From Bacteroidales bacterium (GTDB taxonomy: Bacteria; Bacteroidota; Bacteroidia; Bacteroidales; UBA932): a DNA stretch of 64,000 nt. The notes below the pieces were generated by a model. It was not told the origin of the DNA, searched no databases, and saw only the letters and a program-made list of their open reading frames with translations. The position numbers and the translations under genes were made by a program. Of the stretch, positions 1 to 64,000 are shown piece after piece. Numbering within the stretch: the stretch's first letter is position 1; each line of letters starts with the position of its first letter. The stretch is from NCBI GenBank assembly GCA_024401695.1, contig JAKSKN010000006.1, forward strand, positions 79,627 through 143,626, given 5' to 3'.

Positions 1-308
1 GTCAGGTGCGTCCCGTCCTCAAAGGTGAAGTCATCATAAAAATTGATGGCGTTTCCGTCAGGCTCAAGGGCCTCGATGAACGGCTTGGCGGCGGCCTGTG
101 CGTTCAGATCCGGATAACGCTTATAGACTTCACAACGGTACTTGTATGGGAGAGAGTCAGCATAGTACAGAGCCGAGGTGTTGCGGCAACCGCGCTGGGC
201 GCGTTCGGCCTGTCCTCTGTATGCAAGCTGCTGGAGTGACTTTAACGACAAAATGCCGTCAAGCTCCTGAACCGTCACGCAGACCCTGTTGTTTATTATC
301 TCTGCCAT
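1..308 (-). CDS. Mu-like transposase, N-terminal part (runs off window)
   Basis: The minus-strand frame opens with ATG at 308 and stays open to the window edge, giving 102 residues. The start reads MAEIINNRVCVTVQEL and includes the stretch DSLPYKYRCEVYKRYPD. From memory, Bacteroidales Mu-type transposases begin with a small DNA-binding domain carrying this SLPxKYRxxVxxxYPD pattern; the catalytic DDE domain would lie beyond the edge. Its role would be integration and replicative transposition of the prophage. The position downstream of the Ner-like gene and divergent repressor fits MuA. The call rests on pattern memory and context, since no catalytic residue is inside the window. Confidence 0.65.
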   Translation of the reverse strand, partial: MAEIINNRVCVTVQELDGILSLKSLQQLAYRGQAERAQRGCRNTSALYYADSLPYKYRCEVYKRYPDLNAQAAAKPFIEALEPDGNAINFYDDFTFEDGTHL

Positions 309-323
309 TTCGTTGTTTCTTTG

Positions 324-392
324 CTCCCGGAGAGGATTCGAACCTCTACCTTCCTCCTGGTGCGGACGGAGTAACCTTTTTCCTACCGGGAT
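324..392 (-). other. tRNA-like sequence, probably degenerate
   Basis: On the minus strand this stretch has a complete T arm (AGAGG, TTCGAAT, CCTCT), a 6-bp acceptor match (TCCCGG with CCGGGA) and a D-loop-like segment with GG. The anticodon arm does not fold: no 5-bp stem surrounds a loop with T at position 33, and the best local hairpin has a bulge. It lies between the transposase gene and the next early gene. It may be a decayed phage tRNA or an acquired tRNA fragment. I do not call it a functional tRNA. Confidence 0.35.
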
Positions 393-431
393 AATCACTA
401 TCTTTGTCCTGTAACCTCTAACATTAGTGAT

Positions 432-704
432 ATGCTATTTGATGATTTTATGGGCGCGGCACTTCGCAGCGATAACCCCAAAGATGCTGTCAGAGGGCTG
501 AAATGCCCCTCGCACGGGAAAACGGTCAGGGTCACCTTCGATTACGACCGAAACGAGAATGTCACGGAAGCCGAGATAACCAAGTGCTGCTGTAAGGAAT
601 TTGCGCATCAGGTAGCGGGCCTTCTGTACGAAGCTTCCGTTCCTGTCGTAAAGCTCAAAAAGGAGACAGGTCTCACCGACCGAGACATCATCCTTGAAGT
701 GTAG
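432..704 (+). CDS. Possible antisense small protein, 90 aa, CxxH...CCC motif
   Basis: A plus-strand frame runs opposite the 435-824 gene. It encodes CPSHGK followed about 27 residues later by CCCKEF, a spacing that would suit a small zinc-binding protein. A consensus -7 element TATCTTTG lies at 399-406, 25 nt before the ATG. Against it: the codons are in exact register with the opposite frame, so this can be a mirror of real coding sequence, and it would be transcribed against the early operon. I list it as an alternative reading only. Confidence 0.25.
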   Translation: MLFDDFMGAALRSDNPKDAVRGLKCPSHGKTVRVTFDYDRNENVTEAEITKCCCKEFAHQVAGLLYEASVPVVKLKKETGLTDRDIILEV

Positions 705-824
705 AATCTGGGCGTCACAGCCCGATTTGATAAACTTGTGACGGTACTGGCTGACGGTACCGGCGTCAAAATGCCCGTCGAGTTTCACCAAGACGGCAAC
801 GAGTCTTTTGTCTTCTGCTTTCAT
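435..824 (-). CDS. Hypothetical prophage early protein, 129 aa
   Basis: I do not recognise the family. The protein has no signal peptide or membrane segment and is predicted soluble, with a basic C-terminus ending KCRAHKIIK. Its start is only 2 nt after the stop of the upstream gene (827-1078), which suggests translation coupling within the prophage early operon that leads to the transposase. Codon choice looks natural for this genome. An open frame on the opposite strand (432-704) covers most of it in exact codon register. I favour the minus-strand reading because of operon position and spacing. Confidence 0.55.
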   Translation of the reverse strand: MKAEDKRLVAVLVKLDGHFDAGTVSQYRHKFIKSGCDAQILHFKDDVSVGETCLLFELYDRNGSFVQKARYLMRKFLTAALGYLGFRDILVSVVIEGDPDRFPVRGAFQPSDSIFGVIAAKCRAHKIIK

Positions 825-826
825 AA

Positions 827-1078
827 TTATATCTCATTTTCATCATCATCGAAAAACACCCAGCCCTTCTTCTCGGAAAGGTTGGCCAAATAAGCCGCAC
901 CTGCAAGGACGGCCAAACCGGCAAAGTTTACCCACGTGATCTCACCGTTGGGACCTTCACACACACAGGTCAGAAACCCGATCATAATGCCGATGCCGAC
1001 AACATTCTTGATGAGCGTGTCCCGCGCTTTCTCCCGCTTGGAGAGAGTCTTCTTTTGAGTTGCTTGATTTGATTCCAT
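827..1078 (-). CDS. Small prophage membrane protein, 83 aa
   Basis: The family is not recognised. The N-terminal 20 residues are strongly basic and polar (SKREKARDTLIKN). Two hydrophobic segments follow, at about 24-40 and 49-66, joined by a short loop with an acidic patch, and the tail is acidic (FFDDDENEI). This is a two-helix membrane protein in the prophage early operon, downstream of the Ner-like gene and 2 nt upstream of the next. Small membrane proteins at this place in phages may be holin-like, superinfection-exclusion or host-takeover proteins; nothing here decides between them. Confidence 0.6.
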   Translation of the reverse strand: MESNQATQKKTLSKREKARDTLIKNVVGIGIMIGFLTCVCEGPNGEITWVNFAGLAVLAGAAYLANLSEKKGWVFFDDDENEI

Positions 1079-1089
1079 AACTATTTGAT

Positions 1090-1263
1090 TTAACTGTTGT
1101 ATTCGGCCTCCTTGCCCCCGCGCTCTATGGCAGCTTTGCGGATCCGCTCACAGAGCTCGGAGTTGTATCGAAAATGCAGGGCGTTATGAACGGCAATCCT
1201 TGAAACTCCGAACATCTTCGCCAAAGCGTTCATTTCCCCTTTTTTCGTCAAAATCAGTTTCAT
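1090..1263 (-). CDS. Ner-like / small HTH DNA-binding protein, 57 aa
   Basis: This frame starts at ATG 1263 and ends with TAA at 1090. Residues 11-30 read ALAKMFGVSRIAVHNAL, a clear helix-turn-helix (ALAKMFGVS, turn, RIAVHNAL) like those of Ner, Cro and small XRE proteins. A KAAIERGGKEAEYN tail follows. It is the first gene of the leftward early operon and diverges from the repressor gene at 1376, the same place that ner has next to c in phage Mu. The likely role is to down-regulate early and repressor transcription. The leftward promoter, with its TATATTTG -7 element at 1316-1323, lies 53 nt upstream of the start. Confidence 0.75.
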   Translation of the reverse strand: MKLILTKKGEMNALAKMFGVSRIAVHNALHFRYNSELCERIRKAAIERGGKEAEYNS

Positions 1264-1315
1264 ATTCCTAAAAATGTCTACCTTTGTCTTTGTCGTTACT
1301 TATGTAATGGTGTTG

Positions 1316-1370
1316 CAAATATAATGAACAAATTTCATTATAAGCAAAATTTTAATGAAAATTATTCATT
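1316..1370. promoter_or_regulatory. Early promoter with two palindromic operators
   Basis: The minus-strand -7 element TATATTTG (1316-1323) overlaps a perfect palindrome, ATAATGAA-N5-TTCATTAT, at 1321-1341. A second palindrome with the same core, AATGAA-N5-TTCATT, lies at 1354-1370, 31 bp centre to centre and directly before the repressor ATG at 1376. The shared half-site and spacer suggest two binding sites for one dimer, most simply the repressor. Binding at the first site would cover the leftward early promoter; the second is placed for autoregulation. Confidence 0.7.
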
Positions 1371-1375
1371 GATAA

Positions 1376-2008
1376 ATGGGTTCTGTCAAGGAAAGGCTTA
1401 AAGCATTTATAGAGAAAAAGGGCATTTCTGTGCGTTCCTTTGAGACGCAGTGTGGCCTTTCATACGGCTATGTCGGTAATATGAGACAGTCGATACAGCC
1501 AGACAAAATAAAGAGAATTGCTCATTGTTTCCCCGAACTTAACACCGGTTGGCTCCTTACCGGAGAGGGAACTATGCTCAAGGATGAGGGCGAATCAGAC
1601 ATTGAGCAAGCTGGAGATCCGGGGTTGCCTCTTATTCCGATAGAGGCCTTTGCCGGTTATGGCTCCCCGGCGTTCGATGATATGAGGGTGGAGGATTACT
1701 ATCAGGTTGCGGAGTTCAAACAGGCCGACTTCCTGATCCGGGTAAAGGGAAATTCTATGTATCCGAAATATAGCTCTGGAGACATCATCGCCTGCAAGGT
1801 CGTAAAGGAAACACTATTCTTCCAGTGGAATAAGATATATGCCATCTACACCCGGAGTCAGGGCGTGATGGTAAAGCGGGTCAAGAAGTCAACTATGGAG
1901 GGATATATTCTTCTGGTTTCGGATAATGAGAAATATGAGCCCTTCGATGTGCCCCTCTCTGACATAGAGGCTATCGCCCTTGTTATAGGTGTGATCCGCG
2001 TAGAATAG
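1376..2008 (+). CDS. Prophage repressor, XRE HTH plus S24 (LexA/C1-like) peptidase
   Basis: Residues 3-60 form an XRE-type HTH domain, ending in TGWLLTGEG as is usual for phage repressors of this family. Residues 84-208 are an S24 peptidase domain: Ala93-Gly94 is the likely self-cleavage bond, Ser127 (in GNSM) the nucleophile and Lys167 (in VMVKRVK) the general base, with spacing close to LexA. It should hold the prophage silent and be cleaved when RecA is activated by DNA damage. It reads towards the element end, divergent from the Ner-like gene. The ATG lies 6 nt after an operator palindrome, so the mRNA leader is very short or absent. Confidence 0.85.
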   Translation: MGSVKERLKAFIEKKGISVRSFETQCGLSYGYVGNMRQSIQPDKIKRIAHCFPELNTGWLLTGEGTMLKDEGESDIEQAGDPGLPLIPIEAFAGYGSPAFDDMRVEDYYQVAEFKQADFLIRVKGNSMYPKYSSGDIIACKVVKETLFFQWNKIYAIYTRSQGVMVKRVKKSTMEGYILLVSDNEKYEPFDVPLSDIEAIALVIGVIRVE

Positions 2009-2080
2009 TGAATTTTCTTTTTTTGCGACGTCCTTCTGTGCGCTTTTACTTATAAAACATTGATATAAACACCTTTAATC

Positions 2081-2114
2081 GGCCTTTAAGCCCTGCTTAA
2101 ACGGCCTTTTTTAT
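2081..2114 (+). terminator. Rho-independent terminator of the repressor gene
   Basis: A hairpin pairs GGCC and TTTAAGC with GCTTAAA and GGCC around a CCT loop, with one bulged C, and is followed by TTTTTT. It lies 73 nt after the repressor stop codon. Confidence 0.7.
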
Positions 2115-2651
2115 TGGATTATGTAGGTGTCTATCCGTCAAAAAAGCCGCTATGACGGTTATTATAAAGCATTATCCCACGTTTGAAAGGCTTAAAAATG
2201 GTATCGTGTTGTCAACCCATTGTCAACCCATTTGTAACTCCAATATGAAATTTACCTGATTCGGACCCACCTTTGGAAGACCGGTTAAACAGGCTTCAAA
2301 AGGGCATAAAAATAGGGGCGTTTCAGCCCCTTCAAACAGCCAACCGGCAACTATACCGGCAAGGCCTAAATACGCCCTGTAACGCCCTAAAACGGGGTAA
2401 ATCGGCTGCTATATTATGCAATGTGCGCCCAATATAAAATCAATGTAAAGCGGCGGACAAAAATAAAGCCCTTTTCAGGGCCTCCGTGTAAATCTGATGT
2501 AAAGCAATGTAAAGCAAATTGCACAACTCGTTTTTATCGCGGTCGAACCATAAACCGCACCTAACTCACTGATATATCTACCGATACAACCTCTATCCCT
2601 ATATCTCTATATTGTACATTTCATTTTTATGCCCGTAGAGCCCTCCATAGA
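2115..2651. other. Non-coding prophage end and flank, with repeats
   Basis: I see no convincing gene here. The segment holds a tandem 11-bp repeat GTCAACCCATT (2211-2221 and 2222-2232), small GC hairpins (GGGGC-gtttca-GCCCC near 2315-2330; GCCC-ttttca-GGGC near 2467), and three copies of ATGTAAAGC (2443-2451, 2497-2505, 2507-2515). The last two are adjacent and lie just inside the proposed terminus at 2525, as transposase-binding sites would. From 2526 to 2651 there is AT-rich flanking DNA without visible features. Confidence 0.4.
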
Positions 2652-2804
2652 TTAAATGCTTTCCGGATCATCACCGAACGGATCGTTGTACTCTCCGCCG
2701 CTCTGGCAGAGCACTTTTTGTGCGGTGACCTCTATCACCTTCACGCTCGCAGGAACGTAGGCTTGGCGCTCCTGTGGTTCTTTGTTTTTGATTTCTTGTT
2801 TCAT
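2652..2804 (-). CDS. Tiny conserved-type Bacteroidales peptide, 50 aa
   Basis: ATG at 2804, TAA at 2652. A charged N-terminus (MKQEIKNKEPQERQ) is followed by AYVPASVKVIEV, then VLCQSGGEYNDPFGDDPESI. This layout (Y-x-P-x-S/T, a hydrophobic I/V-rich strand, then C/A-x-S-G and an acidic Gly/Asp-rich tail) is common among very short proteins of Bacteroides relatives whose function is unknown. No signal peptide or membrane segment is seen. It stands alone just outside the proposed prophage end, with a palindromic repeat upstream. The family assignment is from pattern memory. Confidence 0.6.
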   Translation of the reverse strand: MKQEIKNKEPQERQAYVPASVKVIEVTAQKVLCQSGGEYNDPFGDDPESI

Positions 2805-2884
2805 CGTGATATTTTTTATATGTTGCTTTAATTATTTTCCAGTAATCCACAAAGTAACCGATTTTTGAACGAAAATGCGCTGCG

Positions 2885-2950
2885 CGTCATGCTGAACTTG
2901 ATTCAGCATCTGTCCTCGCATGATATTGCGGGTCGCAGCCCGTAATGACG
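2885..2950. repeat. REP-like palindromic intergenic repeat
   Basis: Nested inverted repeats: outer CGTCAT (2885-2890) with ATGACG (2945-2950), an inner perfect ATGCTGAA-N5-TTCAGCAT (2889-2909), and a CGGG/CCCG hairpin near 2929-2942. A further AATGACGC copy follows at about 2962. The TCATGCTGAA/TTCAGCAT core occurs in intergenic repeats of many Bacteroidetes. It lies downstream of the 2983-4980 gene (minus strand) and may act as a terminator-like fold. Confidence 0.6.
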
Positions 2951-2982
2951 GAAGAACACGCAATGACGCAGGGTTCACGGAC

Positions 2983-4980
2983 CTACAGCACGAATTTTAC
3001 AGATAGCCTGAACATCCGGCATTCCAAGCGCTGATTTCCATCAAACTCCATATCTGCAAGACGTGTATAATAGGAGACCTTCCGGTTGGTGTGCAGCGCA
3101 TTGCCTACACTCAAACTCACAATCAGACGGTTATTCAGGAACGGCTGCCGGAGGGACAAATCCGCTTTGCAGAATACATTGCGGTAATAGACGTTGCCCT
3201 CCGCTCCCTTGGTGCGCAGCAAGGTCGAAAGGTCTATGCGCATCCCCCACGGAAGAGAGAAACTGTTTATCCAGTTTATGGTCGCAAGAGGCTTACAAAG
3301 ATTGTCCTGCGGATCCACTACCTCCATACTGAGCCACTGTTTATGAATTGTAGCCGTGAGGTCAGTCTCCCATATTCCGATTGAGGGTGAAAGTGACATT
3401 TTCCAGTCCATCGACCAGTATGCCGGACCGTTGAAGTCGCCTCCGCCGTCTATGTCCGTGAAAATCGGACGGATATTGTGTGCGCCCCAGCCTTTGAGCT
3501 GAAACCATCCCCACTCTCCATTCAAAAAAACTTCATCCCTCCTACCGGGGAGGGCGAAAGCCTCTGAAGCGTCTCCCTTCTTGAGATAATCTATATTGAC
3601 GGAGTGTGCGGAAAATTGTGCAAATTCTGTGCTGGTCTGAATGCCCGCGGAAACCTTTCCTTTACCGACAGGAACGGATATGGTCAGGTGCGGATGAAGG
3701 AGCTGCTCCCCGAATGATATGAAATCACGGCCCATAAGTTTCCTTATCTGTTGCAGAGTCCGGTCATCTTTATATGGAGAATACCTTGTGCGGTAATACT
3801 GATAATGAATGCCTGCGTCGAGCTCCAGAAACCCGAAGTCCTGTTCCAGGCTTACGTATGCACCGGGGATAATATTATAGGAGTTGTTGTGAACAGGATT
3901 CTCCTTTATGGAATAGTCTTTCCTGCGGGTGTCCTGTATATAATTGTCGAATGAAACACCGAAAAGGATGTTTCCCTTCCATAATGCGCGGGATGCATTG
4001 AACCTTGAATATCCTTCTTCCGCCAGATATTCCGACTCCTCGTCATATGTGCATTCCTGCTTGCCTGAAGGGGATTCGGTATCCGTATCCCTGCCGGTCC
4101 GTATCCCGGCGTACAAGTCGATGTTGGCGGAGAACTTCCACTCGTCGGCTTCTCCCTGATAGGAAAGACTCAGCTTATGGATCTGTTTCACGGAGTTGCT
4201 TATGGAAGTGGCCGCGAATAGGGATGATGGATTGTTTAGGTCAATTTCAGGCCCCTTCCTGATGAAAACCTTGTCATTCAGATTCCCCCAGTTTCCATTG
4301 GACTTGAGATAATCGTATTCGTAGCGGGCGCTTACCCTATGCTCCGGAGTGATATGATATCCCAACAATCCGTTTGCAGCCAAAGAAAAATCCCTGTTAA
4401 TGTCTTCAAAATCCCTGACCTTACGCTGGCCAAGCCATATTCCGGACTTGTCCGTTTTTTCAGCATAGCTGTCGCAGGTCCTGGTTTCCATATCTTTCGT
4501 ACCGGAATAATCTATGGAAAGGCCGCCCTCATAGAAAAGTTTGTTTTTCCTTCCCGAAATTTCGACATCATTGGAACCTCCCGCATAAGGAGATAAGGTA
4601 AACTCCGCCACATCGGTCAGGTGAAACTCATCCGACGGGGCATTCAGGAGAGTGACCAGTATCACTCCGTTATTGTTGCCATATTCGGGTCTCGGCTCCG
4701 AAATTATCTCAACTTTTTCCACCGAGGATGCCGGTATCGTTGCCAAATCCGTATGGCGTTCCAGCCTTCGTCCTTCCACGAAAATGACGGCTTGTCCTTT
4801 ACCTGCAATATAGAAGGATGTCCCGTCGAAACTAACGGAGGAGAACCTCCGCAGGACCTCAAAAGCGTCGCTGAGAGAGGAGAGTGTGGTCCCATTGACG
4901 GATTTGATATCGGTATCCCCGGCATACGATTGGAACAAGCACAGGGATATCGATAAAACAATGAGAATTATTTTTTTCAT
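2983..4980 (-). CDS. TonB-plug outer-membrane beta-barrel protein
   Basis: A signal peptide (MKKIILIVLSISLCLFQSYA) precedes a plug-like domain at about 25-115 (AVIFVEGRRLER, then IPASSVEKVEIISEP, then YGNNNGVILVTL), as in TonB-dependent receptors of the PF14905 type. The rest is a beta-rich barrel ending RLSVKFVL. At about 665 residues it is short for a TonB receptor. I chose ATG 4980, which gives a 4-nt gap to the preceding stop; the longer frame would need a TTG start inside that gene. It is last in a close-packed series with the amidohydrolase, a second barrel and the MscS channel. The substrate is unknown. Confidence 0.8.
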   Translation of the reverse strand: MKKIILIVLSISLCLFQSYAGDTDIKSVNGTTLSSLSDAFEVLRRFSSVSFDGTSFYIAGKGQAVIFVEGRRLERHTDLATIPASSVEKVEIISEPRPEYGNNNGVILVTLLNAPSDEFHLTDVAEFTLSPYAGGSNDVEISGRKNKLFYEGGLSIDYSGTKDMETRTCDSYAEKTDKSGIWLGQRKVRDFEDINRDFSLAANGLLGYHITPEHRVSARYEYDYLKSNGNWGNLNDKVFIRKGPEIDLNNPSSLFAATSISNSVKQIHKLSLSYQGEADEWKFSANIDLYAGIRTGRDTDTESPSGKQECTYDEESEYLAEEGYSRFNASRALWKGNILFGVSFDNYIQDTRRKDYSIKENPVHNNSYNIIPGAYVSLEQDFGFLELDAGIHYQYYRTRYSPYKDDRTLQQIRKLMGRDFISFGEQLLHPHLTISVPVGKGKVSAGIQTSTEFAQFSAHSVNIDYLKKGDASEAFALPGRRDEVFLNGEWGWFQLKGWGAHNIRPIFTDIDGGGDFNGPAYWSMDWKMSLSPSIGIWETDLTATIHKQWLSMEVVDPQDNLCKPLATINWINSFSLPWGMRIDLSTLLRTKGAEGNVYYRNVFCKADLSLRQPFLNNRLIVSLSVGNALHTNRKVSYYTRLADMEFDGNQRLECRMFRLSVKFVL

Positions 4981-4984
4981 CCGG

Positions 4985-6724
4985 CTATTCAACCTGATAA
5001 ACTTTTTCGCCTTCGAACCAGGTGGAGATGACCTTTGTATTGTGGATATCCCTCACAGGGCATTCAATCACATCCTTGTCGACTAGGAGGAAGTCGGCAT
5101 ATTTCCCGACCTTGATGCTTCCTCTCTCATTTTCGCAGTGCATCTGCCAAGCCCCGTTGATGGTAAGCGCCTGAAGCGCCTGTTCGCGGGTGATGAGTTC
5201 TTCCGGCCACCAAGGTTTGGTGTATCTGCCCGGTTCTCCAGGATAAGGAGCGCTGCCGGTGACGGCTATCTCCATAATTCCGAAAGGATCGTATGGTGAG
5301 CCGGATGTGGCAGGGAAGTCACAATGTGAAGTCATAACGATTCCATTGTCGAAATATGACTTCATCGGATAGGATTTCCATGATACGCTTGCCGGAGTAA
5401 CCTTCCTGACCTGTTCCCACACTTCGTCCGGAAGGACGTGCCAAAGCATGCCGCTGACCACAACGATATCATTGTCGGCTACCCTCCGGAAATCTTCCTG
5501 CGGCATATTGCGGACGTGTACCAGGGTATTCCTGGCTTCTTTCGTTCCCTTTGCCACAAATGCATTGACACAGCGATGTACAGCTCCGTCGCCCATCGTA
5601 TGTACGTGCATTGTGAAGCCTTGGGCATTGGCCTTGCCGGTGATGTCGGTGACTTCGTCTTCTTCCCAATTGGCAATCCCCGGATGTCCGTCAGGATAAG
5701 GTTCAGTCGTAAGGCCGGTGCCCCCCTCAACTGTACCGTCAATGAAGAGCTTGACATAGTTGGCGTTGACGTGTCCTTTTGTATATTTCCTGCCTTCAAA
5801 TGCCTTTGCAAGTTCGGTATCCACATCTTCGCAGGAGCTGTCGAATTCGTATGACATTCCGAGAAGCAGGTTCAGTTTGCCGGCAGCATCAAGTTTATTT
5901 GCCACTTCATAATAACGAGGAGTGCCGAAGAAGTTCGACCATCCGTCCATATAGGACACGTATCCGTTCGCCAGAAGCATCTGCTGGGACATAAGGATGG
6001 CCTGCGAGGCAACCTCGTCGGTAAGAATCTCATCAAAATTGAGGCCTCTGTTTCGTACGTATGCGACAGCCTGCTCAAGAAGAAGACCATTAGGTTTCCC
6101 GTTGGCATCCTTACAGATATCTCCACCTCTGACTTCTCCCTTCAGAACATTTCCGTTGTCATCGATGATTCCGGCATTGCGCAGACAAACGGAGTTTGCA
6201 AGGCTCTTGTGCCCTTCGGAATCGTGAATGAAGACTGCTACATCCGGGCTGATGGCATCGAGTTGCTCACGTGTCGGCATCCCCTGCGTAAGGAATGTCA
6301 GATAATTCCATCCGAAGCCGAAGATGCAGGATTTGCCGTTCCCCTTCGCATCGGTGTATGCGAGTTTGAGCTTCTCAAAGAAGGATTTGACGTCGTCGTT
6401 CAAAGGATCGAGGGAAAGCCCGCCCATGCATCCGAGAGAATTGCCCATAATGTAATGGGCATGTCCTTCAAAACATCCCGGCATGATCATACCTTTCCCG
6501 GTATGGTCAATTATTTCGGTGACGCCTTTCTTGACATAAGCTCCGGCGCCCGCCTTGTCACCGACATATACGAATTTGCCGTCCTTTATGGCGATGGCTT
6601 CAGCAGATGGTGTGTCCGTATCAGCCGTGTACACAGTGCCGAATATGACCGTGTCAGCAACGTTGTTTTTGCATCCTGCCGCCAACAGTACGGCAAATGC
6701 GAATGCGATGATTGACTTTTTCAT
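4985..6724 (-). CDS. Amidohydrolase family lipoprotein (YtcJ-like)
   Basis: The N-terminus is a lipoprotein signal with lipobox LAAGC (Cys18), so the enzyme is probably anchored outside the cytoplasm. The YtcJ/Amidohydro_3 pattern is clear: a first sheet domain (VIFGTVYTAD), metal ligands His88 and His90 in FEGHAHYI, a middle HVHTMGDGAVHR segment, and SHCDFP with DPFGIMEIAVTG near the C-terminus, then the composite-domain strand YADFLLVDKD. Its 579 residues are normal for the family, which hydrolyses C-N bonds in small amides or cyclic ureides. Export is less common: most YtcJ proteins are cytoplasmic. It is flanked by outer-membrane barrels, which suggests that it processes an imported or surface compound. 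Confidence 0.88.
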   Translation of the reverse strand: MKKSIIAFAFAVLLAAGCKNNVADTVIFGTVYTADTDTPSAEAIAIKDGKFVYVGDKAGAGAYVKKGVTEIIDHTGKGMIMPGCFEGHAHYIMGNSLGCMGGLSLDPLNDDVKSFFEKLKLAYTDAKGNGKSCIFGFGWNYLTFLTQGMPTREQLDAISPDVAVFIHDSEGHKSLANSVCLRNAGIIDDNGNVLKGEVRGGDICKDANGKPNGLLLEQAVAYVRNRGLNFDEILTDEVASQAILMSQQMLLANGYVSYMDGWSNFFGTPRYYEVANKLDAAGKLNLLLGMSYEFDSSCEDVDTELAKAFEGRKYTKGHVNANYVKLFIDGTVEGGTGLTTEPYPDGHPGIANWEEDEVTDITGKANAQGFTMHVHTMGDGAVHRCVNAFVAKGTKEARNTLVHVRNMPQEDFRRVADNDIVVVSGMLWHVLPDEVWEQVRKVTPASVSWKSYPMKSYFDNGIVMTSHCDFPATSGSPYDPFGIMEIAVTGSAPYPGEPGRYTKPWWPEELITREQALQALTINGAWQMHCENERGSIKVGKYADFLLVDKDVIECPVRDIHNTKVISTWFEGEKVYQVE

Positions 6725-6741
6725 GATTTTATGGAGTTAAA

Positions 6742-8505
6742 TTAAAAAGCGTAGTTGATTCCAATCAGCACCGCGCGGTGCATCGGGGTCTTGGAAGAGA
6801 CCTTGAGATAATTCATATCGGCATTCCAGGTTTCCTCATATATGTCCTTGTCGACAATGTCCTTTAATTCGGCATACAGTTCAAGCCCTTTGACAAGTGC
6901 CTTTGAAAACCGGATATTTGCCATAACGTCCTCACCTTTGAGGTTGTATGCCGACTGCTTGGCGCTTATGTATACAAGACTGGAGGAAAGTTTCGTCGTT
7001 TCGTTCAGGAACACGTCAATGGAAGTCCCCAGTTCATAATTGAAATCCTCCTTGGTATTTTTTTCTTTATTCCCGTAGATATCGTAGTTGAAGCCGGCCC
7101 ATATTTCGGCCTTGACATCCCTGCCGTTCATCTTCAAGTCCAGTTTTGCTCCGAAAGAATCCTGCCTCTTGTTGTTGATCCAGGTGTAGATGGTTTTCAC
7201 GCCGGGGTCAGTGACATCCTTGGACTTCTCCAGGTCTATGACCTTCTCGGCAGTGTTTCGCTTGTTACGGTAATTGATGTCAAAATTTGTAACGAAGATG
7301 CCTTTCGTATATGTGTAACCCAGATTTACCTTGTCCGTGATTTCCGGAAGCAGTTCACTGTTTCCAATGAAATATTCACCTTCCGAATCCCCTATCATAA
7401 GTGTCGGGCATAATTTTTTGTAATCAGGGCGGGAAATGGTCCTGCCGTAGTCAAGTGCCAGACGGTGACGGTCATTGATGTTATAATTGATTCCGGCCGC
7501 CAGAAGGTTCTGGAAATCATATTTATCGAACAGACCGACAAGATCCTCCGGCTTTTTCTTCTCCTCGAGTTTGTCGAGCATCGCGTGCCAATAGATCTGC
7601 GCCCGCTCTTTGACAAAGAAGTCGAACTTGCCGATGGAATAGGTCAGATTCACATAGGGCTCAGTGGAGTGGGAATTATAAAAATACGACTGCCGGTATG
7701 ATGTGGAATCCCGCCATTGTCCATTGACCAGTGTCCGTGCCGAGTATCCGTCCAGATCCTGATTGGAGATGTAGTCCAACCCGGCCCTCAGTTTCAATTG
7801 ACTTTTTTCGAATCTGAAAACATCGTCGTACGATGCGGACAGTTTTGTATTGAAGTCATTCAGGTTGCTGTAGGTTGCGTAATTCTTGGGGTTGGAATAA
7901 AACTCGCCGGAAGTAATCCTCCGCTTTGCATCCGCATTCACCCCTATCACCTCTGAGAGAGTTATGTCGAGACGGGCATCGGGTCTGCTTTCAAACTTGT
8001 GGGAGTAGTTGATTTTGCCGTTAATGTTGTGGCTTTTTACGAAAGTGCTGTCAAGCTGCGTACCCTTGATGGCATCCCTGCTCAAACCATTGTACCTTTC
8101 GGTTTCGAGATTGGAATACTCATCCTTGCCGCTGAATCCATAGCCGACGGAGGCCGACAGGACATTGGCCGGATTGAATATGTATCCGAAATCGATATTC
8201 GCACCTGCCTTATAGTTCCTTGGCTTTATCGTTTTGTTTTCACCCTTGTAGTATTCGCTCTGTTCCTTCTTGGCATCGAGGATGGACGTTATCTGGGATG
8301 ACGGCTGATAACCGTGTCCGATGTAAACGCCTGTCCCGATATAGAATTTCTTACCGGAATATTTCAGCTTGAAATCGGCATCTTCGGTGTTGCTCTGCAG
8401 AAAATTCCAACCCCCGTTTGCCTTCAGGCTGCCTTCCCACTGGGCAAACGCGGGACAGACACTCAAGGATGCCAATATGAAAATGATTGCAACTTCTTTT
8501 TTCAT
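6742..8505 (-). CDS. Outer-membrane beta-barrel protein without plug (TonB-receptor-like)
   Basis: The signal peptide ends at AFAQ (about residue 22). The mature protein is rich in alternating aromatic strands, with the motif RPDYKKLCPTLMIGDSEG followed by GNSELLPEITDKVNLGYTY, the loop typical of PF14905 TonB-receptor barrels (N-x-x-L-x-P-E). It ends GINYAF, a normal barrel terminus. No carboxypeptidase-like or plug domain precedes the barrel, so at 587 residues it is a plugless relative. It is 2 nt from the MscS gene upstream and 17 nt from the amidohydrolase downstream, in the same run of genes. The function is not known. Confidence 0.75.
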   Translation of the reverse strand: MKKEVAIIFILASLSVCPAFAQWEGSLKANGGWNFLQSNTEDADFKLKYSGKKFYIGTGVYIGHGYQPSSQITSILDAKKEQSEYYKGENKTIKPRNYKAGANIDFGYIFNPANVLSASVGYGFSGKDEYSNLETERYNGLSRDAIKGTQLDSTFVKSHNINGKINYSHKFESRPDARLDITLSEVIGVNADAKRRITSGEFYSNPKNYATYSNLNDFNTKLSASYDDVFRFEKSQLKLRAGLDYISNQDLDGYSARTLVNGQWRDSTSYRQSYFYNSHSTEPYVNLTYSIGKFDFFVKERAQIYWHAMLDKLEEKKKPEDLVGLFDKYDFQNLLAAGINYNINDRHRLALDYGRTISRPDYKKLCPTLMIGDSEGEYFIGNSELLPEITDKVNLGYTYTKGIFVTNFDINYRNKRNTAEKVIDLEKSKDVTDPGVKTIYTWINNKRQDSFGAKLDLKMNGRDVKAEIWAGFNYDIYGNKEKNTKEDFNYELGTSIDVFLNETTKLSSSLVYISAKQSAYNLKGEDVMANIRFSKALVKGLELYAELKDIVDKDIYEETWNADMNYLKVSSKTPMHRAVLIGINYAF

Positions 8506-8507
8506 AA

Positions 8508-11486
8508 CTACAATTTATTGATCTTTTCCTCTTCGCAGAACAGGCTGAATTCCTTTATCAGGACACGGCGGAGCGGAGCCCTGTCTATTTCATCACACGG
8601 GACGGAGATGCGGAAGACATTGAATGAAGGAGTGGAATCCTGAACGCCGAGGAAATTACATTCACCTTTTATCTGCGGATATTTGTTCATGATGCGTTCG
8701 AAGAACCGGCCGAATGCATTTTCCGCTTCGTCGAATGAATGCTGAGACGAAAGCTTCACATCCATTCTCACTGCCGACAGCCTGCTTGTCATATTGACCA
8801 CGCCAGAGACACCGCTGTTATAGAATATCTTGACATTGCCGTCAATGTCTTCCACCTTTGTGGTGCGTATTCCGATATTGGTCACCTTGCCGCAGAATCC
8901 GCCGATATTCACGATGTCGCCTACCTTGTAGTCTTTCTCCATTATGATTGACACACCGGCCAATATGTCAGTGATAAGGTTCTTTGCCCCCAGACCGACC
9001 ATTACGGAGAAAGCTCCCAGGGAGGCGAGAACTCCGGTTGTGTCTACTCCGAACATATAAAGTGTTACGAAAACGACACTTATGTAGCCGGCATAGCGCA
9101 ACAGCGACACGAGGAGCTGGCACACGGTTTCAGCTCCGGCATTGAGCGCGCTCTTGAGGACAGACATTATTCTGGTAAGGATGAACATCCCGAAAGCGAA
9201 GCTCAGGGTGATGACAATCATTGTAGTCAGAGAGAAGATATTGACTCCTCTCTGCCACAGGAATGACATAAGATAGCCTGATAACGTTTCACTCGGACCG
9301 GTACTCAGTCCGATGACAAGGGACAGGGAGATGAACGCCAGAATGACAATCCATATCTTTCCCATATCCCCGAGGATCCTTTGTGAAGATGTCGGAGTTT
9401 TCTTCATCTCCACATCCATTCTTTCCAGTTGGATTGCCGTCATCGATTTCCTCTCCTCCATCTCCACGCGGGCAGCTTCCTTGAACTTTTCAACCTTGCC
9501 GGGACCATAGATGAGCAATATTCCCAGGAAAACGAGCACTATGAGAAGCGTGACCGCAAAAGTGACAATACAATTTGCCGTCCTGCCCAGATACACATCC
9601 GCAAGAGGCACGAAAGACATTACGAAATATTCTCCTTTATTGCCGCTGACTTGTTTTGTCGCGACACAATACCTTGTATTCCCGACCTTGTGGAACCCCA
9701 GATAGCCATCCCTGTATGCGGCATCAGACATATTGGCAGCCACGTTGCCAAGAGTTTTTGCGGAATAGACAAGCTTGTGCCCTTCTTCCGCCGATGTCAT
9801 GATGTAATGACAGTGCCCGGATTCGGAAGCGGCATCGAAAGTATTTCTGATAGATTCCAATGTGGAATTCCATTTTGCCGGGTCAATCTTGAACCTTGTA
9901 ACGAGCATAGCATCGGAAACTTTGCCTTCCCGGCGGAGTGAGAAGGGAGCACAGACGATGAAATTATCTTCATCCATCATCTGCTCACTTGACGACACCC
10001 CGTCAATGACATTGAACAGAGCTGCGCTTGCCTCATCCTCGCGGGAGAACCCGAGGTTGGTCTGTGTCCCGCTTGTGGCGACAAGCTTTCCCTTCTTGTC
10101 AAAGACAGAGATGTCTCTGGCTGATTGCGCCTGTGCCATTCCTGCAAGCCAGGGATTGCAAATCTCCACAAGGCGCACTGTCCCATCTTTATCCTCGACT
10201 TCCTTCAGGCGGGAAGATTCCCGGCAAACGAGCAGGTTTGCCTGATGGTCTTCCAGCACGGAAGCGGTAACCTTAAGGAATGCGGCAACATCTTCGGACG
10301 CGGCATCGAGATTGTCTGACAATTTCTTGTCTATCTTGCCGAGGTCATCGGAAACCTGACGGATATTCCACTGGGAGGTCCAGATCTGGTTGCCTATCAT
10401 ATTCAGCGAATTGAGATAGAATCCGGCAACCGTGACAAAGACAATGCACACCAGAGAGAATGGGAGCAGGACCCTCGCCTTTTCCGCATCCACCGCACAG
10501 CCCTTCTTCCCGAATGGTTTTAATCCTCCGGCCCTTATCTGAAGTTTGCCCGGCTCTTCATCGATATAGTTGCAATACAACTGGATCAAGAAAATAACCA
10601 ACAGTATCGTTGCCAACAGCACAGCTAACGGACCAATCGGGACAGCACCCTCATCGGTATATGCCGCCAATATTGTGATGTCACCGAAGATATCCGACTT
10701 ATATTGGATTGTCCTGTACTTGTAGCCGTACCCCATCACTTCCGAATGTCCGGTGCTCGGTTCGCGGGTGACCGACTCGTCAAGGTTGAGTACGGATATC
10801 GGCTGGCCGGAAAAATCGGCGGCTTCGGTCTTCAACGGGCCGAAAAGAAGCGTCCCGTTGTCTATCGAAGTCACGAACAATCTTTCGTCCACCGGCCCGA
10901 ATAGGCCGCCCATATCGTCCAAGGTGTAAATCGAGGCATACTTTCCCTTGAGAACGGCTGGCATTACGAGTCTTGCGCCTTCAAAAGATACGGCAAAGAC
11001 TTTTACCGGAGTGCCATCCGGCATACAGATACGTCCGGTATTGACATATCCTTCACCGTTCATCACAAGTTCATATTCATCCGGTGAAAGGGGGCAGACA
11101 TCGGTTATCCTGCGTCCGATAGAGCCCTTGTCGGTTCCGTTGAGAACTGTTCCGTCCTTCCCTACAAGAAAGAAACCGGCTGCAGAGACTCCTGTTGCGT
11201 TAACCCTTTCGAAAGTGCGTTTCTGTCCATCGGTTGCCATCAAATATCTGATGGCGGCCAGATCGACCTGGAAATCGCGGTCATATTCCCGGATGAGAGC
11301 TTCGCGTACCTGTGACTCGGAGTCCAACTGGGCCGGAATTTCAGTAAGGGACTTGTCAACCAGACTGTTCTCCACATTGTTGTTATAAATTGTCTGGAAA
11401 ACAATCATTATTATGGCTGCGACAATGGTGCAACCAATTGAAACTACGATAGATTTGAGGTAATTGTATTTTCCCATAGTTTTCAT
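8508..11486 (-). CDS. MscS-type channel with two extracytoplasmic sensor regions
   Basis: 992 residues. Helix 10-31 leads to an extracytoplasmic region at about 33-282; helices 283-303 and 338-358 enclose a short cytoplasmic stretch; a second extracytoplasmic region spans 360-634; helix 635-660 is followed by a charged coiled segment (665-705), then helices at 710-728, 750-772 and 795-813. The pore helix VLASLGAFSVMVGLGAKN (819-836) and the beta domain (KDYKVGDIVNIGG to NVKIFYNSG) are plain MscS. Both outer regions resemble Cache/PAS-like folds (FFLVGKDGTVLNG; ISVFDKKGKLVATSG). So it looks like a channel gated or tuned by ligands as well as tension. It follows the TamB fusion gene by 27 nt. 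Confidence 0.85.
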   Translation of the reverse strand: MKTMGKYNYLKSIVVSIGCTIVAAIIMIVFQTIYNNNVENSLVDKSLTEIPAQLDSESQVREALIREYDRDFQVDLAAIRYLMATDGQKRTFERVNATGVSAAGFFLVGKDGTVLNGTDKGSIGRRITDVCPLSPDEYELVMNGEGYVNTGRICMPDGTPVKVFAVSFEGARLVMPAVLKGKYASIYTLDDMGGLFGPVDERLFVTSIDNGTLLFGPLKTEAADFSGQPISVLNLDESVTREPSTGHSEVMGYGYKYRTIQYKSDIFGDITILAAYTDEGAVPIGPLAVLLATILLVIFLIQLYCNYIDEEPGKLQIRAGGLKPFGKKGCAVDAEKARVLLPFSLVCIVFVTVAGFYLNSLNMIGNQIWTSQWNIRQVSDDLGKIDKKLSDNLDAASEDVAAFLKVTASVLEDHQANLLVCRESSRLKEVEDKDGTVRLVEICNPWLAGMAQAQSARDISVFDKKGKLVATSGTQTNLGFSREDEASAALFNVIDGVSSSEQMMDEDNFIVCAPFSLRREGKVSDAMLVTRFKIDPAKWNSTLESIRNTFDAASESGHCHYIMTSAEEGHKLVYSAKTLGNVAANMSDAAYRDGYLGFHKVGNTRYCVATKQVSGNKGEYFVMSFVPLADVYLGRTANCIVTFAVTLLIVLVFLGILLIYGPGKVEKFKEAARVEMEERKSMTAIQLERMDVEMKKTPTSSQRILGDMGKIWIVILAFISLSLVIGLSTGPSETLSGYLMSFLWQRGVNIFSLTTMIVITLSFAFGMFILTRIMSVLKSALNAGAETVCQLLVSLLRYAGYISVVFVTLYMFGVDTTGVLASLGAFSVMVGLGAKNLITDILAGVSIIMEKDYKVGDIVNIGGFCGKVTNIGIRTTKVEDIDGNVKIFYNSGVSGVVNMTSRLSAVRMDVKLSSQHSFDEAENAFGRFFERIMNKYPQIKGECNFLGVQDSTPSFNVFRISVPCDEIDRAPLRRVLIKEFSLFCEEEKINKL

Positions 11487-11513
11487 ATAATTGTAATAAT
11501 ATTTAACTTAACA

Positions 11514-14500
11514 TCAGAACGGATAACCTATTCCGAAGTTCAGCCTCAGGCCGTCCTTCCACAAATTGGGAATGTTGTAATATCCGGCGCGCCCTGTATC
11601 ATATGGAGCGTGTATGGCGATGCCGAGGTCAAGCCGGATGACTATGGATTCATAATCCAGTCTCAATCCCACTCCGGTTCCAAGGGCAATCTGATTGAGG
11701 AAGGTTTCCGGCGCGATGTGGCTGTCATACATCTTTGTCAGATTGAAGCCCTTGAGGAATGCCTCTATGTCTTCTGCGGACAGGTAATCCTTGGGGTCTT
11801 TCTGGTTCCATACATTTCCCGCATCAACGAACAGGGCTCCGTTAAGTTTCCACACTATAGGGAAACGGAGTTCCGCGTTGAGTTCAAGTTTGATGTCCCC
11901 CGTATGGAAGATGTATGAGCTGTAATTGTCGTTGTGGAAGTTTCCCGGGCCGATGGAACGGGGGGAGAATGCCCTGATGCTGTTGGGACCGCCTATGGAG
12001 AACGCTTCCGAGAGGGGAGAGCCCACGCTGTTTCCGAAACTGATGACGGCACCGGCCATAGCCCTTGTGGCAAGTTCTAGTTTGTCGCTGAGCCTGAACC
12101 TGTTCCTGAGTTCAAGCTGCATTTTCACGAATTGGTCATAATTGACACCGAGCAAAGTCTTGTTTCTTTCGTTGAATTCCCTTCCACAGGCGGCCATAAT
12201 GCCGGAAATGAGATTGGCCGATTCCTTCAGCTGAATATCCAGAGCCGTATAGACGTTCCTTTCCTTGTCGCGGTAGTTGTTGTAGCTGAACGCATACCTT
12301 GCGGACGGAATGAACTCGTTGTTCGCAAAGAGTTTGAGAAGGTCGACGAAGCCGACGTCAGTTGCCAGTTTCTCTGATGCCCTGTCAGCAAGCACAACCG
12401 AAAGATAGAGGGGAGAGAAACTGTGGCTGACATACTTGTTCTGGCGTAGGCCGTAATCCAGGCCTCCATAAAGTTTGTGCAAGCCATAGTCACCGGATAC
12501 ATTCTGGTTCAGATAGCCGAGGCGGTAGGATGTCCTACCCATATACTTCTTCCCCCAATCTCCAAGTTGCACATAAGGAAAACTGAGAGAAAAATCGGCA
12601 CCGAACTGGTATGTGTCGTTTCTGGAAGGATCTTTCGATTTTTTGTTGCCAAGGTTCCAGTAATATGCTCCATTGATCTTTGCCGTGAATACATCGCCCC
12701 TGCCGAAAAGATTGTTCTTTGTGATTGAAACGGCGGCATCGGGCCCCAACTGATTGTTGCTTCTTTCTACAAGATTGGCTTCAATGCCCAAATCAACCGA
12801 CCTGTCAAGACTGTCGCGCTGTCTGTCGATTGTTTTGTTGTAAAGTACACCGACACCGCTCTTGATGAGTTCCCCCTCCACAACGTTGTTATAGTCTTTC
12901 ATACTGAACAACCTCGCCCGGAACGTACCGGCTGTGTCCAGCTTGTATTCCGCTGACAGGTTGTTGAGGAATGAAGCGGAATTCTTGTTGACCTCGGCAT
13001 TGTCCGACACGCTTCCCCCGATTTTCACGTTAAGCCTGTCGTTGAAAAAGCTCTTGGAGACATTGATGGTATAATCAGTGGTCTCAATCCCTTTTCCGTG
13101 CTTCCCGCTGGCAACACCGAAATCAAGACTGACCTTGTTCCCCAATTTGTTGGCGGTGGCCGCGTTCAACTTTGACTGGACAATGCTCGACAGGGCATAT
13201 CCGTCCATCTGAGCCGCTTCGTTGCTTTCGGAGGCATACATTCCTGTTGCCAGAAGTACGGCGGCAAGTCCTTCCCTGTCTTCTTCCGGCAGTTCCGCCA
13301 GCTCTTTCTGAATTTCCTTGTCCTTGGGCGCGTCAAGATAGAATCCTATGTCAAGTTTCTTGAGCGTGCCTCCGACTTTTACTCCGGTGATGAAATCCAC
13401 CATCCTTGAGACTTCTCCAACGGGTTTGTAGGTAGCCTTTGCACCCTGGGAGGCGGAAACGGCAAGTTCCGTGTCGTCAATGGCTCCGTTGAAGCTTATC
13501 CGGCTGCCCTTGTCCACGGCGAACGGCATCATAGGATACAGTTTGGGTGAGAAGAATATCCGGCCCTCAGGAATATCCAGACTGCCGCCGAGGTTGAGGC
13601 CAGTTTTGGGGTTGAACCCGACCTTTACCGTGCCGGAAGGACTGACCTGAGCAAGGTTCTTTTCGTCGATAGGGTAGGTGATATCCGTCTCGGGCAGGAT
13701 GCTGACGTCGATGTTGGCGAGCAGGCTGTCCACAGGACCGGTAATGCCGCCTTCCAGCGCGGTGAGGAGTTTTCCGTAAACGGGAATAGGGCCGCCCTGA
13801 GGAAGTTTCACGGGCTCGAAGCAGTCGGATTTGACTGATACGTCAAGAAGCATTGCATTGAGGTCCAGTCCACCGTCCAGACTTACGGAAGTGCTGTCCG
13901 CACCGATAAGTGAAAGTCCGTTCAGATTTATCCTGTTGTCCTCCATCGTGATTTCCCGCTCTGAGAGACATAGTCTGACATCGTACGGACGATATGATGC
14001 CGCCACGTCCACCGGAGTGACTCCGGCGAAAATTCTCATCCTGTCGGGCAGTCCGGAGGCTATGGCCCGGGCCCTGATTCTTCCCTGAATGTCCAGCTCC
14101 TCCGGAAGAGTGACGAACTGTTTTGCCAGTTCGGCCGGGATGTCGTCCAGATTGGCGTTCGCCACAAAATGATTCGGGTTTTCACCGTCCGGGCGAAGGT
14201 TGAACAGGACATTCCTGTCACCTATGTTCTTGCCGTCATATACTAGTCCGGCAAGTTTGAGATCTCCGTCCAGTTTGAGGTCATCCCCGTTGCGGGACAG
14301 GACAGCCGCCAGATCAACTCCCGAGTCTATCCCATGAACGGACATCAGGCCGTCCTTTATTTCAGAGTTGAACTTGAGAGTTGCATCCATACTGCCTCCG
14401 GACAGGCCTGCCACGAGGGCGGCGTCCATTGCCGGAAGCCTGTATTCCCCGTTCAGGGCCGGTGTTTCCAGGGATGCTTTCAAGTTTCTGGATGCTCCTG

Positions 14501-16139
14501 AGGAGCGCAGAACGGCCGTGAATTTCTTGAGGTCAAACCCATTCTTCTGAAGCATACCTCTCAGCGGATTGTCCTGCAGAACGGTCAGGTCAGCGTTAAC
14601 TTCCGGGAGGGCGGCAATCAAGGAATCAAGTCCGGCGAGAGTCTTCGGTGCACCGGAGAAAGACGGAAGAAGCGACGGGATTTCCAGAGCGTGGGCTGGA
14701 ACATTGGCAGAAATGGAAATTCCCGGCATCCTCACATCTGCTTCGCTCAGTGCTTCCCGGGTTTTGAGATTAACCTTCATCCCGCTGATTTCCAGCGTAT
14801 CCGAAGGAATGCGGGCATTTATTGAATCCAATTGGGCATCCAAGTCAATTCCGGGAAATTTTCCGAGGAAATCGCTGACCGCAAAACGGCTGTCAAGCAT
14901 CAGCGAGGCGGTGACGGAAGAGTCCGCATAGTGGACCGGGGCGGATATCTTGCCGCTGACGGAACCGGACCTGAGAGAGGCGAACAGTTTGGCTCCGGAG
15001 ACATCGATGCCGTTGAATCTGCAACTGTCAAGCTTTACAGAGAGATCTGCGGTCATTTTCCTGTCAGCCGGATTTATGCCGCCCCCTGATGCGTTGACGC
15101 GGCCCGCCACAATCAGTTCATTTTCCGGCATCTTCAGGATTTTGGCAACATCTGTCCTCTGAATATCCAGACTGGCGTTGAAAATTTCGTCATCAATGTC
15201 ATAATCGGCATCAAGTGAGAACGGGGCACCGGCAAAACTGCCCCTGCCCACAGTTGTTACACGCATCTGTTCAAGATCAAGTCTGGTACCGCACAGCTGG
15301 GCTTCAGCCTCCATCTCGGGAACGCTGGCGTACAGGACTTCAGACGAAATTATGGAATTCCCGAGATCCACAACGGCGTCTCCGGCCAGACTGCCTACCG
15401 TAAGTCCGAAATCTCCAATACCGAAGAATGTATCCGAAATATCCAGAGTCCGCACGGTATAGCAGGATTTTCCCAAATCGACAAGGGCACCGGTCTTTGC
15501 TTTTCCTACATCCAGATTGAGGCCCATAGGCTCCAGACGGAACTCTACATTCCGGAGAGTGATGTCCAAAAGGTCTATGGCCAAAGCCAAAGAACTGCTG
15601 TCGGGAGGACTAACCTCCACGGAGTTCCGGTCACTTATCAGTTCAAGCGTGAGGGCGGCATCCTCAAGAACGGCATCCTTTATCGGGAATGTCATCTCCT
15701 TCAAACCGAAAGGCTCCACTCCGGCCGACAGCTTGCCGACTTTCCCGTCTATTTTCAACGAAGGTATCAGATCCCCCGTATGGGCGGTCAGGTTGCCGAC
15801 TCCCAAATGTCTGACAGCCACGGAATCCGGTAAAGCATCTATGCGCAGACGCGCGTCCAGACGCCCCACGAATGCCAGAGTGTCACCCTGACCGTCACCG
15901 GCAAAGACATTTTCAAGAAGAATATTGAAGGGAGGTCTTACTGAGAAATGTCCCACGGAAGCCTCGATGCCGATCTTGTCTGACAAGATACGTGCGGCTG
16001 TTGTAGCCGCCTTCTGCTGCACAGACGGTATGGTTAATGCTATCAGTATTCCTACAACAATTACAACAGGCACGCCTATCAGGCAACATGTTGTAATCAA
16101 TAAGACCTTCAGCCATTTGCGTTTCTTTTTTACCGACAT
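11514..16139 (-). CDS. TamB fused to an Omp85/TamA-type barrel (single polypeptide)
   Basis: 1541 residues. A basic start and membrane anchor (about 12-35) open a TamB/AsmA-like protein. Residues 36-800 are repetitive beta strands and about 800-1106 the TamB C-terminal domain (GGSLDIPEGRIFF; AVLLATGMY; LDTAGTFRARLF; GVLYNKTIDR). From about 1107 to 1541 the chain is an Omp85 barrel: AAVSITKNNLFGRGDVF, then the lid-loop motif GGPNSIRAFSPRSIGPG (1387-1391 is SIRAF), FVDAGNVW and a final LRLNFGIGYPF. POTRA domains, normally in front of such a barrel, are absent. Normally TamB (inner-membrane anchored, periplasm-spanning lipid conduit) and TamA/TamL are separate proteins. Here one chain would span inner membrane, periplasm and outer membrane. 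Confidence 0.88.
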   Translation of the reverse strand: MSVKKKRKWLKVLLITTCCLIGVPVVIVVGILIALTIPSVQQKAATTAARILSDKIGIEASVGHFSVRPPFNILLENVFAGDGQGDTLAFVGRLDARLRIDALPDSVAVRHLGVGNLTAHTGDLIPSLKIDGKVGKLSAGVEPFGLKEMTFPIKDAVLEDAALTLELISDRNSVEVSPPDSSSLALAIDLLDITLRNVEFRLEPMGLNLDVGKAKTGALVDLGKSCYTVRTLDISDTFFGIGDFGLTVGSLAGDAVVDLGNSIISSEVLYASVPEMEAEAQLCGTRLDLEQMRVTTVGRGSFAGAPFSLDADYDIDDEIFNASLDIQRTDVAKILKMPENELIVAGRVNASGGGINPADRKMTADLSVKLDSCRFNGIDVSGAKLFASLRSGSVSGKISAPVHYADSSVTASLMLDSRFAVSDFLGKFPGIDLDAQLDSINARIPSDTLEISGMKVNLKTREALSEADVRMPGISISANVPAHALEIPSLLPSFSGAPKTLAGLDSLIAALPEVNADLTVLQDNPLRGMLQKNGFDLKKFTAVLRSSGASRNLKASLETPALNGEYRLPAMDAALVAGLSGGSMDATLKFNSEIKDGLMSVHGIDSGVDLAAVLSRNGDDLKLDGDLKLAGLVYDGKNIGDRNVLFNLRPDGENPNHFVANANLDDIPAELAKQFVTLPEELDIQGRIRARAIASGLPDRMRIFAGVTPVDVAASYRPYDVRLCLSEREITMEDNRINLNGLSLIGADSTSVSLDGGLDLNAMLLDVSVKSDCFEPVKLPQGGPIPVYGKLLTALEGGITGPVDSLLANIDVSILPETDITYPIDEKNLAQVSPSGTVKVGFNPKTGLNLGGSLDIPEGRIFFSPKLYPMMPFAVDKGSRISFNGAIDDTELAVSASQGAKATYKPVGEVSRMVDFITGVKVGGTLKKLDIGFYLDAPKDKEIQKELAELPEEDREGLAAVLLATGMYASESNEAAQMDGYALSSIVQSKLNAATANKLGNKVSLDFGVASGKHGKGIETTDYTINVSKSFFNDRLNVKIGGSVSDNAEVNKNSASFLNNLSAEYKLDTAGTFRARLFSMKDYNNVVEGELIKSGVGVLYNKTIDRQRDSLDRSVDLGIEANLVERSNNQLGPDAAVSITKNNLFGRGDVFTAKINGAYYWNLGNKKSKDPSRNDTYQFGADFSLSFPYVQLGDWGKKYMGRTSYRLGYLNQNVSGDYGLHKLYGGLDYGLRQNKYVSHSFSPLYLSVVLADRASEKLATDVGFVDLLKLFANNEFIPSARYAFSYNNYRDKERNVYTALDIQLKESANLISGIMAACGREFNERNKTLLGVNYDQFVKMQLELRNRFRLSDKLELATRAMAGAVISFGNSVGSPLSEAFSIGGPNSIRAFSPRSIGPGNFHNDNYSSYIFHTGDIKLELNAELRFPIVWKLNGALFVDAGNVWNQKDPKDYLSAEDIEAFLKGFNLTKMYDSHIAPETFLNQIALGTGVGLRLDYESIVIRLDLGIAIHAPYDTGRAGYYNIPNLWKDGLRLNFGIGYPF

Positions 16140-16155
16140 CGGCCCCTACTTGATA

Positions 16156-16821
16156 TTAGAATTTTTTCACCAGACCTATTCCGTAGTCGGCAAGGCCCTG
16201 TGCAATACCGGCAAATCCTCCCTTGTGAAGATCCCAAGTGCTTGTCGTTACAACCTTTTCAGGATAGTCAGCCCTTGTACCGTACCAACCCAGAGATATG
16301 AATCCGAGATGAAGTTGTAATGCGAGTTTCTCATTAAGGTCAATGTTTACGACCGGAAGAATCTGGAATCCGTATTCCGTCTGTGTGCCCCATTCTTGAG
16401 AGCCTGTCTTCGGCTTGTTTACATTGTAATACTGACCTATGAAAGCATTGGCTTCGGCCCATACGCTTACAACTTTCCAATTCAGCAACTTGTATCCGAA
16501 GAATGGAGATACCGACCAACCGACCGCCCTGTTCACGTTGATGGTCTGGTCTTTTTTCTCAGATTCATAGATAACTCCGTTAGTCAGACGGCCGAAAGCG
16601 AAACCGATCCGCCCTCCGACTTGCATTTTTTCACCTATGTTCCAATACACTTTCGGCTTCAGATTGACCAGATAGGCATGTTCCTTATTGTCAGTAGTAC
16701 CGGATGAATAATCGGTATGCTCATTGGCGAAATTTATGCTGAACTGTCCTCCGAAGTGGAATTGAGCGTTTGCAACAGAAACTGAAAATAGAAGCACCAA
16801 CAAAAGAATAAGTTTTTTCAT
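16156..16821 (-). CDS. Small outer-membrane beta-barrel protein, 221 aa
   Basis: The signal peptide MKKLILLLVLLFSVSVANA is followed by a Gln start. Alternating strands (FHFGGQFSINFA; LKPKVYWNIGEKMQVGGRIGFAFG; VSPFFGYKLLNWKVVSVWAEANAFIG; FQILPVVNIDLNEKLALQLHLG) are those of the OmpA-like/PorT-like eight-stranded barrels frequent in Bacteroidetes. It lies 16 nt before the TamB-Omp85 gene in the same direction, so it may be co-transcribed and may even be a client of that machinery. No binding motif is recognised. Confidence 0.75.
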   Translation of the reverse strand: MKKLILLLVLLFSVSVANAQFHFGGQFSINFANEHTDYSSGTTDNKEHAYLVNLKPKVYWNIGEKMQVGGRIGFAFGRLTNGVIYESEKKDQTINVNRAVGWSVSPFFGYKLLNWKVVSVWAEANAFIGQYYNVNKPKTGSQEWGTQTEYGFQILPVVNIDLNEKLALQLHLGFISLGWYGTRADYPEKVVTTSTWDLHKGGFAGIAQGLADYGIGLVKKF

Positions 16822-16854
16822 GTTCAGTCCGTCTTTATTTCCACTTATTTCTGT

Positions 16855-17427
16855 CTATTCTTTTCTACCGCCGAACTGGAAAGACACTCCGAAACTCACA
16901 AGATTGGTGAAGGCGCGGTAGCTGCTGGTGCTGGACAGGTCAAGGAGTCCGCGTTTGTAGTTGACGAATAATCCAAGCCCCAGAGGGAATGTATATCCGA
17001 CCTCAGCATTGATGCCGAAATCGTTGCTGCTGAAATCTCCGTCCTGTTTGATGGCACGGCCATAGTAGACTCCGAAGAAAGCATCAAAACTGCCGAATTG
17101 GCCATCCGAGCGGTATCCTACGGACAGAGGTATCTGTATCCATTGGGTTGTCATCTTTTCGTTGAGATCCTTGATGGTGACGTTGTTCATAACATAATTT
17201 ACGCCGGGTTCAAGGAAGAAGACATTGTTCAGAAGGTTGATGTCATACATCACTCCGCCTGAGAATCCGAATCCTGATTTGAGTGAACGTAAAGTGGAGG
17301 CAGGGTTCTTTGAATTGGCATTATTGCTGAATCCGCCAAAATTTCCTCCAACCTCGATTTTGAGTTGAGCAGATGCAGATATCGCTGCAAGCAGAGCAAC
17401 TGCGATGGTAACAAATAGTTTTTTCAT
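16855..17427 (-). CDS. PorT-like outer-membrane beta-barrel protein, 190 aa
   Basis: The signal peptide MKKLFVTIAVALLAAISASAQ is followed by LKIEVGGNFGGFSNNAN and then SGFGFSGGVMYDINLLNNVFFLEPGVNYVM, the standard opening of PF13568 (PorT-like) barrels; it ends VSFGVSFQFGGRKE. I start at ATG 17427 rather than an upstream GTG. It is the gene before the 221-aa barrel. The family includes general porin-like and secretion-associated proteins, and the exact role is not predictable. Confidence 0.8.
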   Translation of the reverse strand: MKKLFVTIAVALLAAISASAQLKIEVGGNFGGFSNNANSKNPASTLRSLKSGFGFSGGVMYDINLLNNVFFLEPGVNYVMNNVTIKDLNEKMTTQWIQIPLSVGYRSDGQFGSFDAFFGVYYGRAIKQDGDFSSNDFGINAEVGYTFPLGLGLFVNYKRGLLDLSSTSSYRAFTNLVSFGVSFQFGGRKE

Positions 17428-17445
17428 AATCACTGATTTTAATTT

Positions 17446-17611
17446 TTATAATTTGCTGAACAGTTTTGCAAGTATGCCCGATGCCTCGGCCGAATCACCA
17501 CCGGCATTCGTGTTCGTCTTACCGCCGAGCTTGGACAGTTGTTTGAGCCATAACAGTAACGCACATGCCTACAAGCAACATTGTTGCAATTGTAGCTAAA
17601 AGATGTTTCAT
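17446..17611 (-). pseudogene. Frameshifted small secreted protein
   Basis: From ATG 17611 the frame reads MKHLLATIATMLLVGMCVTVMAQ, a clean signal peptide, and then stops after a few more residues. In the next frame the sequence continues as LSKLGGKTNTNAGGDSAE and ASGILAKLFSKL to a TAA at 17446, a typical tail for a small secreted Bacteroidales protein. One shifted base around the CAAACAACTGTCC stretch would join both halves into about 55 residues. It may be a true disrupted gene, a sequencing error, or programmed slippage. It lies between the AraC regulator and the PorT-like barrel. Confidence 0.5.
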
Positions 17612-17637
17612 AATACTTTGACTGTTATTTAATTAAG

Positions 17638-18771
17638 TTAAACATTTTTCTGAATATTACCATTGCGCCAGTCATTTGGAGAAACTCCGAACCGGCTGAC
17701 GAACAGTCGTGAGAATGTCCGGTAATTTGCGAAACCGCTGTCCATTGCGATCTTATTAAGCGCAATGCATTCTTCATCTGAGTCCTTGATCATCCGGCAG
17801 GCATAATCAAGTCGCAAGCCATTGATGTATTCATAGAAATTTGTCCCGTTTTGAGCAAAATACCGGCTCAAGTATGTACTGTTGGTACCAAGAACAACGG
17901 CCAATTTGCTTCTCGTCAGTTGTGGATCAAGGAAAGCCTCAGACTGAATGCATTCCGCATCAAGAAGAAGGGAAAGTTTTTTGAAAATCTCGGAGGGAAG
18001 CTGCTGTCTGCCCGAATCAGAACCGGCGGATTCATGGATATCCAATACTGCGGAACATTCGTCGGCGGGAGTCTGCCTGTGGCCAAACCAGGCCAGATAA
18101 ACGAGCGGAGGCAGCATGCTGATTTCCGAAACGATGGCGAGAATCAGGTTGCCCGGTTGCACACTGTAGACATACCTGTCCAATATTATCACGGGAATCA
18201 AAATGAACGGTATGCCGGTCAGCCATTTGAGGCTGAGTCCTGTTGTGTCGGAATAATTGTCCTTGCAATATTTTTCATATCCCTTGATTCCGGATATGAA
18301 AGACACAACAATTGATAAAATATAGATACCCCAGAATATATTGCAAGCGGTGGGCTGAAATTCCGGAGCAGAGAAGACGATTGTCCAGACCAGCAGACCT
18401 ACAGGGAGCACCAGAGGGAACAGAATCGCCCGGAAAGGTATCGGTCTGAAGGCCTGGAAAAGTGAAAACAGAACCATTGCGAGCAGCGGATATGACAGGA
18501 TATTTTCCGCCTGAACTACGATAGAAGAAAATTTGGCTGTATGCGCATCGCTGATTCCCTTGTAGTAGATATCCATCGTCTCTCCCATAAAAATGGAAGG
18601 AATCACAAATTCAATAGCCATAAGGCAGCATAACAGTCCCGTGAGCAGATGAATACGCCTGGTATAATTTTCCCTGTTTCTCCCCGCCAGAATCATTACA
18701 ATACCGAGGCAAAGCAGAAAACCCGACTGCAGGCCTACGAATAATGCGTCATATACTGCCCTCTGTATCAT
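17638..18771 (-). CDS. Membrane-bound AraC-family transcriptional regulator
   Basis: Residues 1-230 hold about seven hydrophobic helices (from ALFVGLQSGFLLCLGIVMIL to MLPPLVYLAWFG). A polar linker follows, and residues 275-372 are an AraC/HTH_18 DNA-binding domain: the first HTH is LTRSKLAVVLGTNSTYLSRYF and the second INKIAMDSGF-like with NYRTFSRLFVSRFGVSP. AraC proteins with an integral-membrane sensor half are common in Bacteroidetes and are thought to read envelope signals. Its own upstream region holds a nested inverted repeat (18818-18865). It lies next to the envelope genes at 2983-17427 and may control them; this is inference from position. Confidence 0.88.
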   Translation of the reverse strand: MIQRAVYDALFVGLQSGFLLCLGIVMILAGRNRENYTRRIHLLTGLLCCLMAIEFVIPSIFMGETMDIYYKGISDAHTAKFSSIVVQAENILSYPLLAMVLFSLFQAFRPIPFRAILFPLVLPVGLLVWTIVFSAPEFQPTACNIFWGIYILSIVVSFISGIKGYEKYCKDNYSDTTGLSLKWLTGIPFILIPVIILDRYVYSVQPGNLILAIVSEISMLPPLVYLAWFGHRQTPADECSAVLDIHESAGSDSGRQQLPSEIFKKLSLLLDAECIQSEAFLDPQLTRSKLAVVLGTNSTYLSRYFAQNGTNFYEYINGLRLDYACRMIKDSDEECIALNKIAMDSGFANYRTFSRLFVSRFGVSPNDWRNGNIQKNV

Positions 18772-18817
18772 AATTATATAACAAGTTTAGGCATTATTTT
18801 CGGAAGCATCCAACAAA

Positions 18818-18865
18818 TTGTGGACAATAAGGGTAAATTTGACGGAATTTACATATTGTCCACAA
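18818..18865. repeat. Nested inverted repeat upstream of the AraC-type gene
   Basis: Outer arms TTGTGGACAATA (18818-18829) and TATTGTCCACAA (18854-18865) are a perfect 12-bp inverted repeat. Inside them GTAAATT (18833-18839) and AATTTAC (18846-18852) are a second perfect 7-bp pair around TGACGG. It begins 46 nt upstream of the regulator ATG and 60 nt after the kinase stop. No T-tract follows on either strand, so it does not look like an intrinsic terminator; an operator is more likely. Confidence 0.75.
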
Positions 18866-18925
18866 GTTTTCCAGCAGTATTGCAAGCCTTAGATTTGCAG
18901 TAGACTTCAAATGAACTGGTATATT

Positions 18926-19918
18926 TTACAGTTTCTGGCCGCCGATGAATTCGCGCATTATGGAGGTAGGAGGGATGGCGGCGATTTCGGCAGGCTTGAG
19001 GGCTGTCACGTTCTGGAGGAACTCGAGGACCGAGCTTGCCTTCTCGTAGGCCGGTGATGCCTCGGTGATTGCGTAGAGAAGAGGCTCGGCATAATATTTC
19101 AGAAGAGGCAGGTCGTACAGGGTTGAAGAGTTGAACACGATGTCGGCATTCTCCTCGTACGGGAAGATGTTGCGGGTCTCGCCGCGGCGGACTGAAGGCC
19201 AGCGCAGGATGGTGTCCTCAGGGCTGATGCCACGGACACGGTTGTCACGGACGATACGGCGGAGGAGACGCTTGTCGGTGGTGGAATTGTGGACCTTCTC
19301 GCCTCCGCTCAAAGCAGACAGCGCAGATATGTAGACGTGGAATATCCGGCTCTGGTCAATGCGCGGAGTGAGCGCCGGGTTCAGGGCGTGGATGCCCTCC
19401 ATAAACAGGACGTCATTATCGTTCAATCTCATCATCTGGCCGCTCTGCTCGCTTCTGCCTTCCTTGAAATTGAATCTCGGGAGTTCGATCTCCTTGCCGT
19501 CCAGCAGGTCCAGCAGGTCGGAATTCAAGCGCTCGATATTCATCGCGTGAAGGTGTTCGAAATCATATTCCCCGTTCTCATCCTTCGGAGTAAGCTCACG
19601 GTCAACGAAATAATTGTCAAGTTCTATGACCTTCGGGGAAAGCCCAAGGACGCGGCACTGCTGGGCGATGCGCAGCGAGCTGGAGGTCTTGCCGCTTGAA
19701 GACGGTCCTGACATCATCACTATGCGGCACTTCTTGCGCTTGAAGAATATCTGGTCGGCAACCTCTGCGTATTTGCGCTCCTGACGCGCTTCGCACAGAT
19801 TGATGAATGGGATGCCCATACCTGATTCAAGAGCGCGGTTGATGTCGTCAAGCGACGTGATGCCTATGGCCTCACACCAGTCGATGTATTCCTGTTTGGC
19901 TGTCTCAATCTTTGTCAT
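18926..19918 (-). CDS. Nucleoside (uridine-type) kinase, PRK/Udk family
   Basis: The P-loop GPSSSGKTS is at 71-79, followed by ELDNYFVDRE and a MEGIHALNP lid-side motif, as in uridine kinase/phosphoribulokinase proteins. It would phosphorylate a nucleoside (probably uridine or cytidine) for salvage. Bacteroidales relatives I know are about 550 residues, with an N-terminal TGS/ThrRS-like region; this 330-residue form keeps only about 60 residues before the kinase domain. Its ATG overlaps the uvrA stop as ATGA, so the two genes are translationally coupled. Confidence 0.85.
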   Translation of the reverse strand: MTKIETAKQEYIDWCEAIGITSLDDINRALESGMGIPFINLCEARQERKYAEVADQIFFKRKKCRIVMMSGPSSSGKTSSSLRIAQQCRVLGLSPKVIELDNYFVDRELTPKDENGEYDFEHLHAMNIERLNSDLLDLLDGKEIELPRFNFKEGRSEQSGQMMRLNDNDVLFMEGIHALNPALTPRIDQSRIFHVYISALSALSGGEKVHNSTTDKRLLRRIVRDNRVRGISPEDTILRWPSVRRGETRNIFPYEENADIVFNSSTLYDLPLLKYYAEPLLYAITEASPAYEKASSVLEFLQNVTALKPAEIAAIPPTSIMREFIGGQKL

Positions 19919-22668
19919 AGTATTTCTTTCAAATATTTTCCTGTTACTGAATGAGGGTTGTCCGCAACCTGCTCAGGCGTACCTTGTGCAATTATCCTAC
20001 CACCAGCAGCTCCTCCTTCGGGACCCATATCGAAGAGGTAGTCGACACTCTTGAGGACATCAAGGTTATGCTCTATCACAATCACGGTATTGCCCTGTTC
20101 GACAAGCTTCCCGAGCACGTCAAGCAAGGTTCTGATATCCTCGAAATGCAGGCCCGTCGTCGGTTCGTCAAGCATATACAATGTACTGCCCGTGGCTTTC
20201 CGCGCCAGTTCGGCGGCAAGTTTCATACGCTGGCTTTCGCCTCCGGAGAGGGTCACCGCAGACTGTCCGAGGTGGATATAGCCGAGGCCGACATCGACGA
20301 GCGCCTTCAGCTTGGGGGCGATCTTCGGATGGGCCTTGAAGAACTCATAAGCCTCGGATATAGGCATCTCAAGCACGTCGTTTATGTTCTTGCCGCGGTA
20401 TTTGACCGCCAGCGTGTCTTCCTTATAACGTTTGCCACGGCACTGGTCGCATACCACGTTGACCGACGGCAGGAAATTCATCTCTATCTCCTTGATTCCG
20501 GCGCCCTTGCATTCCTCGCAGCGGCCACCGGGGACATTGAACGAGAACCGCCCGGCCTTGAAGCCGCGCACCTTTGCGTCCGGAGTCTCCTCGAAGAGGG
20601 TGCGGATGTCGTTGAACACACCGGTGAATGTGGCCGGATTCGACCTCGGGGTACGTCCGATGGGGCTCTGGTCCACCTCTATCACCTTGTCTATGTTCTT
20701 GAGGCCGACAACCGTCCCGTACGGCAGAGGCCTCCCCTTGAAATTATACAGGGCCCCCTTGAGAACGGGCATCAGCGTCTCGTTGATGAGACTGGATTTC
20801 CCCGAGCCGGACACCCCGGCGATACCTATGAGGCAACCGAGCGGGAAATCTATATCCACGCCTTTCAGATTGTTGCCTCTGGCCCCGCGCAGGCCAAGCT
20901 TGAGGCCGTTGCCCTCGCGCCGCACCGGAGGCACAGGGATGGACCTGCCGCCCTGAAGATAGTCAAGGGTCATCGTCTCTCCTGCTGCTGCGTCTTCAAC
21001 CTTGCCAGAATAGCAGATCTCGCCGCCATTTGCACCCGCTCCGGGGCCGACGTCAACCAGCCAGTCGGAGGCAAGCATAGTCTCGAGGTCGTGCTCGACG
21101 ACGATGACCGTATTCCCCTCGTCACGAAGCTTCTTGAGTGAGTTCAGAAGCTTGCGGTTGTCACGCTGGTGCAGGCCTATGGATGGTTCGTCAAGGATGT
21201 ATATGACATTGACAAGCTTGGAACCGATCTGGGTGGCAAGCCTGATGCGCTGACTTTCGCCTCCGGACAGAGATGCCGTCGGGCGGCTGAGGCTGAGGTA
21301 ATCAAGACCGACGTCCAGCAGGAAGCGGACGCGGTCGTTCAGTTCTTTCAGTATGTCACGGGCCACTGCATTGCCGCGCTCGGACAGTTTGGACGGGAGC
21401 TGCTTGAGCCACTCCGCGAGGGCTGAGATCTCCATATCGCCGACTTCGGCGATGTCCTTCCCGTCGATGCGGAAGCACTTCGTGTTCTCGTTGAGACGCG
21501 TGCCGCCGCAGACCGGGCAGACTATCTTGTCCTCGATGTCATCGACGACGCCCGGCCAGTTCACCATCTCGGCGGTAGCGCCCTCCCCGATGCGGAAGAA
21601 CTCATCGGAACCGTAGATCAGAAGCGTGACAGCCTCTTCCGGCAGATCCTCGATAGGTTCGTAAAGCGAGAAGTCGTGCTTGCGCGCCATCGCGCGGACG
21701 ATTTCGAATTTCTTGCCGTCCCGCACGCGGCCCAGAGGCTCTATGCCGCCGTCGGCAATACTTTTGCGGCGGTCAGGGATTATCGTGTCGACATTGACAT
21801 CAACCACAGTCCCAAGACCCTTGCAGTGCGGGCAGTAGCCTTCCGGCGAATTGAAGGAGAAGCTGTGCGGAGCCGGTTCCTGAAGGGAAAGTCCCGTCTC
21901 GGGGTCAACCAGATGCTTGGAGAAATGGCGTATCTCGCCGGTGGCGAAATCCTGGACGGCAAGCGAGCCCTTGCCGGTCGCAAGTGCGGATGCCACCGAT
22001 GCGCGGATGCGGCTTTCGTCGCCTTCTCCAGGCTTCAGCTTGTCAACCACGAGTTCAATGAAATGGCCCTTGTAGCGGTCCAGGGCATCGATATCGTTAA
22101 GGTCACGGATCTCACCGTCTATGCGGATCTGCGTGTAGCCCTTCTTGCGGAACTGCTCGAAGAGTTCGCGGTAGTGACCCTTGCGGCCGCGGACGAGAGG
22201 CGCAAGCAGGATGCACTTGCGACCCTCATATTCCTTCATTATGAGGTCGACGATCTGAGAATCGGTATATCGTATCATCTCCCTGCCGGTGGCAGGAGAG
22301 CAGGCGGTTGACGCGCGGGCGTAGAGCAGACGCAGGAAGTCGTAGATCTCGGTGATGGTGCCGACCGTGGAACGCGGGTTGGAGCCGGTGGTGCGCTGTT
22401 CTATCGCGATGATCGGGCTCAGGCCCTCGATGCTTTCCACCTCGGGCTTCTCCAGTATGCCCATAAAATGTTTGGCATAGGGAGAGAGGGTGTTCATATA
22501 GCGGCGCTGGCCTTCGGCATAGATGGTATCGAACGCCAACGATGACTTTCCGCTGCCGCTGATGCCCGTGACCACCACGAATTTCTTGCGCGGGATATCG
22601 ACATCGACACCCTTGAGGTTGTGGGCCCTGGCACCGCGTATCTCTATGAATTCCCTTTTGTCGTCCAT
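19915..22668 (-). CDS. uvrA: UvrABC system protein A (excinuclease ATPase)
   Basis: A duplicated ABC ATPase: Walker A motifs GISGSGKSSLA (N half) and GVSGSGKSSLI (C half), two LSGGESQR signatures, and Walker B ILDEPSIGLH and MLDEPTTGLH. Cys pairs CPHCKGLG, CPVCGGTR, CEECKGAG and CDQCRGKR supply the zinc sites. It recognises bulky DNA lesions and loads UvrB in nucleotide-excision repair. I start at ATG 22668 (MDDKREFIEI); a longer reading would need a TTG. The -7 element TAACTTTG (22682-22675) ends 6 nt before the start codon, so the mRNA is probably leaderless. Confidence 0.97.
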   Translation of the reverse strand: MDDKREFIEIRGARAHNLKGVDVDIPRKKFVVVTGISGSGKSSLAFDTIYAEGQRRYMNTLSPYAKHFMGILEKPEVESIEGLSPIIAIEQRTTGSNPRSTVGTITEIYDFLRLLYARASTACSPATGREMIRYTDSQIVDLIMKEYEGRKCILLAPLVRGRKGHYRELFEQFRKKGYTQIRIDGEIRDLNDIDALDRYKGHFIELVVDKLKPGEGDESRIRASVASALATGKGSLAVQDFATGEIRHFSKHLVDPETGLSLQEPAPHSFSFNSPEGYCPHCKGLGTVVDVNVDTIIPDRRKSIADGGIEPLGRVRDGKKFEIVRAMARKHDFSLYEPIEDLPEEAVTLLIYGSDEFFRIGEGATAEMVNWPGVVDDIEDKIVCPVCGGTRLNENTKCFRIDGKDIAEVGDMEISALAEWLKQLPSKLSERGNAVARDILKELNDRVRFLLDVGLDYLSLSRPTASLSGGESQRIRLATQIGSKLVNVIYILDEPSIGLHQRDNRKLLNSLKKLRDEGNTVIVVEHDLETMLASDWLVDVGPGAGANGGEICYSGKVEDAAAGETMTLDYLQGGRSIPVPPVRREGNGLKLGLRGARGNNLKGVDIDFPLGCLIGIAGVSGSGKSSLINETLMPVLKGALYNFKGRPLPYGTVVGLKNIDKVIEVDQSPIGRTPRSNPATFTGVFNDIRTLFEETPDAKVRGFKAGRFSFNVPGGRCEECKGAGIKEIEMNFLPSVNVVCDQCRGKRYKEDTLAVKYRGKNINDVLEMPISEAYEFFKAHPKIAPKLKALVDVGLGYIHLGQSAVTLSGGESQRMKLAAELARKATGSTLYMLDEPTTGLHFEDIRTLLDVLGKLVEQGNTVIVIEHNLDVLKSVDYLFDMGPEGGAAGGRIIAQGTPEQVADNPHSVTGKYLKEIL

Positions 22669-22674
22669 ATGATG

Positions 22675-22701
22675 CAAAGTTACGAAAACTTATTAACTTT
22701 G
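22675..22701. promoter_or_regulatory. Face-to-face promoters for uvrA and the EamA transporter
   Basis: CAAAGTTA (22675-22682), read on the minus strand as TAACTTTG, and TAACTTTG (22694-22701) on the plus strand are two identical TAnnTTTG -7 elements, 11 bp apart, pointing outward. The ATGs are 6 nt (uvrA) and 8 nt (transporter) away, so both transcripts should have almost no leader. Confidence 0.75.
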
Positions 22702-22709
22702 CATTTGTT

Positions 22710-23564
22710 ATGTGGATCTGGATGTCTTTGGGTTCCGCCCTTCTCCTGGGCGTGTACGACGTGGCCAAGAAACACGCCCTGAAGCACAACAGCGTGTTGT
22801 GGGTACTCCTTGCCGCCACGGCCATCTCATCCCTGCTGCTCAGCCCGTTCCTGACGGCCGGCACGATGCACGACCATACGAGAATGATTCTCAAGGCCAT
22901 CCTCGTGACGTCTTCCTGGGTTTCCGGTCTTGCCGCCCTCAAATCGCTCCCTATCACGACAGCCAGTTCAATCAAGGCTTCACGTCCTATCATCGTCATA
23001 GCCCTTTCCCTGGCGATTTTCGGAGAGAAGCTGAACGTATGGCAGTGGGCCGGTGTGATCACTGTCATCATCGCCCTGTGGCTGCTCAGCAGGTCAAGCA
23101 AGAAAGAGGGAATAGCCTTCGCAAAGAGCCGCGGCATAACATATATGGTCATCTCTGTGCTTACCGGAGCCGCCAGCGCCCTTTTTGACAAGTACATAAT
23201 GGCTGATATGCAGCCTCTGTTCGTACAGAGCTGGGCAAATATCTATATAACCGTTATGCTTACCGCCTGCACCCTCGTCCAGCGCTTCGCCGCCAAGTCT
23301 GAATTCAAGCCGTTCAAATGGGACTGGACCCTGGTCATCATAGCAGTATTCATCACAGCCGCCGATATGCTTTATTTCTTTGCCCTGAAGCAGGAAGGGG
23401 CGCTCCTGTCCGTGATATCCCTGATACGCCGCAGTTCCGTGATCGTCACCTTCAGCCTTGGCGCCTGGCTTTTCAAGGAGCACAACATCAAGGACAAGGC
23501 CATCGACCTCGCCATCATCCTCGTGGGACTATTCCTGCTTTTCTGGGGTTCTAGTATTGCTTGA
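22710..23564 (+). CDS. EamA/DMT-family transporter
   Basis: 284 residues with about ten membrane helices in two repeats, the usual build of drug/metabolite (EamA) transporters. The first repeat carries LKSLPITTASSIKASRPIIVIALSLAIFGEKL, and the second ALKQEGALLSVISLIRRSSVIVTFSLGAWLFKE, both family hallmarks at helices 4-5 and 9-10. It moves a small metabolite across the inner membrane; the substrate cannot be told. It diverges from uvrA and its end overlaps the tail of the convergent protease gene by 14 nt. Confidence 0.9.
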   Translation: MWIWMSLGSALLLGVYDVAKKHALKHNSVLWVLLAATAISSLLLSPFLTAGTMHDHTRMILKAILVTSSWVSGLAALKSLPITTASSIKASRPIIVIALSLAIFGEKLNVWQWAGVITVIIALWLLSRSSKKEGIAFAKSRGITYMVISVLTGAASALFDKYIMADMQPLFVQSWANIYITVMLTACTLVQRFAAKSEFKPFKWDWTLVIIAVFITAADMLYFFALKQEGALLSVISLIRRSSVIVTFSLGAWLFKEHNIKDKAIDLAIILVGLFLLFWGSSIA

Positions 23565-25167
23565 TGAGAGGGCTTTCAAGAGCCTTCCAGAGCTGCTTGT
23601 CGTAGCGGACGCGGATTTCGATCCCGGCCTCCTGGTAATAATACCTTACCACTATCTCCTCTTCTATGAATGGGATGATCTCATCCTTCTTCAGCCTGAG
23701 GAACTCTTCCTTCTCCATCTCGAGAGACTTTTCAAGAGCTTCGAGCTGAGGCTTCATAACCTCTTCAAGGCCGTCCTTCGCAAGTTCTTTCTTCATCTGG
23801 TCGAAGAGAGTCTTTGCGCTTGACCTGTAGTCGAATTCCTTTGTCTTTGCGAATGCCACGAAATCGTCGAAATCCTCGTCGGACAGGTGGAAGTCCTTGA
23901 CGGCAGGGATGCTCTCGTGCTTCTTGACGAACTCGAGCGCATACTGTTCCACAACACCGTTGAGAACGATCGAGTAAACCAGACGGGAATATTCCTCAGG
24001 CTCGATGATGACGTCAGGCGTGATGCCGCCTCCGTCGCGGACCGTCCTGCCGTGGGCCGTCTTGAACTCGTGGGTGAGAGAGTCCGGGATATGGGCTACA
24101 CTGCCGTCTTCGCGGCGCTGTGCATAATCGATGGCCTGCACGCAACGGCCGGAAGGAGTGTAGTATTTTGCGGTGGTGAGCTTCATCGCGCCACCGTAAG
24201 GCAGCTCGAACATACTCTGCACAAGGCCTTTGCCGAAGGTGCGCTCGCCCATAATGGTTCCGCGGTCGGTATCCTGAATGGCTCCCGCGACGATTTCCGA
24301 TGCCGAGGCAGAGCCGGAATCAACGAGGATGATCAACGGTATCCTGGTATCGACAGGCTGATACTTTGTGGACAGGGCGTAATTGGAAGATTCCTCGCGG
24401 CCCTTTGCCGATACGACGAGGCTGCCTGCCGGCAGGAATACGGACAATTCGTTGACGGCTTCAGCCAGGAGGCCGCCGCCATTGCCGCGAAGGTCGAGGA
24501 CAAGCTTTTCCATCCCCTGCTTCTTGAGTCTTACGACCGCGTCGTGGACATCGCGGGCCACGCCTTCGGAGAATCCGCTCTGGTAGATATATCCGACCTT
24601 GTCGGTAATCATACCTGCGTATTCAACTTCCGGGAGATGGATCTTCTCACGGATGATCTCAACAGTCTCCTCGGCGCCGGAACGAAGTTTCTTAACGGTG
24701 AAGACGACTTTTGTCGCAGGCTCGCCGCGCATCTTTTCACTGCACTGCGAAGACGTGAGGCCGATGACGCTCTCCCCGTTGATGGTAAGTATCTCGTCAC
24801 CGCATTTCAGGCCGGCCTTGGCCGCAGGTGAATCGGCGTATGGTTCGTTGATTATGACGTTTCCGTTCACATCCGGTTTATAGATGACCGCGCCGATGCC
24901 GCCGTAGGTCTTGTGGATAAGCATCTGCAGGTCCTCGTTCTCCTCCTGCGGAATGTATATCGTGTACGGATCGAGGGCGCCAAGCATAGCATCCACAGCC
25001 TTGCGCTGGATACGGTCGACAGGAAGACTGTCCACGTAGGATTTGTCGAGCTGCTTGACTATTGCGTTCTGTATCTCCACCCATTGGGCCAGCTTGAAGT
25101 TCTTTGACTGGGCGGAAGCCGATAATGTCGCTGCCACTAAGGCAATCGCAAGAATGATCCTTTTCAT
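23551..25167 (-). CDS. C-terminal processing peptidase, S41 family (CtpA-like)
   Basis: The signal peptide MKRIILAIALVAATLSASAQ is followed by a PDZ domain at about 85-165 (GGIGAVI; ADSPAAKAGLKCGDEILTING) and the S41 protease domain. The catalytic pair is Ser288 in DSGSASASEIVAGA and Lys313 in TFGKGLVQ, 25 residues apart as in CtpB. The C-terminal 140 residues are helical and charged. It would trim or degrade periplasmic proteins. The start lies 4 nt after a TAAATTTG -7 element, so the transcript is nearly leaderless. It converges with the EamA gene. Confidence 0.93.
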   Translation of the reverse strand: MKRIILAIALVAATLSASAQSKNFKLAQWVEIQNAIVKQLDKSYVDSLPVDRIQRKAVDAMLGALDPYTIYIPQEENEDLQMLIHKTYGGIGAVIYKPDVNGNVIINEPYADSPAAKAGLKCGDEILTINGESVIGLTSSQCSEKMRGEPATKVVFTVKKLRSGAEETVEIIREKIHLPEVEYAGMITDKVGYIYQSGFSEGVARDVHDAVVRLKKQGMEKLVLDLRGNGGGLLAEAVNELSVFLPAGSLVVSAKGREESSNYALSTKYQPVDTRIPLIILVDSGSASASEIVAGAIQDTDRGTIMGERTFGKGLVQSMFELPYGGAMKLTTAKYYTPSGRCVQAIDYAQRREDGSVAHIPDSLTHEFKTAHGRTVRDGGGITPDVIIEPEEYSRLVYSIVLNGVVEQYALEFVKKHESIPAVKDFHLSDEDFDDFVAFAKTKEFDYRSSAKTLFDQMKKELAKDGLEEVMKPQLEALEKSLEMEKEEFLRLKKDEIIPFIEEEIVVRYYYQEAGIEIRVRYDKQLWKALESPLIKQY

Positions 25168-25171
25168 ACTA

Positions 25172-25192
25172 CAAATTTAATAATTATTTTTG
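25172..25192. promoter_or_regulatory. Face-to-face promoters for the protease and recO
   Basis: CAAATTTA (25172-25179) is TAAATTTG on the minus strand and TATTTTTG (25185-25192) is the plus-strand -7 element. They are 5 bp apart and point outward, 4 nt and 6 nt from the two ATGs. Confidence 0.7.
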
Positions 25193-25198
25193 TGTGCT

Positions 25199-25849
25199 AT
25201 GACACACACGGCCCAGCTCATAATACTTGCAGTCACAAAGACAGGAGAGAAATCCCTCGTGCTGCACACATTGAGCAGCCAATGGGGCCGCAGGAGCTTC
25301 ATAGCCAGCGTCTCACGCAGTTCAGGGATGGCGTTGTACCTTCCTCTGAACATCCTGGACGCTGAAGTCACCGAAAACCCCAGGTCGGATCTCTGGCGCC
25401 TCCGCGGCGCATCTGCCTTCTCCCCTCTCGCCGGCATACGGAACGATGTACGGAAGAACGCGATCTGTATGTTTATGAGCGAAGTCCTCTACAGGACTAT
25501 CAAAGATGGGGCCAATGAGGACGGATTGTTCGAATGGTGCAAAAAAAGTATCCTGACACTGGATGCGCTTGAAAGCGATTTCGCGAATTTTCACCTGATG
25601 TTCCTGCTGGAACTGTGCAGCGTGCTTGGCTTCGCTCCTTCCGAACCCGGCCTGGCGCCTTTCGCCGGAGTGCACCTGCGGGAACTCTCGCGGCTGGTCT
25701 CCCTGCCTTACACGGAGGCTCTCATAATGCCCCTGTCGGGCGACAGCAGAGGAGAGATGGCCGAGATACTTCTGCAGTATCTCAGCCATCACACCGAATC
25801 CCGCATCGAGGTACGTTCCTTACGCGTCCTCCACGAGCTTTTCCGCTAG
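25199..25849 (+). CDS. recO: DNA repair protein RecO
   Basis: 216 residues. The N-terminal OB fold is recognisable (QLIILAVTKTGEKSLVLHTLSSQWGRRSFIAS, then NILDAEVTENPRSDLWRLRGA). The helical middle has LYRTIKDGANEDGLFEWC and FHLMFLLELCSVLGFAP, the pattern of RecO after the OB domain. It loads RecA onto SSB-coated DNA together with RecR. The zinc cysteines of some RecO proteins are absent. I start at ATG 25199 rather than an upstream TTG; a -7 element ends 6 nt before it. Confidence 0.88.
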   Translation: MTHTAQLIILAVTKTGEKSLVLHTLSSQWGRRSFIASVSRSSGMALYLPLNILDAEVTENPRSDLWRLRGASAFSPLAGIRNDVRKNAICMFMSEVLYRTIKDGANEDGLFEWCKKSILTLDALESDFANFHLMFLLELCSVLGFAPSEPGLAPFAGVHLRELSRLVSLPYTEALIMPLSGDSRGEMAEILLQYLSHHTESRIEVRSLRVLHELFR

Positions 25850-25857
25850 AGGGGCTC

Positions 25858-27183
25858 TTATAACGTATCCTGCTTCAATTTCTCAAGATAATCGTTGATC
25901 CGCTTCAGCTGGCGGGGGATGAAAATATGCTGAGGGCAGCGCTTTACGCACCGTCCGCAGGATATGCAATGGTCGGCCTGGCGGATGGTCGGAATTGCCT
26001 TGTCGTAGGCGGCCAGATATTTCCTGCGGGCACGGGCATAGTGCTCCTGCTCCTTGCTGGTCACGTAAGTCCCTGCATTCACCTCCCTGTTGTAGAATTT
26101 GAAGATACCGGGGATGTCTATGCCGTAAGGGCAAGGCATACAGTACTGACAGCCCGTGCACTCGATGATAGGGTACTTCATTATCTTCTCGCCTATGCCC
26201 CTTAGGAACTCCAGCTCCTCTTCCGTGCAAGGCTTGAAGTCACAGAACGTCCTGATATTGTCGGTAAGGTGCTCCATCTCGGACATACCGCTCAGGACCA
26301 CTGCGATCCTCGGATAGGAACCTACGAAACGGAAGCCCCAGGATGCAATGGACGCCTGCGGGTCACGTGACTTGAGCTCGTCCGAAATGGCTGCCGGGAC
26401 ATTGGAGAGACGTCCGCCGAGTATAGGTTCCATAATGATTATAGGTATCTCACGCTTGTCAAGCTCGTTGTAGAGGAACTCTGCATCACGGTTCCAGTCG
26501 ACGTAGTTCATCTGGATCTGGACGAAATCCCAATGATATTTCTCGTGCAGTTCCATCAGGCTCAGGAATCCGTCCCTGCTGCCGTGGAATGAGAAACCGA
26601 GATTACGGATATGCCCCTTGCTGCGCTCTTCGACATACATATCGATCAGCCCAGAGAAGCGGTTCTCAAAATCCTGTCTCGAGCTCAGGCCGTGCATCAG
26701 GTAGTAGTCAATGTAGTCGGTCCTGAAATTCTTGAAGGAATTCCTGAACATCTCACGTCCGGCTTTTTCGGCGGCCTCTCCGGACATTCCCTGGGTGGAG
26801 CATTTCGTTGCAATCTTATAGCTCTCACGCGGGAACGGCGCAAGTGCATTTGCGGTCAGAATCTCGCTCTGGCCTTCGAGATATGCGGGAGCCGTATCGA
26901 AATAGTTGATTCCGTGCTCCATAGCGATTGCAATCATAGTGTTCATCTTCTCCTGATTGAACACGTCGTTGCCATTCTCGTCCTTGTATGAATCAAGTCT
27001 CATTGACCCATAGCCCAGAAGTCCTATACCATCCAGATGCTGGGACACCTTGCCATAGGATGAAACATCGGCCGGCTGGCTCTGGTTGGAAACATATTCT
27101 TTTCCTGCTTTTGGTGTGCAGGCAGCAAGTCCGAGGGCCGCTGAGCCCATACCTGCTTTCTTGATGAAATCTCTTCTATTCAT
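25858..27183 (-). CDS. Tat-exported aldo/keto reductase with ferredoxin domain
   Basis: The N-terminus MNRRDFIKKAGMGSAALGLAAC is a twin-arginine signal with a lipobox-like Cys22. The AKR barrel covers about 45-315, with FDTAPAY (Asp96, Tyr101), KCST (Lys128) and LMHG (His164), so the catalytic tetrad is present. The C-terminus has two clusters, Cys342/345/348/351 and Cys406/409/412/416, able to hold two [4Fe-4S] centres. It may take electrons from a quinone-linked donor to reduce a carbonyl compound outside the cytoplasm. It overlaps by 8 nt the end of the NapH/NapG-like Fe-S membrane protein gene, its probable redox partner. Confidence 0.9.
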   Translation of the reverse strand: MNRRDFIKKAGMGSAALGLAACTPKAGKEYVSNQSQPADVSSYGKVSQHLDGIGLLGYGSMRLDSYKDENGNDVFNQEKMNTMIAIAMEHGINYFDTAPAYLEGQSEILTANALAPFPRESYKIATKCSTQGMSGEAAEKAGREMFRNSFKNFRTDYIDYYLMHGLSSRQDFENRFSGLIDMYVEERSKGHIRNLGFSFHGSRDGFLSLMELHEKYHWDFVQIQMNYVDWNRDAEFLYNELDKREIPIIIMEPILGGRLSNVPAAISDELKSRDPQASIASWGFRFVGSYPRIAVVLSGMSEMEHLTDNIRTFCDFKPCTEEELEFLRGIGEKIMKYPIIECTGCQYCMPCPYGIDIPGIFKFYNREVNAGTYVTSKEQEHYARARRKYLAAYDKAIPTIRQADHCISCGRCVKRCPQHIFIPRQLKRINDYLEKLKQDTL

Positions 27184-28678
27184 GGTGTACAGCGAGTCCG
27201 TTAACTGTTATTGCACTGATCGGGCGGCTTGGGCAGAGGAATTCACAGGCACCGCATCCGATACATATCTCTTCTGAAACTGCCGGGACCTTGCGGCCGC
27301 TTTCCTGATCGACCACCATACGGATGGCGCCGACAGGGCAGCGTGAGGCACAGTTTCCGCAGGAATCCTGACCCAGCGCCGAGACGCAGAGGTCAAGGTT
27401 GACGGTGGCACGGCCGATATGGGTGGCAAGTTTCTGCTCACGGGTCACCGGCTTGATGGCTCCGGACGGACAAATCTCCGAACAGAGCGTGCATTCCGGA
27501 CGGCAGAAACCGTTCTCATAGCCCATCTCCGGCTGAAGAAGGTGCTTGAGGTCTGTGGAAGGACGGAGCACGTGGTTCGGACAGTTGCTGACGCACAGCT
27601 GGCAGGCCGTGCAGCGGGAATAGAAGTCATCCACGCTCTCTGCGCCGAACGGGACCAGACGTTCCGTGCGTGCCGGATTGCTTTTCGGGACAATGTCAGC
27701 AAGTCCTCCGTCAAGATGCGCCTGCTGCGCCTTGGCGGAGATGGCCGCACCGCCGAGAAGGGCGGCGGTCATCACGAACTGCCTGCGGCCGGTGTCGGGA
27801 CATTCCTTTGCCGGGGCGTCGGCCTTCTTTGCCTCAGGTTTGCCGAAACCGAAGGAGATGGCTTTCTCCTTGCATCGTCCGATGCAGTCGAAGCAATCGA
27901 CGCAGCGGCTGTAGTCAACGGTATGGGCATCCATATCGATGCAGGATGACTTGCATCCGCGGCCGCACCTGCCGCACGCGGTGCATTTGCTTTCATCAAT
28001 CTTTATGTGCATCAGGGAGAAGTGCCCGCTGAAAAATCCAAGAAGGGTTCCCACAGGGCAGACGGTGTTGCAATATGCACGTCCCCACAGCCAGGCGCAC
28101 AGCGTGATGGCCACGAAGGTCACGGCTGCCACGACAAGAAGGGCCGGGGCCAGCGATTCACCGTTGCCGAGGCCGACTGCCGCACGGACCATCCTGCCAT
28201 AGGCGCTGTACGGCGCGATCATAGCCACAATGACCTGCAGGCCTGCTGCGATGGCAACGATGGTGAGCACGAGCACAGGATAGCGGACCCATTTGCGCTC
28301 CTTGCTGAATTCGAAGTGCTTGACTTCCCTCTTGATCGTCGAAGGCTTTTCCACGTTTTCGCCCGCCTTCCTGGCAGCGGCATAGCGGCGAAGCCTGCGT
28401 TCGTTGATCTTATGGAGAAGAAGGCCGCCCTGCCTGCGCATCCAGATGACGAAGTCCTGGAAAACACCCATAGGGCAGATGACAGAGCAATAGATCCGCC
28501 CGAGAAGGACGGTCAGGAGAAGAATGCCGGCGACAACGGCGAAGTTGAGTGCCAGGCAGGACGGGAGAAACTGCAATTTTGCCATCCATCCCCACCATTT
28601 GCCGCCGATTCCTGCAAGGAGCAATGTGATCCCCACAAAGAAAAGGACGGCCAGGACAATTCGGATTTTTCGTAACAT
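27176..28678 (-). CDS. NapH-NapG-like Fe-S membrane protein (fusion)
   Basis: 500 residues. Residues 1-230 are a NapH/RdxA-type membrane part with four or five helices and two CxxxCP motifs (GRIYCSVICPMG and GRAYCNTVCPVG). Two ferredoxin clusters follow (CTACGRCGRGC; CVDCFDCIGRC). An internal GRRQFVMTAALLGGAAISAKA stretch looks like a Tat signal in mid-protein, after which come four more ferredoxin-like clusters ending CIGCGACEFLCP, as in NapG. So it reads as NapH joined to NapG. It would pass electrons from menaquinol to a periplasmic acceptor, likely the aldo/keto reductase encoded just downstream. Confidence 0.88.
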   Translation of the reverse strand: MLRKIRIVLAVLFFVGITLLLAGIGGKWWGWMAKLQFLPSCLALNFAVVAGILLLTVLLGRIYCSVICPMGVFQDFVIWMRRQGGLLLHKINERRLRRYAAARKAGENVEKPSTIKREVKHFEFSKERKWVRYPVLVLTIVAIAAGLQVIVAMIAPYSAYGRMVRAAVGLGNGESLAPALLVVAAVTFVAITLCAWLWGRAYCNTVCPVGTLLGFFSGHFSLMHIKIDESKCTACGRCGRGCKSSCIDMDAHTVDYSRCVDCFDCIGRCKEKAISFGFGKPEAKKADAPAKECPDTGRRQFVMTAALLGGAAISAKAQQAHLDGGLADIVPKSNPARTERLVPFGAESVDDFYSRCTACQLCVSNCPNHVLRPSTDLKHLLQPEMGYENGFCRPECTLCSEICPSGAIKPVTREQKLATHIGRATVNLDLCVSALGQDSCGNCASRCPVGAIRMVVDQESGRKVPAVSEEICIGCGACEFLCPSRPISAITVNGLAVHHE

Positions 28679-28710
28679 ATTATCAGTTTGATTGACGGTT
28701 CTTATGACGG

Positions 28711-29652
28711 TTACCTGAATTTCTTGTCTTCTTCCAGCATTCCCAGGTATGAATTGTAGCGTTCCGCGCTGATCGCGCCTGCCTCAACGGCAGCCTTGAC
28801 GGCACAGCCGGGCTCGTGCGTGTGTGTGCAGGGGACGAAGCGGCAGTCGTCGGTGACACGGAGCATCTCGGGGAAGTACTTTCCTATCTCCTCCTTCTCC
28901 AGATCCACGAGGCCGAATCCCCTGAGACCCGGGGTATCGATGATGAATCCGCCGGAAGAAAGCCTGTACATCTCATACAGGGACGTCGTATGCTTGCCTT
29001 GCAGATGGGCTTCGGATATCCTGCCCACCTTCGGGTCAAGCGAAGGGTCAAGCGCGCGTATGATGCTGGACTTGCCCACCCCGGACTCTCCGGAGATAAG
29101 GTTCACCCTGCCGGCACAAAGCCGCCTCAGCTCATCGATGCCTTCGCCCGTGCGGGCGGAAGTCTCTATGACCCTGTATCCGGCGCCGGTGTAGATGCGC
29201 TTGAAGTCCTCAACCGCCTCGGGCGCCTCCGCCCTGTACATATCCACCTTGTTCAAGGCGATGATGACAGGTACCTTGTATACCTCGCAGGTTACCAGAA
29301 GCCTGTCGAGGAAAGGAAGTTTTATTTCAGGGAAATATATGCTGACGGCCAGCACCGCCTGGTCCACATTGGCCGCTATGACGTGCGCCTGGCGGCTCAG
29401 GTTCGTGGACTTCCGGATGAGGTAGTTCTCTCTCGGGAAGATCTCCGTGATCAAGGCAGGATTTGTCTCGGTTGCTTCAGAAGCGTCCATCTCATATCGG
29501 ACCCTGTCACCCACAGCGACGGGATTCGTGGCCGAACTGTGAGCAAGGCGCACTTTCCCGCGCAGCACTGCCGGGAAGAGGTTCCACTCGGGCAGTTCGC
29601 TCAGAAGATAATGGCTCCCCGCATTCTTGACAACTGTTGCAACTCCTGTCAT
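28711..29652 (-). CDS. rsgA: Ribosome small-subunit GTPase RsgA
   Basis: The N-terminal OB fold (about 1-75) is followed by a circularly permuted GTPase: G4 NKVD at 134-137 precedes G1 GESGVGKSS at 188-196, then a DTPGLRGF-type G3. The C-terminal zinc site is CRFVPCTHTHEPGC. RsgA helps late 30S maturation. It is 3 nt from the prenyl synthase gene upstream and 32 nt from the Fe-S protein gene downstream, all in one direction. Confidence 0.96.
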   Translation of the reverse strand: MTGVATVVKNAGSHYLLSELPEWNLFPAVLRGKVRLAHSSATNPVAVGDRVRYEMDASEATETNPALITEIFPRENYLIRKSTNLSRQAHVIAANVDQAVLAVSIYFPEIKLPFLDRLLVTCEVYKVPVIIALNKVDMYRAEAPEAVEDFKRIYTGAGYRVIETSARTGEGIDELRRLCAGRVNLISGESGVGKSSIIRALDPSLDPKVGRISEAHLQGKHTTSLYEMYRLSSGGFIIDTPGLRGFGLVDLEKEEIGKYFPEMLRVTDDCRFVPCTHTHEPGCAVKAAVEAGAISAERYNSYLGMLEEDKKFR

Positions 29653-29655
29653 CGG

Positions 29656-30636
29656 TTATTTAGCACGGCCGACAAGGGTGTCGGCGAATTCTTTCAATGC
29701 GGCGGTCTGGACTTTGCTGAGGCCGACTCCGGAAACCGCATCGAGAGCGCGGTCAGTGAAACGGACAATCTCGGCACGGGCATCGTCGGCCACGCCGAGT
29801 TCATCGTAAAGGCTCTTGACCTTTGCTATCTTCCGCGCCATTTCCTCCGGCGTTTCCGCCTTGGATTCAAAAGCTTTCAGGAACCCGTCCTTGTCGTCGG
29901 TCTTTTCGAGGGCCCGCACTGTCAGCCAGCTCTTCTTCGCGTTGATTATGTCGCCGCCGATAGGCTTGCCGAAAACCTTCTCGTCGCCATAGGCATCGAG
30001 GTAGTCGTCTGCAACCTGGAAAGCCATCCCGAGCTCATAGCCGTAATTGTAGATGGCCGCACATATCACCTCCGGCATATCTGCGACGATGGCACCGATC
30101 TTGGCGGAGCACGCAATGAGCACGGCCGTCTTGAGACCTATCATCTTGTTGTAATCAGCCATCGGGACAGATTCTTCAGCCTCGAAGTCCATATCATACT
30201 GCTGCCCCTCACAGACAGCAGCCGCTGTATCCGAGAACACCCGCATAACCTCGTTGTGACGCTTTGAAGGCGCTTTCGAAATGCGTTTGTATGCATCGAT
30301 GAGCATCACGTCACCGGAAAGGATGGCGTGGTCCTCGGACCACTTCTTCCAAACCGTAGGCATACCCCGGCGGAGCGGTGAACGGTCCATTATGTCGTCG
30401 TGGATAAGGGTGAAGGTGTGGAACACTTCCAGCGCGGCGCACGGTGACAGGATAGAGTCATCGATGGTGTCCTTGAAAAGGGAATAGGTGAGGAGGCACA
30501 CCTTCGGACGGATACGCTTGCCGCCTATCTCGATCATATATCTGAGCGGATCGTACAGCCCGCGCGGTTCTTTTTCAAACTCAATGTCCTCAAAGAGTTT
30601 TTCTATTATTTCGTTCAGTCGCTTTTTCTGGTACAT
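29656..30636 (-). CDS. Short-chain polyprenyl diphosphate synthase
   Basis: The first Asp-rich motif is DDIMD (80-84) followed by RSPLRRG, the second DDYLD. Phe75 is the fifth residue before the first motif; a bulky aromatic there usually limits the product to C15-C20, so farnesyl- or geranylgeranyl-diphosphate synthase is likely. The second synthase in this window (54273-55241) has Ala at that place, suggesting a division of labour. The start is 6 nt after a TATATTTG -7 element. rsgA follows after 3 nt. Confidence 0.9.
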   Translation of the reverse strand: MYQKKRLNEIIEKLFEDIEFEKEPRGLYDPLRYMIEIGGKRIRPKVCLLTYSLFKDTIDDSILSPCAALEVFHTFTLIHDDIMDRSPLRRGMPTVWKKWSEDHAILSGDVMLIDAYKRISKAPSKRHNEVMRVFSDTAAAVCEGQQYDMDFEAEESVPMADYNKMIGLKTAVLIACSAKIGAIVADMPEVICAAIYNYGYELGMAFQVADDYLDAYGDEKVFGKPIGGDIINAKKSWLTVRALEKTDDKDGFLKAFESKAETPEEMARKIAKVKSLYDELGVADDARAEIVRFTDRALDAVSGVGLSKVQTAALKEFADTLVGRAK

Positions 30637-30642
30637 ATTCTA

Positions 30643-30687
30643 CAAATATAGTAAAATTAAGCGTATCGTGCGGATTTTGTATCTTTG
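30643..30687. promoter_or_regulatory. Divergent promoters for the prenyl synthase and trhP
   Basis: CAAATATA (30643-30650; TATATTTG on the minus strand) and TATCTTTG (30680-30687, plus strand) are -7 elements 6 nt and 8 nt from the two ATGs. Both mRNAs should be leaderless or nearly so. Confidence 0.75.
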
Positions 30688-30695
30688 CATATCAT

Positions 30696-31952
30696 ATGGA
30701 AAAGAAAGATTTGGAAATAATGGCCCCGGCGGGCAACTTCGAATGTCTGCAGGCCGCGATACAGGGTGGGGCCGACTCTGTCTATTTCGGGGTGGGCCGG
30801 CTGAACATGCGCTCCCATTCGGCGAACAATTTCGGCCCTGAGGACCTTGCCGAGGTCACACGCATATGCCGCGAGGCCGGAGTGAAGAGCTACCTGACGC
30901 TGAACATAGTGCTGTACCAGAATGATCTCGAAGCGATGCGCGAAGCTCTGGACGCCGCAAAGGCCGCCGGTGTGGATGCGATCATCGCCTCGGATATGGC
31001 AGCCATACAATATTGCCGCCAGATCGGTCTGGAAGTACATATTTCCACACAACTCTCCATATCGAACGTCGAATCGCTGCGTTTCTACGCACAGTTCGCC
31101 GATGTCGTGGTGCTCGCCCGCGAGCTCACGCTCGACCAGGTCAAGGACATCCACGAGGTGATTGTCCGCGACAACATCTGCGGCCCTTCCGGCAAACCCG
31201 TCCGCATAGAGATGTTCGCCCACGGCGCCCTCTGTATGGCCATATCAGGCAAATGCTACCTGTCCCTCCACGCCTACGGCGCCTCCGCCAACAGGGGCGA
31301 ATGCTTTCAGGTATGCCGACGCGGCTATGAGGTGACCGACCTCGACACAGGCAGGCAGCTGCTGATTGACAACAAATACATTATGTCCCCGAAGGACCTC
31401 TGCACCATAGAATTCATGGACAGGATCATCGAGTCGGGCGTCAAGGTGTTCAAGATCGAAGGCCGCGCGCGCTCCGCGGAATATGTCAAGCGCTGCGCCC
31501 AGTGTTACCGCGAGGCGGCGGATGCCGTCTGTGACGGTACATACAGCCGCGAGATGGGCACCGCCCTCAAGGCCAGGCTTGCCGAGGTGTTCAACCGAGG
31601 CTTCTGGGACGGCTATTATATGGGCGCATACCTCGGCCAGTGGAGTGATGTCTATGGCTCGCAGTCAACACTCAAGAAGGTATATGTCGGCAAGGTGACC
31701 AACTGGTTCGACAGGATAGGAGTTGCTGAGATAACCGTCGAATCGGCCGCGCTTGAAGCCGGTGACAATGTAATGGCGGTCGGCGCGACCACAGGAGTCG
31801 TGGAATTCGCCGCCGACGACATCAGGGTGAATCTGAAGACCGTGCGGACCGCAGACAAGGGTGCCCGCTGCTCGGTGGCGGTCGACCCGTCCATCTGCCC
31901 TGACGGCAGACTCCGCCGCGGAGACAAGATCTATAAAATGGTTAAAGTATGA
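30696..31952 (+). CDS. U32-family protein, tRNA hydroxylation protein TrhP/YegQ-like
   Basis: The U32 signature is complete: MAPAGNFECLQAAIQGGADSVYFG at the start, then HISTQLSISN, EMFAHGALCMAISGKCYLS and RGECFQVCRRGY with its conserved cysteines. KYIMSPKDLC and FKIEGRARS follow, and a small C-terminal beta domain closes the protein. By homology to YegQ/TrhP it would take part in prephenate-dependent 5-hydroxyuridine formation at tRNA position 34. It is the first gene of trhP, rdgB and rnr, overlapping the next by ATGA. Confidence 0.9.
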   Translation: MEKKDLEIMAPAGNFECLQAAIQGGADSVYFGVGRLNMRSHSANNFGPEDLAEVTRICREAGVKSYLTLNIVLYQNDLEAMREALDAAKAAGVDAIIASDMAAIQYCRQIGLEVHISTQLSISNVESLRFYAQFADVVVLARELTLDQVKDIHEVIVRDNICGPSGKPVRIEMFAHGALCMAISGKCYLSLHAYGASANRGECFQVCRRGYEVTDLDTGRQLLIDNKYIMSPKDLCTIEFMDRIIESGVKVFKIEGRARSAEYVKRCAQCYREAADAVCDGTYSREMGTALKARLAEVFNRGFWDGYYMGAYLGQWSDVYGSQSTLKKVYVGKVTNWFDRIGVAEITVESAALEAGDNVMAVGATTGVVEFAADDIRVNLKTVRTADKGARCSVAVDPSICPDGRLRRGDKIYKMVKV

Positions 31953-32581
31953 AAATCGTATTCGCAACAGGCAATAAAGGCAAATTCAAGGAAGCTCAGG
32001 AAATCCTGGGACCGGGATATGAACTGCTGTGCCCCGCCGACCTTGGCATCACCGACGATATCGAGGAAAACGGAAATACATTGAAGGAGAATTCCATAAT
32101 CAAGGCACGCTACATCCACGAAAAGACGGGGCTCGACTGCTTCGCCGACGATACCGGGCTTGAGGTTGACGCACTGGGCGGACTTCCCGGGATACACGCA
32201 GCACGCTTCGCAGAGGTGATGGGTCACGCGGGCGCCTCCCACGACTTCCAGGCCAACCGTGATGTCCTTCTCGCGGAGCTGGCGAAACACCCCGGCGAGC
32301 CGCGTACAGCCCGTTTCCGCTGCGTCGTGACCCTGATTCTGGGTGGTGGTGAATATTATTTCGACGGATGCCTTGAAGGCCGGATTTCAGAGAAAGAATC
32401 AGGTACCCGCGGCTTCGGCTATGACCCGGTGTTCATCGCGGACGAATTTCCGGACAGGACCCTCGCCGAAATACGTATCGAGGACAAGGATGCGATATCA
32501 CACAGAGGCAAATCTCTCAGAGCTATGGCTGAATTTCTTCAAAATCAGTATATTTGTATAAATGAAGAGAGCAAAAAGTAA
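31949..32581 (+). CDS. rdgB: Non-canonical purine NTP pyrophosphatase (RdgB/HAM1)
   Basis: It opens MKIVFATGNKGKFKEAQEIL and has FADDTGLEVDAL, GIHAARF, GYDPVF and ISHRGKSLRAM, the full set of HAM1/RdgB motifs. It removes dITP, dXTP and similar nucleotides from the pool. At 210 residues it is slightly longer than average because of a C-terminal tail that overlaps the rnr start by 20 nt. The last 33 nt of the gene also contain the rnr promoter element. Confidence 0.95.
   Translation: MKIVFATGNKGKFKEAQEILGPGYELLCPADLGITDDIEENGNTLKENSIIKARYIHEKTGLDCFADDTGLEVDALGGLPGIHAARFAEVMGHAGASHDFQANRDVLLAELAKHPGEPRTARFRCVVTLILGGGEYYFDGCLEGRISEKESGTRGFGYDPVFIADEFPDRTLAEIRIEDKDAISHRGKSLRAMAEFLQNQYICINEESKK
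32549..32556 (+). promoter_or_regulatory. Internal -7 element for rnr inside rdgB
   Basis: TATATTTG lies within the end of the rdgB coding sequence, 5 nt before the rnr ATG at 32562. It would let RNase R be made from its own leaderless transcript as well as from the trhP-rdgB message. Confidence 0.6.
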
Positions 32582-34571
32582 TAAAGGCGCACCTCACGGC
32601 AGCCGCAAGCGCAGCGGAAAGAAGATTTTTCCGCAATATATAGGCCGGGTGCAGATGACACGCGAAGGCTTCATCTTCGTGATTATCGAAGGTCAGGATG
32701 ATGATGTTTTTGTAAAAGCGTCAAAGACCCGCCGCGCCCTTGACGGTGATACCGTACGGGTCGCAGTTACGCGGGAGAAGTCAAAGGACAGACGCCGCGA
32801 GGGTGAGGTCGTGGAGATCGTGGAGCGCTCGAACAAGCAGTTCGTAGGCATCTTCCACACGGTAGGCGCACAGGCGTGGGTGCTGATGCAGAGCAAGTTC
32901 ATGCCATACGACATCCAGGTTGACGCCGAAGCCGCTTCCGCTATGGGGGCAAAGGCCGGAATGAAGGTGTCCGCCGTCGTTGAGGGATGGGAACGCGGAG
33001 ATGTCAACCCGCACGGCCGCATCGTTGACGTGCTCGGGGAGCCGGGCGCCAACGATACCGAGATGCACGCCATCCTGGCCGAATTCAACCTGCCATACAG
33101 ATTCGAAAAGGAAGTCGAAGACGCAGCTGACCTGATCTCCGAGGAGATCACTGCCGAAGACCTCAAGGGCAGGAAGGACTTCCGCAATACGTTCACCTTC
33201 ACCATCGACCCTGCCGACGCAAAGGATTTTGATGACGCGCTATCTTTCAAGGCCCTGCCAAACGGCAATTTCGAAGTGGGCGTACACATCGCCGACGTAT
33301 CCTACTACGTCAAGCCAGGCTCCGCTGTCGACAAGGAGGCCCGCGAACGCGGAACTTCCGTATATCTTGTTGACCGCACCGTGCCTATGCTTCCGGAGAA
33401 ACTCTGCAACAAGCTCTGTTCACTCCGTCCGGACGAGGACAAGCTGACATTCTCCGCCGTCTTCGAGATGACGCCGAAGGCTGAGATCAAATCCCGCTGG
33501 ATCGGCCGCACCGCCATCCGCTCCGACTTCCGTCTGGACTATGACCAGGCACAGGAGATCATCGAGGCCGAACGCGAGCCGGTGGCTCAGATAGAGGTTG
33601 CCGTCAAGACCCTCAATTCTCTGGCCGGCATACTCAAACGCAATGAATCAAAGGCCGGCGCCATCAATTTCGACCGTCCGGAAATGAAGGTCGAGGTCGA
33701 TGAGAACGGCAAGCCGCTCCGCGTATATCAGAAAATCTCCAAGGAGGCCAACTGGCTCATCGAAGAGTTCATGCTCCTTGCCAACCGCACCGTTGCAGAA
33801 TTCGTGGCAACCGGCGGGCAGATGAACGGCGTGGCCCAGAAGAACGCCAAGACATTCGTCTACCGCGTCCACGGTGAACCGAACGAATTGAAGCTTGAAG
33901 GGCTGCGCACCTTTGCCAAGGGCTTCGGATACAAGCTTGGCGATGAACTGTCCGGCCGCGGGGCCGCGCACACCCTCAACGGCCTGCTTGAGCAGGCAAA
34001 GGGCAAGCCGGAATTCGATGCATTCGAGAACCTTGCGCTGCGTGCTATGGCAAAAGCCTGCTACAGCACCGAGAACATCGGGCATTACGGACTGGCCTTC
34101 AGGTTCTACACCCACTTCACTTCACCTATCAGGCGTTATCCGGACCTTATGGTCCATCGCCTGCTGGCTATGTATCTCGCCAACGCAGAGAGCCAGAAGA
34201 GGGAGAAATACGACGAAGAGTGCAAGCACGCCTCCGACCGTGAGCTCGTAGCCGCCGACGCCGAGCGCACCTCTGTCAAGTACAAGCTTGTCGAGTTTAT
34301 GCAGGACAAGGTCGGACTGGAATTCGAGGGAACCGTCTCCGGTATCACGGAATGGGGAATGTATGTCGAAATCGACGACACCCACATCGAGGGTATGGTT
34401 CCACTGCGTGAGATACGCTCCGATTTCTTTGAATTCGATGAGGAGCACTACAGGCTCGTGGGCAAGCGCACCCAAAAAGTCTTCAGACTGGGCGACCGCG
34501 CAAGAATCAAGGTCAAGCAGGCCAATCTGGAAATGCGGCAACTTGACTATGAATTGATAGAAACACTTTAA
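32562..34571 (+). CDS. rnr: Ribonuclease R
   Basis: 669 residues. A basic start (RKRSGKK) and a cold-shock/OB region (about 25-160) lead to the RNB catalytic domain at about 204-530, with TIDPADAKDFDDALS (catalytic Asp cluster 216-225), VGVHIADVSYYV and YRVHGEPN. The S1 domain at about 575-660 has LEFEGTVSGITEWGMYVEI. It degrades structured RNA 3' to 5' and, with SmpB (48358-48819), takes part in quality control. It is shorter than the E. coli enzyme because the N-terminal helix-turn-helix and long basic tail are missing. Confidence 0.95.
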   Translation: MKRAKSNKGAPHGSRKRSGKKIFPQYIGRVQMTREGFIFVIIEGQDDDVFVKASKTRRALDGDTVRVAVTREKSKDRRREGEVVEIVERSNKQFVGIFHTVGAQAWVLMQSKFMPYDIQVDAEAASAMGAKAGMKVSAVVEGWERGDVNPHGRIVDVLGEPGANDTEMHAILAEFNLPYRFEKEVEDAADLISEEITAEDLKGRKDFRNTFTFTIDPADAKDFDDALSFKALPNGNFEVGVHIADVSYYVKPGSAVDKEARERGTSVYLVDRTVPMLPEKLCNKLCSLRPDEDKLTFSAVFEMTPKAEIKSRWIGRTAIRSDFRLDYDQAQEIIEAEREPVAQIEVAVKTLNSLAGILKRNESKAGAINFDRPEMKVEVDENGKPLRVYQKISKEANWLIEEFMLLANRTVAEFVATGGQMNGVAQKNAKTFVYRVHGEPNELKLEGLRTFAKGFGYKLGDELSGRGAAHTLNGLLEQAKGKPEFDAFENLALRAMAKACYSTENIGHYGLAFRFYTHFTSPIRRYPDLMVHRLLAMYLANAESQKREKYDEECKHASDRELVAADAERTSVKYKLVEFMQDKVGLEFEGTVSGITEWGMYVEIDDTHIEGMVPLREIRSDFFEFDEEHYRLVGKRTQKVFRLGDRARIKVKQANLEMRQLDYELIETL

Positions 34572-34583
34572 AAAATCAGAATT

Positions 34584-34772
34584 ATGGCAAACGGCAGTTC
34601 ATTTTTCAGCTTTGTCTCCGGCATGATTGCAGGTGCAGCCATCGCTATCCTCACCTGCACGGAAAGAGGTCACGAATTTGTACATGACCTGGAAAAGAAA
34701 TGCTCAAAACTCCGCGATTCAGTCAAGGAAGACATCGAGGATGACTTCATGAACGAAGAGGAGGAAGCATAA
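34584..34772 (+). CDS. YtxH-like small membrane protein, 62 aa
   Basis: One hydrophobic helix (about 7-26, FFSFVSGMIAGAAIAILTCT) is followed by a charged, probably coiled-coil tail with many Lys and Glu, ending NEEEEA. This is the YtxH/gas-vesicle-like layout: a short Gly-rich anchor and an amphipathic tail. The stop overlaps the start of the next membrane protein by one base (TAATG). The function of this family is not established; envelope stress has been suggested. Confidence 0.75.
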   Translation: MANGSSFFSFVSGMIAGAAIAILTCTERGHEFVHDLEKKCSKLRDSVKEDIEDDFMNEEEEA

Positions 34773-35326
34773 TGGCAAGTGATTACTCCGAGAAGAAGGG
34801 GGGTCTTGTAAACGAAATCAAGGAATACGCCGACATCCGTCTGGACGAATTCAAATTCAAGGCGACAAGAAGCCTTTCGTCCATTCTGAGCCGGGCTCTC
34901 ACCGCATTCCTCGTTACAGGACTGCTGCTGATTTTACTGGTGCTGCTCTCCATAGCAATGCTCCAGTGGCTTAACGGCGTATTCGGCGCTCCTTTCGGAA
35001 CGCTGATTGTCTGCGGCGTCATCGCCGTGCTTCTTCTTGTGATCTTCTCGCTGCGCAAGGTCCTGTTCCACGGCCTGTTTGTGAAAATGGCCTTCGAAGA
35101 CATCGGGATCCATAATGATGAGGAGCTCGAGAACGCTCTCGTCGATGTCGAGAAACGCAAGGTCCGTTCGGAGAACAAATTCAACAACCGGTACAGGAAG
35201 GTCCAGTCCTTCCTGAACCCTGTCTCCAGCGTCAGCAGCTTTATCGGAAGCAAAGGCTTTATGGGAGGCCTGTATCTGGCCACGACCCTGATCGGCAAAT
35301 TGCTCGGCAAGAAGAAAAGGAAATAA
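34772..35326 (+). CDS. Membrane protein of the phage-holin/Holin-X-like superfamily
   Basis: 184 residues: a charged amphipathic start (SEKKGGLVNEIKEYADIRLDEFKFKATRSLSSILSR, split here for length) followed by two close membrane helices (about 42-70 and 73-95) and a cytoplasmic basic tail with a second hydrophobic patch. Such proteins with a YtxH partner occur in many Bacteroidetes and are annotated as holin-superfamily or hypothetical. There is no sign of a real phage holin role here. It is coupled to its neighbours on both sides by one-base overlaps. Confidence 0.65.
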   Translation: MASDYSEKKGGLVNEIKEYADIRLDEFKFKATRSLSSILSRALTAFLVTGLLLILLVLLSIAMLQWLNGVFGAPFGTLIVCGVIAVLLLVIFSLRKVLFHGLFVKMAFEDIGIHNDEELENALVDVEKRKVRSENKFNNRYRKVQSFLNPVSSVSSFIGSKGFMGGLYLATTLIGKLLGKKKRK

Positions 35327-36168
35327 TGTTCAAGTTCGAGCCCATACTCAAAACTCTTGTCTGGGGCACCGAGAACTGGGTTCTCTCCGGCGTTCCGGGC
35401 AATGAGTCAGTCGTGGCCGAAGGCCCGGACAAAGGCCGGAAAATCACTGACATATACCCCGGACAGTTCCCCCTGCTGATCAAGTTCATTGATGCCCACA
35501 AGGACCTCAGCATCCAGGTGCACCCTGATGACGAGCTCGCACGGGAGCGGCACGGATGCAATGGCAAAACCGAGATGTGGTACGTCATAGGCGCTGCGGA
35601 AGGGGCCCATCTGTATTCCGGTCTGAAGGAGGAGATCGATCCGGACAAGTATGTCGAACTTGTCCGCGAAGACCGCATCGTTTCTGTCCTTGCAGACCAC
35701 AAGGTCGCTCCGGGCGATGTCTATTTCCTGCCGGCAGGACGCATCCACGCCATCTGCGGCGGATGCTATCTCGCTGAAATCCAGCAGACATCAGACATCA
35801 CCTACCGCATCTACGACTACAACCGCCCCGGGCTGGACGGAAAGCCCCGCCAGCTGCATACGGCTGAAGCGAAGGATGCCATCGACTACAAGGTCTACAC
35901 CGATTACAAGACATCATACACTCCCGCCGAAGGCAAACCGGTCGAACTGGTACGCTGCAGGCATTTCTCTACGGACCTGCTTCAGCTGAACGACAGCTGC
36001 ACCGTGTCCGTCGATTCTGATTTTCTCATTTTTGTCTGCACCGGCGGCAGCGCCACACTCAATGGCGTGACAATAAAAGAAGGAGAGGCCGTTCTGGCAC
36101 TCTCCTCCGATAAATCTGTCAGGATTGTTCCCGACGGTCCGGCAAGTTTCCTTACCACCCACGTTTAG
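35326..36168 (+). CDS. manA: Mannose-6-phosphate isomerase, class I
   Basis: A cupin-type phosphomannose isomerase: PLLIKFIDAHKDLSIQVHPDDE (zinc ligand His66), NGKTEMWYVI, LPAGRIHAICGGCYLAEIQQTSDITYRIYDYNR with the last metal ligand and substrate Arg. It converts mannose-6-phosphate to fructose-6-phosphate, feeding GDP-sugar synthesis or glycolysis. At 280 residues it is the short bacterial type. It is the last gene in the rnr-side run and converges on gpmI, with a palindromic element between. Confidence 0.93.
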   Translation: MFKFEPILKTLVWGTENWVLSGVPGNESVVAEGPDKGRKITDIYPGQFPLLIKFIDAHKDLSIQVHPDDELARERHGCNGKTEMWYVIGAAEGAHLYSGLKEEIDPDKYVELVREDRIVSVLADHKVAPGDVYFLPAGRIHAICGGCYLAEIQQTSDITYRIYDYNRPGLDGKPRQLHTAEAKDAIDYKVYTDYKTSYTPAEGKPVELVRCRHFSTDLLQLNDSCTVSVDSDFLIFVCTGGSATLNGVTIKEGEAVLALSSDKSVRIVPDGPASFLTTHV

Positions 36169-36176
36169 GAATGATG

Positions 36177-36316
36177 AAAAAATAAGTTGGTAAAGATTTA
36201 TGAGGGATTGTTTATGTATTTTGGATATGGAATGAAGGAGCGTAGCCGTGCTACGTGACTGAATGACATGTTCAAAAGACAAAACAAGAACCATAAAGAT
36301 TACCAAGTTATTTTTT
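36177..36316. repeat. 140-bp imperfect palindrome between manA and gpmI
   Basis: The ends AAAAAATAAGTTGGTAA (from 36177) and TTACCAAGTTATTTTTT (to 36316) are inverted copies with one mismatch. The inner arms keep partial complementarity (TTTATG with CATAAA, TTTTG with CAAAA), and the centre is a perfect CGTAGC-cgt-GCTACG at 36241-36255. The symmetry centre of the ends and of the core agree within 2 bp. It may be a MITE-like element or a long bidirectional terminator. Confidence 0.75.
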
Positions 36317-36335
36317 AAGAATGACTTAGGGCGGC

Positions 36336-37856
36336 TTAGATAAGTGGCTCGGCCGTCATTGATGCCGGCTGAGGGATTCCCATCAGCTTGAGCATAGTAG
36401 GCGCCACGTTGCAGAGGGCGCCGTCCTTCACTGTCTTGACGTCGTCGCCGGCACCGATCACGATGAACTGAACCTCGTTCAGGGAATGAGCGGTATTCGG
36501 AGAACCGTCCTCGTTGACTGCATAGTCGGCGTTGCCGTGGTCTGCGGTAAGCAGGACGACGTATCCGTGATTGAGGGCGCAGGTGACAGCGGCCTCGACA
36601 CATCCGTCAATACAGCCGACTGCGTTGCAGATTGCCTTGTAAATGCCCGTATGCCCGACCATATCACCATTGGCGTAGTTCAGGATGATCATATCTTCCT
36701 TCTCGGAGCGGATTGCATCGCAGAGCTTGTCGGTAACCTCGACCGCACTCATCTCAGGCTGAAGGTCATAGGTCGCGACCTTAGGGGAATTGACGAGAAT
36801 GCGGTCCTCGTTCTCAAACGGAACCTCGCGGCCGCCGTTGAAGAAGAAGGTCACGTGAGCATACTTCTCTGTTTCGGCAATGCGGAGCTGACGTTTTCCT
36901 GCCTTGGCGACAGTCTCGCCAAGGGTGTCCTTGACCTCTTCCTTGTCGAAAAGGATGTGGAGCCCCGTGAATGAGGCATCGTATGGAGTGAGGCAGCAGT
37001 AATAAAGAGGTATCCTCTTCATTCCCTCCTCCGGCATATCGTTCTGTGTGAGGACATTGGTGAGCTCTCGGGCGCGGTCGTTGCGGAAGTTGTAGAAGAT
37101 TACGGCATCGCCTTCCTCGACCTTTGCGAGAGGCTCTCCGTTCTTCGTGATGACGATAGGTTTGATGAACTCGTCGGTGACATCTGCATCGTATGATGCC
37201 TGGATGCCCGCAAGAGCGCTTTCAAACTGCTCGCCCTTTCCTTCAACAAGCATATCGTAGGCTTCCTTCACGCGGTTCCAGCGCTTGTCGCGGTCCATTG
37301 CATAGAAGCGGCCGCAGACGGTGGCAACCTTGCCGGTGGTCTCGCCCATCTTCTCCTCGAGCTCCTTCACGAAACCATAGCCGCTGCGAGGGTCGCAGTC
37401 GCGTCCGTCCATAAAGCAGTGGACATAGACATCTTCAAGACCCATCTTCTTTGCCTCAGCGAGGAATTCATAGAGGTGATTGAGGGATGAATGCACTCCG
37501 CCGTGTGAGCAGAGACCGAAGAAATGGAGCTTCTTGCCGCTTTGCTTTACATAATCGTAGGCAGCCTTGATCTCCTTGTTCTCCATAAGCTTGTGGTCGC
37601 GGCAGGCCATATTGATCTTCACCAGATCCTGATATACCACGCGGCCGGCACCGAGGTTCATATGTCCGACCTCGGAATTTCCCATCTGGCCGTCAGGAAG
37701 ACCTACGTATTCGCCGCAGGCCTGAAGATGTGCCATAGGATATTTTGCACGGAGGCTGTCGATGAAAGGCGCACCCTGTGTGTAAATAGCATTACTCTGG
37801 TCGTGACGTCCTTCGCCCCAGCCATCGAGAATCATCAAAAGTACTTTCTTGTTCAT
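36336..37856 (-). CDS. gpmI: 2,3-bisphosphoglycerate-independent phosphoglycerate mutase
   Basis: An alkaline-phosphatase-superfamily enzyme: ILDGWG with metal ligand Asp11, the phospho-acceptor Ser61 in [10 protein letters not shown], then [24 protein letters not shown] and [10 protein letters not shown] with the C-terminal metal ligands. It interconverts 3- and 2-phosphoglycerate in glycolysis with two manganese ions. Its 506 residues are full length. It follows the M3 peptidase gene by 17 nt. Confidence 0.97.
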
Positions 37857-37873
37857 ATCTGTTTCTAAAAATT

Positions 37874-39889
37874 CTATTCTGCAAGACCGCGTGCACGGAG
37901 AAGGGCACCGGCATCAGGCTCAGCGCCACGGAACTGCTTGTAAAGGGTCATCGGCTCTTCGCTGCCACCCTTCTCAAGGATATTGTGGCGGAAGCTCATT
38001 GCGGTTTCCTTGTCAAGGACACCCTTCTGGCGGAAGAGTTCGAATGCGTCCTTGTCGAGGACCTCGGCCCAGAGATAGCTGTAGTAACCTGCGCTGTAGC
38101 CGCTTGAACCGAAGATATGGTTGAAGTAGGTGCTGCGGTAGCGAGGGATGATCTCATCGATGAGGCCCATCTCCTTGCAGACCTTGGCTTCGAATTCCTC
38201 AACGTCAATGCCCTCGATCGAGCTGAGTTCGTGCCATTTCATATCAAGGATGGATGCTGCGCAGAGCTCTGCGGTGGTAAAGCCCTGATTGAAATTGGAA
38301 GCGGCCTGAACCTTGGCGACAAGCTCCTCAGGGATGACCTCTCCGGTCTGATAGTGGAAGGCGTATGTGGCGAGGACCTCCGGCTCGAAGGCCCAGTTTT
38401 CATTGATCTGTGAAGGAAGCTCCACGAAGTCGCGCTTTACGCTCGTGCAGGCGACTGACTTGTAGTGGCACTGGCTGAGGAGGCCGTGAAGTGCGTGGCC
38501 GAACTCGTGGAACATCGTCTCGACCTGATCGATGTTCAGGAGCGAAGGCTTTTCTGCCGTAGGTTTGTTGAAGTTGCCGATATTCACGATGACAGGACGG
38601 ACATTGTTTCCGTTCTCGTCGTAATACTGCATTGCGAACTCCGACATCCAGGCGCCGGCACGCTTGCTGTCGCGAGGGTAGTAGTCAGTGATGATGACGC
38701 CGATGAGTGAGCCATCCTCGTCGGTGACCTTGAAGGCTTCTGCCTCAGGGTTGAAGAGAGCGACACCCTCGATCGGCTCGAACTGGAGGCCATAGAGACG
38801 GCTGGCGTTGCCGAACACTCCGGCGCGGACGTTCTCCATCTTGAAATACTGCATGACCTCGGCCTCGTCGAGAGCATAGCGGGCCTTGCGGACGCGCTCT
38901 GCATAGTACATATAGTCCCAAGGCTGGATCTTCGTGCCTGCAGGAAGGATGCCTGCGGCAATGTCTTCGTCCATCACCTTCTGCATATCGGCGACCTCCT
39001 CCCTGGCGCGCTTAACCGCCGCTTCCATAATGTTGGCAAGGAATGCATCCACGGTCTCGGGAGTCTTTGCCATCTTGGTGTCGAGGATCTGTGCCGCAGG
39101 AGTGTCGAATCCGAGAAGCTTTGCCTTCTCGATGCGGAGCTCCATTATGCGGAGAAGGGCCTCCTTGTTGTCATTCTCGTTGCCGTTGTTGGCGCGGTGA
39201 GAATACATATTGAACATCTTCTCGCGCTTTGCACGGTCAGGTTCTGCCGCCATCATATCGTAGTAGTTGGCGACTGATGCCCCTATCTCGGCCTTGTAGG
39301 CATTGCTTTCTGCAAGGATGTGGTTTCCGAAGGTGATCACGAGGGATGAGAGCTCGCTGTTGATTTCCTTGAGGCGTGCCTGTCCGGCCTCGTCGAGCCC
39401 GATACCGTTGTTGATGAATCCTTCGTACATATCCTTGAGGACCATCTGCTGCTCGCGGGTGAGGCTGCTCTGGTCGGCATCGTAAACGGCCTTGACGCGG
39501 GCGAAGAATGCCGGGTTCATGAAAATATTGTCGGAATGGACGGAGATAAGTGGTGTGGCCTCTTCCACGACGGCATTGAGTTCGTCGGTGACGTCAGACT
39601 CGCTGACATTGAAGAGGACTGCGCTCACGCGATCAAGAATCGCACCGCTGCGGTCAAAGGCAGCAATGGTGTTCTCGAAGGTCGGAGCCTCCGGATTATC
39701 TATGATTGCCTGGATCTCTGCTTCCTGCTGAGCGATGCCGGCCTTCACCGCCGGCATATAGTCAGTTATCTTGATTGCTGCGAAATCAGGGATACCATAT
39801 TCGTTGCTCCATTCTGAAAGGAACGGATTGGTGCGGTTGCATGCTGTCATGGCAAAAGCGATTGCAAGGATTGCGAAAAACTTTTTCAT
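37874..39889 (-). CDS. M3-family peptidyl-dipeptidase, lipoprotein (Dcp-like)
   Basis: The lipoprotein signal [17 protein letters not shown] (Cys17) directs it out of the cytoplasm. HEFGH at 461-465 with the following Glu is the M3 zinc site; [13 protein letters not shown] and [15 protein letters not shown] are further Dcp motifs. It should cut peptides into dipeptides in the periplasm for uptake. E. coli Dcp is periplasmic too but not a lipoprotein. The gene lies between the secreted nuclease and gpmI with gaps of 22 and 17 nt, so the three could share a transcript. Confidence 0.93.
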
Positions 39890-39911
39890 ATCTGTATCTT
39901 AATGATTCTGA

Positions 39912-41363
39912 TTACTGCCACCACCAGTTGTCCGCCTGCGGGTCGGCGGCTTCGACGGCCTTTTCTTCCTCATCAGGAAGATTGACATAAAGGTCAACAC
40001 CAATCATTTCCTCCAGCGCGTCAATGGACATTGCCATTGATTTGGTGAAAGTGGCACTGGACTGTCCCTTGTTCTCGAAGAATACTGCAAGACCCTTGTA
40101 TTCACCCTGCTTGGTAAGGGCGAGGACGGACTTGTATATGCCGGTAGGGACCGTAATCTCCTTTCCCTCTACGTCTTTTACCTTATGTGTACTGTCGTCA
40201 AGGATAGTTCCGGTGACCACATAGAGGGTATCGCTCTGCGCAGCCCAATTCGTGTGGATCTTCAACTCAAGGTCGCTCCATGTCGCTCCGTTGATCTTTT
40301 CACTCTGAGGCATTATGTTAGTGGCAAGGAATACGTCATAATTCGCACGGCCCGAACGGTCGTTTGACGGAACCATATGACCGCGGATGAATTCTTCGCC
40401 CGGTATGTCCTTGAACGTCCTGTCCTGATATGACTTGGTCAGGCAGGCCTGATACTGAGGGTCCACGAGAGGGTCGAATGCATATGGGTCATCGTTACGG
40501 CCATCTCCGCCCTGCCTGTACACATAAGGATAGCAGGTCCACCTTGAGACTCTGTCGCCCGTGCTGAAATATGCCGAGTAATTTCTCAATCCTGTCTCGT
40601 GCTTGTGGTGGACGAACAGGTTACCGTCTTCGCTGTCAGCGGTCTCCGGGAGTTCAAGCCAATCCGCCTTTGCGCTCTTCGCGACGAATCCCGGGTATGA
40701 TTTTCCAGACGTATGCTTTTCATAATAAGCATTTTTCGTCTCATTGACTCCGCTGTAAGTATATCTGTTGGCGACAATGGTAACGACATCTGACGCCTTG
40801 AGATTGAGCTTGGAGAAATCTTCAGTCTTGCCGCCTTTCTCGGGAGCCAGGCCATACACGTATATGAATCCCGTATCGTCCTTCATATAGAAGTCGCCAT
40901 AGGTGTAACTTGAGATTGATACAATCTCTCCAGTGAGTCTGTACCAGTCGGTTTCGCTGTCCGGCTTGCCTATGAACTGAGCAATGGTGAGCGTCCTGAT
41001 CCCATCGGCAGAGATACCTGTGGCCTGGGTGATCTTCAAGTCCGTGCTCTTATCTTCAAGGAGCAGGTGGAAATTGACGGTTGCATTGCGCTCTTCGGCC
41101 ACATTTGGACTGACAGTAACTTGAACGGTAGTATTTCCGGAACCGCGGCTGGGCGAAACACCGACCCAGCTTGAATTGGACTCCGCCTGCCATCCCTTGT
41201 TCGACTTGATTTCAACTGAAAAGGTTGTGCCTTCCGCCACGACGGACTGGCTGGCAGGAGAAACGGAAATAAAACCAACTTCAGTCTTTCCGCCGTCATC
41301 AGGCTTTGAACAGGAAAGGATGCATAGGGCTGCTGCAAGGGCAAAAAGTGGATGGACTTTCAT
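39912..41363 (-). CDS. Secreted BACON/OB-fold DNA/RNA non-specific endonuclease
   Basis: 483 residues from ATG 41363. The lipobox is near Cys18. Residues 28-115 form a BACON/Ig-like domain (VSPASQSVVAEGTTFSVEI; WVGVSPSRGSGNTTVQVTVSPN). Residues 120-235 are an OB-like domain (GEIVSISSYTYGDFYMKDD, GFIYVYG). Residues 255-465 are the beta-beta-alpha-Me nuclease domain: FIRGHMVPSNDRSG with catalytic His329 and metal ligand Asn349 in ATNIMPQ. The family motif is DRGH; the Asp is Ile here. It would cut nucleic acid at the cell surface. The BACON plus OB parts repeat those of the neighbouring lipoprotein. Confidence 0.92.
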   Translation of the reverse strand: MKVHPLFALAAALCILSCSKPDDGGKTEVGFISVSPASQSVVAEGTTFSVEIKSNKGWQAESNSSWVGVSPSRGSGNTTVQVTVSPNVAEERNATVNFHLLLEDKSTDLKITQATGISADGIRTLTIAQFIGKPDSETDWYRLTGEIVSISSYTYGDFYMKDDTGFIYVYGLAPEKGGKTEDFSKLNLKASDVVTIVANRYTYSGVNETKNAYYEKHTSGKSYPGFVAKSAKADWLELPETADSEDGNLFVHHKHETGLRNYSAYFSTGDRVSRWTCYPYVYRQGGDGRNDDPYAFDPLVDPQYQACLTKSYQDRTFKDIPGEEFIRGHMVPSNDRSGRANYDVFLATNIMPQSEKINGATWSDLELKIHTNWAAQSDTLYVVTGTILDDSTHKVKDVEGKEITVPTGIYKSVLALTKQGEYKGLAVFFENKGQSSATFTKSMAMSIDALEEMIGVDLYVNLPDEEEKAVEAADPQADNWWWQ

Positions 41364-41414
41364 ATTATATTCGGAATTATATCTGCTATCAACGCAATAA
41401 GTTTGTAAAGGTAC

Positions 41415-41456
41415 AAAAAAATTGGTCATCATCAGCAAAACCGATGATGACCAATT
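41415..41456 (-). terminator. Strong intrinsic terminator after the BACON lipoprotein gene
   Basis: A 14-bp perfect stem, AATTGGTCATCATC with GATGATGACCAATT, surrounds a 9-nt loop and is followed on the minus strand by TTTTTTTG. It separates the receptor-lipoprotein pair from the nuclease gene, so most nuclease message would come from readthrough or its own promoter. Confidence 0.85.
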
Positions 41457-41475
41457 CATTAATTATTAGAGTTTA

Positions 41476-43476
41476 TTACTCAGCCTTGAGGGCGAAGAAG
41501 ATCACTCTCTTCTCGCAGGTGACCTTGAGGGTCTTTCCTGCAGGGACATTGAGAGAATACTTGTCGGAGTCGGTAACGGTGAGGGTGTATGGAGCATTGC
41601 CCGTTGCACCGTCATTGGCTGCTACTGTCTGGCTTGCAACGGGTGTCTCACCATCATAAATCTTAACTTCCGGAGCCGGGTCAGTGCCCTTCCAGGTGAC
41701 TGCATAGAAAGAGAGCTTGCTGCAGCTTGAAGGAATCTCGACAGTGAAATCTCCGGCCTTGCTTGAAGTACCGATCTTGACAGTCTGAACACCTTCGGTT
41801 CCATTTACGATAGCAACGCCGTCATCGTATGAATTTAAACCGAGAGCGTACTTTACAGTAGTTGCGTACGGACCTACAGGAGCGCCCGGAGTCTCGTGGC
41901 TTACATACATACCGACTACCTGAGGGTTGCCCTTGTAAGAGGTCTTGTATGCGATGATGGTGATGACATCACCTTCCTTGACACCGAGGGTATCGAACTT
42001 CTTGGTCTCACCGTTCCATCCGGTAGACACGCCGTAGACAAGGATTGAACCTGACTCGTCAACGAGGTCGAAGTTTCCATAAGGAGCAATTTCATAACCG
42101 CTGTTCTTGGTGACGGTACCGGTGAGCATAATGTAGTTCTGAGGATCGTTCTTGTCGTCATCAGCCATATTCATTACGCCTGCAGCATCCATAGGGGTAA
42201 CGGTCTTGAACCACTGGAACTGGCCTTTTGCCATCTGAGGAGTACCGTTGTATGAAGACCTCTTTCCGACGAACTCTACGATGTCGCCTTCCTTGGCGCC
42301 GAACGCAGCGAGAGTCTGGATATTGCCGTTTGCACCGGTGGTACCATAAATGTAAACCTCACCGGTAGCATCCTTGATATAAAGGTTGGCACCATACTTT
42401 TCAGAATCCTGAGCGACCTTGGTGATGACACCGGAGATGCGGTACTGGGTATCATCCTCTGCAGCGGCGATGTAATCAGCGATTGAAACGCTGAGGATAG
42501 CGCCCTTCTGGGCGATGGTAGCTGATGCAGTGTAGTCCTTCTGTCCGTCTGAGGTAGCGAACGTAAGGGTTGCAGAACGGTCACCGCCCTTGTTAGGAGC
42601 GACATTGAAGGTGACCTTGCCGTTGCCTGTGTCGATACCGGTGACTGAGATCCAGCTCTGAGCCTCTGAAGGGACATTGACAGAGATGCCGTTGCCCTTG
42701 CAGCTGAGGTTTGCTACAACCTCACCGCCTTCGATAGGAACGAAGTCAAACTGCCTGTCGTTGATGCTGAGAGAGTCAACCTTGATGAGAGACTTGTTGA
42801 GTTCGATTACATAAGCGGCCTTCTCCTTTGTTTCAGGTGTACCCTTGTAGTCCATCAGGACACCCTCGATGACAAGCTCGTCACCAACAGTGAACTCATC
42901 ACCCTTGGTGAATGAAGCGCCGTTCATCCAAAGGCCACGATAAACCTGGAGCCATTTGCCATCCTCGAACTTTCCGTCATCAGAAATGTAGAACGTTGCA
43001 TTGCCGTAAGATGTGCTGATCTCCTGAATCTTGCAGACAATACCCCTTACGCGGCTTACAGGTGAACCGTCAGGATATTCAGCAATGACCTTGAGAGCTT
43101 CGGCAACGGTGATGGTCTTAGGGATGACCTTTTCAGCTTCCTGTCTGATGATGATAGTCTGCTCCTTTCCGGCGCAAGTGATCTTGATGGTGTTCTCACG
43201 TGTACCTGAAGCTTTGTCTGCAGAGAAAGTGACACTGGTTTCACCAGCATTGCCGGACAAAGGGCTGATGTTAACCCACTGAGGTATTGCATTGATTGAC
43301 CAGGAATCCTTTGCAGTCACCGTGATGGTCACGCTGTTTGTCCCTTCGTTATTGGAAAGGGCAACGTATGAAGAAGAAACCTGAACCTCATCCAGAACGG
43401 TAATGGTTTCCTTTGTACATCCGATTGCCAGAGAGCAAGCGGCAACAAGCGCAGCGAATATATACTTAAGTTTCAT
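41476..43476 (-). CDS. BACON / OB-fold repeat surface lipoprotein
   Basis: 666 residues with lipobox LAIGC (Cys20). Domain order: BACON-like (about 25-113, WSINAIPQWVNISPLSGNAG), OB-like (120-235), a second BACON-like (237-330, SWISVTGIDTGNGKVTFNVAPNKGG), two more OB-like domains (333-445 and 445-545, each with a GxIxVYG-type strand) and a C-terminal domain (to 666) like those that end Bacteroidetes surface proteins. OB folds often bind nucleic acid or oligosaccharide. It lies 17 nt after the TonB-dependent receptor gene, in the place a SusD-like partner usually has, yet it is not SusD-like. Confidence 0.85.
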   Translation of the reverse strand: MKLKYIFAALVAACSLAIGCTKETITVLDEVQVSSSYVALSNNEGTNSVTITVTAKDSWSINAIPQWVNISPLSGNAGETSVTFSADKASGTRENTIKITCAGKEQTIIIRQEAEKVIPKTITVAEALKVIAEYPDGSPVSRVRGIVCKIQEISTSYGNATFYISDDGKFEDGKWLQVYRGLWMNGASFTKGDEFTVGDELVIEGVLMDYKGTPETKEKAAYVIELNKSLIKVDSLSINDRQFDFVPIEGGEVVANLSCKGNGISVNVPSEAQSWISVTGIDTGNGKVTFNVAPNKGGDRSATLTFATSDGQKDYTASATIAQKGAILSVSIADYIAAAEDDTQYRISGVITKVAQDSEKYGANLYIKDATGEVYIYGTTGANGNIQTLAAFGAKEGDIVEFVGKRSSYNGTPQMAKGQFQWFKTVTPMDAAGVMNMADDDKNDPQNYIMLTGTVTKNSGYEIAPYGNFDLVDESGSILVYGVSTGWNGETKKFDTLGVKEGDVITIIAYKTSYKGNPQVVGMYVSHETPGAPVGPYATTVKYALGLNSYDDGVAIVNGTEGVQTVKIGTSSKAGDFTVEIPSSCSKLSFYAVTWKGTDPAPEVKIYDGETPVASQTVAANDGATGNAPYTLTVTDSDKYSLNVPAGKTLKVTCEKRVIFFALKAE

Positions 43477-43493
43477 AATATTCAGGCGATTGA

Positions 43494-46400
43494 TTAGTTA
43501 AACATGTACTTGATACCGACAGAAGCGTACCAGCACTGTCCAAGAGTGTGATTTGGAGTGAATGTCTGGGTGTTGCCGTTGATGATTGCCGGAGTTGAGA
43601 ATGTAGCATAACCGTCTGCGTCTACGCCCTCATACTTGAGGATGCGAGGATCCTCACCGATTTCAGGATTGAGGTACTTGGAGACGCCCCAGTTGCTGTT
43701 GAAGAGATTGAGGATATTCTTGATATCCACGCTGAGCTGGAGCTTGCTTGTGCTCTCGCCGTGCTGAATCTTGAAGTCGTGCTTGTAGCTGAAGTCAATG
43801 CGATGTACCCAAGGAGAGTAGACGCTGTAGCCTTCTGCATACTTGCCCTGATTCTTGCTGAGGTAGCTGTCATTGTGGACGAATGCGAGGAAACGCTCTG
43901 CATCGTCTGCGGAAACGAAGCGGAAGTCACCGTTTGCAACCTGAGCATCTGTAGGGATATAGATGGTATCGTAGTTGTAACCGTCACCATTCATATCGTT
44001 GGTTGTCATATATGAGTAGTTGTAACCACCTCTCCAGGCTTCATAGATGAGGCTGAAGTGGTTGCCGCTCTTGTCGTGGTGGGTTGCGGAAGCAACTACA
44101 CGGTCAGGAGTAACATACTGTGAGTTGTGGAGGCCGATGTAGTTAGGGCCCTCGATGGTAGGAACATAGGTGAATGCAGATTCAGCTGCTGAACCAGGCA
44201 TACCGGTGATTTCCTTGCTGACAGTATGGGTGTAAGCTGCCATGAGGCTGAGGCCTTCGACAGGCTGCATGTTGATGGTTACGTTGGCTGACCAGCCATA
44301 ACCCTTGCTGGTGTTCTGAAGGACGAATGCCTTGGTTGTCGTACGGAAATCAGAAGGATAGACAGGACGGTTGTCGACACCGTTGAATCTTGCGAAACCG
44401 CCGACGTTCTTCATACTCCAGTCAGAGATTGACACTGCGTTGACGGTCTTGTTGAAGATACCTTCTGCGGTGATCGTGAATGGGAATGAAGTAGGGAACT
44501 GGTAGTCGATTGCGAGAGAGGTCTTCCATACCTGAGGCATCTTGAAGTTAGGGTCAACAGCATTGACTGCTGATGGCTTGGTGCCGTCTTCTGGAGAGAT
44601 GGTCTGAGGATAGCCCATTGAGACGAGCTTCTGGAGGAGAGCAGCTGTGGTAGCGTGACCCTCGCTGTCGGTAACAAGACCGCCGTTGAAGAGGCTCATA
44701 TCGGTGTTCTTGGAGTTGAGCTGTGCCTGATACTGAACCATACCTGAGTTGGTAGGCATATTGGTGAAGAATACGAGAGGCAGACGGCCGCTGAAGAGAC
44801 CGGTACCACCACGGACCTTGAGGCTCTTGTCACCAAGGACATCCCAGGTGAAACCGATACGAGGAGAAACGGTGATGGAAGCCTTTGGCCAAAGACCTGT
44901 ATCGATGTGTGTCTCCTGATAGTTCTTGTATGCAGGATAGTAGGTGAGCTCCTTGATGGCGTTGTTTGTCATGATGTCGTTGTTGTTGAAGAACAGACCG
45001 TCAAGACGGAGACCATAGGTAAGCTTGAAGTTGTCGTTGACAGCCCATTCGTCCTGAGCATAGATGCCCGGTCTGTAGAAACGGACACGTGCAGCAGGCT
45101 TTGTCTCGCCATCGTAGCCGTAGGTCAGGCAGACAACCTCAGGGGCTGCGCCGTTGATGAAATCGTCTACACCGTTGTAGCGATAGTAACCGGTACCGTT
45201 ACGCATATACTGGTTGTCAGCCATCTGATACTCGAAGTTGATACCTCCGGTGATCTTGTGAGCACCTGCGTAGTAGGTGATATCATCCTTGATGTTGAGG
45301 GTGTTGTTGTGAACGGCGTTGTTCCAGGTGAAGAGCTCATAACCGAGAGCGATGTAGTTGTCATCGTCCTTGGTGATGTCGATGAACGGGAACTCTGCTG
45401 AGTTGGTGCCGCGGATATCACCGATGATAGAGTAGGTTGCGAGGAACTGGTTTGAGAGGTTGTCGCTGATGCGGCTGTTGAGATCGACTGAGAATGAATG
45501 AACGTTGTTGTTCATTGAATACATCGCGTTCGCGTATGCCATTGCATTCTGCGACATACGTGAGCTGGCCATACGGGTACCGCCGTCCATTGAGGTGGCG
45601 TTGGTCTGGTTCCAGGCCTGGTTGGTGGTGTAGTTGTAACGGAGAGCAAGCTTGTGCTTGTCGTTGATGTTCCAGTCGATGCGGGCGAGGATCTTGATGT
45701 TGGTCTCGTTGGCAGGGAAATCGGTGTAGGAACCGGTGTCATAACCGTACTTGCTGCGTGCGTGCTGCTTTACTTTCTCAAGGTCGGCGATGGTGGTGCG
45801 TGAAACGTAATCGTTAGCATTTGCTACACCATCCTCAGAACCGTGCCAGCGGTTGACAACGGTAGGGATCTTGGAGTACTCTGCGTTGACGAAGAAGAAG
45901 AGTTTGTTCTTGATGATAGGGCCGCCGAGGTTGAAGCCGTAGGTCGTGCTGCGGTCAGTTGCGCGTGCGCCTGAGATCTGCTCGCCGCAGACGGTGTCAC
46001 CACGGAGGTTCTCGTTGCGATGATAGATGTATGCAGAACCCTTGAAGGTGTTGGTACCTGACTTTGTGATGGCATTCACACCACCGCCGATGAAGTTGGT
46101 CTGACGGACATCGTAAGGGGAGATGACAACCTGGAGCTCTTCGATTGCGTCGATGGAGATAGGGCTGCCGCCGCCAGGAAGGCTTGATGAAAGGCCGAAG
46201 TTGTTGTTGAAGTTCGCACCATCAACGGTGAAGTTGGCGGTACGGCCGTCGGAACCGGCGAAGCTCATACCGTTGCCACCGTAAGGTGAAAGACGGGTGA
46301 CGTCGGTGATGTTTCTGCTGACGGTAGGAAGGTTGGCGATCTGCGCGTTGTTGATGTTGGTGGCAGCACCTGTCTTCTCAGCAGCGAACTTTGAGGCAGC

Positions 46401-46775
46401 GGTGGAAATCACGATTGCCTCTGAAAGCATTTCACTGTCGTCCTTGAGGCTTGCGTTGATGGCAAAAGCTTCAGCGAGCTGGAGGACTACGTCTGTGTAA
46501 GTCACGGAGTGATAACCAAGGCAGCTTACCTCAACGGAATAAGGACCACCGGCACGCATACCGTTGATGTAGAAGAGACCTTCGTTGTTGGCAACAGCGA
46601 AATACTGTGTACCTGAAGGAGTGTGGATGGCAATGACTGCGGCACCGGCAACAGGCTCGCCCTTTGAATCGGTAACCTTACCGTTGAGGGAAGAGGTTGT
46701 TACCTGCGCGAACGCAGAAATACCAACAAGCATTGCTGCTGCAGACAGCAATAAACTCTTGAGGATTTGTTTCAT
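43494..46775 (-). CDS. TonB-dependent receptor with carboxypeptidase-like N-domain (Oar-like)
   Basis: 1093 residues from ATG 46775 (MKQILKSLLLSAAAMLVG signal). Residues 26-110 are a CarboxypepD_reg-like domain (LNGKVTDSKGEPVAGAAVIA). The plug follows (about 130-240, with IDAIEELQVVISPYDVRQTNFIGGG), then a large barrel closing VGIKYMFN. This is the Oar-type, SusC-distant class of outer-membrane TonB-dependent transporters. It is first in a pair with the BACON/OB lipoprotein. The substrate is not determined; the nearby nuclease points to nucleic-acid fragments. The true start was preferred over an upstream in-frame extension lacking a signal sequence. Confidence 0.92.
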   Translation of the reverse strand: MKQILKSLLLSAAAMLVGISAFAQVTTSSLNGKVTDSKGEPVAGAAVIAIHTPSGTQYFAVANNEGLFYINGMRAGGPYSVEVSCLGYHSVTYTDVVLQLAEAFAINASLKDDSEMLSEAIVISTAASKFAAEKTGAATNINNAQIANLPTVSRNITDVTRLSPYGGNGMSFAGSDGRTANFTVDGANFNNNFGLSSSLPGGGSPISIDAIEELQVVISPYDVRQTNFIGGGVNAITKSGTNTFKGSAYIYHRNENLRGDTVCGEQISGARATDRSTTYGFNLGGPIIKNKLFFFVNAEYSKIPTVVNRWHGSEDGVANANDYVSRTTIADLEKVKQHARSKYGYDTGSYTDFPANETNIKILARIDWNINDKHKLALRYNYTTNQAWNQTNATSMDGGTRMASSRMSQNAMAYANAMYSMNNNVHSFSVDLNSRISDNLSNQFLATYSIIGDIRGTNSAEFPFIDITKDDDNYIALGYELFTWNNAVHNNTLNIKDDITYYAGAHKITGGINFEYQMADNQYMRNGTGYYRYNGVDDFINGAAPEVVCLTYGYDGETKPAARVRFYRPGIYAQDEWAVNDNFKLTYGLRLDGLFFNNNDIMTNNAIKELTYYPAYKNYQETHIDTGLWPKASITVSPRIGFTWDVLGDKSLKVRGGTGLFSGRLPLVFFTNMPTNSGMVQYQAQLNSKNTDMSLFNGGLVTDSEGHATTAALLQKLVSMGYPQTISPEDGTKPSAVNAVDPNFKMPQVWKTSLAIDYQFPTSFPFTITAEGIFNKTVNAVSISDWSMKNVGGFARFNGVDNRPVYPSDFRTTTKAFVLQNTSKGYGWSANVTINMQPVEGLSLMAAYTHTVSKEITGMPGSAAESAFTYVPTIEGPNYIGLHNSQYVTPDRVVASATHHDKSGNHFSLIYEAWRGGYNYSYMTTNDMNGDGYNYDTIYIPTDAQVANGDFRFVSADDAERFLAFVHNDSYLSKNQGKYAEGYSVYSPWVHRIDFSYKHDFKIQHGESTSKLQLSVDIKNILNLFNSNWGVSKYLNPEIGEDPRILKYEGVDADGYATFSTPAIINGNTQTFTPNHTLGQCWYASVGIKYMFN

Positions 46776-46817
46776 AATGTTTTTGATATAGTTAGAATAA
46801 ACAAAAATTCTACGTTG

Positions 46818-46825
46818 CAAAGATA
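46818..46825 (-). promoter_or_regulatory. -7 element of the TonB-receptor gene
   Basis: TATCTTTG on the minus strand, 42 nt before the ATG at 46775, leaving a leader of about 35 nt. Confidence 0.6.
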
Positions 46826-46979
46826 GTTATTACCAAAGGTAATACAGCATTACTTTTCAACAACTTATCAACAGTTTCCGGCAACTGCTTCCAGTCAGGC
46901 CGCAAACCGGGCCGCAAAGTTAATTTGTTGAATCAAAATCCCAAAGAAAATTTTAAACAATAATATCGAAATTTATTGT

Positions 46980-46987
46980 TACCTTTG
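46980..46987 (+). promoter_or_regulatory. metK: -7 element of metK-smpB
   Basis: TACCTTTG fits TAnnTTTG and lies about 18 nt before the riboswitch. The 278-bp gap between the receptor gene and metK holds only the two divergent promoters, this leader and unremarkable AT-rich DNA. Confidence 0.65.
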
Positions 46988-47004
46988 CCGCCGAATTTAC
47001 ACAA

Positions 47005-47056
47005 TCGCGAGGACAGATTTGAATGCTTGCAACCTCGTCTAAAAAATGCTAAAATG
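47005..47056 (+). ncRNA. SAM-II-like riboswitch in the metK leader
   Basis: P1 is CGAGG (47008-47012) with CCTCG (47033-47037). The loop carries GATTTG and GCTTGCAA and the 3' part has TAAAAAATGCTAAA, the order and wording of the SAM-II (metA) aptamer (AUUU, UUGCAA, then UAAA-AUGCUAAA). The 3' conserved strand GCTAAA runs straight into the metK ATG (47054), so the SAM-bound pseudoknot would mask the start codon. This matches negative feedback of SAM on its own synthetase. The assignment is by motif only. Confidence 0.7.
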
Positions 47057-48358
47057 AACTATCTCTTTACATCGGAGTCAGTCTCCGAAGGTCATCCCGA
47101 CAAGGTCGCTGACCAGATTTCAGACGCCATCCTTGATGAATTCCTCCGCCAGGACCAGGAGGCGAAAGTCGCCTGTGAAACATTCTGCACCACGGGCCTG
47201 GTGATCGTCGGCGGCGAGGTCAAGAGCGACAACGCCTACGTCGACATCGAGGACACCGTACGCAGGACCATCGCCAGGATCGGCTACACAAAATCGGACT
47301 ATCATTTCGATTCCCTCTCCTGCGGGGTTATGTCAACCATCCACGAGCAGAGCGCCGACATCAACCGCGGCGTAGTACGCGGGGAGCCTCTTGAGCAGGG
47401 CGCCGGCGACCAGGGAATGATGTTCGGCTATGCCTGCCGCGACACCGAGGAATATATGCCTCTGGCACTCTCCCTGTCACACAAGCTGCTTCTGGTTCTC
47501 GCCGACATCCGACACAACGAGCCCGGGCTTATGCCATACCTGCGTCCCGACGCAAAATCACAGTTCACGGTAGAGTTCTCCGGGAAGCACCAGCCTCTGC
47601 GGGTCCACACGATCGTGGTCAGCACGCAGCACGATGAGTTCGACACCGACGAAGCTATGCACGACCGCATCGAGCGGGACATCCGCAGCATCGTCATTCC
47701 ACGGCTGATAGCATCCCTCCCGGCGGCGACCGCAGCCCTCTTCGACGACAAGTTCATCCTTCACGTCAACCCTACGGGCAAATTCGTCATCGGCGGACCT
47801 GCCGGAGACACCGGCCTCACAGGGCGCAAGATAATAGTTGACACATACGGCGGACGCGGCGCACACGGTGGCGGCGCATTCTCCGGAAAAGACCCTTCAA
47901 AAGTCGACCGTTCAGCCGCCTACGCAGCACGCTATATCGCGAAGAACCTGGTCGCAGCAGGTATCGCGGACGAATGTCTCGTCCAGCTCGCCTATGCCAT
48001 CGGCGTTGCCGAACCGGTCTCAATCTTCGTGGACACCTATGGTTCTGCACACGTCCAGGCCCCTGCAGGCTCCGAGATATCCGACCTCCGCGGCGAAGCC
48101 ACCGATTCATACATCGCATCAAAGATCCGCGAGACTTTCGACCTCCGCCCTGCGGCGATCATCGAAAGATTCGGCCTCAAGAACCCTATCTACTCGCCTT
48201 GTGCCGCTTATGGCCATATGGGACGCAAGCCGTATGTCCAGGCCGTGAAGATGAAGCAGGCCGACGGCACCTGGTCCGAAAAGGACGTCCAGTTCTTCGG
48301 ATGGGAACTTCTGGATTCCGTTGACACTATCCGCAAAGCATTTGGAATCAAGGCATAA
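47054..48358 (+). CDS. metK: S-adenosylmethionine synthetase
   Basis: 434 residues from ATG 47054 ([25 protein letters not shown], shown here in part as [11 protein letters not shown]). Further MetK motifs: [48 protein letters not shown] and [16 protein letters not shown]. It makes SAM from methionine and ATP. The longer open frame upstream is the riboswitch region, not protein. The stop overlaps the smpB start by one base. Confidence 0.97.
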
Positions 48359-48819
48359 TGGCTGAAAAGAAGAAGGGCATAAACCGCGTCAACATTCTCA
48401 ACAAGCGCGCCACTTTCGACTACGAACTGCTCGAGCAGTACGATGCCGGAATCGTGCTTGTCGGCACCGAGATCAAGTCGATCCGCGCCGGCAAGGCTTC
48501 CCTTCAGGACGCCTACTGCTACTTCAGCGACGGCGAACTCTACGTACGCGGGATGAACATTGCCACTTACTTCTGGGCCTCAGCCTGGAGCAGCCACGAA
48601 CCGATGCGGGACCGCAAGCTCCTTCTCACAAGAAAAGAGCTCAGGCATCTTGCCCAGGCAGTGAAGACCAAGGGATTGACCATAGTCGTCACAAAGGCAT
48701 ACGTATCAGAGAACGGCTACGCCAAGCTCCACATCGCTCTTGCACGCGGAAAGAAGGAGTATGACAAACGCGCCTCGATAAAGGAGAAGGACATCAGGCG
48801 CGAGATGGAACGCGACTAG
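48358..48819 (+). CDS. smpB: SsrA-binding protein SmpB
   Basis: 153 residues: [39 protein letters not shown] (in two pieces: the start and [14 protein letters not shown]) is the SmpB barrel, followed by [13 protein letters not shown] and the basic C-terminal tail [22 protein letters not shown] that enters the A site with tmRNA. It rescues stalled ribosomes. It is coupled to metK, so it may follow SAM control. It converges with miaA, 4 nt apart. Confidence 0.96.
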
Positions 48820-48823
48820 GATA

Positions 48824-49648
48824 TCAGACCTCAGTCCAATGAATGACGGCGCCGCTGCGCTCCATACCGCGGAACCAGGTCATCTGACGCTTGGCGAACT
48901 GGTGGATCGCCGTTGACAGTTTGAGGCGCATCTCATCATAGTCCATATCTCCCCTCAAGAACAAAGTGATGAACTTATACTCAAGCCCGTAGGAGATCAG
49001 AACCGCTTCCGGCACACCCCGTTCCAGCAGCCCCTTGACCTCATCGATCATTCCCTCCTGCAGACGCGCATCCAGACGCGCATCGATACGCGCGTTCCGG
49101 ACCTCGCGGCTTACAAGCGTGCCGATGATGAAGGGAGATGACGGGAGGTGGACTGAAGGAGCCGGTGAACAGCCCTCCGAACCTCCGCGCCTTTCGCTCA
49201 GCGGGCGGGTTTCCCTGAAATCATAACCCGAAGTGACGGCATTGATATACAGCCCCGTGCCGCCGCAAAGGATCGGTATGGCGTCCCTGCCACGAATATC
49301 AGCCCAGGCCGACGAAAAATCGCGCTGGAATTGGAAAACGTTGTATTGACTGCCCGCATCCGCGATATCGATCAGATGATATGGGACGCTGCCATATTCG
49401 GCCAGATCCTTGCCGGTGCCGATATCCATACCCCTGTATACCTGACGGGAATCAGCAGAGATGATTTCAGCCCGGCGTCCGAAAGAAGCGAACTCATTTG
49501 CCAGCCTGACCGCATATTTCGTCTTCCCCGAAGCGGTCGGCCCCAGCACGACTACAAGATCGGTCGCACCGGATGAATATGACTCATACAGAGCTCCGGG
49601 ATCAATGATCTCCGGCTCCGGAAGTTCTGCTAAGATTGTCGTTTTCAT
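48824..49648 (-). CDS. miaA: tRNA dimethylallyltransferase (MiaA-type), shortened insert
   Basis: From ATG 49648 the protein has 274 residues: a 30-residue extension, the P-loop GPTASGKTK, ISADSRQVYRGMDIGTGK, and PILCGGTGLYINAVTSGYDF. The C-terminal AIHQFAKRQMTWFRGMER matches MiaA. Between them the segment that normally carries the tRNA-gripping insert (the HPNDxxR region) is much reduced. GLEYK replaces the common GYKE; I believe a Bacteroidetes MiaA subgroup has this. It adds a dimethylallyl group to A37 of tRNAs that read UNN codons. It overlaps the upstream gene by 47 nt; a TTG start would overlap more. Confidence 0.85.
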   Translation of the reverse strand: MKTTILAELPEPEIIDPGALYESYSSGATDLVVVLGPTASGKTKYAVRLANEFASFGRRAEIISADSRQVYRGMDIGTGKDLAEYGSVPYHLIDIADAGSQYNVFQFQRDFSSAWADIRGRDAIPILCGGTGLYINAVTSGYDFRETRPLSERRGGSEGCSPAPSVHLPSSPFIIGTLVSREVRNARIDARLDARLQEGMIDEVKGLLERGVPEAVLISYGLEYKFITLFLRGDMDYDEMRLKLSTAIHQFAKRQMTWFRGMERSGAVIHWTEV

Positions 49649-50867
49649 ACCTGACTTCAATCAGATTGGTGAACGCCTCGGTATAGGAGAGGCCGGTCTT
49701 GCGGTAGATGTCACTGCAGGACGAAACCAACGTGATGCTTCTCTGATCCTTGACCAGATCCCTTGAGTATAAGGCGTTTACGTCGTGCAGGATATATGGT
49801 TCGCCATCTATGCAGCCGATATACATCATAGCGTGCCCCGGCACGATGGCGATGCTTCCCGGAAGCAGGGAGGAATAATCCACAGGGGCTTCGGACGGCC
49901 TGTGGTTGAATCTGTCCATATTCTTCATACTGGAGCTGTTGCGGGGCAGCTCCACGCCGAAGCAATAATAGACCGAGAGCAATGTGGCGGAACAATCGTT
50001 ATAGCCTTCCGCCCCTCCCCAGCTATATGGCGTGCCAAGGAGCTTGAAAGCAAGCTTCAAGGCGTTCGCCGTCGTATACGGAAGATATCCGTCCGACATT
50101 TCGATATCGATTTCAGAAGGTACCAGCATCAGGGTCCCATCCGCCCTGCGGACTGGCGCCAGCACCGCTCCGTCCGCATTTTTCGCCAGGCGGGTGCCCA
50201 TCATCAGGCGCATTTCGCGGCCTGCCACGGTGACAAGTTTCTGCTCGAGCGTAACCGCGAAAAGAGGGTTCTTGACATAATGGATCATTTCCTCTCTGGT
50301 GCAGAGTCCGATATTCGACGCCTCAACCCACCCGGCATAATTGCGTCCCCGGACGTAAAACCATCTGCCATCGGCCGATTCGTGCCAGATGAGCACTCCC
50401 TCGCCCAGCCAGAGATGTGTCTGCTGGAAGTCGTCGAAACACAGGCTCCCGGCCATCACGCCGTCATCCGTGCAAGTCGTTGCGGTCGGGAAGCTGCGGA
50501 GGTCGGCGGGGGTGGTGATGATGCCATAGCGCAATGCCGCCGTTCCGGCCACCGCGTCAAGGTTGCGGTTCGCCAGGATCCTTTTCTTCGCCGAAGCGGT
50601 GACTTTTGACTTGTCGAAATATCTGTACGAGCGTGGGATCCTGTACTGGCCTATGGAGCTTCGCACCACACTGCCGTCAACGGAGTCCGCTGCCGAGCAG
50701 ATGTCGACCAGGTCAAGGTCCCCCTCGGCGACCAGACTCGCATTGTATGCCTCAATCTGCCCGGCAGTCATCACGATTTCATCTGATGCCGGCCAGAAGT
50801 CAGCCTTTGCCATTTCAGGAGTGGCGCTGCCACCCAGAATGACCGGAACGATCAACAACCAGTTCAT
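49602..50867 (-). CDS. Secreted SH3 / NlpC-P60 peptidoglycan peptidase
   Basis: 421 residues from ATG 50867, a start fixed by the ATGA overlap with trmB. A hydrophobic signal (MNWLLIVPVILGGSA) is followed by an N-terminal helical domain, SH3-like domains (IWHESADGRWFYVRGRNYAGWVE), and a C40 NlpC/P60 domain: GTPYSWGGAEGYNDCSATL with the catalytic Cys, and PGHAMMYIG with the catalytic His. It resembles Bacteroides dipeptidyl-peptidase VI-type enzymes that split gamma-D-Glu peptide bonds in wall peptides. Its position inside a tRNA/DNA-metabolism operon is odd, but shared with related genomes. Confidence 0.9.
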   Translation of the reverse strand: MNWLLIVPVILGGSATPEMAKADFWPASDEIVMTAGQIEAYNASLVAEGDLDLVDICSAADSVDGSVVRSSIGQYRIPRSYRYFDKSKVTASAKKRILANRNLDAVAGTAALRYGIITTPADLRSFPTATTCTDDGVMAGSLCFDDFQQTHLWLGEGVLIWHESADGRWFYVRGRNYAGWVEASNIGLCTREEMIHYVKNPLFAVTLEQKLVTVAGREMRLMMGTRLAKNADGAVLAPVRRADGTLMLVPSEIDIEMSDGYLPYTTANALKLAFKLLGTPYSWGGAEGYNDCSATLLSVYYCFGVELPRNSSSMKNMDRFNHRPSEAPVDYSSLLPGSIAIVPGHAMMYIGCIDGEPYILHDVNALYSRDLVKDQRSITLVSSCSDIYRKTGLSYTEAFTNLIEVRYENDNLSRTSGAGDH

Positions 50868-51691
50868 TTTTCTGCTGTGGAATGTAGTTTCTGTCTGCGC
50901 GTCTCCGCCGTGTCCCGCCCGAAAAGCTGGCGCGGGCCCTCCACGGAACGCCAATAATCTGCATCAAAGGACGACGGGGTCTCAATCCTTCCCTCCTTGT
51001 CGATACAAAAGGCAAGATAGTTGATCCTATAACCCTGTCCGAGAAACATAGTCTCGTAAAAAGTCTGGACTTCACGAAGTTCCGGCCTGTCGTCTATGAA
51101 TCCAACGCCCTCACATCCATAAAGGTCCACGGTTGAAGCAAGCACACTCAAGCCATTGTCGGAGCATACCGACCTGGTATATTCATACAGGAAGCGCGAG
51201 TCCGTCTTGAGATGCACGACGCCTCCGCGCTTCAGGAAAGTCCTGTACCTTTCAAGGAAAAGAGGACAGCTGAGCCGGGCATTCTCGCGACGATGCTGGG
51301 GATCGGAGAAAGTGAGCCATATCTCGGATATCTCATCGGGCGCAAAAAAAGCACATATGAACTCTATCCTTGTGCGCAGGAATGCCACATTGGACAGTGC
51401 GTGTTCCGTCGCATATTTCGCACCTTTCCACAAGCGGGCGCCCTTGATGTCGACACCGATGTAATTCTTCGACGGGTCCCTCTGTGCAAGGTCGATCGTA
51501 TACTCGCCCTTTCCGCATCCAAGTTCGAGGACAATGGGATTGTCATTCTTGAAAAATTCCCTCCAATGCCCCTTCATCCCGTGATCCTTCAGAGCAAGAT
51601 AGCCATCGGCAAGCAACTCTTCCGACGACGGCTGCACAAGGCAGGAGAACGTCTCGTTCTCTGCAAATTTCCTAAGCTTATCGTGTCCCAT
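50864..51691 (-). CDS. trmB: tRNA (guanine-N7)-methyltransferase
   Basis: The SAM-binding motif VLELGCGKGEYTIDLAQR, then GVDIKGARLWKGAK and the family motif LTFSDPQHRRENARL (normally FPDPWPKxRH; here the shape is kept with SDPQHRREN). C-terminal VDLYGCEGVGFIDDRPELREVQTFYE. It makes m7G46 in tRNA variable loops. The Bacteroidetes form is longer at both ends than E. coli TrmB. It overlaps gldH by 14 nt and the NlpC/P60 gene by 4. Confidence 0.9.
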   Translation of the reverse strand: MGHDKLRKFAENETFSCLVQPSSEELLADGYLALKDHGMKGHWREFFKNDNPIVLELGCGKGEYTIDLAQRDPSKNYIGVDIKGARLWKGAKYATEHALSNVAFLRTRIEFICAFFAPDEISEIWLTFSDPQHRRENARLSCPLFLERYRTFLKRGGVVHLKTDSRFLYEYTRSVCSDNGLSVLASTVDLYGCEGVGFIDDRPELREVQTFYETMFLGQGYRINYLAFCIDKEGRIETPSSFDADYWRSVEGPRQLFGRDTAETRRQKLHSTAEK

Positions 51692-52106
51692 CCGTTCTGA
51701 TCATTATCCCGAGGCCGCGGAAACCCTGAGGTGCGTCCTGCACCCGGACTTCAATTTTCCAATCACCGGTCTCGCCCGGCACCACGCCGCTCCTGTAGGT
51801 TTCAACCTCTTTCGAAGGGTCCATATATACCGTCTCTCCGGCTGATTCGCCGGAAGGCGAAGTCCAGGTGACATCCAAGCCCAGGGCTTTTTCCGGCGCC
51901 TTGTCTCCCGGAGCATCTATTCTGGTAAAAAAAGAAACGGAATAAGTGGCAAGCGAATCATCAAACGGGACCGTGAATGAGTACAGGTTTCCCTCGGAGT
52001 CCCCTTCCTTGATGAAACATTCATATCCGATGGCCGGCGAACAGGCATACAGCAACAGCGAAACCACCGCTGCCGCAAGCACCGTCACCAGTTTCCCGGA
52101 AGTCAT
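51678..52106 (-). CDS. gldH: GldH-like gliding-motility lipoprotein
   Basis: 142 residues with lipobox LLYAC (Cys22). The beta-rich body ends VPGETGDWKIEVRVQDAP followed by GFRGLGIMI, the pattern of GldH C-termini. In flavobacteria GldH is needed for gliding; in non-gliding Bacteroidales homologs persist, role unclear. The order holB, ricT, gldH is conserved in Bacteroidetes as far as I recall, which supports the call. It overlaps ricT by one base. Confidence 0.8.
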   Translation of the reverse strand: MTSGKLVTVLAAAVVSLLLYACSPAIGYECFIKEGDSEGNLYSFTVPFDDSLATYSVSFFTRIDAPGDKAPEKALGLDVTWTSPSGESAGETVYMDPSKEVETYRSGVVPGETGDWKIEVRVQDAPQGFRGLGIMIRTDGTR

Positions 52107-53296
52107 TATTCTGAAGGTTTATTTTGTCCGCCACGGCCGGACTTCCCGCCACGCCCCCGGTTGCGGTTACCCCGCCCGCCGTGTGATTTCTTCTTTTTCG
52201 GAGAATCAAAACGGCTGATGCTGTCGTCGCCGACTGCGGTGACGAACTCCGGAGCCGCCGGTTCCGGCTCTTCGCGGAGCGATTCAGGCCTTACACCGTT
52301 CCTGTTCATCTTTATGATCTCCCGCACGTCATAGGCATCCAGAGGATAGAGGTTCGCATCGGAATTCTTGTCGTACGAGAAGTACATTATCTCACGGAGG
52401 ATGTCCGTCTTGCGCAGATAAGCCAGGCCGTCCTTGAATTCCAGCGGTTCGCTGACCCTCGGGATGCGGGACTGTGCGTCAAGGTAGTTGGCAACTTCGT
52501 AATTCAGGCAGCATTTCAGCTTGCCGCACTGCCCGGCGAGCTTCTGCGGGTTGAGCGAGAGGTCCTGGCAGCGGGCGGCAGACGTCGAGATGCTCTGGAA
52601 AGAGGTGATGTAATTCGCGCAACAGAGTTCGCGGCCGCACACGCCCAGACCTCCGATGAGGCCGGCTTCCTGACGGGCACCGATCTGCTTCATCTCGATC
52701 CTGATCTTGAACTCCTCGGCGAACACCTTGATGAGCTGGCGGAAGTCAACGCGGCCATCAGCTATGTAATAGAAAATCGCCTTCGTGCCATCGCCCTGGA
52801 ATTCCACGTCACCTATCTTCATCTCAAGTCCCATTTCGGCGGCAATGCGACGGGCCTTGATCATTGTGTCCTGCTCCCTGGCGATTGCCATCTGCCATTT
52901 CTCGATATCGGTCTGACGCGCCTTGCGATAAATCTTCTTCAGCTCCGCTGTCTCAGGGTCGATGCCTCTTGATTTCATCTGGCGGAGAACGATCGGGCCT
53001 TCGAGCGTAACGATGCCAAGGTCCTGACCATTGGTGGCCTCTACAATCACAAGGTCGCCCTGATGGATGCTTTGAGGAGAGTCATTGACATATATCCCCT
53101 TGCGGGTATTCTTGAAGCGGACTTCGAAGAAATTCGGGCAGGTGCCGTCATTGGCATCCTTCAGCCAGTTGCGGTCGCCCAGCTTGCAGCAGCCGACGCG
53201 ATATGCGCAATTGGTTTCGCCGGTTTCCTCGTCGTGCGTCACCGCGCATCCGCGAAAACAGTCAAACTGTATGGTTTCGTTATCTGTATTGCTCAT
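52106..53296 (-). CDS. ricT: RicT/YaaT-like PSP1-domain protein with RGG tail
   Basis: 396 residues. PSP1 domain: FEVRFKNTRKGIYVND, DLVIVEATNGQDLGIVTLEG, KAIFYYIADGRVDFRQLIKVFAEEF, RIEMKQIGARQEAGLIGGLGVCGRELCC, then CGKLKCCLNYE. The Cys clusters match those that hold Fe-S in the B. subtilis RicAFT complex, which adjusts RNase Y. The N-terminus adds CCKLGDRNWLKD. The last 35 residues are low-complexity Lys/Gly/Arg (GGRGNRNRGRGGKSGRGGQ), an RNA-binding-like tail that B. subtilis RicT lacks. It lies between holB and gldH with 4-nt and 1-nt overlaps. Confidence 0.88.
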   Translation of the reverse strand: MSNTDNETIQFDCFRGCAVTHDEETGETNCAYRVGCCKLGDRNWLKDANDGTCPNFFEVRFKNTRKGIYVNDSPQSIHQGDLVIVEATNGQDLGIVTLEGPIVLRQMKSRGIDPETAELKKIYRKARQTDIEKWQMAIAREQDTMIKARRIAAEMGLEMKIGDVEFQGDGTKAIFYYIADGRVDFRQLIKVFAEEFKIRIEMKQIGARQEAGLIGGLGVCGRELCCANYITSFQSISTSAARCQDLSLNPQKLAGQCGKLKCCLNYEVANYLDAQSRIPRVSEPLEFKDGLAYLRKTDILREIMYFSYDKNSDANLYPLDAYDVREIIKMNRNGVRPESLREEPEPAAPEFVTAVGDDSISRFDSPKKKKSHGGRGNRNRGRGGKSGRGGQNKPSE

Positions 53297-54276
53297 ATGT
53301 TCATATATAGCCGGTCAACAAGATCGGTAAAAAGTATCTTTGAATTCACATTCCTGTCTATCAGGGTCTGTGCCCTGCTGAGAGCCTCCAGGGCCTGACG
53401 GGGGAAAGTTTTGCGGCACTTTGCAGCCCACTCCGCGTAATGGCCTTCCCGCACTGCCATCTGCGGGAGCCCCTGCTGATGCAGGAAGATCTGGCGCATC
53501 GCGTCAGCTGCAAATTTACAAAAAGCTTTTGCACTTTCACGCGATGGCAGGGCTGCAATTCTGTCACCGGCATCAAGGGCGGCCGGAAGGTTTCTCGACA
53601 CCAGCGCGGACATAAAGTCGTCAAGCAGCTCCGGCTCGGCGAATTCCGTCAATCTCGCAGCACCTTCCGGCGCCACGCGTATCCGCTGGCAACGTGAGAT
53701 GATGGTCGGAATGACTTTCTCCGGAGAATGCGTGATCAGCACGAACTGTGTCTTGAGCGGCGGCTCCTCTATCATCTTCAGAAGACGGTTCGCAGCCTCC
53801 TGGTTCATCTTCTCCGGGAGATAGATCACGACCGAGCGATAGCCTCCTTCAAGCGCGCTCAGCGAGAGTTTCTCCAAAAGCGATTTCGCCTCGCTTACGG
53901 CTATCACTGAATTCTTGCTGTCGAGTCCGAGGGCATCAAGCAGCTCGGACGACGTAAATCCCGGATTCTCCTGTACAAGAGCCCTGAACTTGTCGATATA
54001 GTCCAACGAGACCATCTTGGATGCCGTCGGGAAGATAAAATGGACATCGGGATGGATCAGTTTGGATATCCTGTTGCAGGAAGGACATCCGCCGCAGGAA
54101 TCGGACGCAGTGCGGCTCGAGCAGTAAAGATGCTGGAGGAATGCCAGCGCCAGCGGAAAAGCTCCGCCTCCCTCATCTTCGTGGAAAAGGATGGCGTGAG
54201 GCACACGGCCGGCATCAACCATTCCGGCGAGCGCCGACTTCACCTGGTCAAGACCTTGCACCTGAGAATACGTCAT
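53293..54276 (-). CDS. holB: DNA polymerase III delta' subunit
   Basis: AAA+ clamp-loader fold: GLDQVKSALAGMVDAGRVPHAILFHEDEGGG with a P-loop lacking the usual GKT, as expected for delta'. The zinc module CGGCPSCNRI, and the SRC-type arginine finger motif IISRCQRIR follow IEEPPLKTQFVLITHS. It loads the sliding clamp as part of the gamma complex. Both ends overlap neighbours by ATGA. Confidence 0.93.
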   Translation of the reverse strand: MTYSQVQGLDQVKSALAGMVDAGRVPHAILFHEDEGGGAFPLALAFLQHLYCSSRTASDSCGGCPSCNRISKLIHPDVHFIFPTASKMVSLDYIDKFRALVQENPGFTSSELLDALGLDSKNSVIAVSEAKSLLEKLSLSALEGGYRSVVIYLPEKMNQEAANRLLKMIEEPPLKTQFVLITHSPEKVIPTIISRCQRIRVAPEGAARLTEFAEPELLDDFMSALVSRNLPAALDAGDRIAALPSRESAKAFCKFAADAMRQIFLHQQGLPQMAVREGHYAEWAAKCRKTFPRQALEALSRAQTLIDRNVNSKILFTDLVDRLYMNI

Positions 54277-55241
54277 ACCTTTCTGAAAGCGTTAAATTGT
54301 GCTATCTCAATAAGATAATCCTTGGCAATGCTTTCAGGGAACATATCCAGGGCTGAAACCGCCTTGCCTATGAATTCATCCAGGCGGGCGGCCGCATAGT
54401 CAACGCCGTTCTCTTCCCAGACGAAATCGCGGACCTTGCCGCAATTTTCAGGCTTGCTGTGGATATCCCTTATCATTCCGCGTATCTCCTCCTCCCTCGG
54501 TGAATTCCGGAGCGCCCCAAGAAGAGGGAGCGTGATCTTCTGCTCCTTCAAGTCAATCCCGACAGGCTTGCCCAGTTCCTCGGTACCGGCATAATCGAGA
54601 ATGTCATCCTTTATCTGGAAGGCTATTCCCATATATCTGCCGAATTTGCAGGCCGCCTCGAACAATTCGTCAGAAGCGCCGACCGAATCTGCAGCGGCTG
54701 CAGCGGCCGCCTCGAACAGGGACGCCGTCTTGCAGTAGATGATGCGGTAGTAAGCCTGCTCGTCGGTGTCGGCGCTGGATGCTTTCTCCAACTGGAGCAT
54801 CTCTCCCTCGGAGAGGTCCGTAAGAGTCTTGGAAAGGAGACTGGCCACCCGGCTGTGCCTGTTTGAACCGATCACCAGTTCCACAGCCCTCGCAAGCCAG
54901 AAGTCGCCGACGAGAACGGCTGCCGACGGGCCCAGGAGGGAGACGACCGTCGGACGGCCACGTCTCTCCGCACTCTCGTCCGCCACGTCGTCGTGCATCA
55001 GGGTGGCATTGTGCAGCAGCTCTATGGCGGCTGCAAAACGGACGGTATCCTCGGTTATCTCACCGCAGGCCTTTGCTGTCAGAAGCAGGATCATCGGACG
55101 CAGAAGTTTGCCGGAATTGTTCAGGATATCCTCGTTGGTATCCTTGAGCAGATCGACATCAGTATGGAGAGAGTCTCTCATAAGAGCTCTCATCTTCTCC
55201 CATTCCGGTCCGAGTATCTTGAGGATTTCGCTTACTGACAC
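54273..55241 (-). CDS. Long-chain polyprenyl diphosphate synthase (IspB-like)
   Basis: 322 residues from a GTG start. The first Asp-rich motif is LMHDDVADES (Asp84-Asp85, Asp88) followed by RRGRPTVV; the second IKDDILDY. Ala79 is the fifth residue before the first motif, a small residue that permits long products (octaprenyl or similar) for menaquinone. The body matches octaprenyl synthases (GKLLRPM, AAIELLHNATLMHDD, KTASLFEAA). Overlaps LOG by 10 nt and holB by 4 nt. Confidence 0.92.
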   Translation of the reverse strand: MSVSEILKILGPEWEKMRALMRDSLHTDVDLLKDTNEDILNNSGKLLRPMILLLTAKACGEITEDTVRFAAAIELLHNATLMHDDVADESAERRGRPTVVSLLGPSAAVLVGDFWLARAVELVIGSNRHSRVASLLSKTLTDLSEGEMLQLEKASSADTDEQAYYRIIYCKTASLFEAAAAAAADSVGASDELFEAACKFGRYMGIAFQIKDDILDYAGTEELGKPVGIDLKEQKITLPLLGALRNSPREEEIRGMIRDIHSKPENCGKVRDFVWEENGVDYAAARLDEFIGKAVSALDMFPESIAKDYLIEIAQFNAFRKV

Positions 55242-55768
55242 AGGATTTTCTTGAATTCGTCGATGGTCTCCACGAAAATCACCCTGTCGCGGTCGGCGGG
55301 AGCCATCATATTTGTATTCACATAATGATCGAGCAGAGCTCTGAACGGTTCGTAGAAGCCATAAGGCCCGAACGCAACGATCTTTCCCTTGAAAAAGCCG
55401 AGCTTGGCGAGGACAAGGGTCTCTATCAGCTCGTCCATTGTGCCTATCCCACCCGGCAGGGCCACGGCGAGATCGACGCCCTGGCGCATTTTCATCTTGC
55501 GCTCCGCCATTGTCTCCGTCCAGACGATCTCATTCAGGCGGGGATGCAGCAGATCCTGCATAAATCGCGGAATGACACCGATATGGTAACCGCCGCAGTC
55601 GGCGACTTCATCGGCTATTTCGCCCATCGTCCCCTTGACGGTCCCACCGGAAACAGCGGCATATCCAGACAAACAAGCCGCGCGGACAGCTTCCCGCGCA
55701 GCTTGATTGTATTTTGGATCTATGGTATAGCTGGCGGAGCAGAAAAAGACCGCCTTCTTATCCATCAT
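55232..55768 (-). CDS. LOG-family (TIGR00730) phosphoribohydrolase-like protein
   Basis: 178 residues. PGGIGTMDELIET at 105-117 is the hallmark motif of LOG/lysine-decarboxylase-like proteins, with catalytic Glu113; an earlier SGGTVKGTMGEIADE replaces the usual GGGxxGLMG, and MAERKMKM is present. Family members split nucleoside monophosphates (cytokinin ribotides, AMP or pyrimidine 5'-monophosphates) to base and ribose phosphate. Two ATGs lie side by side at the start. It follows the barrel gene by 3 nt. Confidence 0.88.
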   Translation of the reverse strand: MMDKKAVFFCSASYTIDPKYNQAAREAVRAACLSGYAAVSGGTVKGTMGEIADEVADCGGYHIGVIPRFMQDLLHPRLNEIVWTETMAERKMKMRQGVDLAVALPGGIGTMDELIETLVLAKLGFFKGKIVAFGPYGFYEPFRALLDHYVNTNMMAPADRDRVIFVETIDEFKKILCQ

Positions 55769-55771
55769 ATC

Positions 55772-56371
55772 TTAGAAAATGTATGCGACAGATGCCGTGA
55801 TACCGTTGCATTTGCCCTTAGGAGCATTGGTCACTGCAGACCAGGAGAAATCATAGACATTGCCAAGGTTCCAGTAATATCTCACGGATACCTGAAGATG
55901 GCTGAAGAGCTCGGCACCGGCACCGAGACCGATACCATATTCGAACTTGCTGGAGACATTCTCCCACTGCTCCTTAAGGTTGGTGCCTTCGACCTTGTTG
56001 GAAATCGCGTAACCGATGAACGGCTCTGCGACTGCATAGATTCTGGCAAGGGAACCAAGTCCGATACCGGCCTGGACCTGAACAGGAAGCTCAAGGTATC
56101 CGGTCTTGAAATCAAGGGATTTCGTATCGAATTCTGCCATCTTTGCGCCCTTCACATTATAGATGAGTGACGGCTGTATTGCGATGACATTTCCAAGAGC
56201 CATCTTGTAGGTGAGACCGACGTGATACTGTGCAATGGACTTTGCATTCCACTCAACCTGAGCGTCCTTGAGGGAGGTAGCCGATGTTGTGAGTCCCGCG
56301 ATGATACCGAACTGGGCGAATGAGCTGACTGAAATGAGAAGTGCAGCAGCTGCTACGATAAGTTTTTTCAT
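55772..56371 (-). CDS. PorT-like outer-membrane beta-barrel protein, 199 aa
   Basis: The signal peptide ends SVSSFAQ; then FGIIAGLTTS, YHVGLTYKMALGNVIAIQPSLIYNVKG and YLELPVQVQAGIGL, the PF13568 pattern, closing ITASVAYIF. It lies between trxA (10 nt) and the LOG gene (3 nt), so it begins the compact operon after thioredoxin. The role is unknown; members include surface porin-like proteins and type IX secretion parts. Confidence 0.82.
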   Translation of the reverse strand: MKKLIVAAAALLISVSSFAQFGIIAGLTTSATSLKDAQVEWNAKSIAQYHVGLTYKMALGNVIAIQPSLIYNVKGAKMAEFDTKSLDFKTGYLELPVQVQAGIGLGSLARIYAVAEPFIGYAISNKVEGTNLKEQWENVSSKFEYGIGLGAGAELFSHLQVSVRYYWNLGNVYDFSWSAVTNAPKGKCNGITASVAYIF

Positions 56372-56381
56372 AATGTTCCAA

Positions 56382-56696
56382 TTAAATTAATGAGTCCAAT
56401 ATTGATGAAATTTCCTGTTTCTGCACGAGTCCGACACGTCTTTCCACGACCTCCCCGTTCTTGAAGAAAAGGAGTGTAGGGACATTTCGGATACCGTACT
56501 GAATAGAGATGTCTTCACAGTCCTCAACGTTGCATTTGGCAACCATCACGCGGTTGGCATACTCTTCGGCAATCTCATCCACGGTTGGAGAAAGGACGCG
56601 GCACGGACCGCACCAGGATGCCCAGAAATCAATGAGGACAACCGGAGAACCCGCAAGGACCTCCTGAATGTTGACAGGTGTAATTACTTTATCCAT
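56382..56696 (-). CDS. trxA: Thioredoxin
   Basis: 104 residues with the active site WCGPC (Cys29, Cys32), preceded by VVLIDFWAS, and the cis-Pro motif VPTLLFFKNGEVVERRVG. No signal peptide, so it is cytoplasmic and reduces disulfides in target enzymes. It is the first gene of the minus-strand unit running to miaA. The ATG follows directly on a hairpin and T-tract (56697-56727). Confidence 0.96.
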   Translation of the reverse strand: MDKVITPVNIQEVLAGSPVVLIDFWASWCGPCRVLSPTVDEIAEEYANRVMVAKCNVEDCEDISIQYGIRNVPTLLFFKNGEVVERRVGLVQKQEISSILDSLI

Positions 56697-56738
56697 AAAA
56701 ATCCGTCGCCCGGTTTATGGGCGACGGACACAAATATA
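56697..56738 (-). promoter_or_regulatory. trxA promoter and 5' hairpin / upstream terminator
   Basis: Minus-strand -7 element TATATTTG (56738-56731), then a 9-bp GC stem, CCGTCGCCC with GGGCGACGG (56727-56703), then ATTTTT and the trxA ATG at 56696. The hairpin with T-tract would end the efflux-operon transcript; for trxA message begun at this -7 element the same stem lies at the extreme 5' end. Confidence 0.7.
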
Positions 56739-56744
56739 CGAAAA

Positions 56745-57038
56745 TTAATAGCAATTTTCAATATTCCAGACAAAGGCCCTGAGCCCCAGATCCGGAGCGG
56801 CTTCATCCTTGGCCTTGATCTGTTCGAGTATCTGCCCGACCTTTTCGTCCTTGACCATCGTCAGGATAGCGTGGTTCAGGACCGGCCACGCGTGATTGTC
56901 GAGGTGAGGCTCACCATTGAACGAGCCTTTTCCCTGAACGTCGATCCATCGTGTATAGCCTCTCAGGTTCAGACCTTCCAATATTTCAACGATCTCTTCG
57001 TTGTAAGCCTGATTATATGCTACGAATACTGCTTTCAT
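56745..57038 (-). CDS. PII-like protein associated with an RND transporter (PG0541 type)
   Basis: 97 residues from ATG 57038, which overlaps the pump stop as ATGA; a longer in-frame reading is not credible. MKAVFVAYNQAYNEEIVEILEGLNLRGYTRW and AILTMVKDEKVGQILEQIK have the ferredoxin-like beta-alpha-beta pattern of PII-like trimers. Porphyromonas PG0541 and relatives always follow an AcrB-type pump gene, as here. It may gate or regulate the pump; the ligand is unknown. Confidence 0.85.
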   Translation of the reverse strand: MKAVFVAYNQAYNEEIVEILEGLNLRGYTRWIDVQGKGSFNGEPHLDNHAWPVLNHAILTMVKDEKVGQILEQIKAKDEAAPDLGLRAFVWNIENCY

Positions 57039-60000
57039 TTTGCGAGTTTCTTTTGTTTGCGTTGATCCATCTTCATACAGAATGCGCAATATACTGCAGG
57101 TATGAGCACAAGCGTAATGAGGGTGGAGACTGTAAGGCCCCAGCATACCGTGATACCGAGTGACTGCCACATTTCAGAGCCTTCACCATGTCCGATGGCC
57201 ATAGGTACCATACCGAGTACGGTCGTAAGGGTTGTCATAAGGATAGGGCGGAGACGGCTGCGGGCCGCAGTGACTGAAGCGTCGCGTATGTTCAGGCCCC
57301 TTTCACGGAGGATGATGGTGTAGTCAATGAGGACGATACCATTCTTCACTACGATACCGAGAAGGATGATGATACCGATCATCGCCATCATACCCATCGC
57401 AGTGCCGGTAACCCAGAATCCGAGGAGCACGCCGGTGGCGGCGAACGGAACACTGAACATAATTACGAACGGAGCGAGGAAGTCCTCGAACTGCGATGCC
57501 ATTACCATATAGACGAGGATGATGATGAGGATGATGAGCAGCAGCATATCGCCGAACATCTCCTGCTGGTCTTCATAGTCACCGGCTATCTCAATCTGGA
57601 TGGTAGAAGGGATGGCCGTATTGTCAATGACCTTCCTGGCGGATTCGACCGCATCGGAGAGGGATGCCTTGTCTGCGACGATTCCGGTGATGGTGATAAG
57701 TCGTTCACGGTCCTTGCGCTGGATGGTAGGCGGCACGAGGGTCTCCTTCACCGTGCCGAGTTCCTTCATCCTGACTGCCTTGCCGGAAGGGCTCATCACG
57801 ATGATGTTCTCCATATCTTCGATACTCGTACGGAATTCAGGCGCATAGCGTACACGTATGCTGTATTCCTCACCGTCCTCACGGTAAAGGGATGCGAGCT
57901 GTCCGCTCATCGCGGAGCTGAACGCGGCACCGGCGGTAGATGAATTGAGGCCGTTGAGCGCAAGCTTGGTCCTGTCGAAATCCATCTGGAATTCCGGAGT
58001 GTACTCGTCGCGGCTGAGCGTAACCTGTGCAAAGGACTTCTTGTCCTTGAGCATCTCGGTCTGCAGGGCTTTTGCAACCACATCCGTCTCAGCAAAGTCA
58101 TAGCCATAGACCTCGACCTTGATAGACGAAGCACCGCCCATACCGCCACCGCCTTCGGTCACTGTGGCACGGCGGATTTCAGGATAGCCGGCGAGGACCT
58201 CACGTACGACATCGGCCAGTTCGGAAGAAGTGCGTTCACGGGTACTGCTGGTGCCGATGGCAAGCGTGAGTGAAATGATGTGCGTGCCATTTGACTGCAT
58301 ACTCGCAAACAGATTGTCCGTATCGGCCTGTCCGAAGGTGACATTGATCTTGCTGGCCTCAGGAACGGCAGCCTTGACCTTGTCGAAAATATCGAATGCA
58401 AATTCACGGGAGACTTCCTGTGCGGTACCCATAGGGAGTTCTATGGTAGCTGACAGACGGTCGGAGTCACCGCGAGGGAAGAACTCTGTCTTGAGGCTCG
58501 GGACGAATGCGACGATTGACAGCACAAAGACTGCCGCGAAGCCCCAGATAACGAGTTTACGGCGCTTGGTCGCCCAACGGATGACGTGGGCATAACCGCG
58601 GCTTATCCAGTCGATGAACCTGTTGATAGGGTCAAAGATTGCCATATATGCCTTTCCGTGCTTGACATCTGCCTTGAGCCAGCGTGAGCAAAGCATAGGG
58701 ACAAGGGTGAGGGCTGCGGTCGTGGATACGATCATAATGATCGACACGATCCATCCGAGCTGCTTGAACATGATTCCGGCCATACCGCTCAACATCGTGA
58801 GAGGCAGGAACACACAGAGCATCGTAAGGGTTGACGCAATTACTGAAATACCAACTTCACCCGTGCCATATATGGCCGCCTCCTTAGGCTTCTCACCGTT
58901 TTCCAGATGTTTCGTGACGGTTTCCAATACAACGATCGCATCATCCACGACCATACCGATCGCAATCGCAAGGGCGGACATTGACACGATATTCAGCGTA
59001 TTGCCTGTCGCGAAGAGATATACCAGCGAGGCAAGGAGGGCGATAGGGATCGAGAGGATGATGATCACCGTCGATTTCCAGCTTCCGAGGAATATGAACA
59101 CTATCAATCCGACCACAAGGAAGGTGATGAGGATGGTCTCGAAGAGGGACTTGATGGTGTTGATGATCTCTATCGAACCATCGGTGAGGATATCGACCTT
59201 GATGTCTGAAGGAAGATCCTTCTCGATCTTCTCAAGCTCTTTCTTGACTCCCCTGATGATATTGACGGTGTTGCCGCCGGTCTGCTTCTGGATGATGATT
59301 CGGGCAGCGCGCTCGCCATTGGTGTAGGACTCCTGTTCGCGCTCCTGGTTGCCGTCGTGGACGTACGCCACGTCACGCAGATACACGGTACGGCCACCTA
59401 CCGCACCTACAACGATGTCAAGGAGCTCGCTCGGATCGTTGAATTCCTTCTGCACACGCAGAGTGTAAGTCTCTGAACCGATATCGATATTGCCTGAAGG
59501 CAGATTGCGGTTTTCAGAGCCGATGATGCCGGCGACCGTCGCGATGCTCAGATTATATGCCTGAAGCTTGTTAGGGTCGCAGTAAACCATGATTTCGCGC
59601 GTAGGGGCACCGGAAACGGATACCGTACCGACGCCGGGCACACGGGCAAGAGGTGTGGCCAGACGGTCATCAAGGATCTTGTCGAGACCGGCCGAGCTTT
59701 CCTTTGCCGAAGCGGTCAGGGTCATAATAGGCATATCGTCTGCGCTGAACTTGAAGATGGTAGGCTGCGAAGCCCCGTCAGGGAGCTGGCTGCTGATCAT
59801 TCCCAGTTTGTCACGGACGTTGTTGGTAGCCTCGTCCATATCGATGCCATACTCGAATCTGAGAGTCAGAAGCGAGATGTTCTCCTTGGACTGGCTGTTA
59901 AGTTCCTTGAGGTTTTCGACACTGTTAAGGGCGTTTTCCAGAGGCTTGGTAAGGTTGGTCTCAATATCCGCGGCGTTCGCACCCTGGTACGAAGACATCA

Positions 60001-60139
60001 CGATAATGACATTTGCCTCGAACTCAGGCAGCTGCGCAATCGAAGTCTTGATGAGAGCGAAAATACCGAATACCATACACGCGATGAATATCAGCGCGGT
60101 GGTTACGGGATTGTTTACGGCTGTTTTGTAAATACTCAT
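57035..60139 (-). CDS. RND efflux permease (AcrB-like)
   Basis: 1034 residues with twelve membrane helices in the usual RND layout. N-terminal MSIYKTAVNNPVTTALIFIACMVFG, the paired Asp of helix 4 in IGMVVDDAIVVLE for proton relay, and LGIVVKNGIVLIDY in helix 10. Two large periplasmic loops sit between helices 1-2 and 7-8. It would pump hydrophobic compounds out with the adaptor and TolC proteins encoded before it. The substrate range is unknown. It is fused in phase with neighbours: one-base overlap with the adaptor, ATGA with the PII-like gene. Confidence 0.96.
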   Translation of the reverse strand: MSIYKTAVNNPVTTALIFIACMVFGIFALIKTSIAQLPEFEANVIIVMSSYQGANAADIETNLTKPLENALNSVENLKELNSQSKENISLLTLRFEYGIDMDEATNNVRDKLGMISSQLPDGASQPTIFKFSADDMPIMTLTASAKESSAGLDKILDDRLATPLARVPGVGTVSVSGAPTREIMVYCDPNKLQAYNLSIATVAGIIGSENRNLPSGNIDIGSETYTLRVQKEFNDPSELLDIVVGAVGGRTVYLRDVAYVHDGNQEREQESYTNGERAARIIIQKQTGGNTVNIIRGVKKELEKIEKDLPSDIKVDILTDGSIEIINTIKSLFETILITFLVVGLIVFIFLGSWKSTVIIILSIPIALLASLVYLFATGNTLNIVSMSALAIAIGMVVDDAIVVLETVTKHLENGEKPKEAAIYGTGEVGISVIASTLTMLCVFLPLTMLSGMAGIMFKQLGWIVSIIMIVSTTAALTLVPMLCSRWLKADVKHGKAYMAIFDPINRFIDWISRGYAHVIRWATKRRKLVIWGFAAVFVLSIVAFVPSLKTEFFPRGDSDRLSATIELPMGTAQEVSREFAFDIFDKVKAAVPEASKINVTFGQADTDNLFASMQSNGTHIISLTLAIGTSSTRERTSSELADVVREVLAGYPEIRRATVTEGGGGMGGASSIKVEVYGYDFAETDVVAKALQTEMLKDKKSFAQVTLSRDEYTPEFQMDFDRTKLALNGLNSSTAGAAFSSAMSGQLASLYREDGEEYSIRVRYAPEFRTSIEDMENIIVMSPSGKAVRMKELGTVKETLVPPTIQRKDRERLITITGIVADKASLSDAVESARKVIDNTAIPSTIQIEIAGDYEDQQEMFGDMLLLIILIIILVYMVMASQFEDFLAPFVIMFSVPFAATGVLLGFWVTGTAMGMMAMIGIIILLGIVVKNGIVLIDYTIILRERGLNIRDASVTAARSRLRPILMTTLTTVLGMVPMAIGHGEGSEMWQSLGITVCWGLTVSTLITLVLIPAVYCAFCMKMDQRKQKKLAK

Positions 60140-61155
60140 TATTTAACCTCCACTTTATCGCCGGCCCTGAGTGACGTTTGTCCCTTTACAACGATGGTTT
60201 CATCGCCTGCAAGGCCTTCAAGAACCTCATATTTGTTGTCAAAATGACGGCCGAGGGTCACGACTTTGACGCTGACGGTATTGTCAGAGTTGAGGACGAA
60301 CACCTGGCGCGTGCCGGCGCCCTGCATCTTCACGGCAGCCTGGTCAGGGATCACGACATTCTCGACTGAGCCGAAGTCAACGGTCGCGCGTGCGAACATA
60401 CCGGGACGAAGCTCGCGCTTTTCATTGCGCACCTGCACTTCGACGTTGAAGGTATGGGTCGCAGCATCCATCGTAGGATAGATGCGGACGATTGAACCGA
60501 CGTAAGTGTTCCCCGGGAGGGCGTCTGCGGTGACAGACACCTTGTCACCCTTGCGCACCTTGGTATAATCGCTTTCGGAAATAGGGACAAGGAGCTTGAC
60601 GGGAGTGATCTGCTGGACGGTATAGAGCGGCTGGCTCATGCCATACATATCGCCGCGGTCATAGTTTCGTGCAGTCACGACGCCGGAAACAGGAGAGCGG
60701 AGGATGGTGTTCTCAAGAAGGTTCTCATATGAACGCTTCGCAACCTTATAGTTGAGTTCGAGAGCATCGAAGTCGGACTGGGAGATACCGCCTTCATCGA
60801 AAAGCTGTTTTACGCGGCCGAGCTCCTCCTCGGAGTTGGTCAGACGGAGTTTCGCCTGCTCGAGATTCGAGTCATCCATCTCGGCGAGGATCTGCCCCGC
60901 TGAGACGAAATCGCCGATCTCGGCATTGATCTTGACGATGCGGGCACCGTTCTGCGGCGCGATGTTGTTGACTATGTTTGCCTGGATGGTTGATGAATAG
61001 ACGTTGGAATGAAGTACGTTCTCCTTGCTTACGCGGGCGACCTCGACGATCGGGATCCTGACTTCCTCAGCGACGGATTCATTGCTGTTGTTTCCACAAG
61101 CGGCCGCAGTGAGCAAGATGGCGGCTGCGCCGGTGATTTTCAAAATATTATTCAT
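60139..61155 (-). CDS. RND efflux periplasmic adaptor lipoprotein
   Basis: 338 residues; lipobox TAAAC with Cys20 anchors it at the inner membrane. Lipoyl halves (APQNGARIVKINAEIGDFVSAGQILAEMD; ILRSPVSGVVTARNYDRGD) enclose a helical hairpin, and a membrane-proximal beta domain follows (GMFARATVDFG; VVKGQTSLRAGDKVEV). It links the pump to TolC. The start overlaps the TolC stop by 8 nt. Confidence 0.95.
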   Translation of the reverse strand: MNNILKITGAAAILLTAAACGNNSNESVAEEVRIPIVEVARVSKENVLHSNVYSSTIQANIVNNIAPQNGARIVKINAEIGDFVSAGQILAEMDDSNLEQAKLRLTNSEEELGRVKQLFDEGGISQSDFDALELNYKVAKRSYENLLENTILRSPVSGVVTARNYDRGDMYGMSQPLYTVQQITPVKLLVPISESDYTKVRKGDKVSVTADALPGNTYVGSIVRIYPTMDAATHTFNVEVQVRNEKRELRPGMFARATVDFGSVENVVIPDQAAVKMQGAGTRQVFVLNSDNTVSVKVVTLGRHFDNKYEVLEGLAGDETIVVKGQTSLRAGDKVEVK

Positions 61156-62614
61156 TGTCGTATGTATTATTCAATTGAACATTGCCATTGTCATCGATGA
61201 AATCGGCACCGAGGACCTGTTCGAGGTCTGCCTTTGCAGAAATGAACGAATAGATTGCCTGAGAGGCTGCAAGCCTGGCCTGGATAAGGGCGAGCTCGGC
61301 AGAATCAAGGTCCGTGAGGGTGCTGCGTCCCACAAGGTAAGATTTCTGGGCTATATCGAATGCCTTCTCTGCCGTCTCGACAGCGCTGAGGGCAGAGCTG
61401 TAGCTCTTCATCTGCGTATCCATCTTGTTGAGATACTGGCGTATGCTTATCTTGAGCTGGCGTTCCGTATTGGCCTTCTGGAGGTCAAGTTCGCTGGACT
61501 GGATCTTAGCCTGCTTGATTGAAGAGGCACGCTTGCCGCCGGAGAAGATCGGAATGCTGAGGCTCAGGCCGACATAGGAATATGGGCTCCAGTTGTACTC
61601 GCTGAATTTGAAGTCATTGGTCATTGCATTGACCATATATGAGAACGAAACTGCGAGAGTCGGGATATTAGCGTTCTTCTGAAGCTTGATCGTACTGGCA
61701 AGCTGCTCCGCCTGGATTGCGAGCTGGCGCATTGTCGAGTTGCGGTCCATATCCATATTTTCAAGCTCGGTTGTGTCATAGAGCATATGGTCCGCCCAGT
61801 CACTCAGCTTGCCTGAAACATCTATGTTGGATTCAAGGTCAATGCCCATCACGGCCTTGAGCTGCCAGAGGGAAAGGATGACGTTGCTCTCGGCATCATA
61901 GACACTTGGGATTGCATTGGCAACGGATGTCTTGGCCCTTGTCAGATCGAGTTCGGAGGCACGCTGGGCGTTATACTTCTTCTGGGTCTGATCCAGATTG
62001 CGGACAGCGTTCTCGTATGAGAACCTGTTCAGGTCGAGGACTTCGCGTGCAAGCAGACAGGCGAAATAAGCCTGCTTGACCTGGGTGACGGTCTGCAGGC
62101 GGGAACTGCGGGCCTTCTCAACGGCAAGTTCCACATCCATATCAGAGATTTTGAGAGACTCCCAGAGCTGGGCGTTGACAAGCGGCATTGATGCGGTCGC
62201 ACCATAGCTCCACGTATTCCAGCGGCCGACCTCGATTCCGCCGCCTGCAGGGGCTGCCGGCTTTTCCGCACCCGCACCTGCACCTGCGCCGGCACCGCCG
62301 CCGAGGCTGGACATATCAAAATCCATATACATAACCTGCTTCTTTATGGTACGCTGATAAGAAGCGGATCCCGAAACCTGAGGATAGAGGGCGGAATATG
62401 TTCCCTTGCGCGCATATCCTGTACGCTTGATCTCCAAGTCTGCCACTTTGACAGACACGTTCTCGCTGAGCGCTATCTCCAGCGCCTGTTCGAGAGAAAT
62501 GACAGTCGGCGCCGCAGTTGTATCCGGGGTTTCAGCAACCACTGCATCCTGGGCAAAGACACCCGGAGCATTGAGGAACAAAAGCGTGGCGACAATAATC
62601 AGTGAATTCTTCAT
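61148..62614 (-). CDS. TolC-family outer-membrane efflux protein
   Basis: 488 residues from ATG 62614 (MKNSLIIVATLLFLNAPGVFAQ). Two OEP repeats are seen: LEQALEIALSENVSVKVADLEIKR in the first, AYFACLLAREVLDLNRFSYENAVRNLDQTQKKYNAQRASELDLTRAK across the tip, and the second half SYLVGRSTLTDLDSAELALIQARLAASQA. A Gly/Ala/Pro-rich insert (GGGAGAGAGAGAE) at about 105-120 is unusual and probably lies in a loop. First gene of the efflux operon, promoter at 62698-62705. Confidence 0.95.
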   Translation of the reverse strand: MKNSLIIVATLLFLNAPGVFAQDAVVAETPDTTAAPTVISLEQALEIALSENVSVKVADLEIKRTGYARKGTYSALYPQVSGSASYQRTIKKQVMYMDFDMSSLGGGAGAGAGAGAEKPAAPAGGGIEVGRWNTWSYGATASMPLVNAQLWESLKISDMDVELAVEKARSSRLQTVTQVKQAYFACLLAREVLDLNRFSYENAVRNLDQTQKKYNAQRASELDLTRAKTSVANAIPSVYDAESNVILSLWQLKAVMGIDLESNIDVSGKLSDWADHMLYDTTELENMDMDRNSTMRQLAIQAEQLASTIKLQKNANIPTLAVSFSYMVNAMTNDFKFSEYNWSPYSYVGLSLSIPIFSGGKRASSIKQAKIQSSELDLQKANTERQLKISIRQYLNKMDTQMKSYSSALSAVETAEKAFDIAQKSYLVGRSTLTDLDSAELALIQARLAASQAIYSFISAKADLEQVLGADFIDDNGNVQLNNTYDNE

Positions 62615-62697
62615 CTTATAAAAACTTACAAATAGGCAATTTACAGAAATGACCACTACAAATTCCATACCCGCGCGCAGCACGATATATGGGAGTG

Positions 62698-62734
62698 CAA
62701 AGGTAGGCATTAATTTGAGAAATTTGTATATTTG
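62698..62734. promoter_or_regulatory. Divergent promoters for the efflux operon and lgt
   Basis: CAAAGGTA (62698-62705), TACCTTTG on the minus strand, serves the tolC-type gene 83 nt downstream. TATATTTG (62727-62734) on the plus strand serves lgt, whose ATG is 22 nt further on. No operator-like palindrome is evident between them. Confidence 0.65.
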
Positions 62735-62756
62735 TAATTCCGAAAAGAATGACAAT

Positions 62757-63605
62757 ATGACCGATTTGCTATTCGTTCATTGGGACGTCAGCCCATTTCT
62801 CCTCTCCATAGGCCGATTCGGCATAAGATGGTACTCACTGCTGTTTGTGGGCGGTTTTATCCTTGGATGGTTCCTCTTCAGATCCTTTATGAGGAGGGAA
62901 AAAGTGGATGAAGCCGTACTTGACCCGCTGCTCTACACTCTACTAATTGCAACTATTGTAGGTGCAAGACTCGGCCACTGCATCTTCTACCAGCCCGACT
63001 ATTACTTCGGGAGCTGGACCGGTTTCCTTGAAATCTTCCAGCCCTGGAAAGGCGGACTCGCCAGTCACGGCGGCGCCATTGCCCTGGTTATCGCAATGGT
63101 CTGGTATGCCAACAGATACGGGAAGAAAAACGGATTTGACTACCTCTGGGTCATGGACCGCCTGTGCATCACAGTGGCGTTTGCCGGATGCATGATCCGG
63201 CTCGGAAACCTTTTCAATTCGGAAATCTACGGCGACGTCACCGGACTTCCGTGGGGTTTCATCTTCGACCTGCGCGGAGAGACCGAGCCGAAGCACCCTA
63301 CGCAGTTGTATGAGGCTCTGTCGTATCTCATCATCGGACTCATTATGATCTGGATATATAGAAAGAAACTGGACAAAGTCCACAAAGGATTCTTCTTCGG
63401 GTTCTTCATCCTCACCTGCTTCGGGATGCGCTTCATCATCGAGTTCATCAAGGAGCCTCAGGTTGAATTCGAAAAGTATATGCTCCTTGACCAGGGCCAG
63501 CTGCTTTCCATCCCGTTCATCATCGCCGGCATCGCGCTTCTGATATATTCTTCAAGGAAGAAGCTTCCGTCCGCCGCCGACGGCTTCTACCGCAAGAAAA
63601 AATGA
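62757..63605 (+). CDS. lgt: Prolipoprotein diacylglyceryl transferase
   Basis: 282 residues from ATG 62757, seven membrane helices. LASHGGAIALV with His104 is an active-site motif; the Lgt signature is CMIRLGNLFNSEIYG, with RLGN replacing the common GRxGN. HPTQLYEAL and RFIIEFIKEPQ complete the set. It adds diacylglycerol to the lipobox Cys of prolipoproteins, several of which are encoded in this window. A longer frame upstream overlaps the promoter and is rejected. Confidence 0.96.
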   Translation: MTDLLFVHWDVSPFLLSIGRFGIRWYSLLFVGGFILGWFLFRSFMRREKVDEAVLDPLLYTLLIATIVGARLGHCIFYQPDYYFGSWTGFLEIFQPWKGGLASHGGAIALVIAMVWYANRYGKKNGFDYLWVMDRLCITVAFAGCMIRLGNLFNSEIYGDVTGLPWGFIFDLRGETEPKHPTQLYEALSYLIIGLIMIWIYRKKLDKVHKGFFFGFFILTCFGMRFIIEFIKEPQVEFEKYMLLDQGQLLSIPFIIAGIALLIYSSRKKLPSAADGFYRKKK

Positions 63606-63906
63606 CAGCGGGATATCCCGACAAAAAAACTTAGAGGTCATCTTCTTTCTTTATGTCTGGACGGCTCCGGGCTGACTGGCACATAATCTCAGGAAATACA
63701 TTGCAGTAGAGCGGATGCGCAGCAATGCGGTCAGCAGCTTGCCTCTGAGAGGCCTGTCCACCCCCGGACAGGGGCAGGGGGAGGGGCCCTTCGGCAGCAA
63801 GTTATCGCGACGCGATGACGCAGATGACGATGGGAGGGGCCGAAGCGAACGAAGAGAGCGGAGTCCTCTCAGGGGCAAGCTGCTGCCGCTGCGGAGCTCC
63901 GATCAT
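63606..63906. repeat. GC-rich intergenic region with long inverted repeat
   Basis: Inverted repeats of 21 bp with one mismatch lie at 63732-63752 and 63865-63885 (CAGCAGCTTGCC on the left arm). Between them is a perfect CCTGTCC-N6-GGACAGG hairpin (63753-63772) and a C/G-rich tract. Arg-rich open frames on both strands look like by-products of composition. Just after lgt there is a 12-bp palindrome CGGGATATCCCG. No gene is supported. Confidence 0.55.
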
Positions 63907-63942
63907 AAAAAAAATAGAGGCCGACCCTTTTAGTCGACCTCT
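63907..63942 (-). terminator. Terminator after the tRNA-Pro gene
   Basis: A 10-bp stem (AGAGGCCGAC with GTCGACCTCT, one mismatch) is followed on the minus strand by a run of about nine T. It begins 5 nt after the tRNA 3' end. Confidence 0.8.
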
Positions 63943-63946
63943 TTTG

Positions 63947-64000
63947 TCGGGGTACTGTGACTCGAACACAGGACCCTCTGGTCCCAAACCAGATGCGCTA
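63947..64000 (-). tRNA. tRNA-Pro (anticodon TGG), 5' part beyond the window
   Basis: Minus strand: anticodon stem TCTGG with CCAGA around loop TTTGGGA gives anticodon TGG. The T arm is CTGTG-TTCGAGT-CACAG, and the acceptor 3' strand is TACCCCG with discriminator A at 63947. No CCA is encoded. The 5' acceptor and part of the D arm are cut off by the window edge. Confidence 0.9.

Follow-up and report, generated by a model that had tools for sequence, protein, structure and literature searches.

A conserved TamB-Omp85 fusion forms a POTRA-less single-chain protein in Bacteroidales

Can TamB and its outer-membrane partner barrel be made as one polypeptide, and what becomes of the domains that dock the two? 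This question is raised by a gene in the window, a 64,000-nucleotide stretch of a contig from a Bacteroidales genome. A first-pass annotation, made from the letters alone, had read the gene as a TamB-like N-terminal part joined to an Omp85 barrel in one 1541-residue chain. In the ORF listing, the gene is a single ATG-started frame with no internal stops (Table 1), and TamB, Omp85 and TamL profiles all match within it, TamB extending to about residue 1104 and the barrel following from residue 1114. The reading of one chain with this order of parts thus holds. Papers are cited below by PMC number, and each statement so cited refers to excerpts of the paper.

Table 1. Features of the fusion gene and its upstream neighbour, with positions in the window
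Feature	Residues	Positions	Strand	Basis or remark
Small outer-membrane barrel gene, candidate partner or client		16156..16821	-	directly upstream of fusion
TamB-Omp85 fusion gene	1541 aa	11514..16139	-	ORF and profile matches
N-terminal transmembrane anchor (predicted)	about 10-37	16029..16112	-	hydropathy
TamB conduit	40-1002	13134..16022	-	PF04357 at 807-1101 and TamB2 homology
Site without coupling-loop segment	820-834	13638..13682	-	length comparison and E. coli TamB mapping
TamB C-terminal amphipathic strands (predicted)	1003-1104	12828..13133	-	alternating hydropathy
Last TamB strand	1094-1104	12828..12860	-	
Linker	1105-1113 (9 residues)	12801..12827	-	in place of TamL2 signal peptide and POTRAs
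TamL-type Omp85 barrel from strand 1	1114-1541	11517..12800	-	profile matches
Barrel strand 1	1114-1124	12768..12800	-	mapped via TamL to E. coli TamA
GGPNSIRAF lid-loop motif	1383-1391	11967..11993	-	

The C-terminal part belongs to the Omp85 superfamily. Pfam PF01103 matched residues 1143-1541 over its full length (model 1-325 of 325, E 1.2e-24) with 87.9 bits against a cut-off of 24. The NCBIfam TamL model NF052279 matched residues 1113-1541 (model 334-747, E 2.1e-106), but the fusion scored 357.1 / 358.9 bits, under the 400-bit cut-off that defines a whole TamL protein. None of 18 fusions tested passed this cut-off, and all 18 matched the model only from position 266-339 onward. The SIRAF motif noticed in the first pass lies in the barrel as part of a lid loop in which G1383, G1384 and R1389 are invariant across a 75-row alignment. 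A phmmer search of PDB sequences with the fusion gave nothing stronger than weak matches to BamA/TamA barrels.

The N-terminal part matched the TamB profile PF04357 when its 1106 residues were scanned alone (residues 807-1101, E 8e-20; 71.9 bits against a cut-off of 22.4; profile 126-378 of 381), and a whole-genome profile search gave 74.1 bits against the same cut-off for TamB in the fused frame. A whole-protein Pfam scan (E up to 0.1) reported Omp85 and neither TamB nor POTRA, and just 8 of 18 carriers have a fused frame that scores above the PF04357 cut-off. With frames read stop to stop, a 19-residue mean hydropathy of at least 1.6 near the N-terminus points to a TamB-type anchor in 85 of 87 fusions; the exceptions are L089, where a contig end cuts the anchor, and L132, where the frame is broken upstream. 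Downstream of the anchor, no 19-mer reached 1.9. As for a lipidation signal of the TamL kind, the N-terminus of the fusion is this long hydrophobic anchor, and the barrel comes directly after the linker. Peaks of hydropathy alternation starting at 1003, 1020, 1033, 1060, 1070 and 1093 suggest that six TamB strands precede the linker; since alternation also peaks at 970, 987 and 1044, the number six is one reading of the profile.

POTRA domains, which the first-pass annotation had reported missing, were matched (PF07244, E 0.01) in the fused frame of none of seven carrier genomes, whereas other frames of all seven gave POTRA matches, the TamL frame falling under the cut-off in G000, the source genome, and in G091. 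The separate TamL of the source genome carries POTRAs, with 41.8 bits in hmmscan and 20.1 bits in the whole-genome search. The junction between the two parts lies where it had been placed, at 12800-12850, with the last TamB strand, the linker and barrel strand 1 in direct succession.

We then asked whether the junction is real. The first-pass annotation had raised the possibility of a frame change or stop at the junction, and of relatives that always encode two proteins; among 86 relative loci, the junction was in frame in every one, and many relatives encode the same fusion. A single open frame spans the matched length in 84 of the 86, the others being L132, whose frame breaks near residue 218-230, and L082, whose match ends at 1492. 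With the window, these loci make 87 rows that fall into 81 clusters at 97% identity and include two identical pairs (L028/L138 and L034/L100). In seven pairs, the TamB part had dN/dS values of 0.09-0.30 and the barrel had 0.02-0.14, which indicates purifying selection on both halves; with only 31 residues, the junction by itself does not allow such a judgement. An artefact of assembly or sequencing, or a decaying gene, might be suspected from the facts that the named carriers are metagenome-assembled or uncultured, that the frames were judged from assemblies, and that 2 of the 86 loci have a frame fault away from the junction. However, because the same junction is shared by all 86 loci, which come from many separate projects, and dN/dS is far below 1 in both halves, this explanation is extremely unlikely, and we rejected it.

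The fusion is sparsely distributed. It was found in 3 of 199 genomes of the family sample (three genera; G000, G091 and G080) and in 5 of 393 genomes of the order sample (G000, G414, G481, G298 and G440), the source genome included in both. Among 395 genomes of the phylum sample, only the window's own passed E 1e-120, and we therefore rejected a wide spread across the phylum. A scan of a species-genome collection with two peptide patterns from the first three fusions, a procedure that finds near relatives and gives no frequency, yielded 155 relatives, the best 80 of which had matches that start no later than residue 70 and end at 1540 or 1541. Among the matches listed, record titles named Bacteroidales, Bacteroidia, Bacteroidaceae and Paludibacteraceae, many of them from rumen, reticulum or horse faeces. 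The fusion is thus a genuine, conserved and thinly spread single-chain TAM.

To place the fusion among the other Omp85 and TamB genes of its host, we searched the whole source genome (71 contigs, 97% complete) with profiles. Five Omp85 matches were obtained; they include a BamA-like frame of 862 aa on C12 that adjoins an apparent Skp gene (labels by eye), a separate TamL of 719 aa on C7 (L030), above the TamL cut-off, and a patatin-like match on C44 (by eye), under the cut-off. A 459-aa Omp85 barrel protein without a POTRA match is encoded on C4 (L004:1063-2442, plus strand), preceded by an acyltransferase-like gene (by eye). Two TamB domains were found, one in the fusion and one in a separate 1529-aa TamB (L031) on C5; against PDB sequences, phmmer gave this canonical TamB one chance match. 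The Omp85, TamB and TamL searches of this genome returned no separate TamB2 or TamL2. Of 18 carrier genomes, all but G595 have a full TamL above the cut-off (17 of 18), and all but G091, G595 and G596 have a separate TamB (15 of 18); these assemblies are incomplete, and a gene missing from one of them is weak evidence of loss. The idea that the fusion is the sole TAM was therefore rejected: the separate TamL that the first pass had proposed looking for exists, and the fusion is a second TAM of the cell. G594 has two TamL frames of equal score and length (C2:19222-21357 and C26:6823-8958), a duplication or a redundant contig.

A second TAM has been described in F. johnsoniae, where TamL and TamB are essential and a further pair, TamB2-TamL2 (Fjoh_1899/Fjoh_1900), is dispensable, has overlapping genes, occurs in 20 of 30 species studied and has no function known in the excerpts consulted (PMC12045153). 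We took 20 two-gene loci, from 20 of the 48 order genomes with non-fusion matches. In all 20, TamB2 precedes TamL2 on the same strand; 19 of them have overlapping frames or a gap of at most 90 bases, the gap in L141 being about 850 bases. The TamB frames are 1490-1627 aa (one cut by a contig end) and the TamL frames 767-933 aa, counted from first possible starts. One TamL2 of 933 aa (L157:7034-9835, plus strand, in G407) is unusually long, with a 504-residue block ahead of its barrel; G551 has an open frame of like length (936).

Profiles of the fusion scored TamB2 at 197-370 bits, against at most 93.5 for the 12 canonical TamB examined, and TamL2 at 241-304 bits, against 114-166 for 10 canonical TamL. 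When the fusion was aligned with 19 TamB2 and TamL2 pairs, a block of 341-504 residues was absent from it at residue 1109. The block starts 4-51 residues before the TamB2 end in 17 pairs and at the TamL2 start in two (L142 and L149), and it runs 334-453 residues into TamL2, beyond the TamL2 signal peptide and the region that in TamL contains the POTRAs. By this alignment, the fusion lacks the signal peptide and POTRAs of TamL2. Its nearest two-gene kin are TamB2-TamL2 pairs rather than canonical TamL and TamB, and a TamB2-TamL2 operon is its likely source. No frame long enough for a fusion that retains POTRAs was seen in the match lists of the 199 family and 393 order genomes. In a quick tree of 25 of the 87 fusion barrels, 20 TamL2, 10 canonical TamL and one BamA-like barrel, the fusions formed one branch (SH-aLRT 100), canonical TamL another (100) and TamL2 a group with 75; the root is uncertain, BamA being a very long branch. 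The three carriers of the window's family stood at three places in this tree, a scatter that transfer between lineages or repeated loss could produce. One of them, the fusion of G091 (L028:6559-11346, plus strand), falls in the rumen lineage and not in that of the window.

How, then, would the two parts be held together without POTRAs? In E. coli, the coupling loop of TamB (residues 998-1012) touches POTRA 1 and 2 of TamA, and TamB residues 892-994 and 1153-1167 are further POTRA contacts (PMC12800296); POTRA deletions in TamA impair or kill, and TamB fails to bind TamA without POTRA 1 (PMC12800296/PMC11014939). At residues 820-834, all 87 fusions have 15 residues, compared with 71-80 in all 20 TamB2. 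E. coli TamB 998-1012 falls into the missing segment by MAFFT and by hhalign to TamB2, the latter a weak mapping (probability 79.5, E 1.5e-5); with hhalign to canonical TamB, the alignment stopped short of the coupling loop. The segment is kept in 12 of 12 canonical TamB, all from fusion carriers. By these alignments, both sides of the docking contact are partly absent from the fusion. The first-pass proposal that fusion takes the place of POTRA docking gains support here, since loss of the coupling-loop segment is consistent with lost docking. It is not specific proof, because four more TamB sites shrank as well (at five of six sites measured, lengths in the 87 fusions and 20 TamB2 do not overlap) and because the E. 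coli POTRAs have contacts with further parts of TamB.

The geometry of the junction can be compared with the E. coli complex, in which TamA strand 1 pairs with the last TamB strand (1251-1259) and cross-links join T267 to E1258 and E269 to Q1256 (PMC12800296). By our own arithmetic, the index sums of the two cross-links are equal, so that the strands run antiparallel and the TamB C-terminus lies beside the start of strand 1. Nine residues lie between the last TamB strand of the fusion and barrel strand 1, which was placed via TamL since hhalign of the single E. coli TamA against the fusion profile gave nothing useful. A turn of that length could give a hairpin paired in the same way, as we infer from these positions. 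By contrast, a model of the F. johnsoniae complex is a hybrid of 22 strands in which the last strand of the barrel, not the first, is the partner of TamB (PMC12045153). Extended E. coli TamB measures 246 A (PMC11014939), and by simple proportion to its 1259 aa, a conduit of about 1000 residues would reach roughly 200 A.

The neighbourhood of the gene was also compared. The small barrel gene upstream ends 16 bases before the fusion and matches Pfam OMP_b-brl only under the cut-off. Of the 87 fusion loci, 46 have a homologue as the immediate upstream neighbour, as do 44 of the 79 for which 900 or more upstream bases are available; no match was seen in the 20 two-gene loci, a few of which have little upstream sequence. 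Further upstream, a second small outer-membrane barrel gene (16855-17433, minus strand, 192 aa) matches PF13505 above the cut-off. Downstream by 27 bases, 8508-11486 (minus strand) encodes a 992-aa protein whose MscS domain (PF00924, 836-893) is confined to the region near the C-terminus and whose N-terminal part has more than 700 residues without assignment; it was rejected as a conserved neighbour, having no tblastn match in the other 86 fusion loci. Elsewhere in the window, a SAM-II riboswitch was detected at 47003-47062 (plus strand, 59.3 bits).

Taken together, we favour, with moderate confidence, a single-chain second TAM in which the contact between TamB and barrel strand 1 has become permanent, with loss of both the POTRAs and the coupling-loop segment, and in which the work done is probably on phospholipid or outer-membrane proteins. 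Anchored in the inner membrane by its N-terminal helix, the chain would bridge the periplasm with its TamB groove; a short turn would connect the TamB C-terminal strands to the first strand of an Omp85 barrel embedded in the outer membrane. In a two-protein TAM, the contact between the last TamB strand and TamA strand 1 makes and breaks, with POTRAs and coupling loop helping to hold the partners; the covalent linkage may be the permanent form of this contact. The chain would then move phospholipid or assemble outer-membrane proteins beside the ordinary TamL and TamB, with the small barrel encoded upstream as a candidate client. That it spans both membranes and fixes a 1:1 ratio, as the first-pass annotation had proposed, would follow from the single chain.

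Other readings differ in what the junction does. It is possible, though doubtful, that six TamB and sixteen Omp85 strands form an enlarged, permanent hybrid barrel in which the covalent hairpin keeps the lateral gate open; if so, one molecule would provide a continuous path for lipid or protein from inner to outer membrane. Alternatively, the fusion may serve as a tether that fixes proximity and ratio, while the Omp85 barrel stays closed with 16 strands and the TamB C-terminal domain remains periplasmic. Linker length ranges from 3 to 22 residues among the 87 fusions, so a tight geometry is perhaps not needed, and E. coli TamAB is also found in a non-hybrid state (PMC12800296). Yet by mean modal share, the TamB C-terminal strands (0.73) and strand 1 (0.78) are conserved at about the level of the barrel (0.77) and above the conduit (0.62), and we regard a mere tether as rather unlikely.

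The low conservation of the linker (0.60) relative to its flanks would also suit a chain that is cut after export into TamB and a POTRA-less barrel acting apart. Against such cleavage, which seems to us decidedly improbable, stand the in-frame junction of all 86 loci and 15 of the 87 linker rows, in which no common cleavage motif was seen by eye. The small barrel, adjacent in about half of the fusion loci and unmatched in the two-gene loci, could instead mean that the fusion is a dedicated assembly device for that protein and has left general TAM work; but the neighbour is missing from the other half and adjacency does not prove function, making this unlikely. The permanent contact of a single-chain TAM is our preferred reading.

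Precedents exist for parts of this build. The Omp85 superfamily is known to include barrels that lack POTRAs and carry other N-terminal parts, and the WD40 type has been called reminiscent of a BamA-BamB fusion, a barrel joined to its partner; no TamB-bearing subfamily appears in the excerpts of that survey (PMC4104836). Among the matches listed in a search of open-access titles and abstract starts, no TamB-barrel fusion was described, and the words 'fusion' and 'fused' are absent from the open-access TAM papers that were text-searched. The parts are known; no account of the joined build without POTRAs appeared in the literature searched. It touches on how TamB hands over cargo at the outer membrane and on the need for POTRAs, in that a joined conduit and barrel without POTRAs or docking segment is kept under selection.

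The canonical TamL (L030) and TamB (L031) of the same genome are homologous to the two parts, but they are separate genes on different contigs; this TamL has POTRAs and a lipobox-like start (by eye), and this TamB keeps the coupling-loop segment. The TamB2-TamL2 pair of Bacteroidota resembles the fusion in gene order, in giving the top profile scores for both halves, and in the succession of TamB C-terminal strands and a TamL-type barrel. It differs in being two proteins: TamB2, of about 1490-1627 aa in our two-gene loci, keeps the coupling-loop segment, and TamL2 is predicted to be a lipoprotein with three POTRAs (PMC12045153). The E. coli TamA-TamB hybrid barrel likewise places the last TamB strand beside strand 1, as predicted here for the fusion, at a 1:1 ratio; by contrast, its chains are separate, the contact is seen in only part of the particles, and docking proceeds through POTRA 1-3, including the coupling loop (PMC12800296). 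The fusion would offer a natural single-chain target for structures of the contact between TamB and barrel, and a way to test if the hybrid barrel is the working state.
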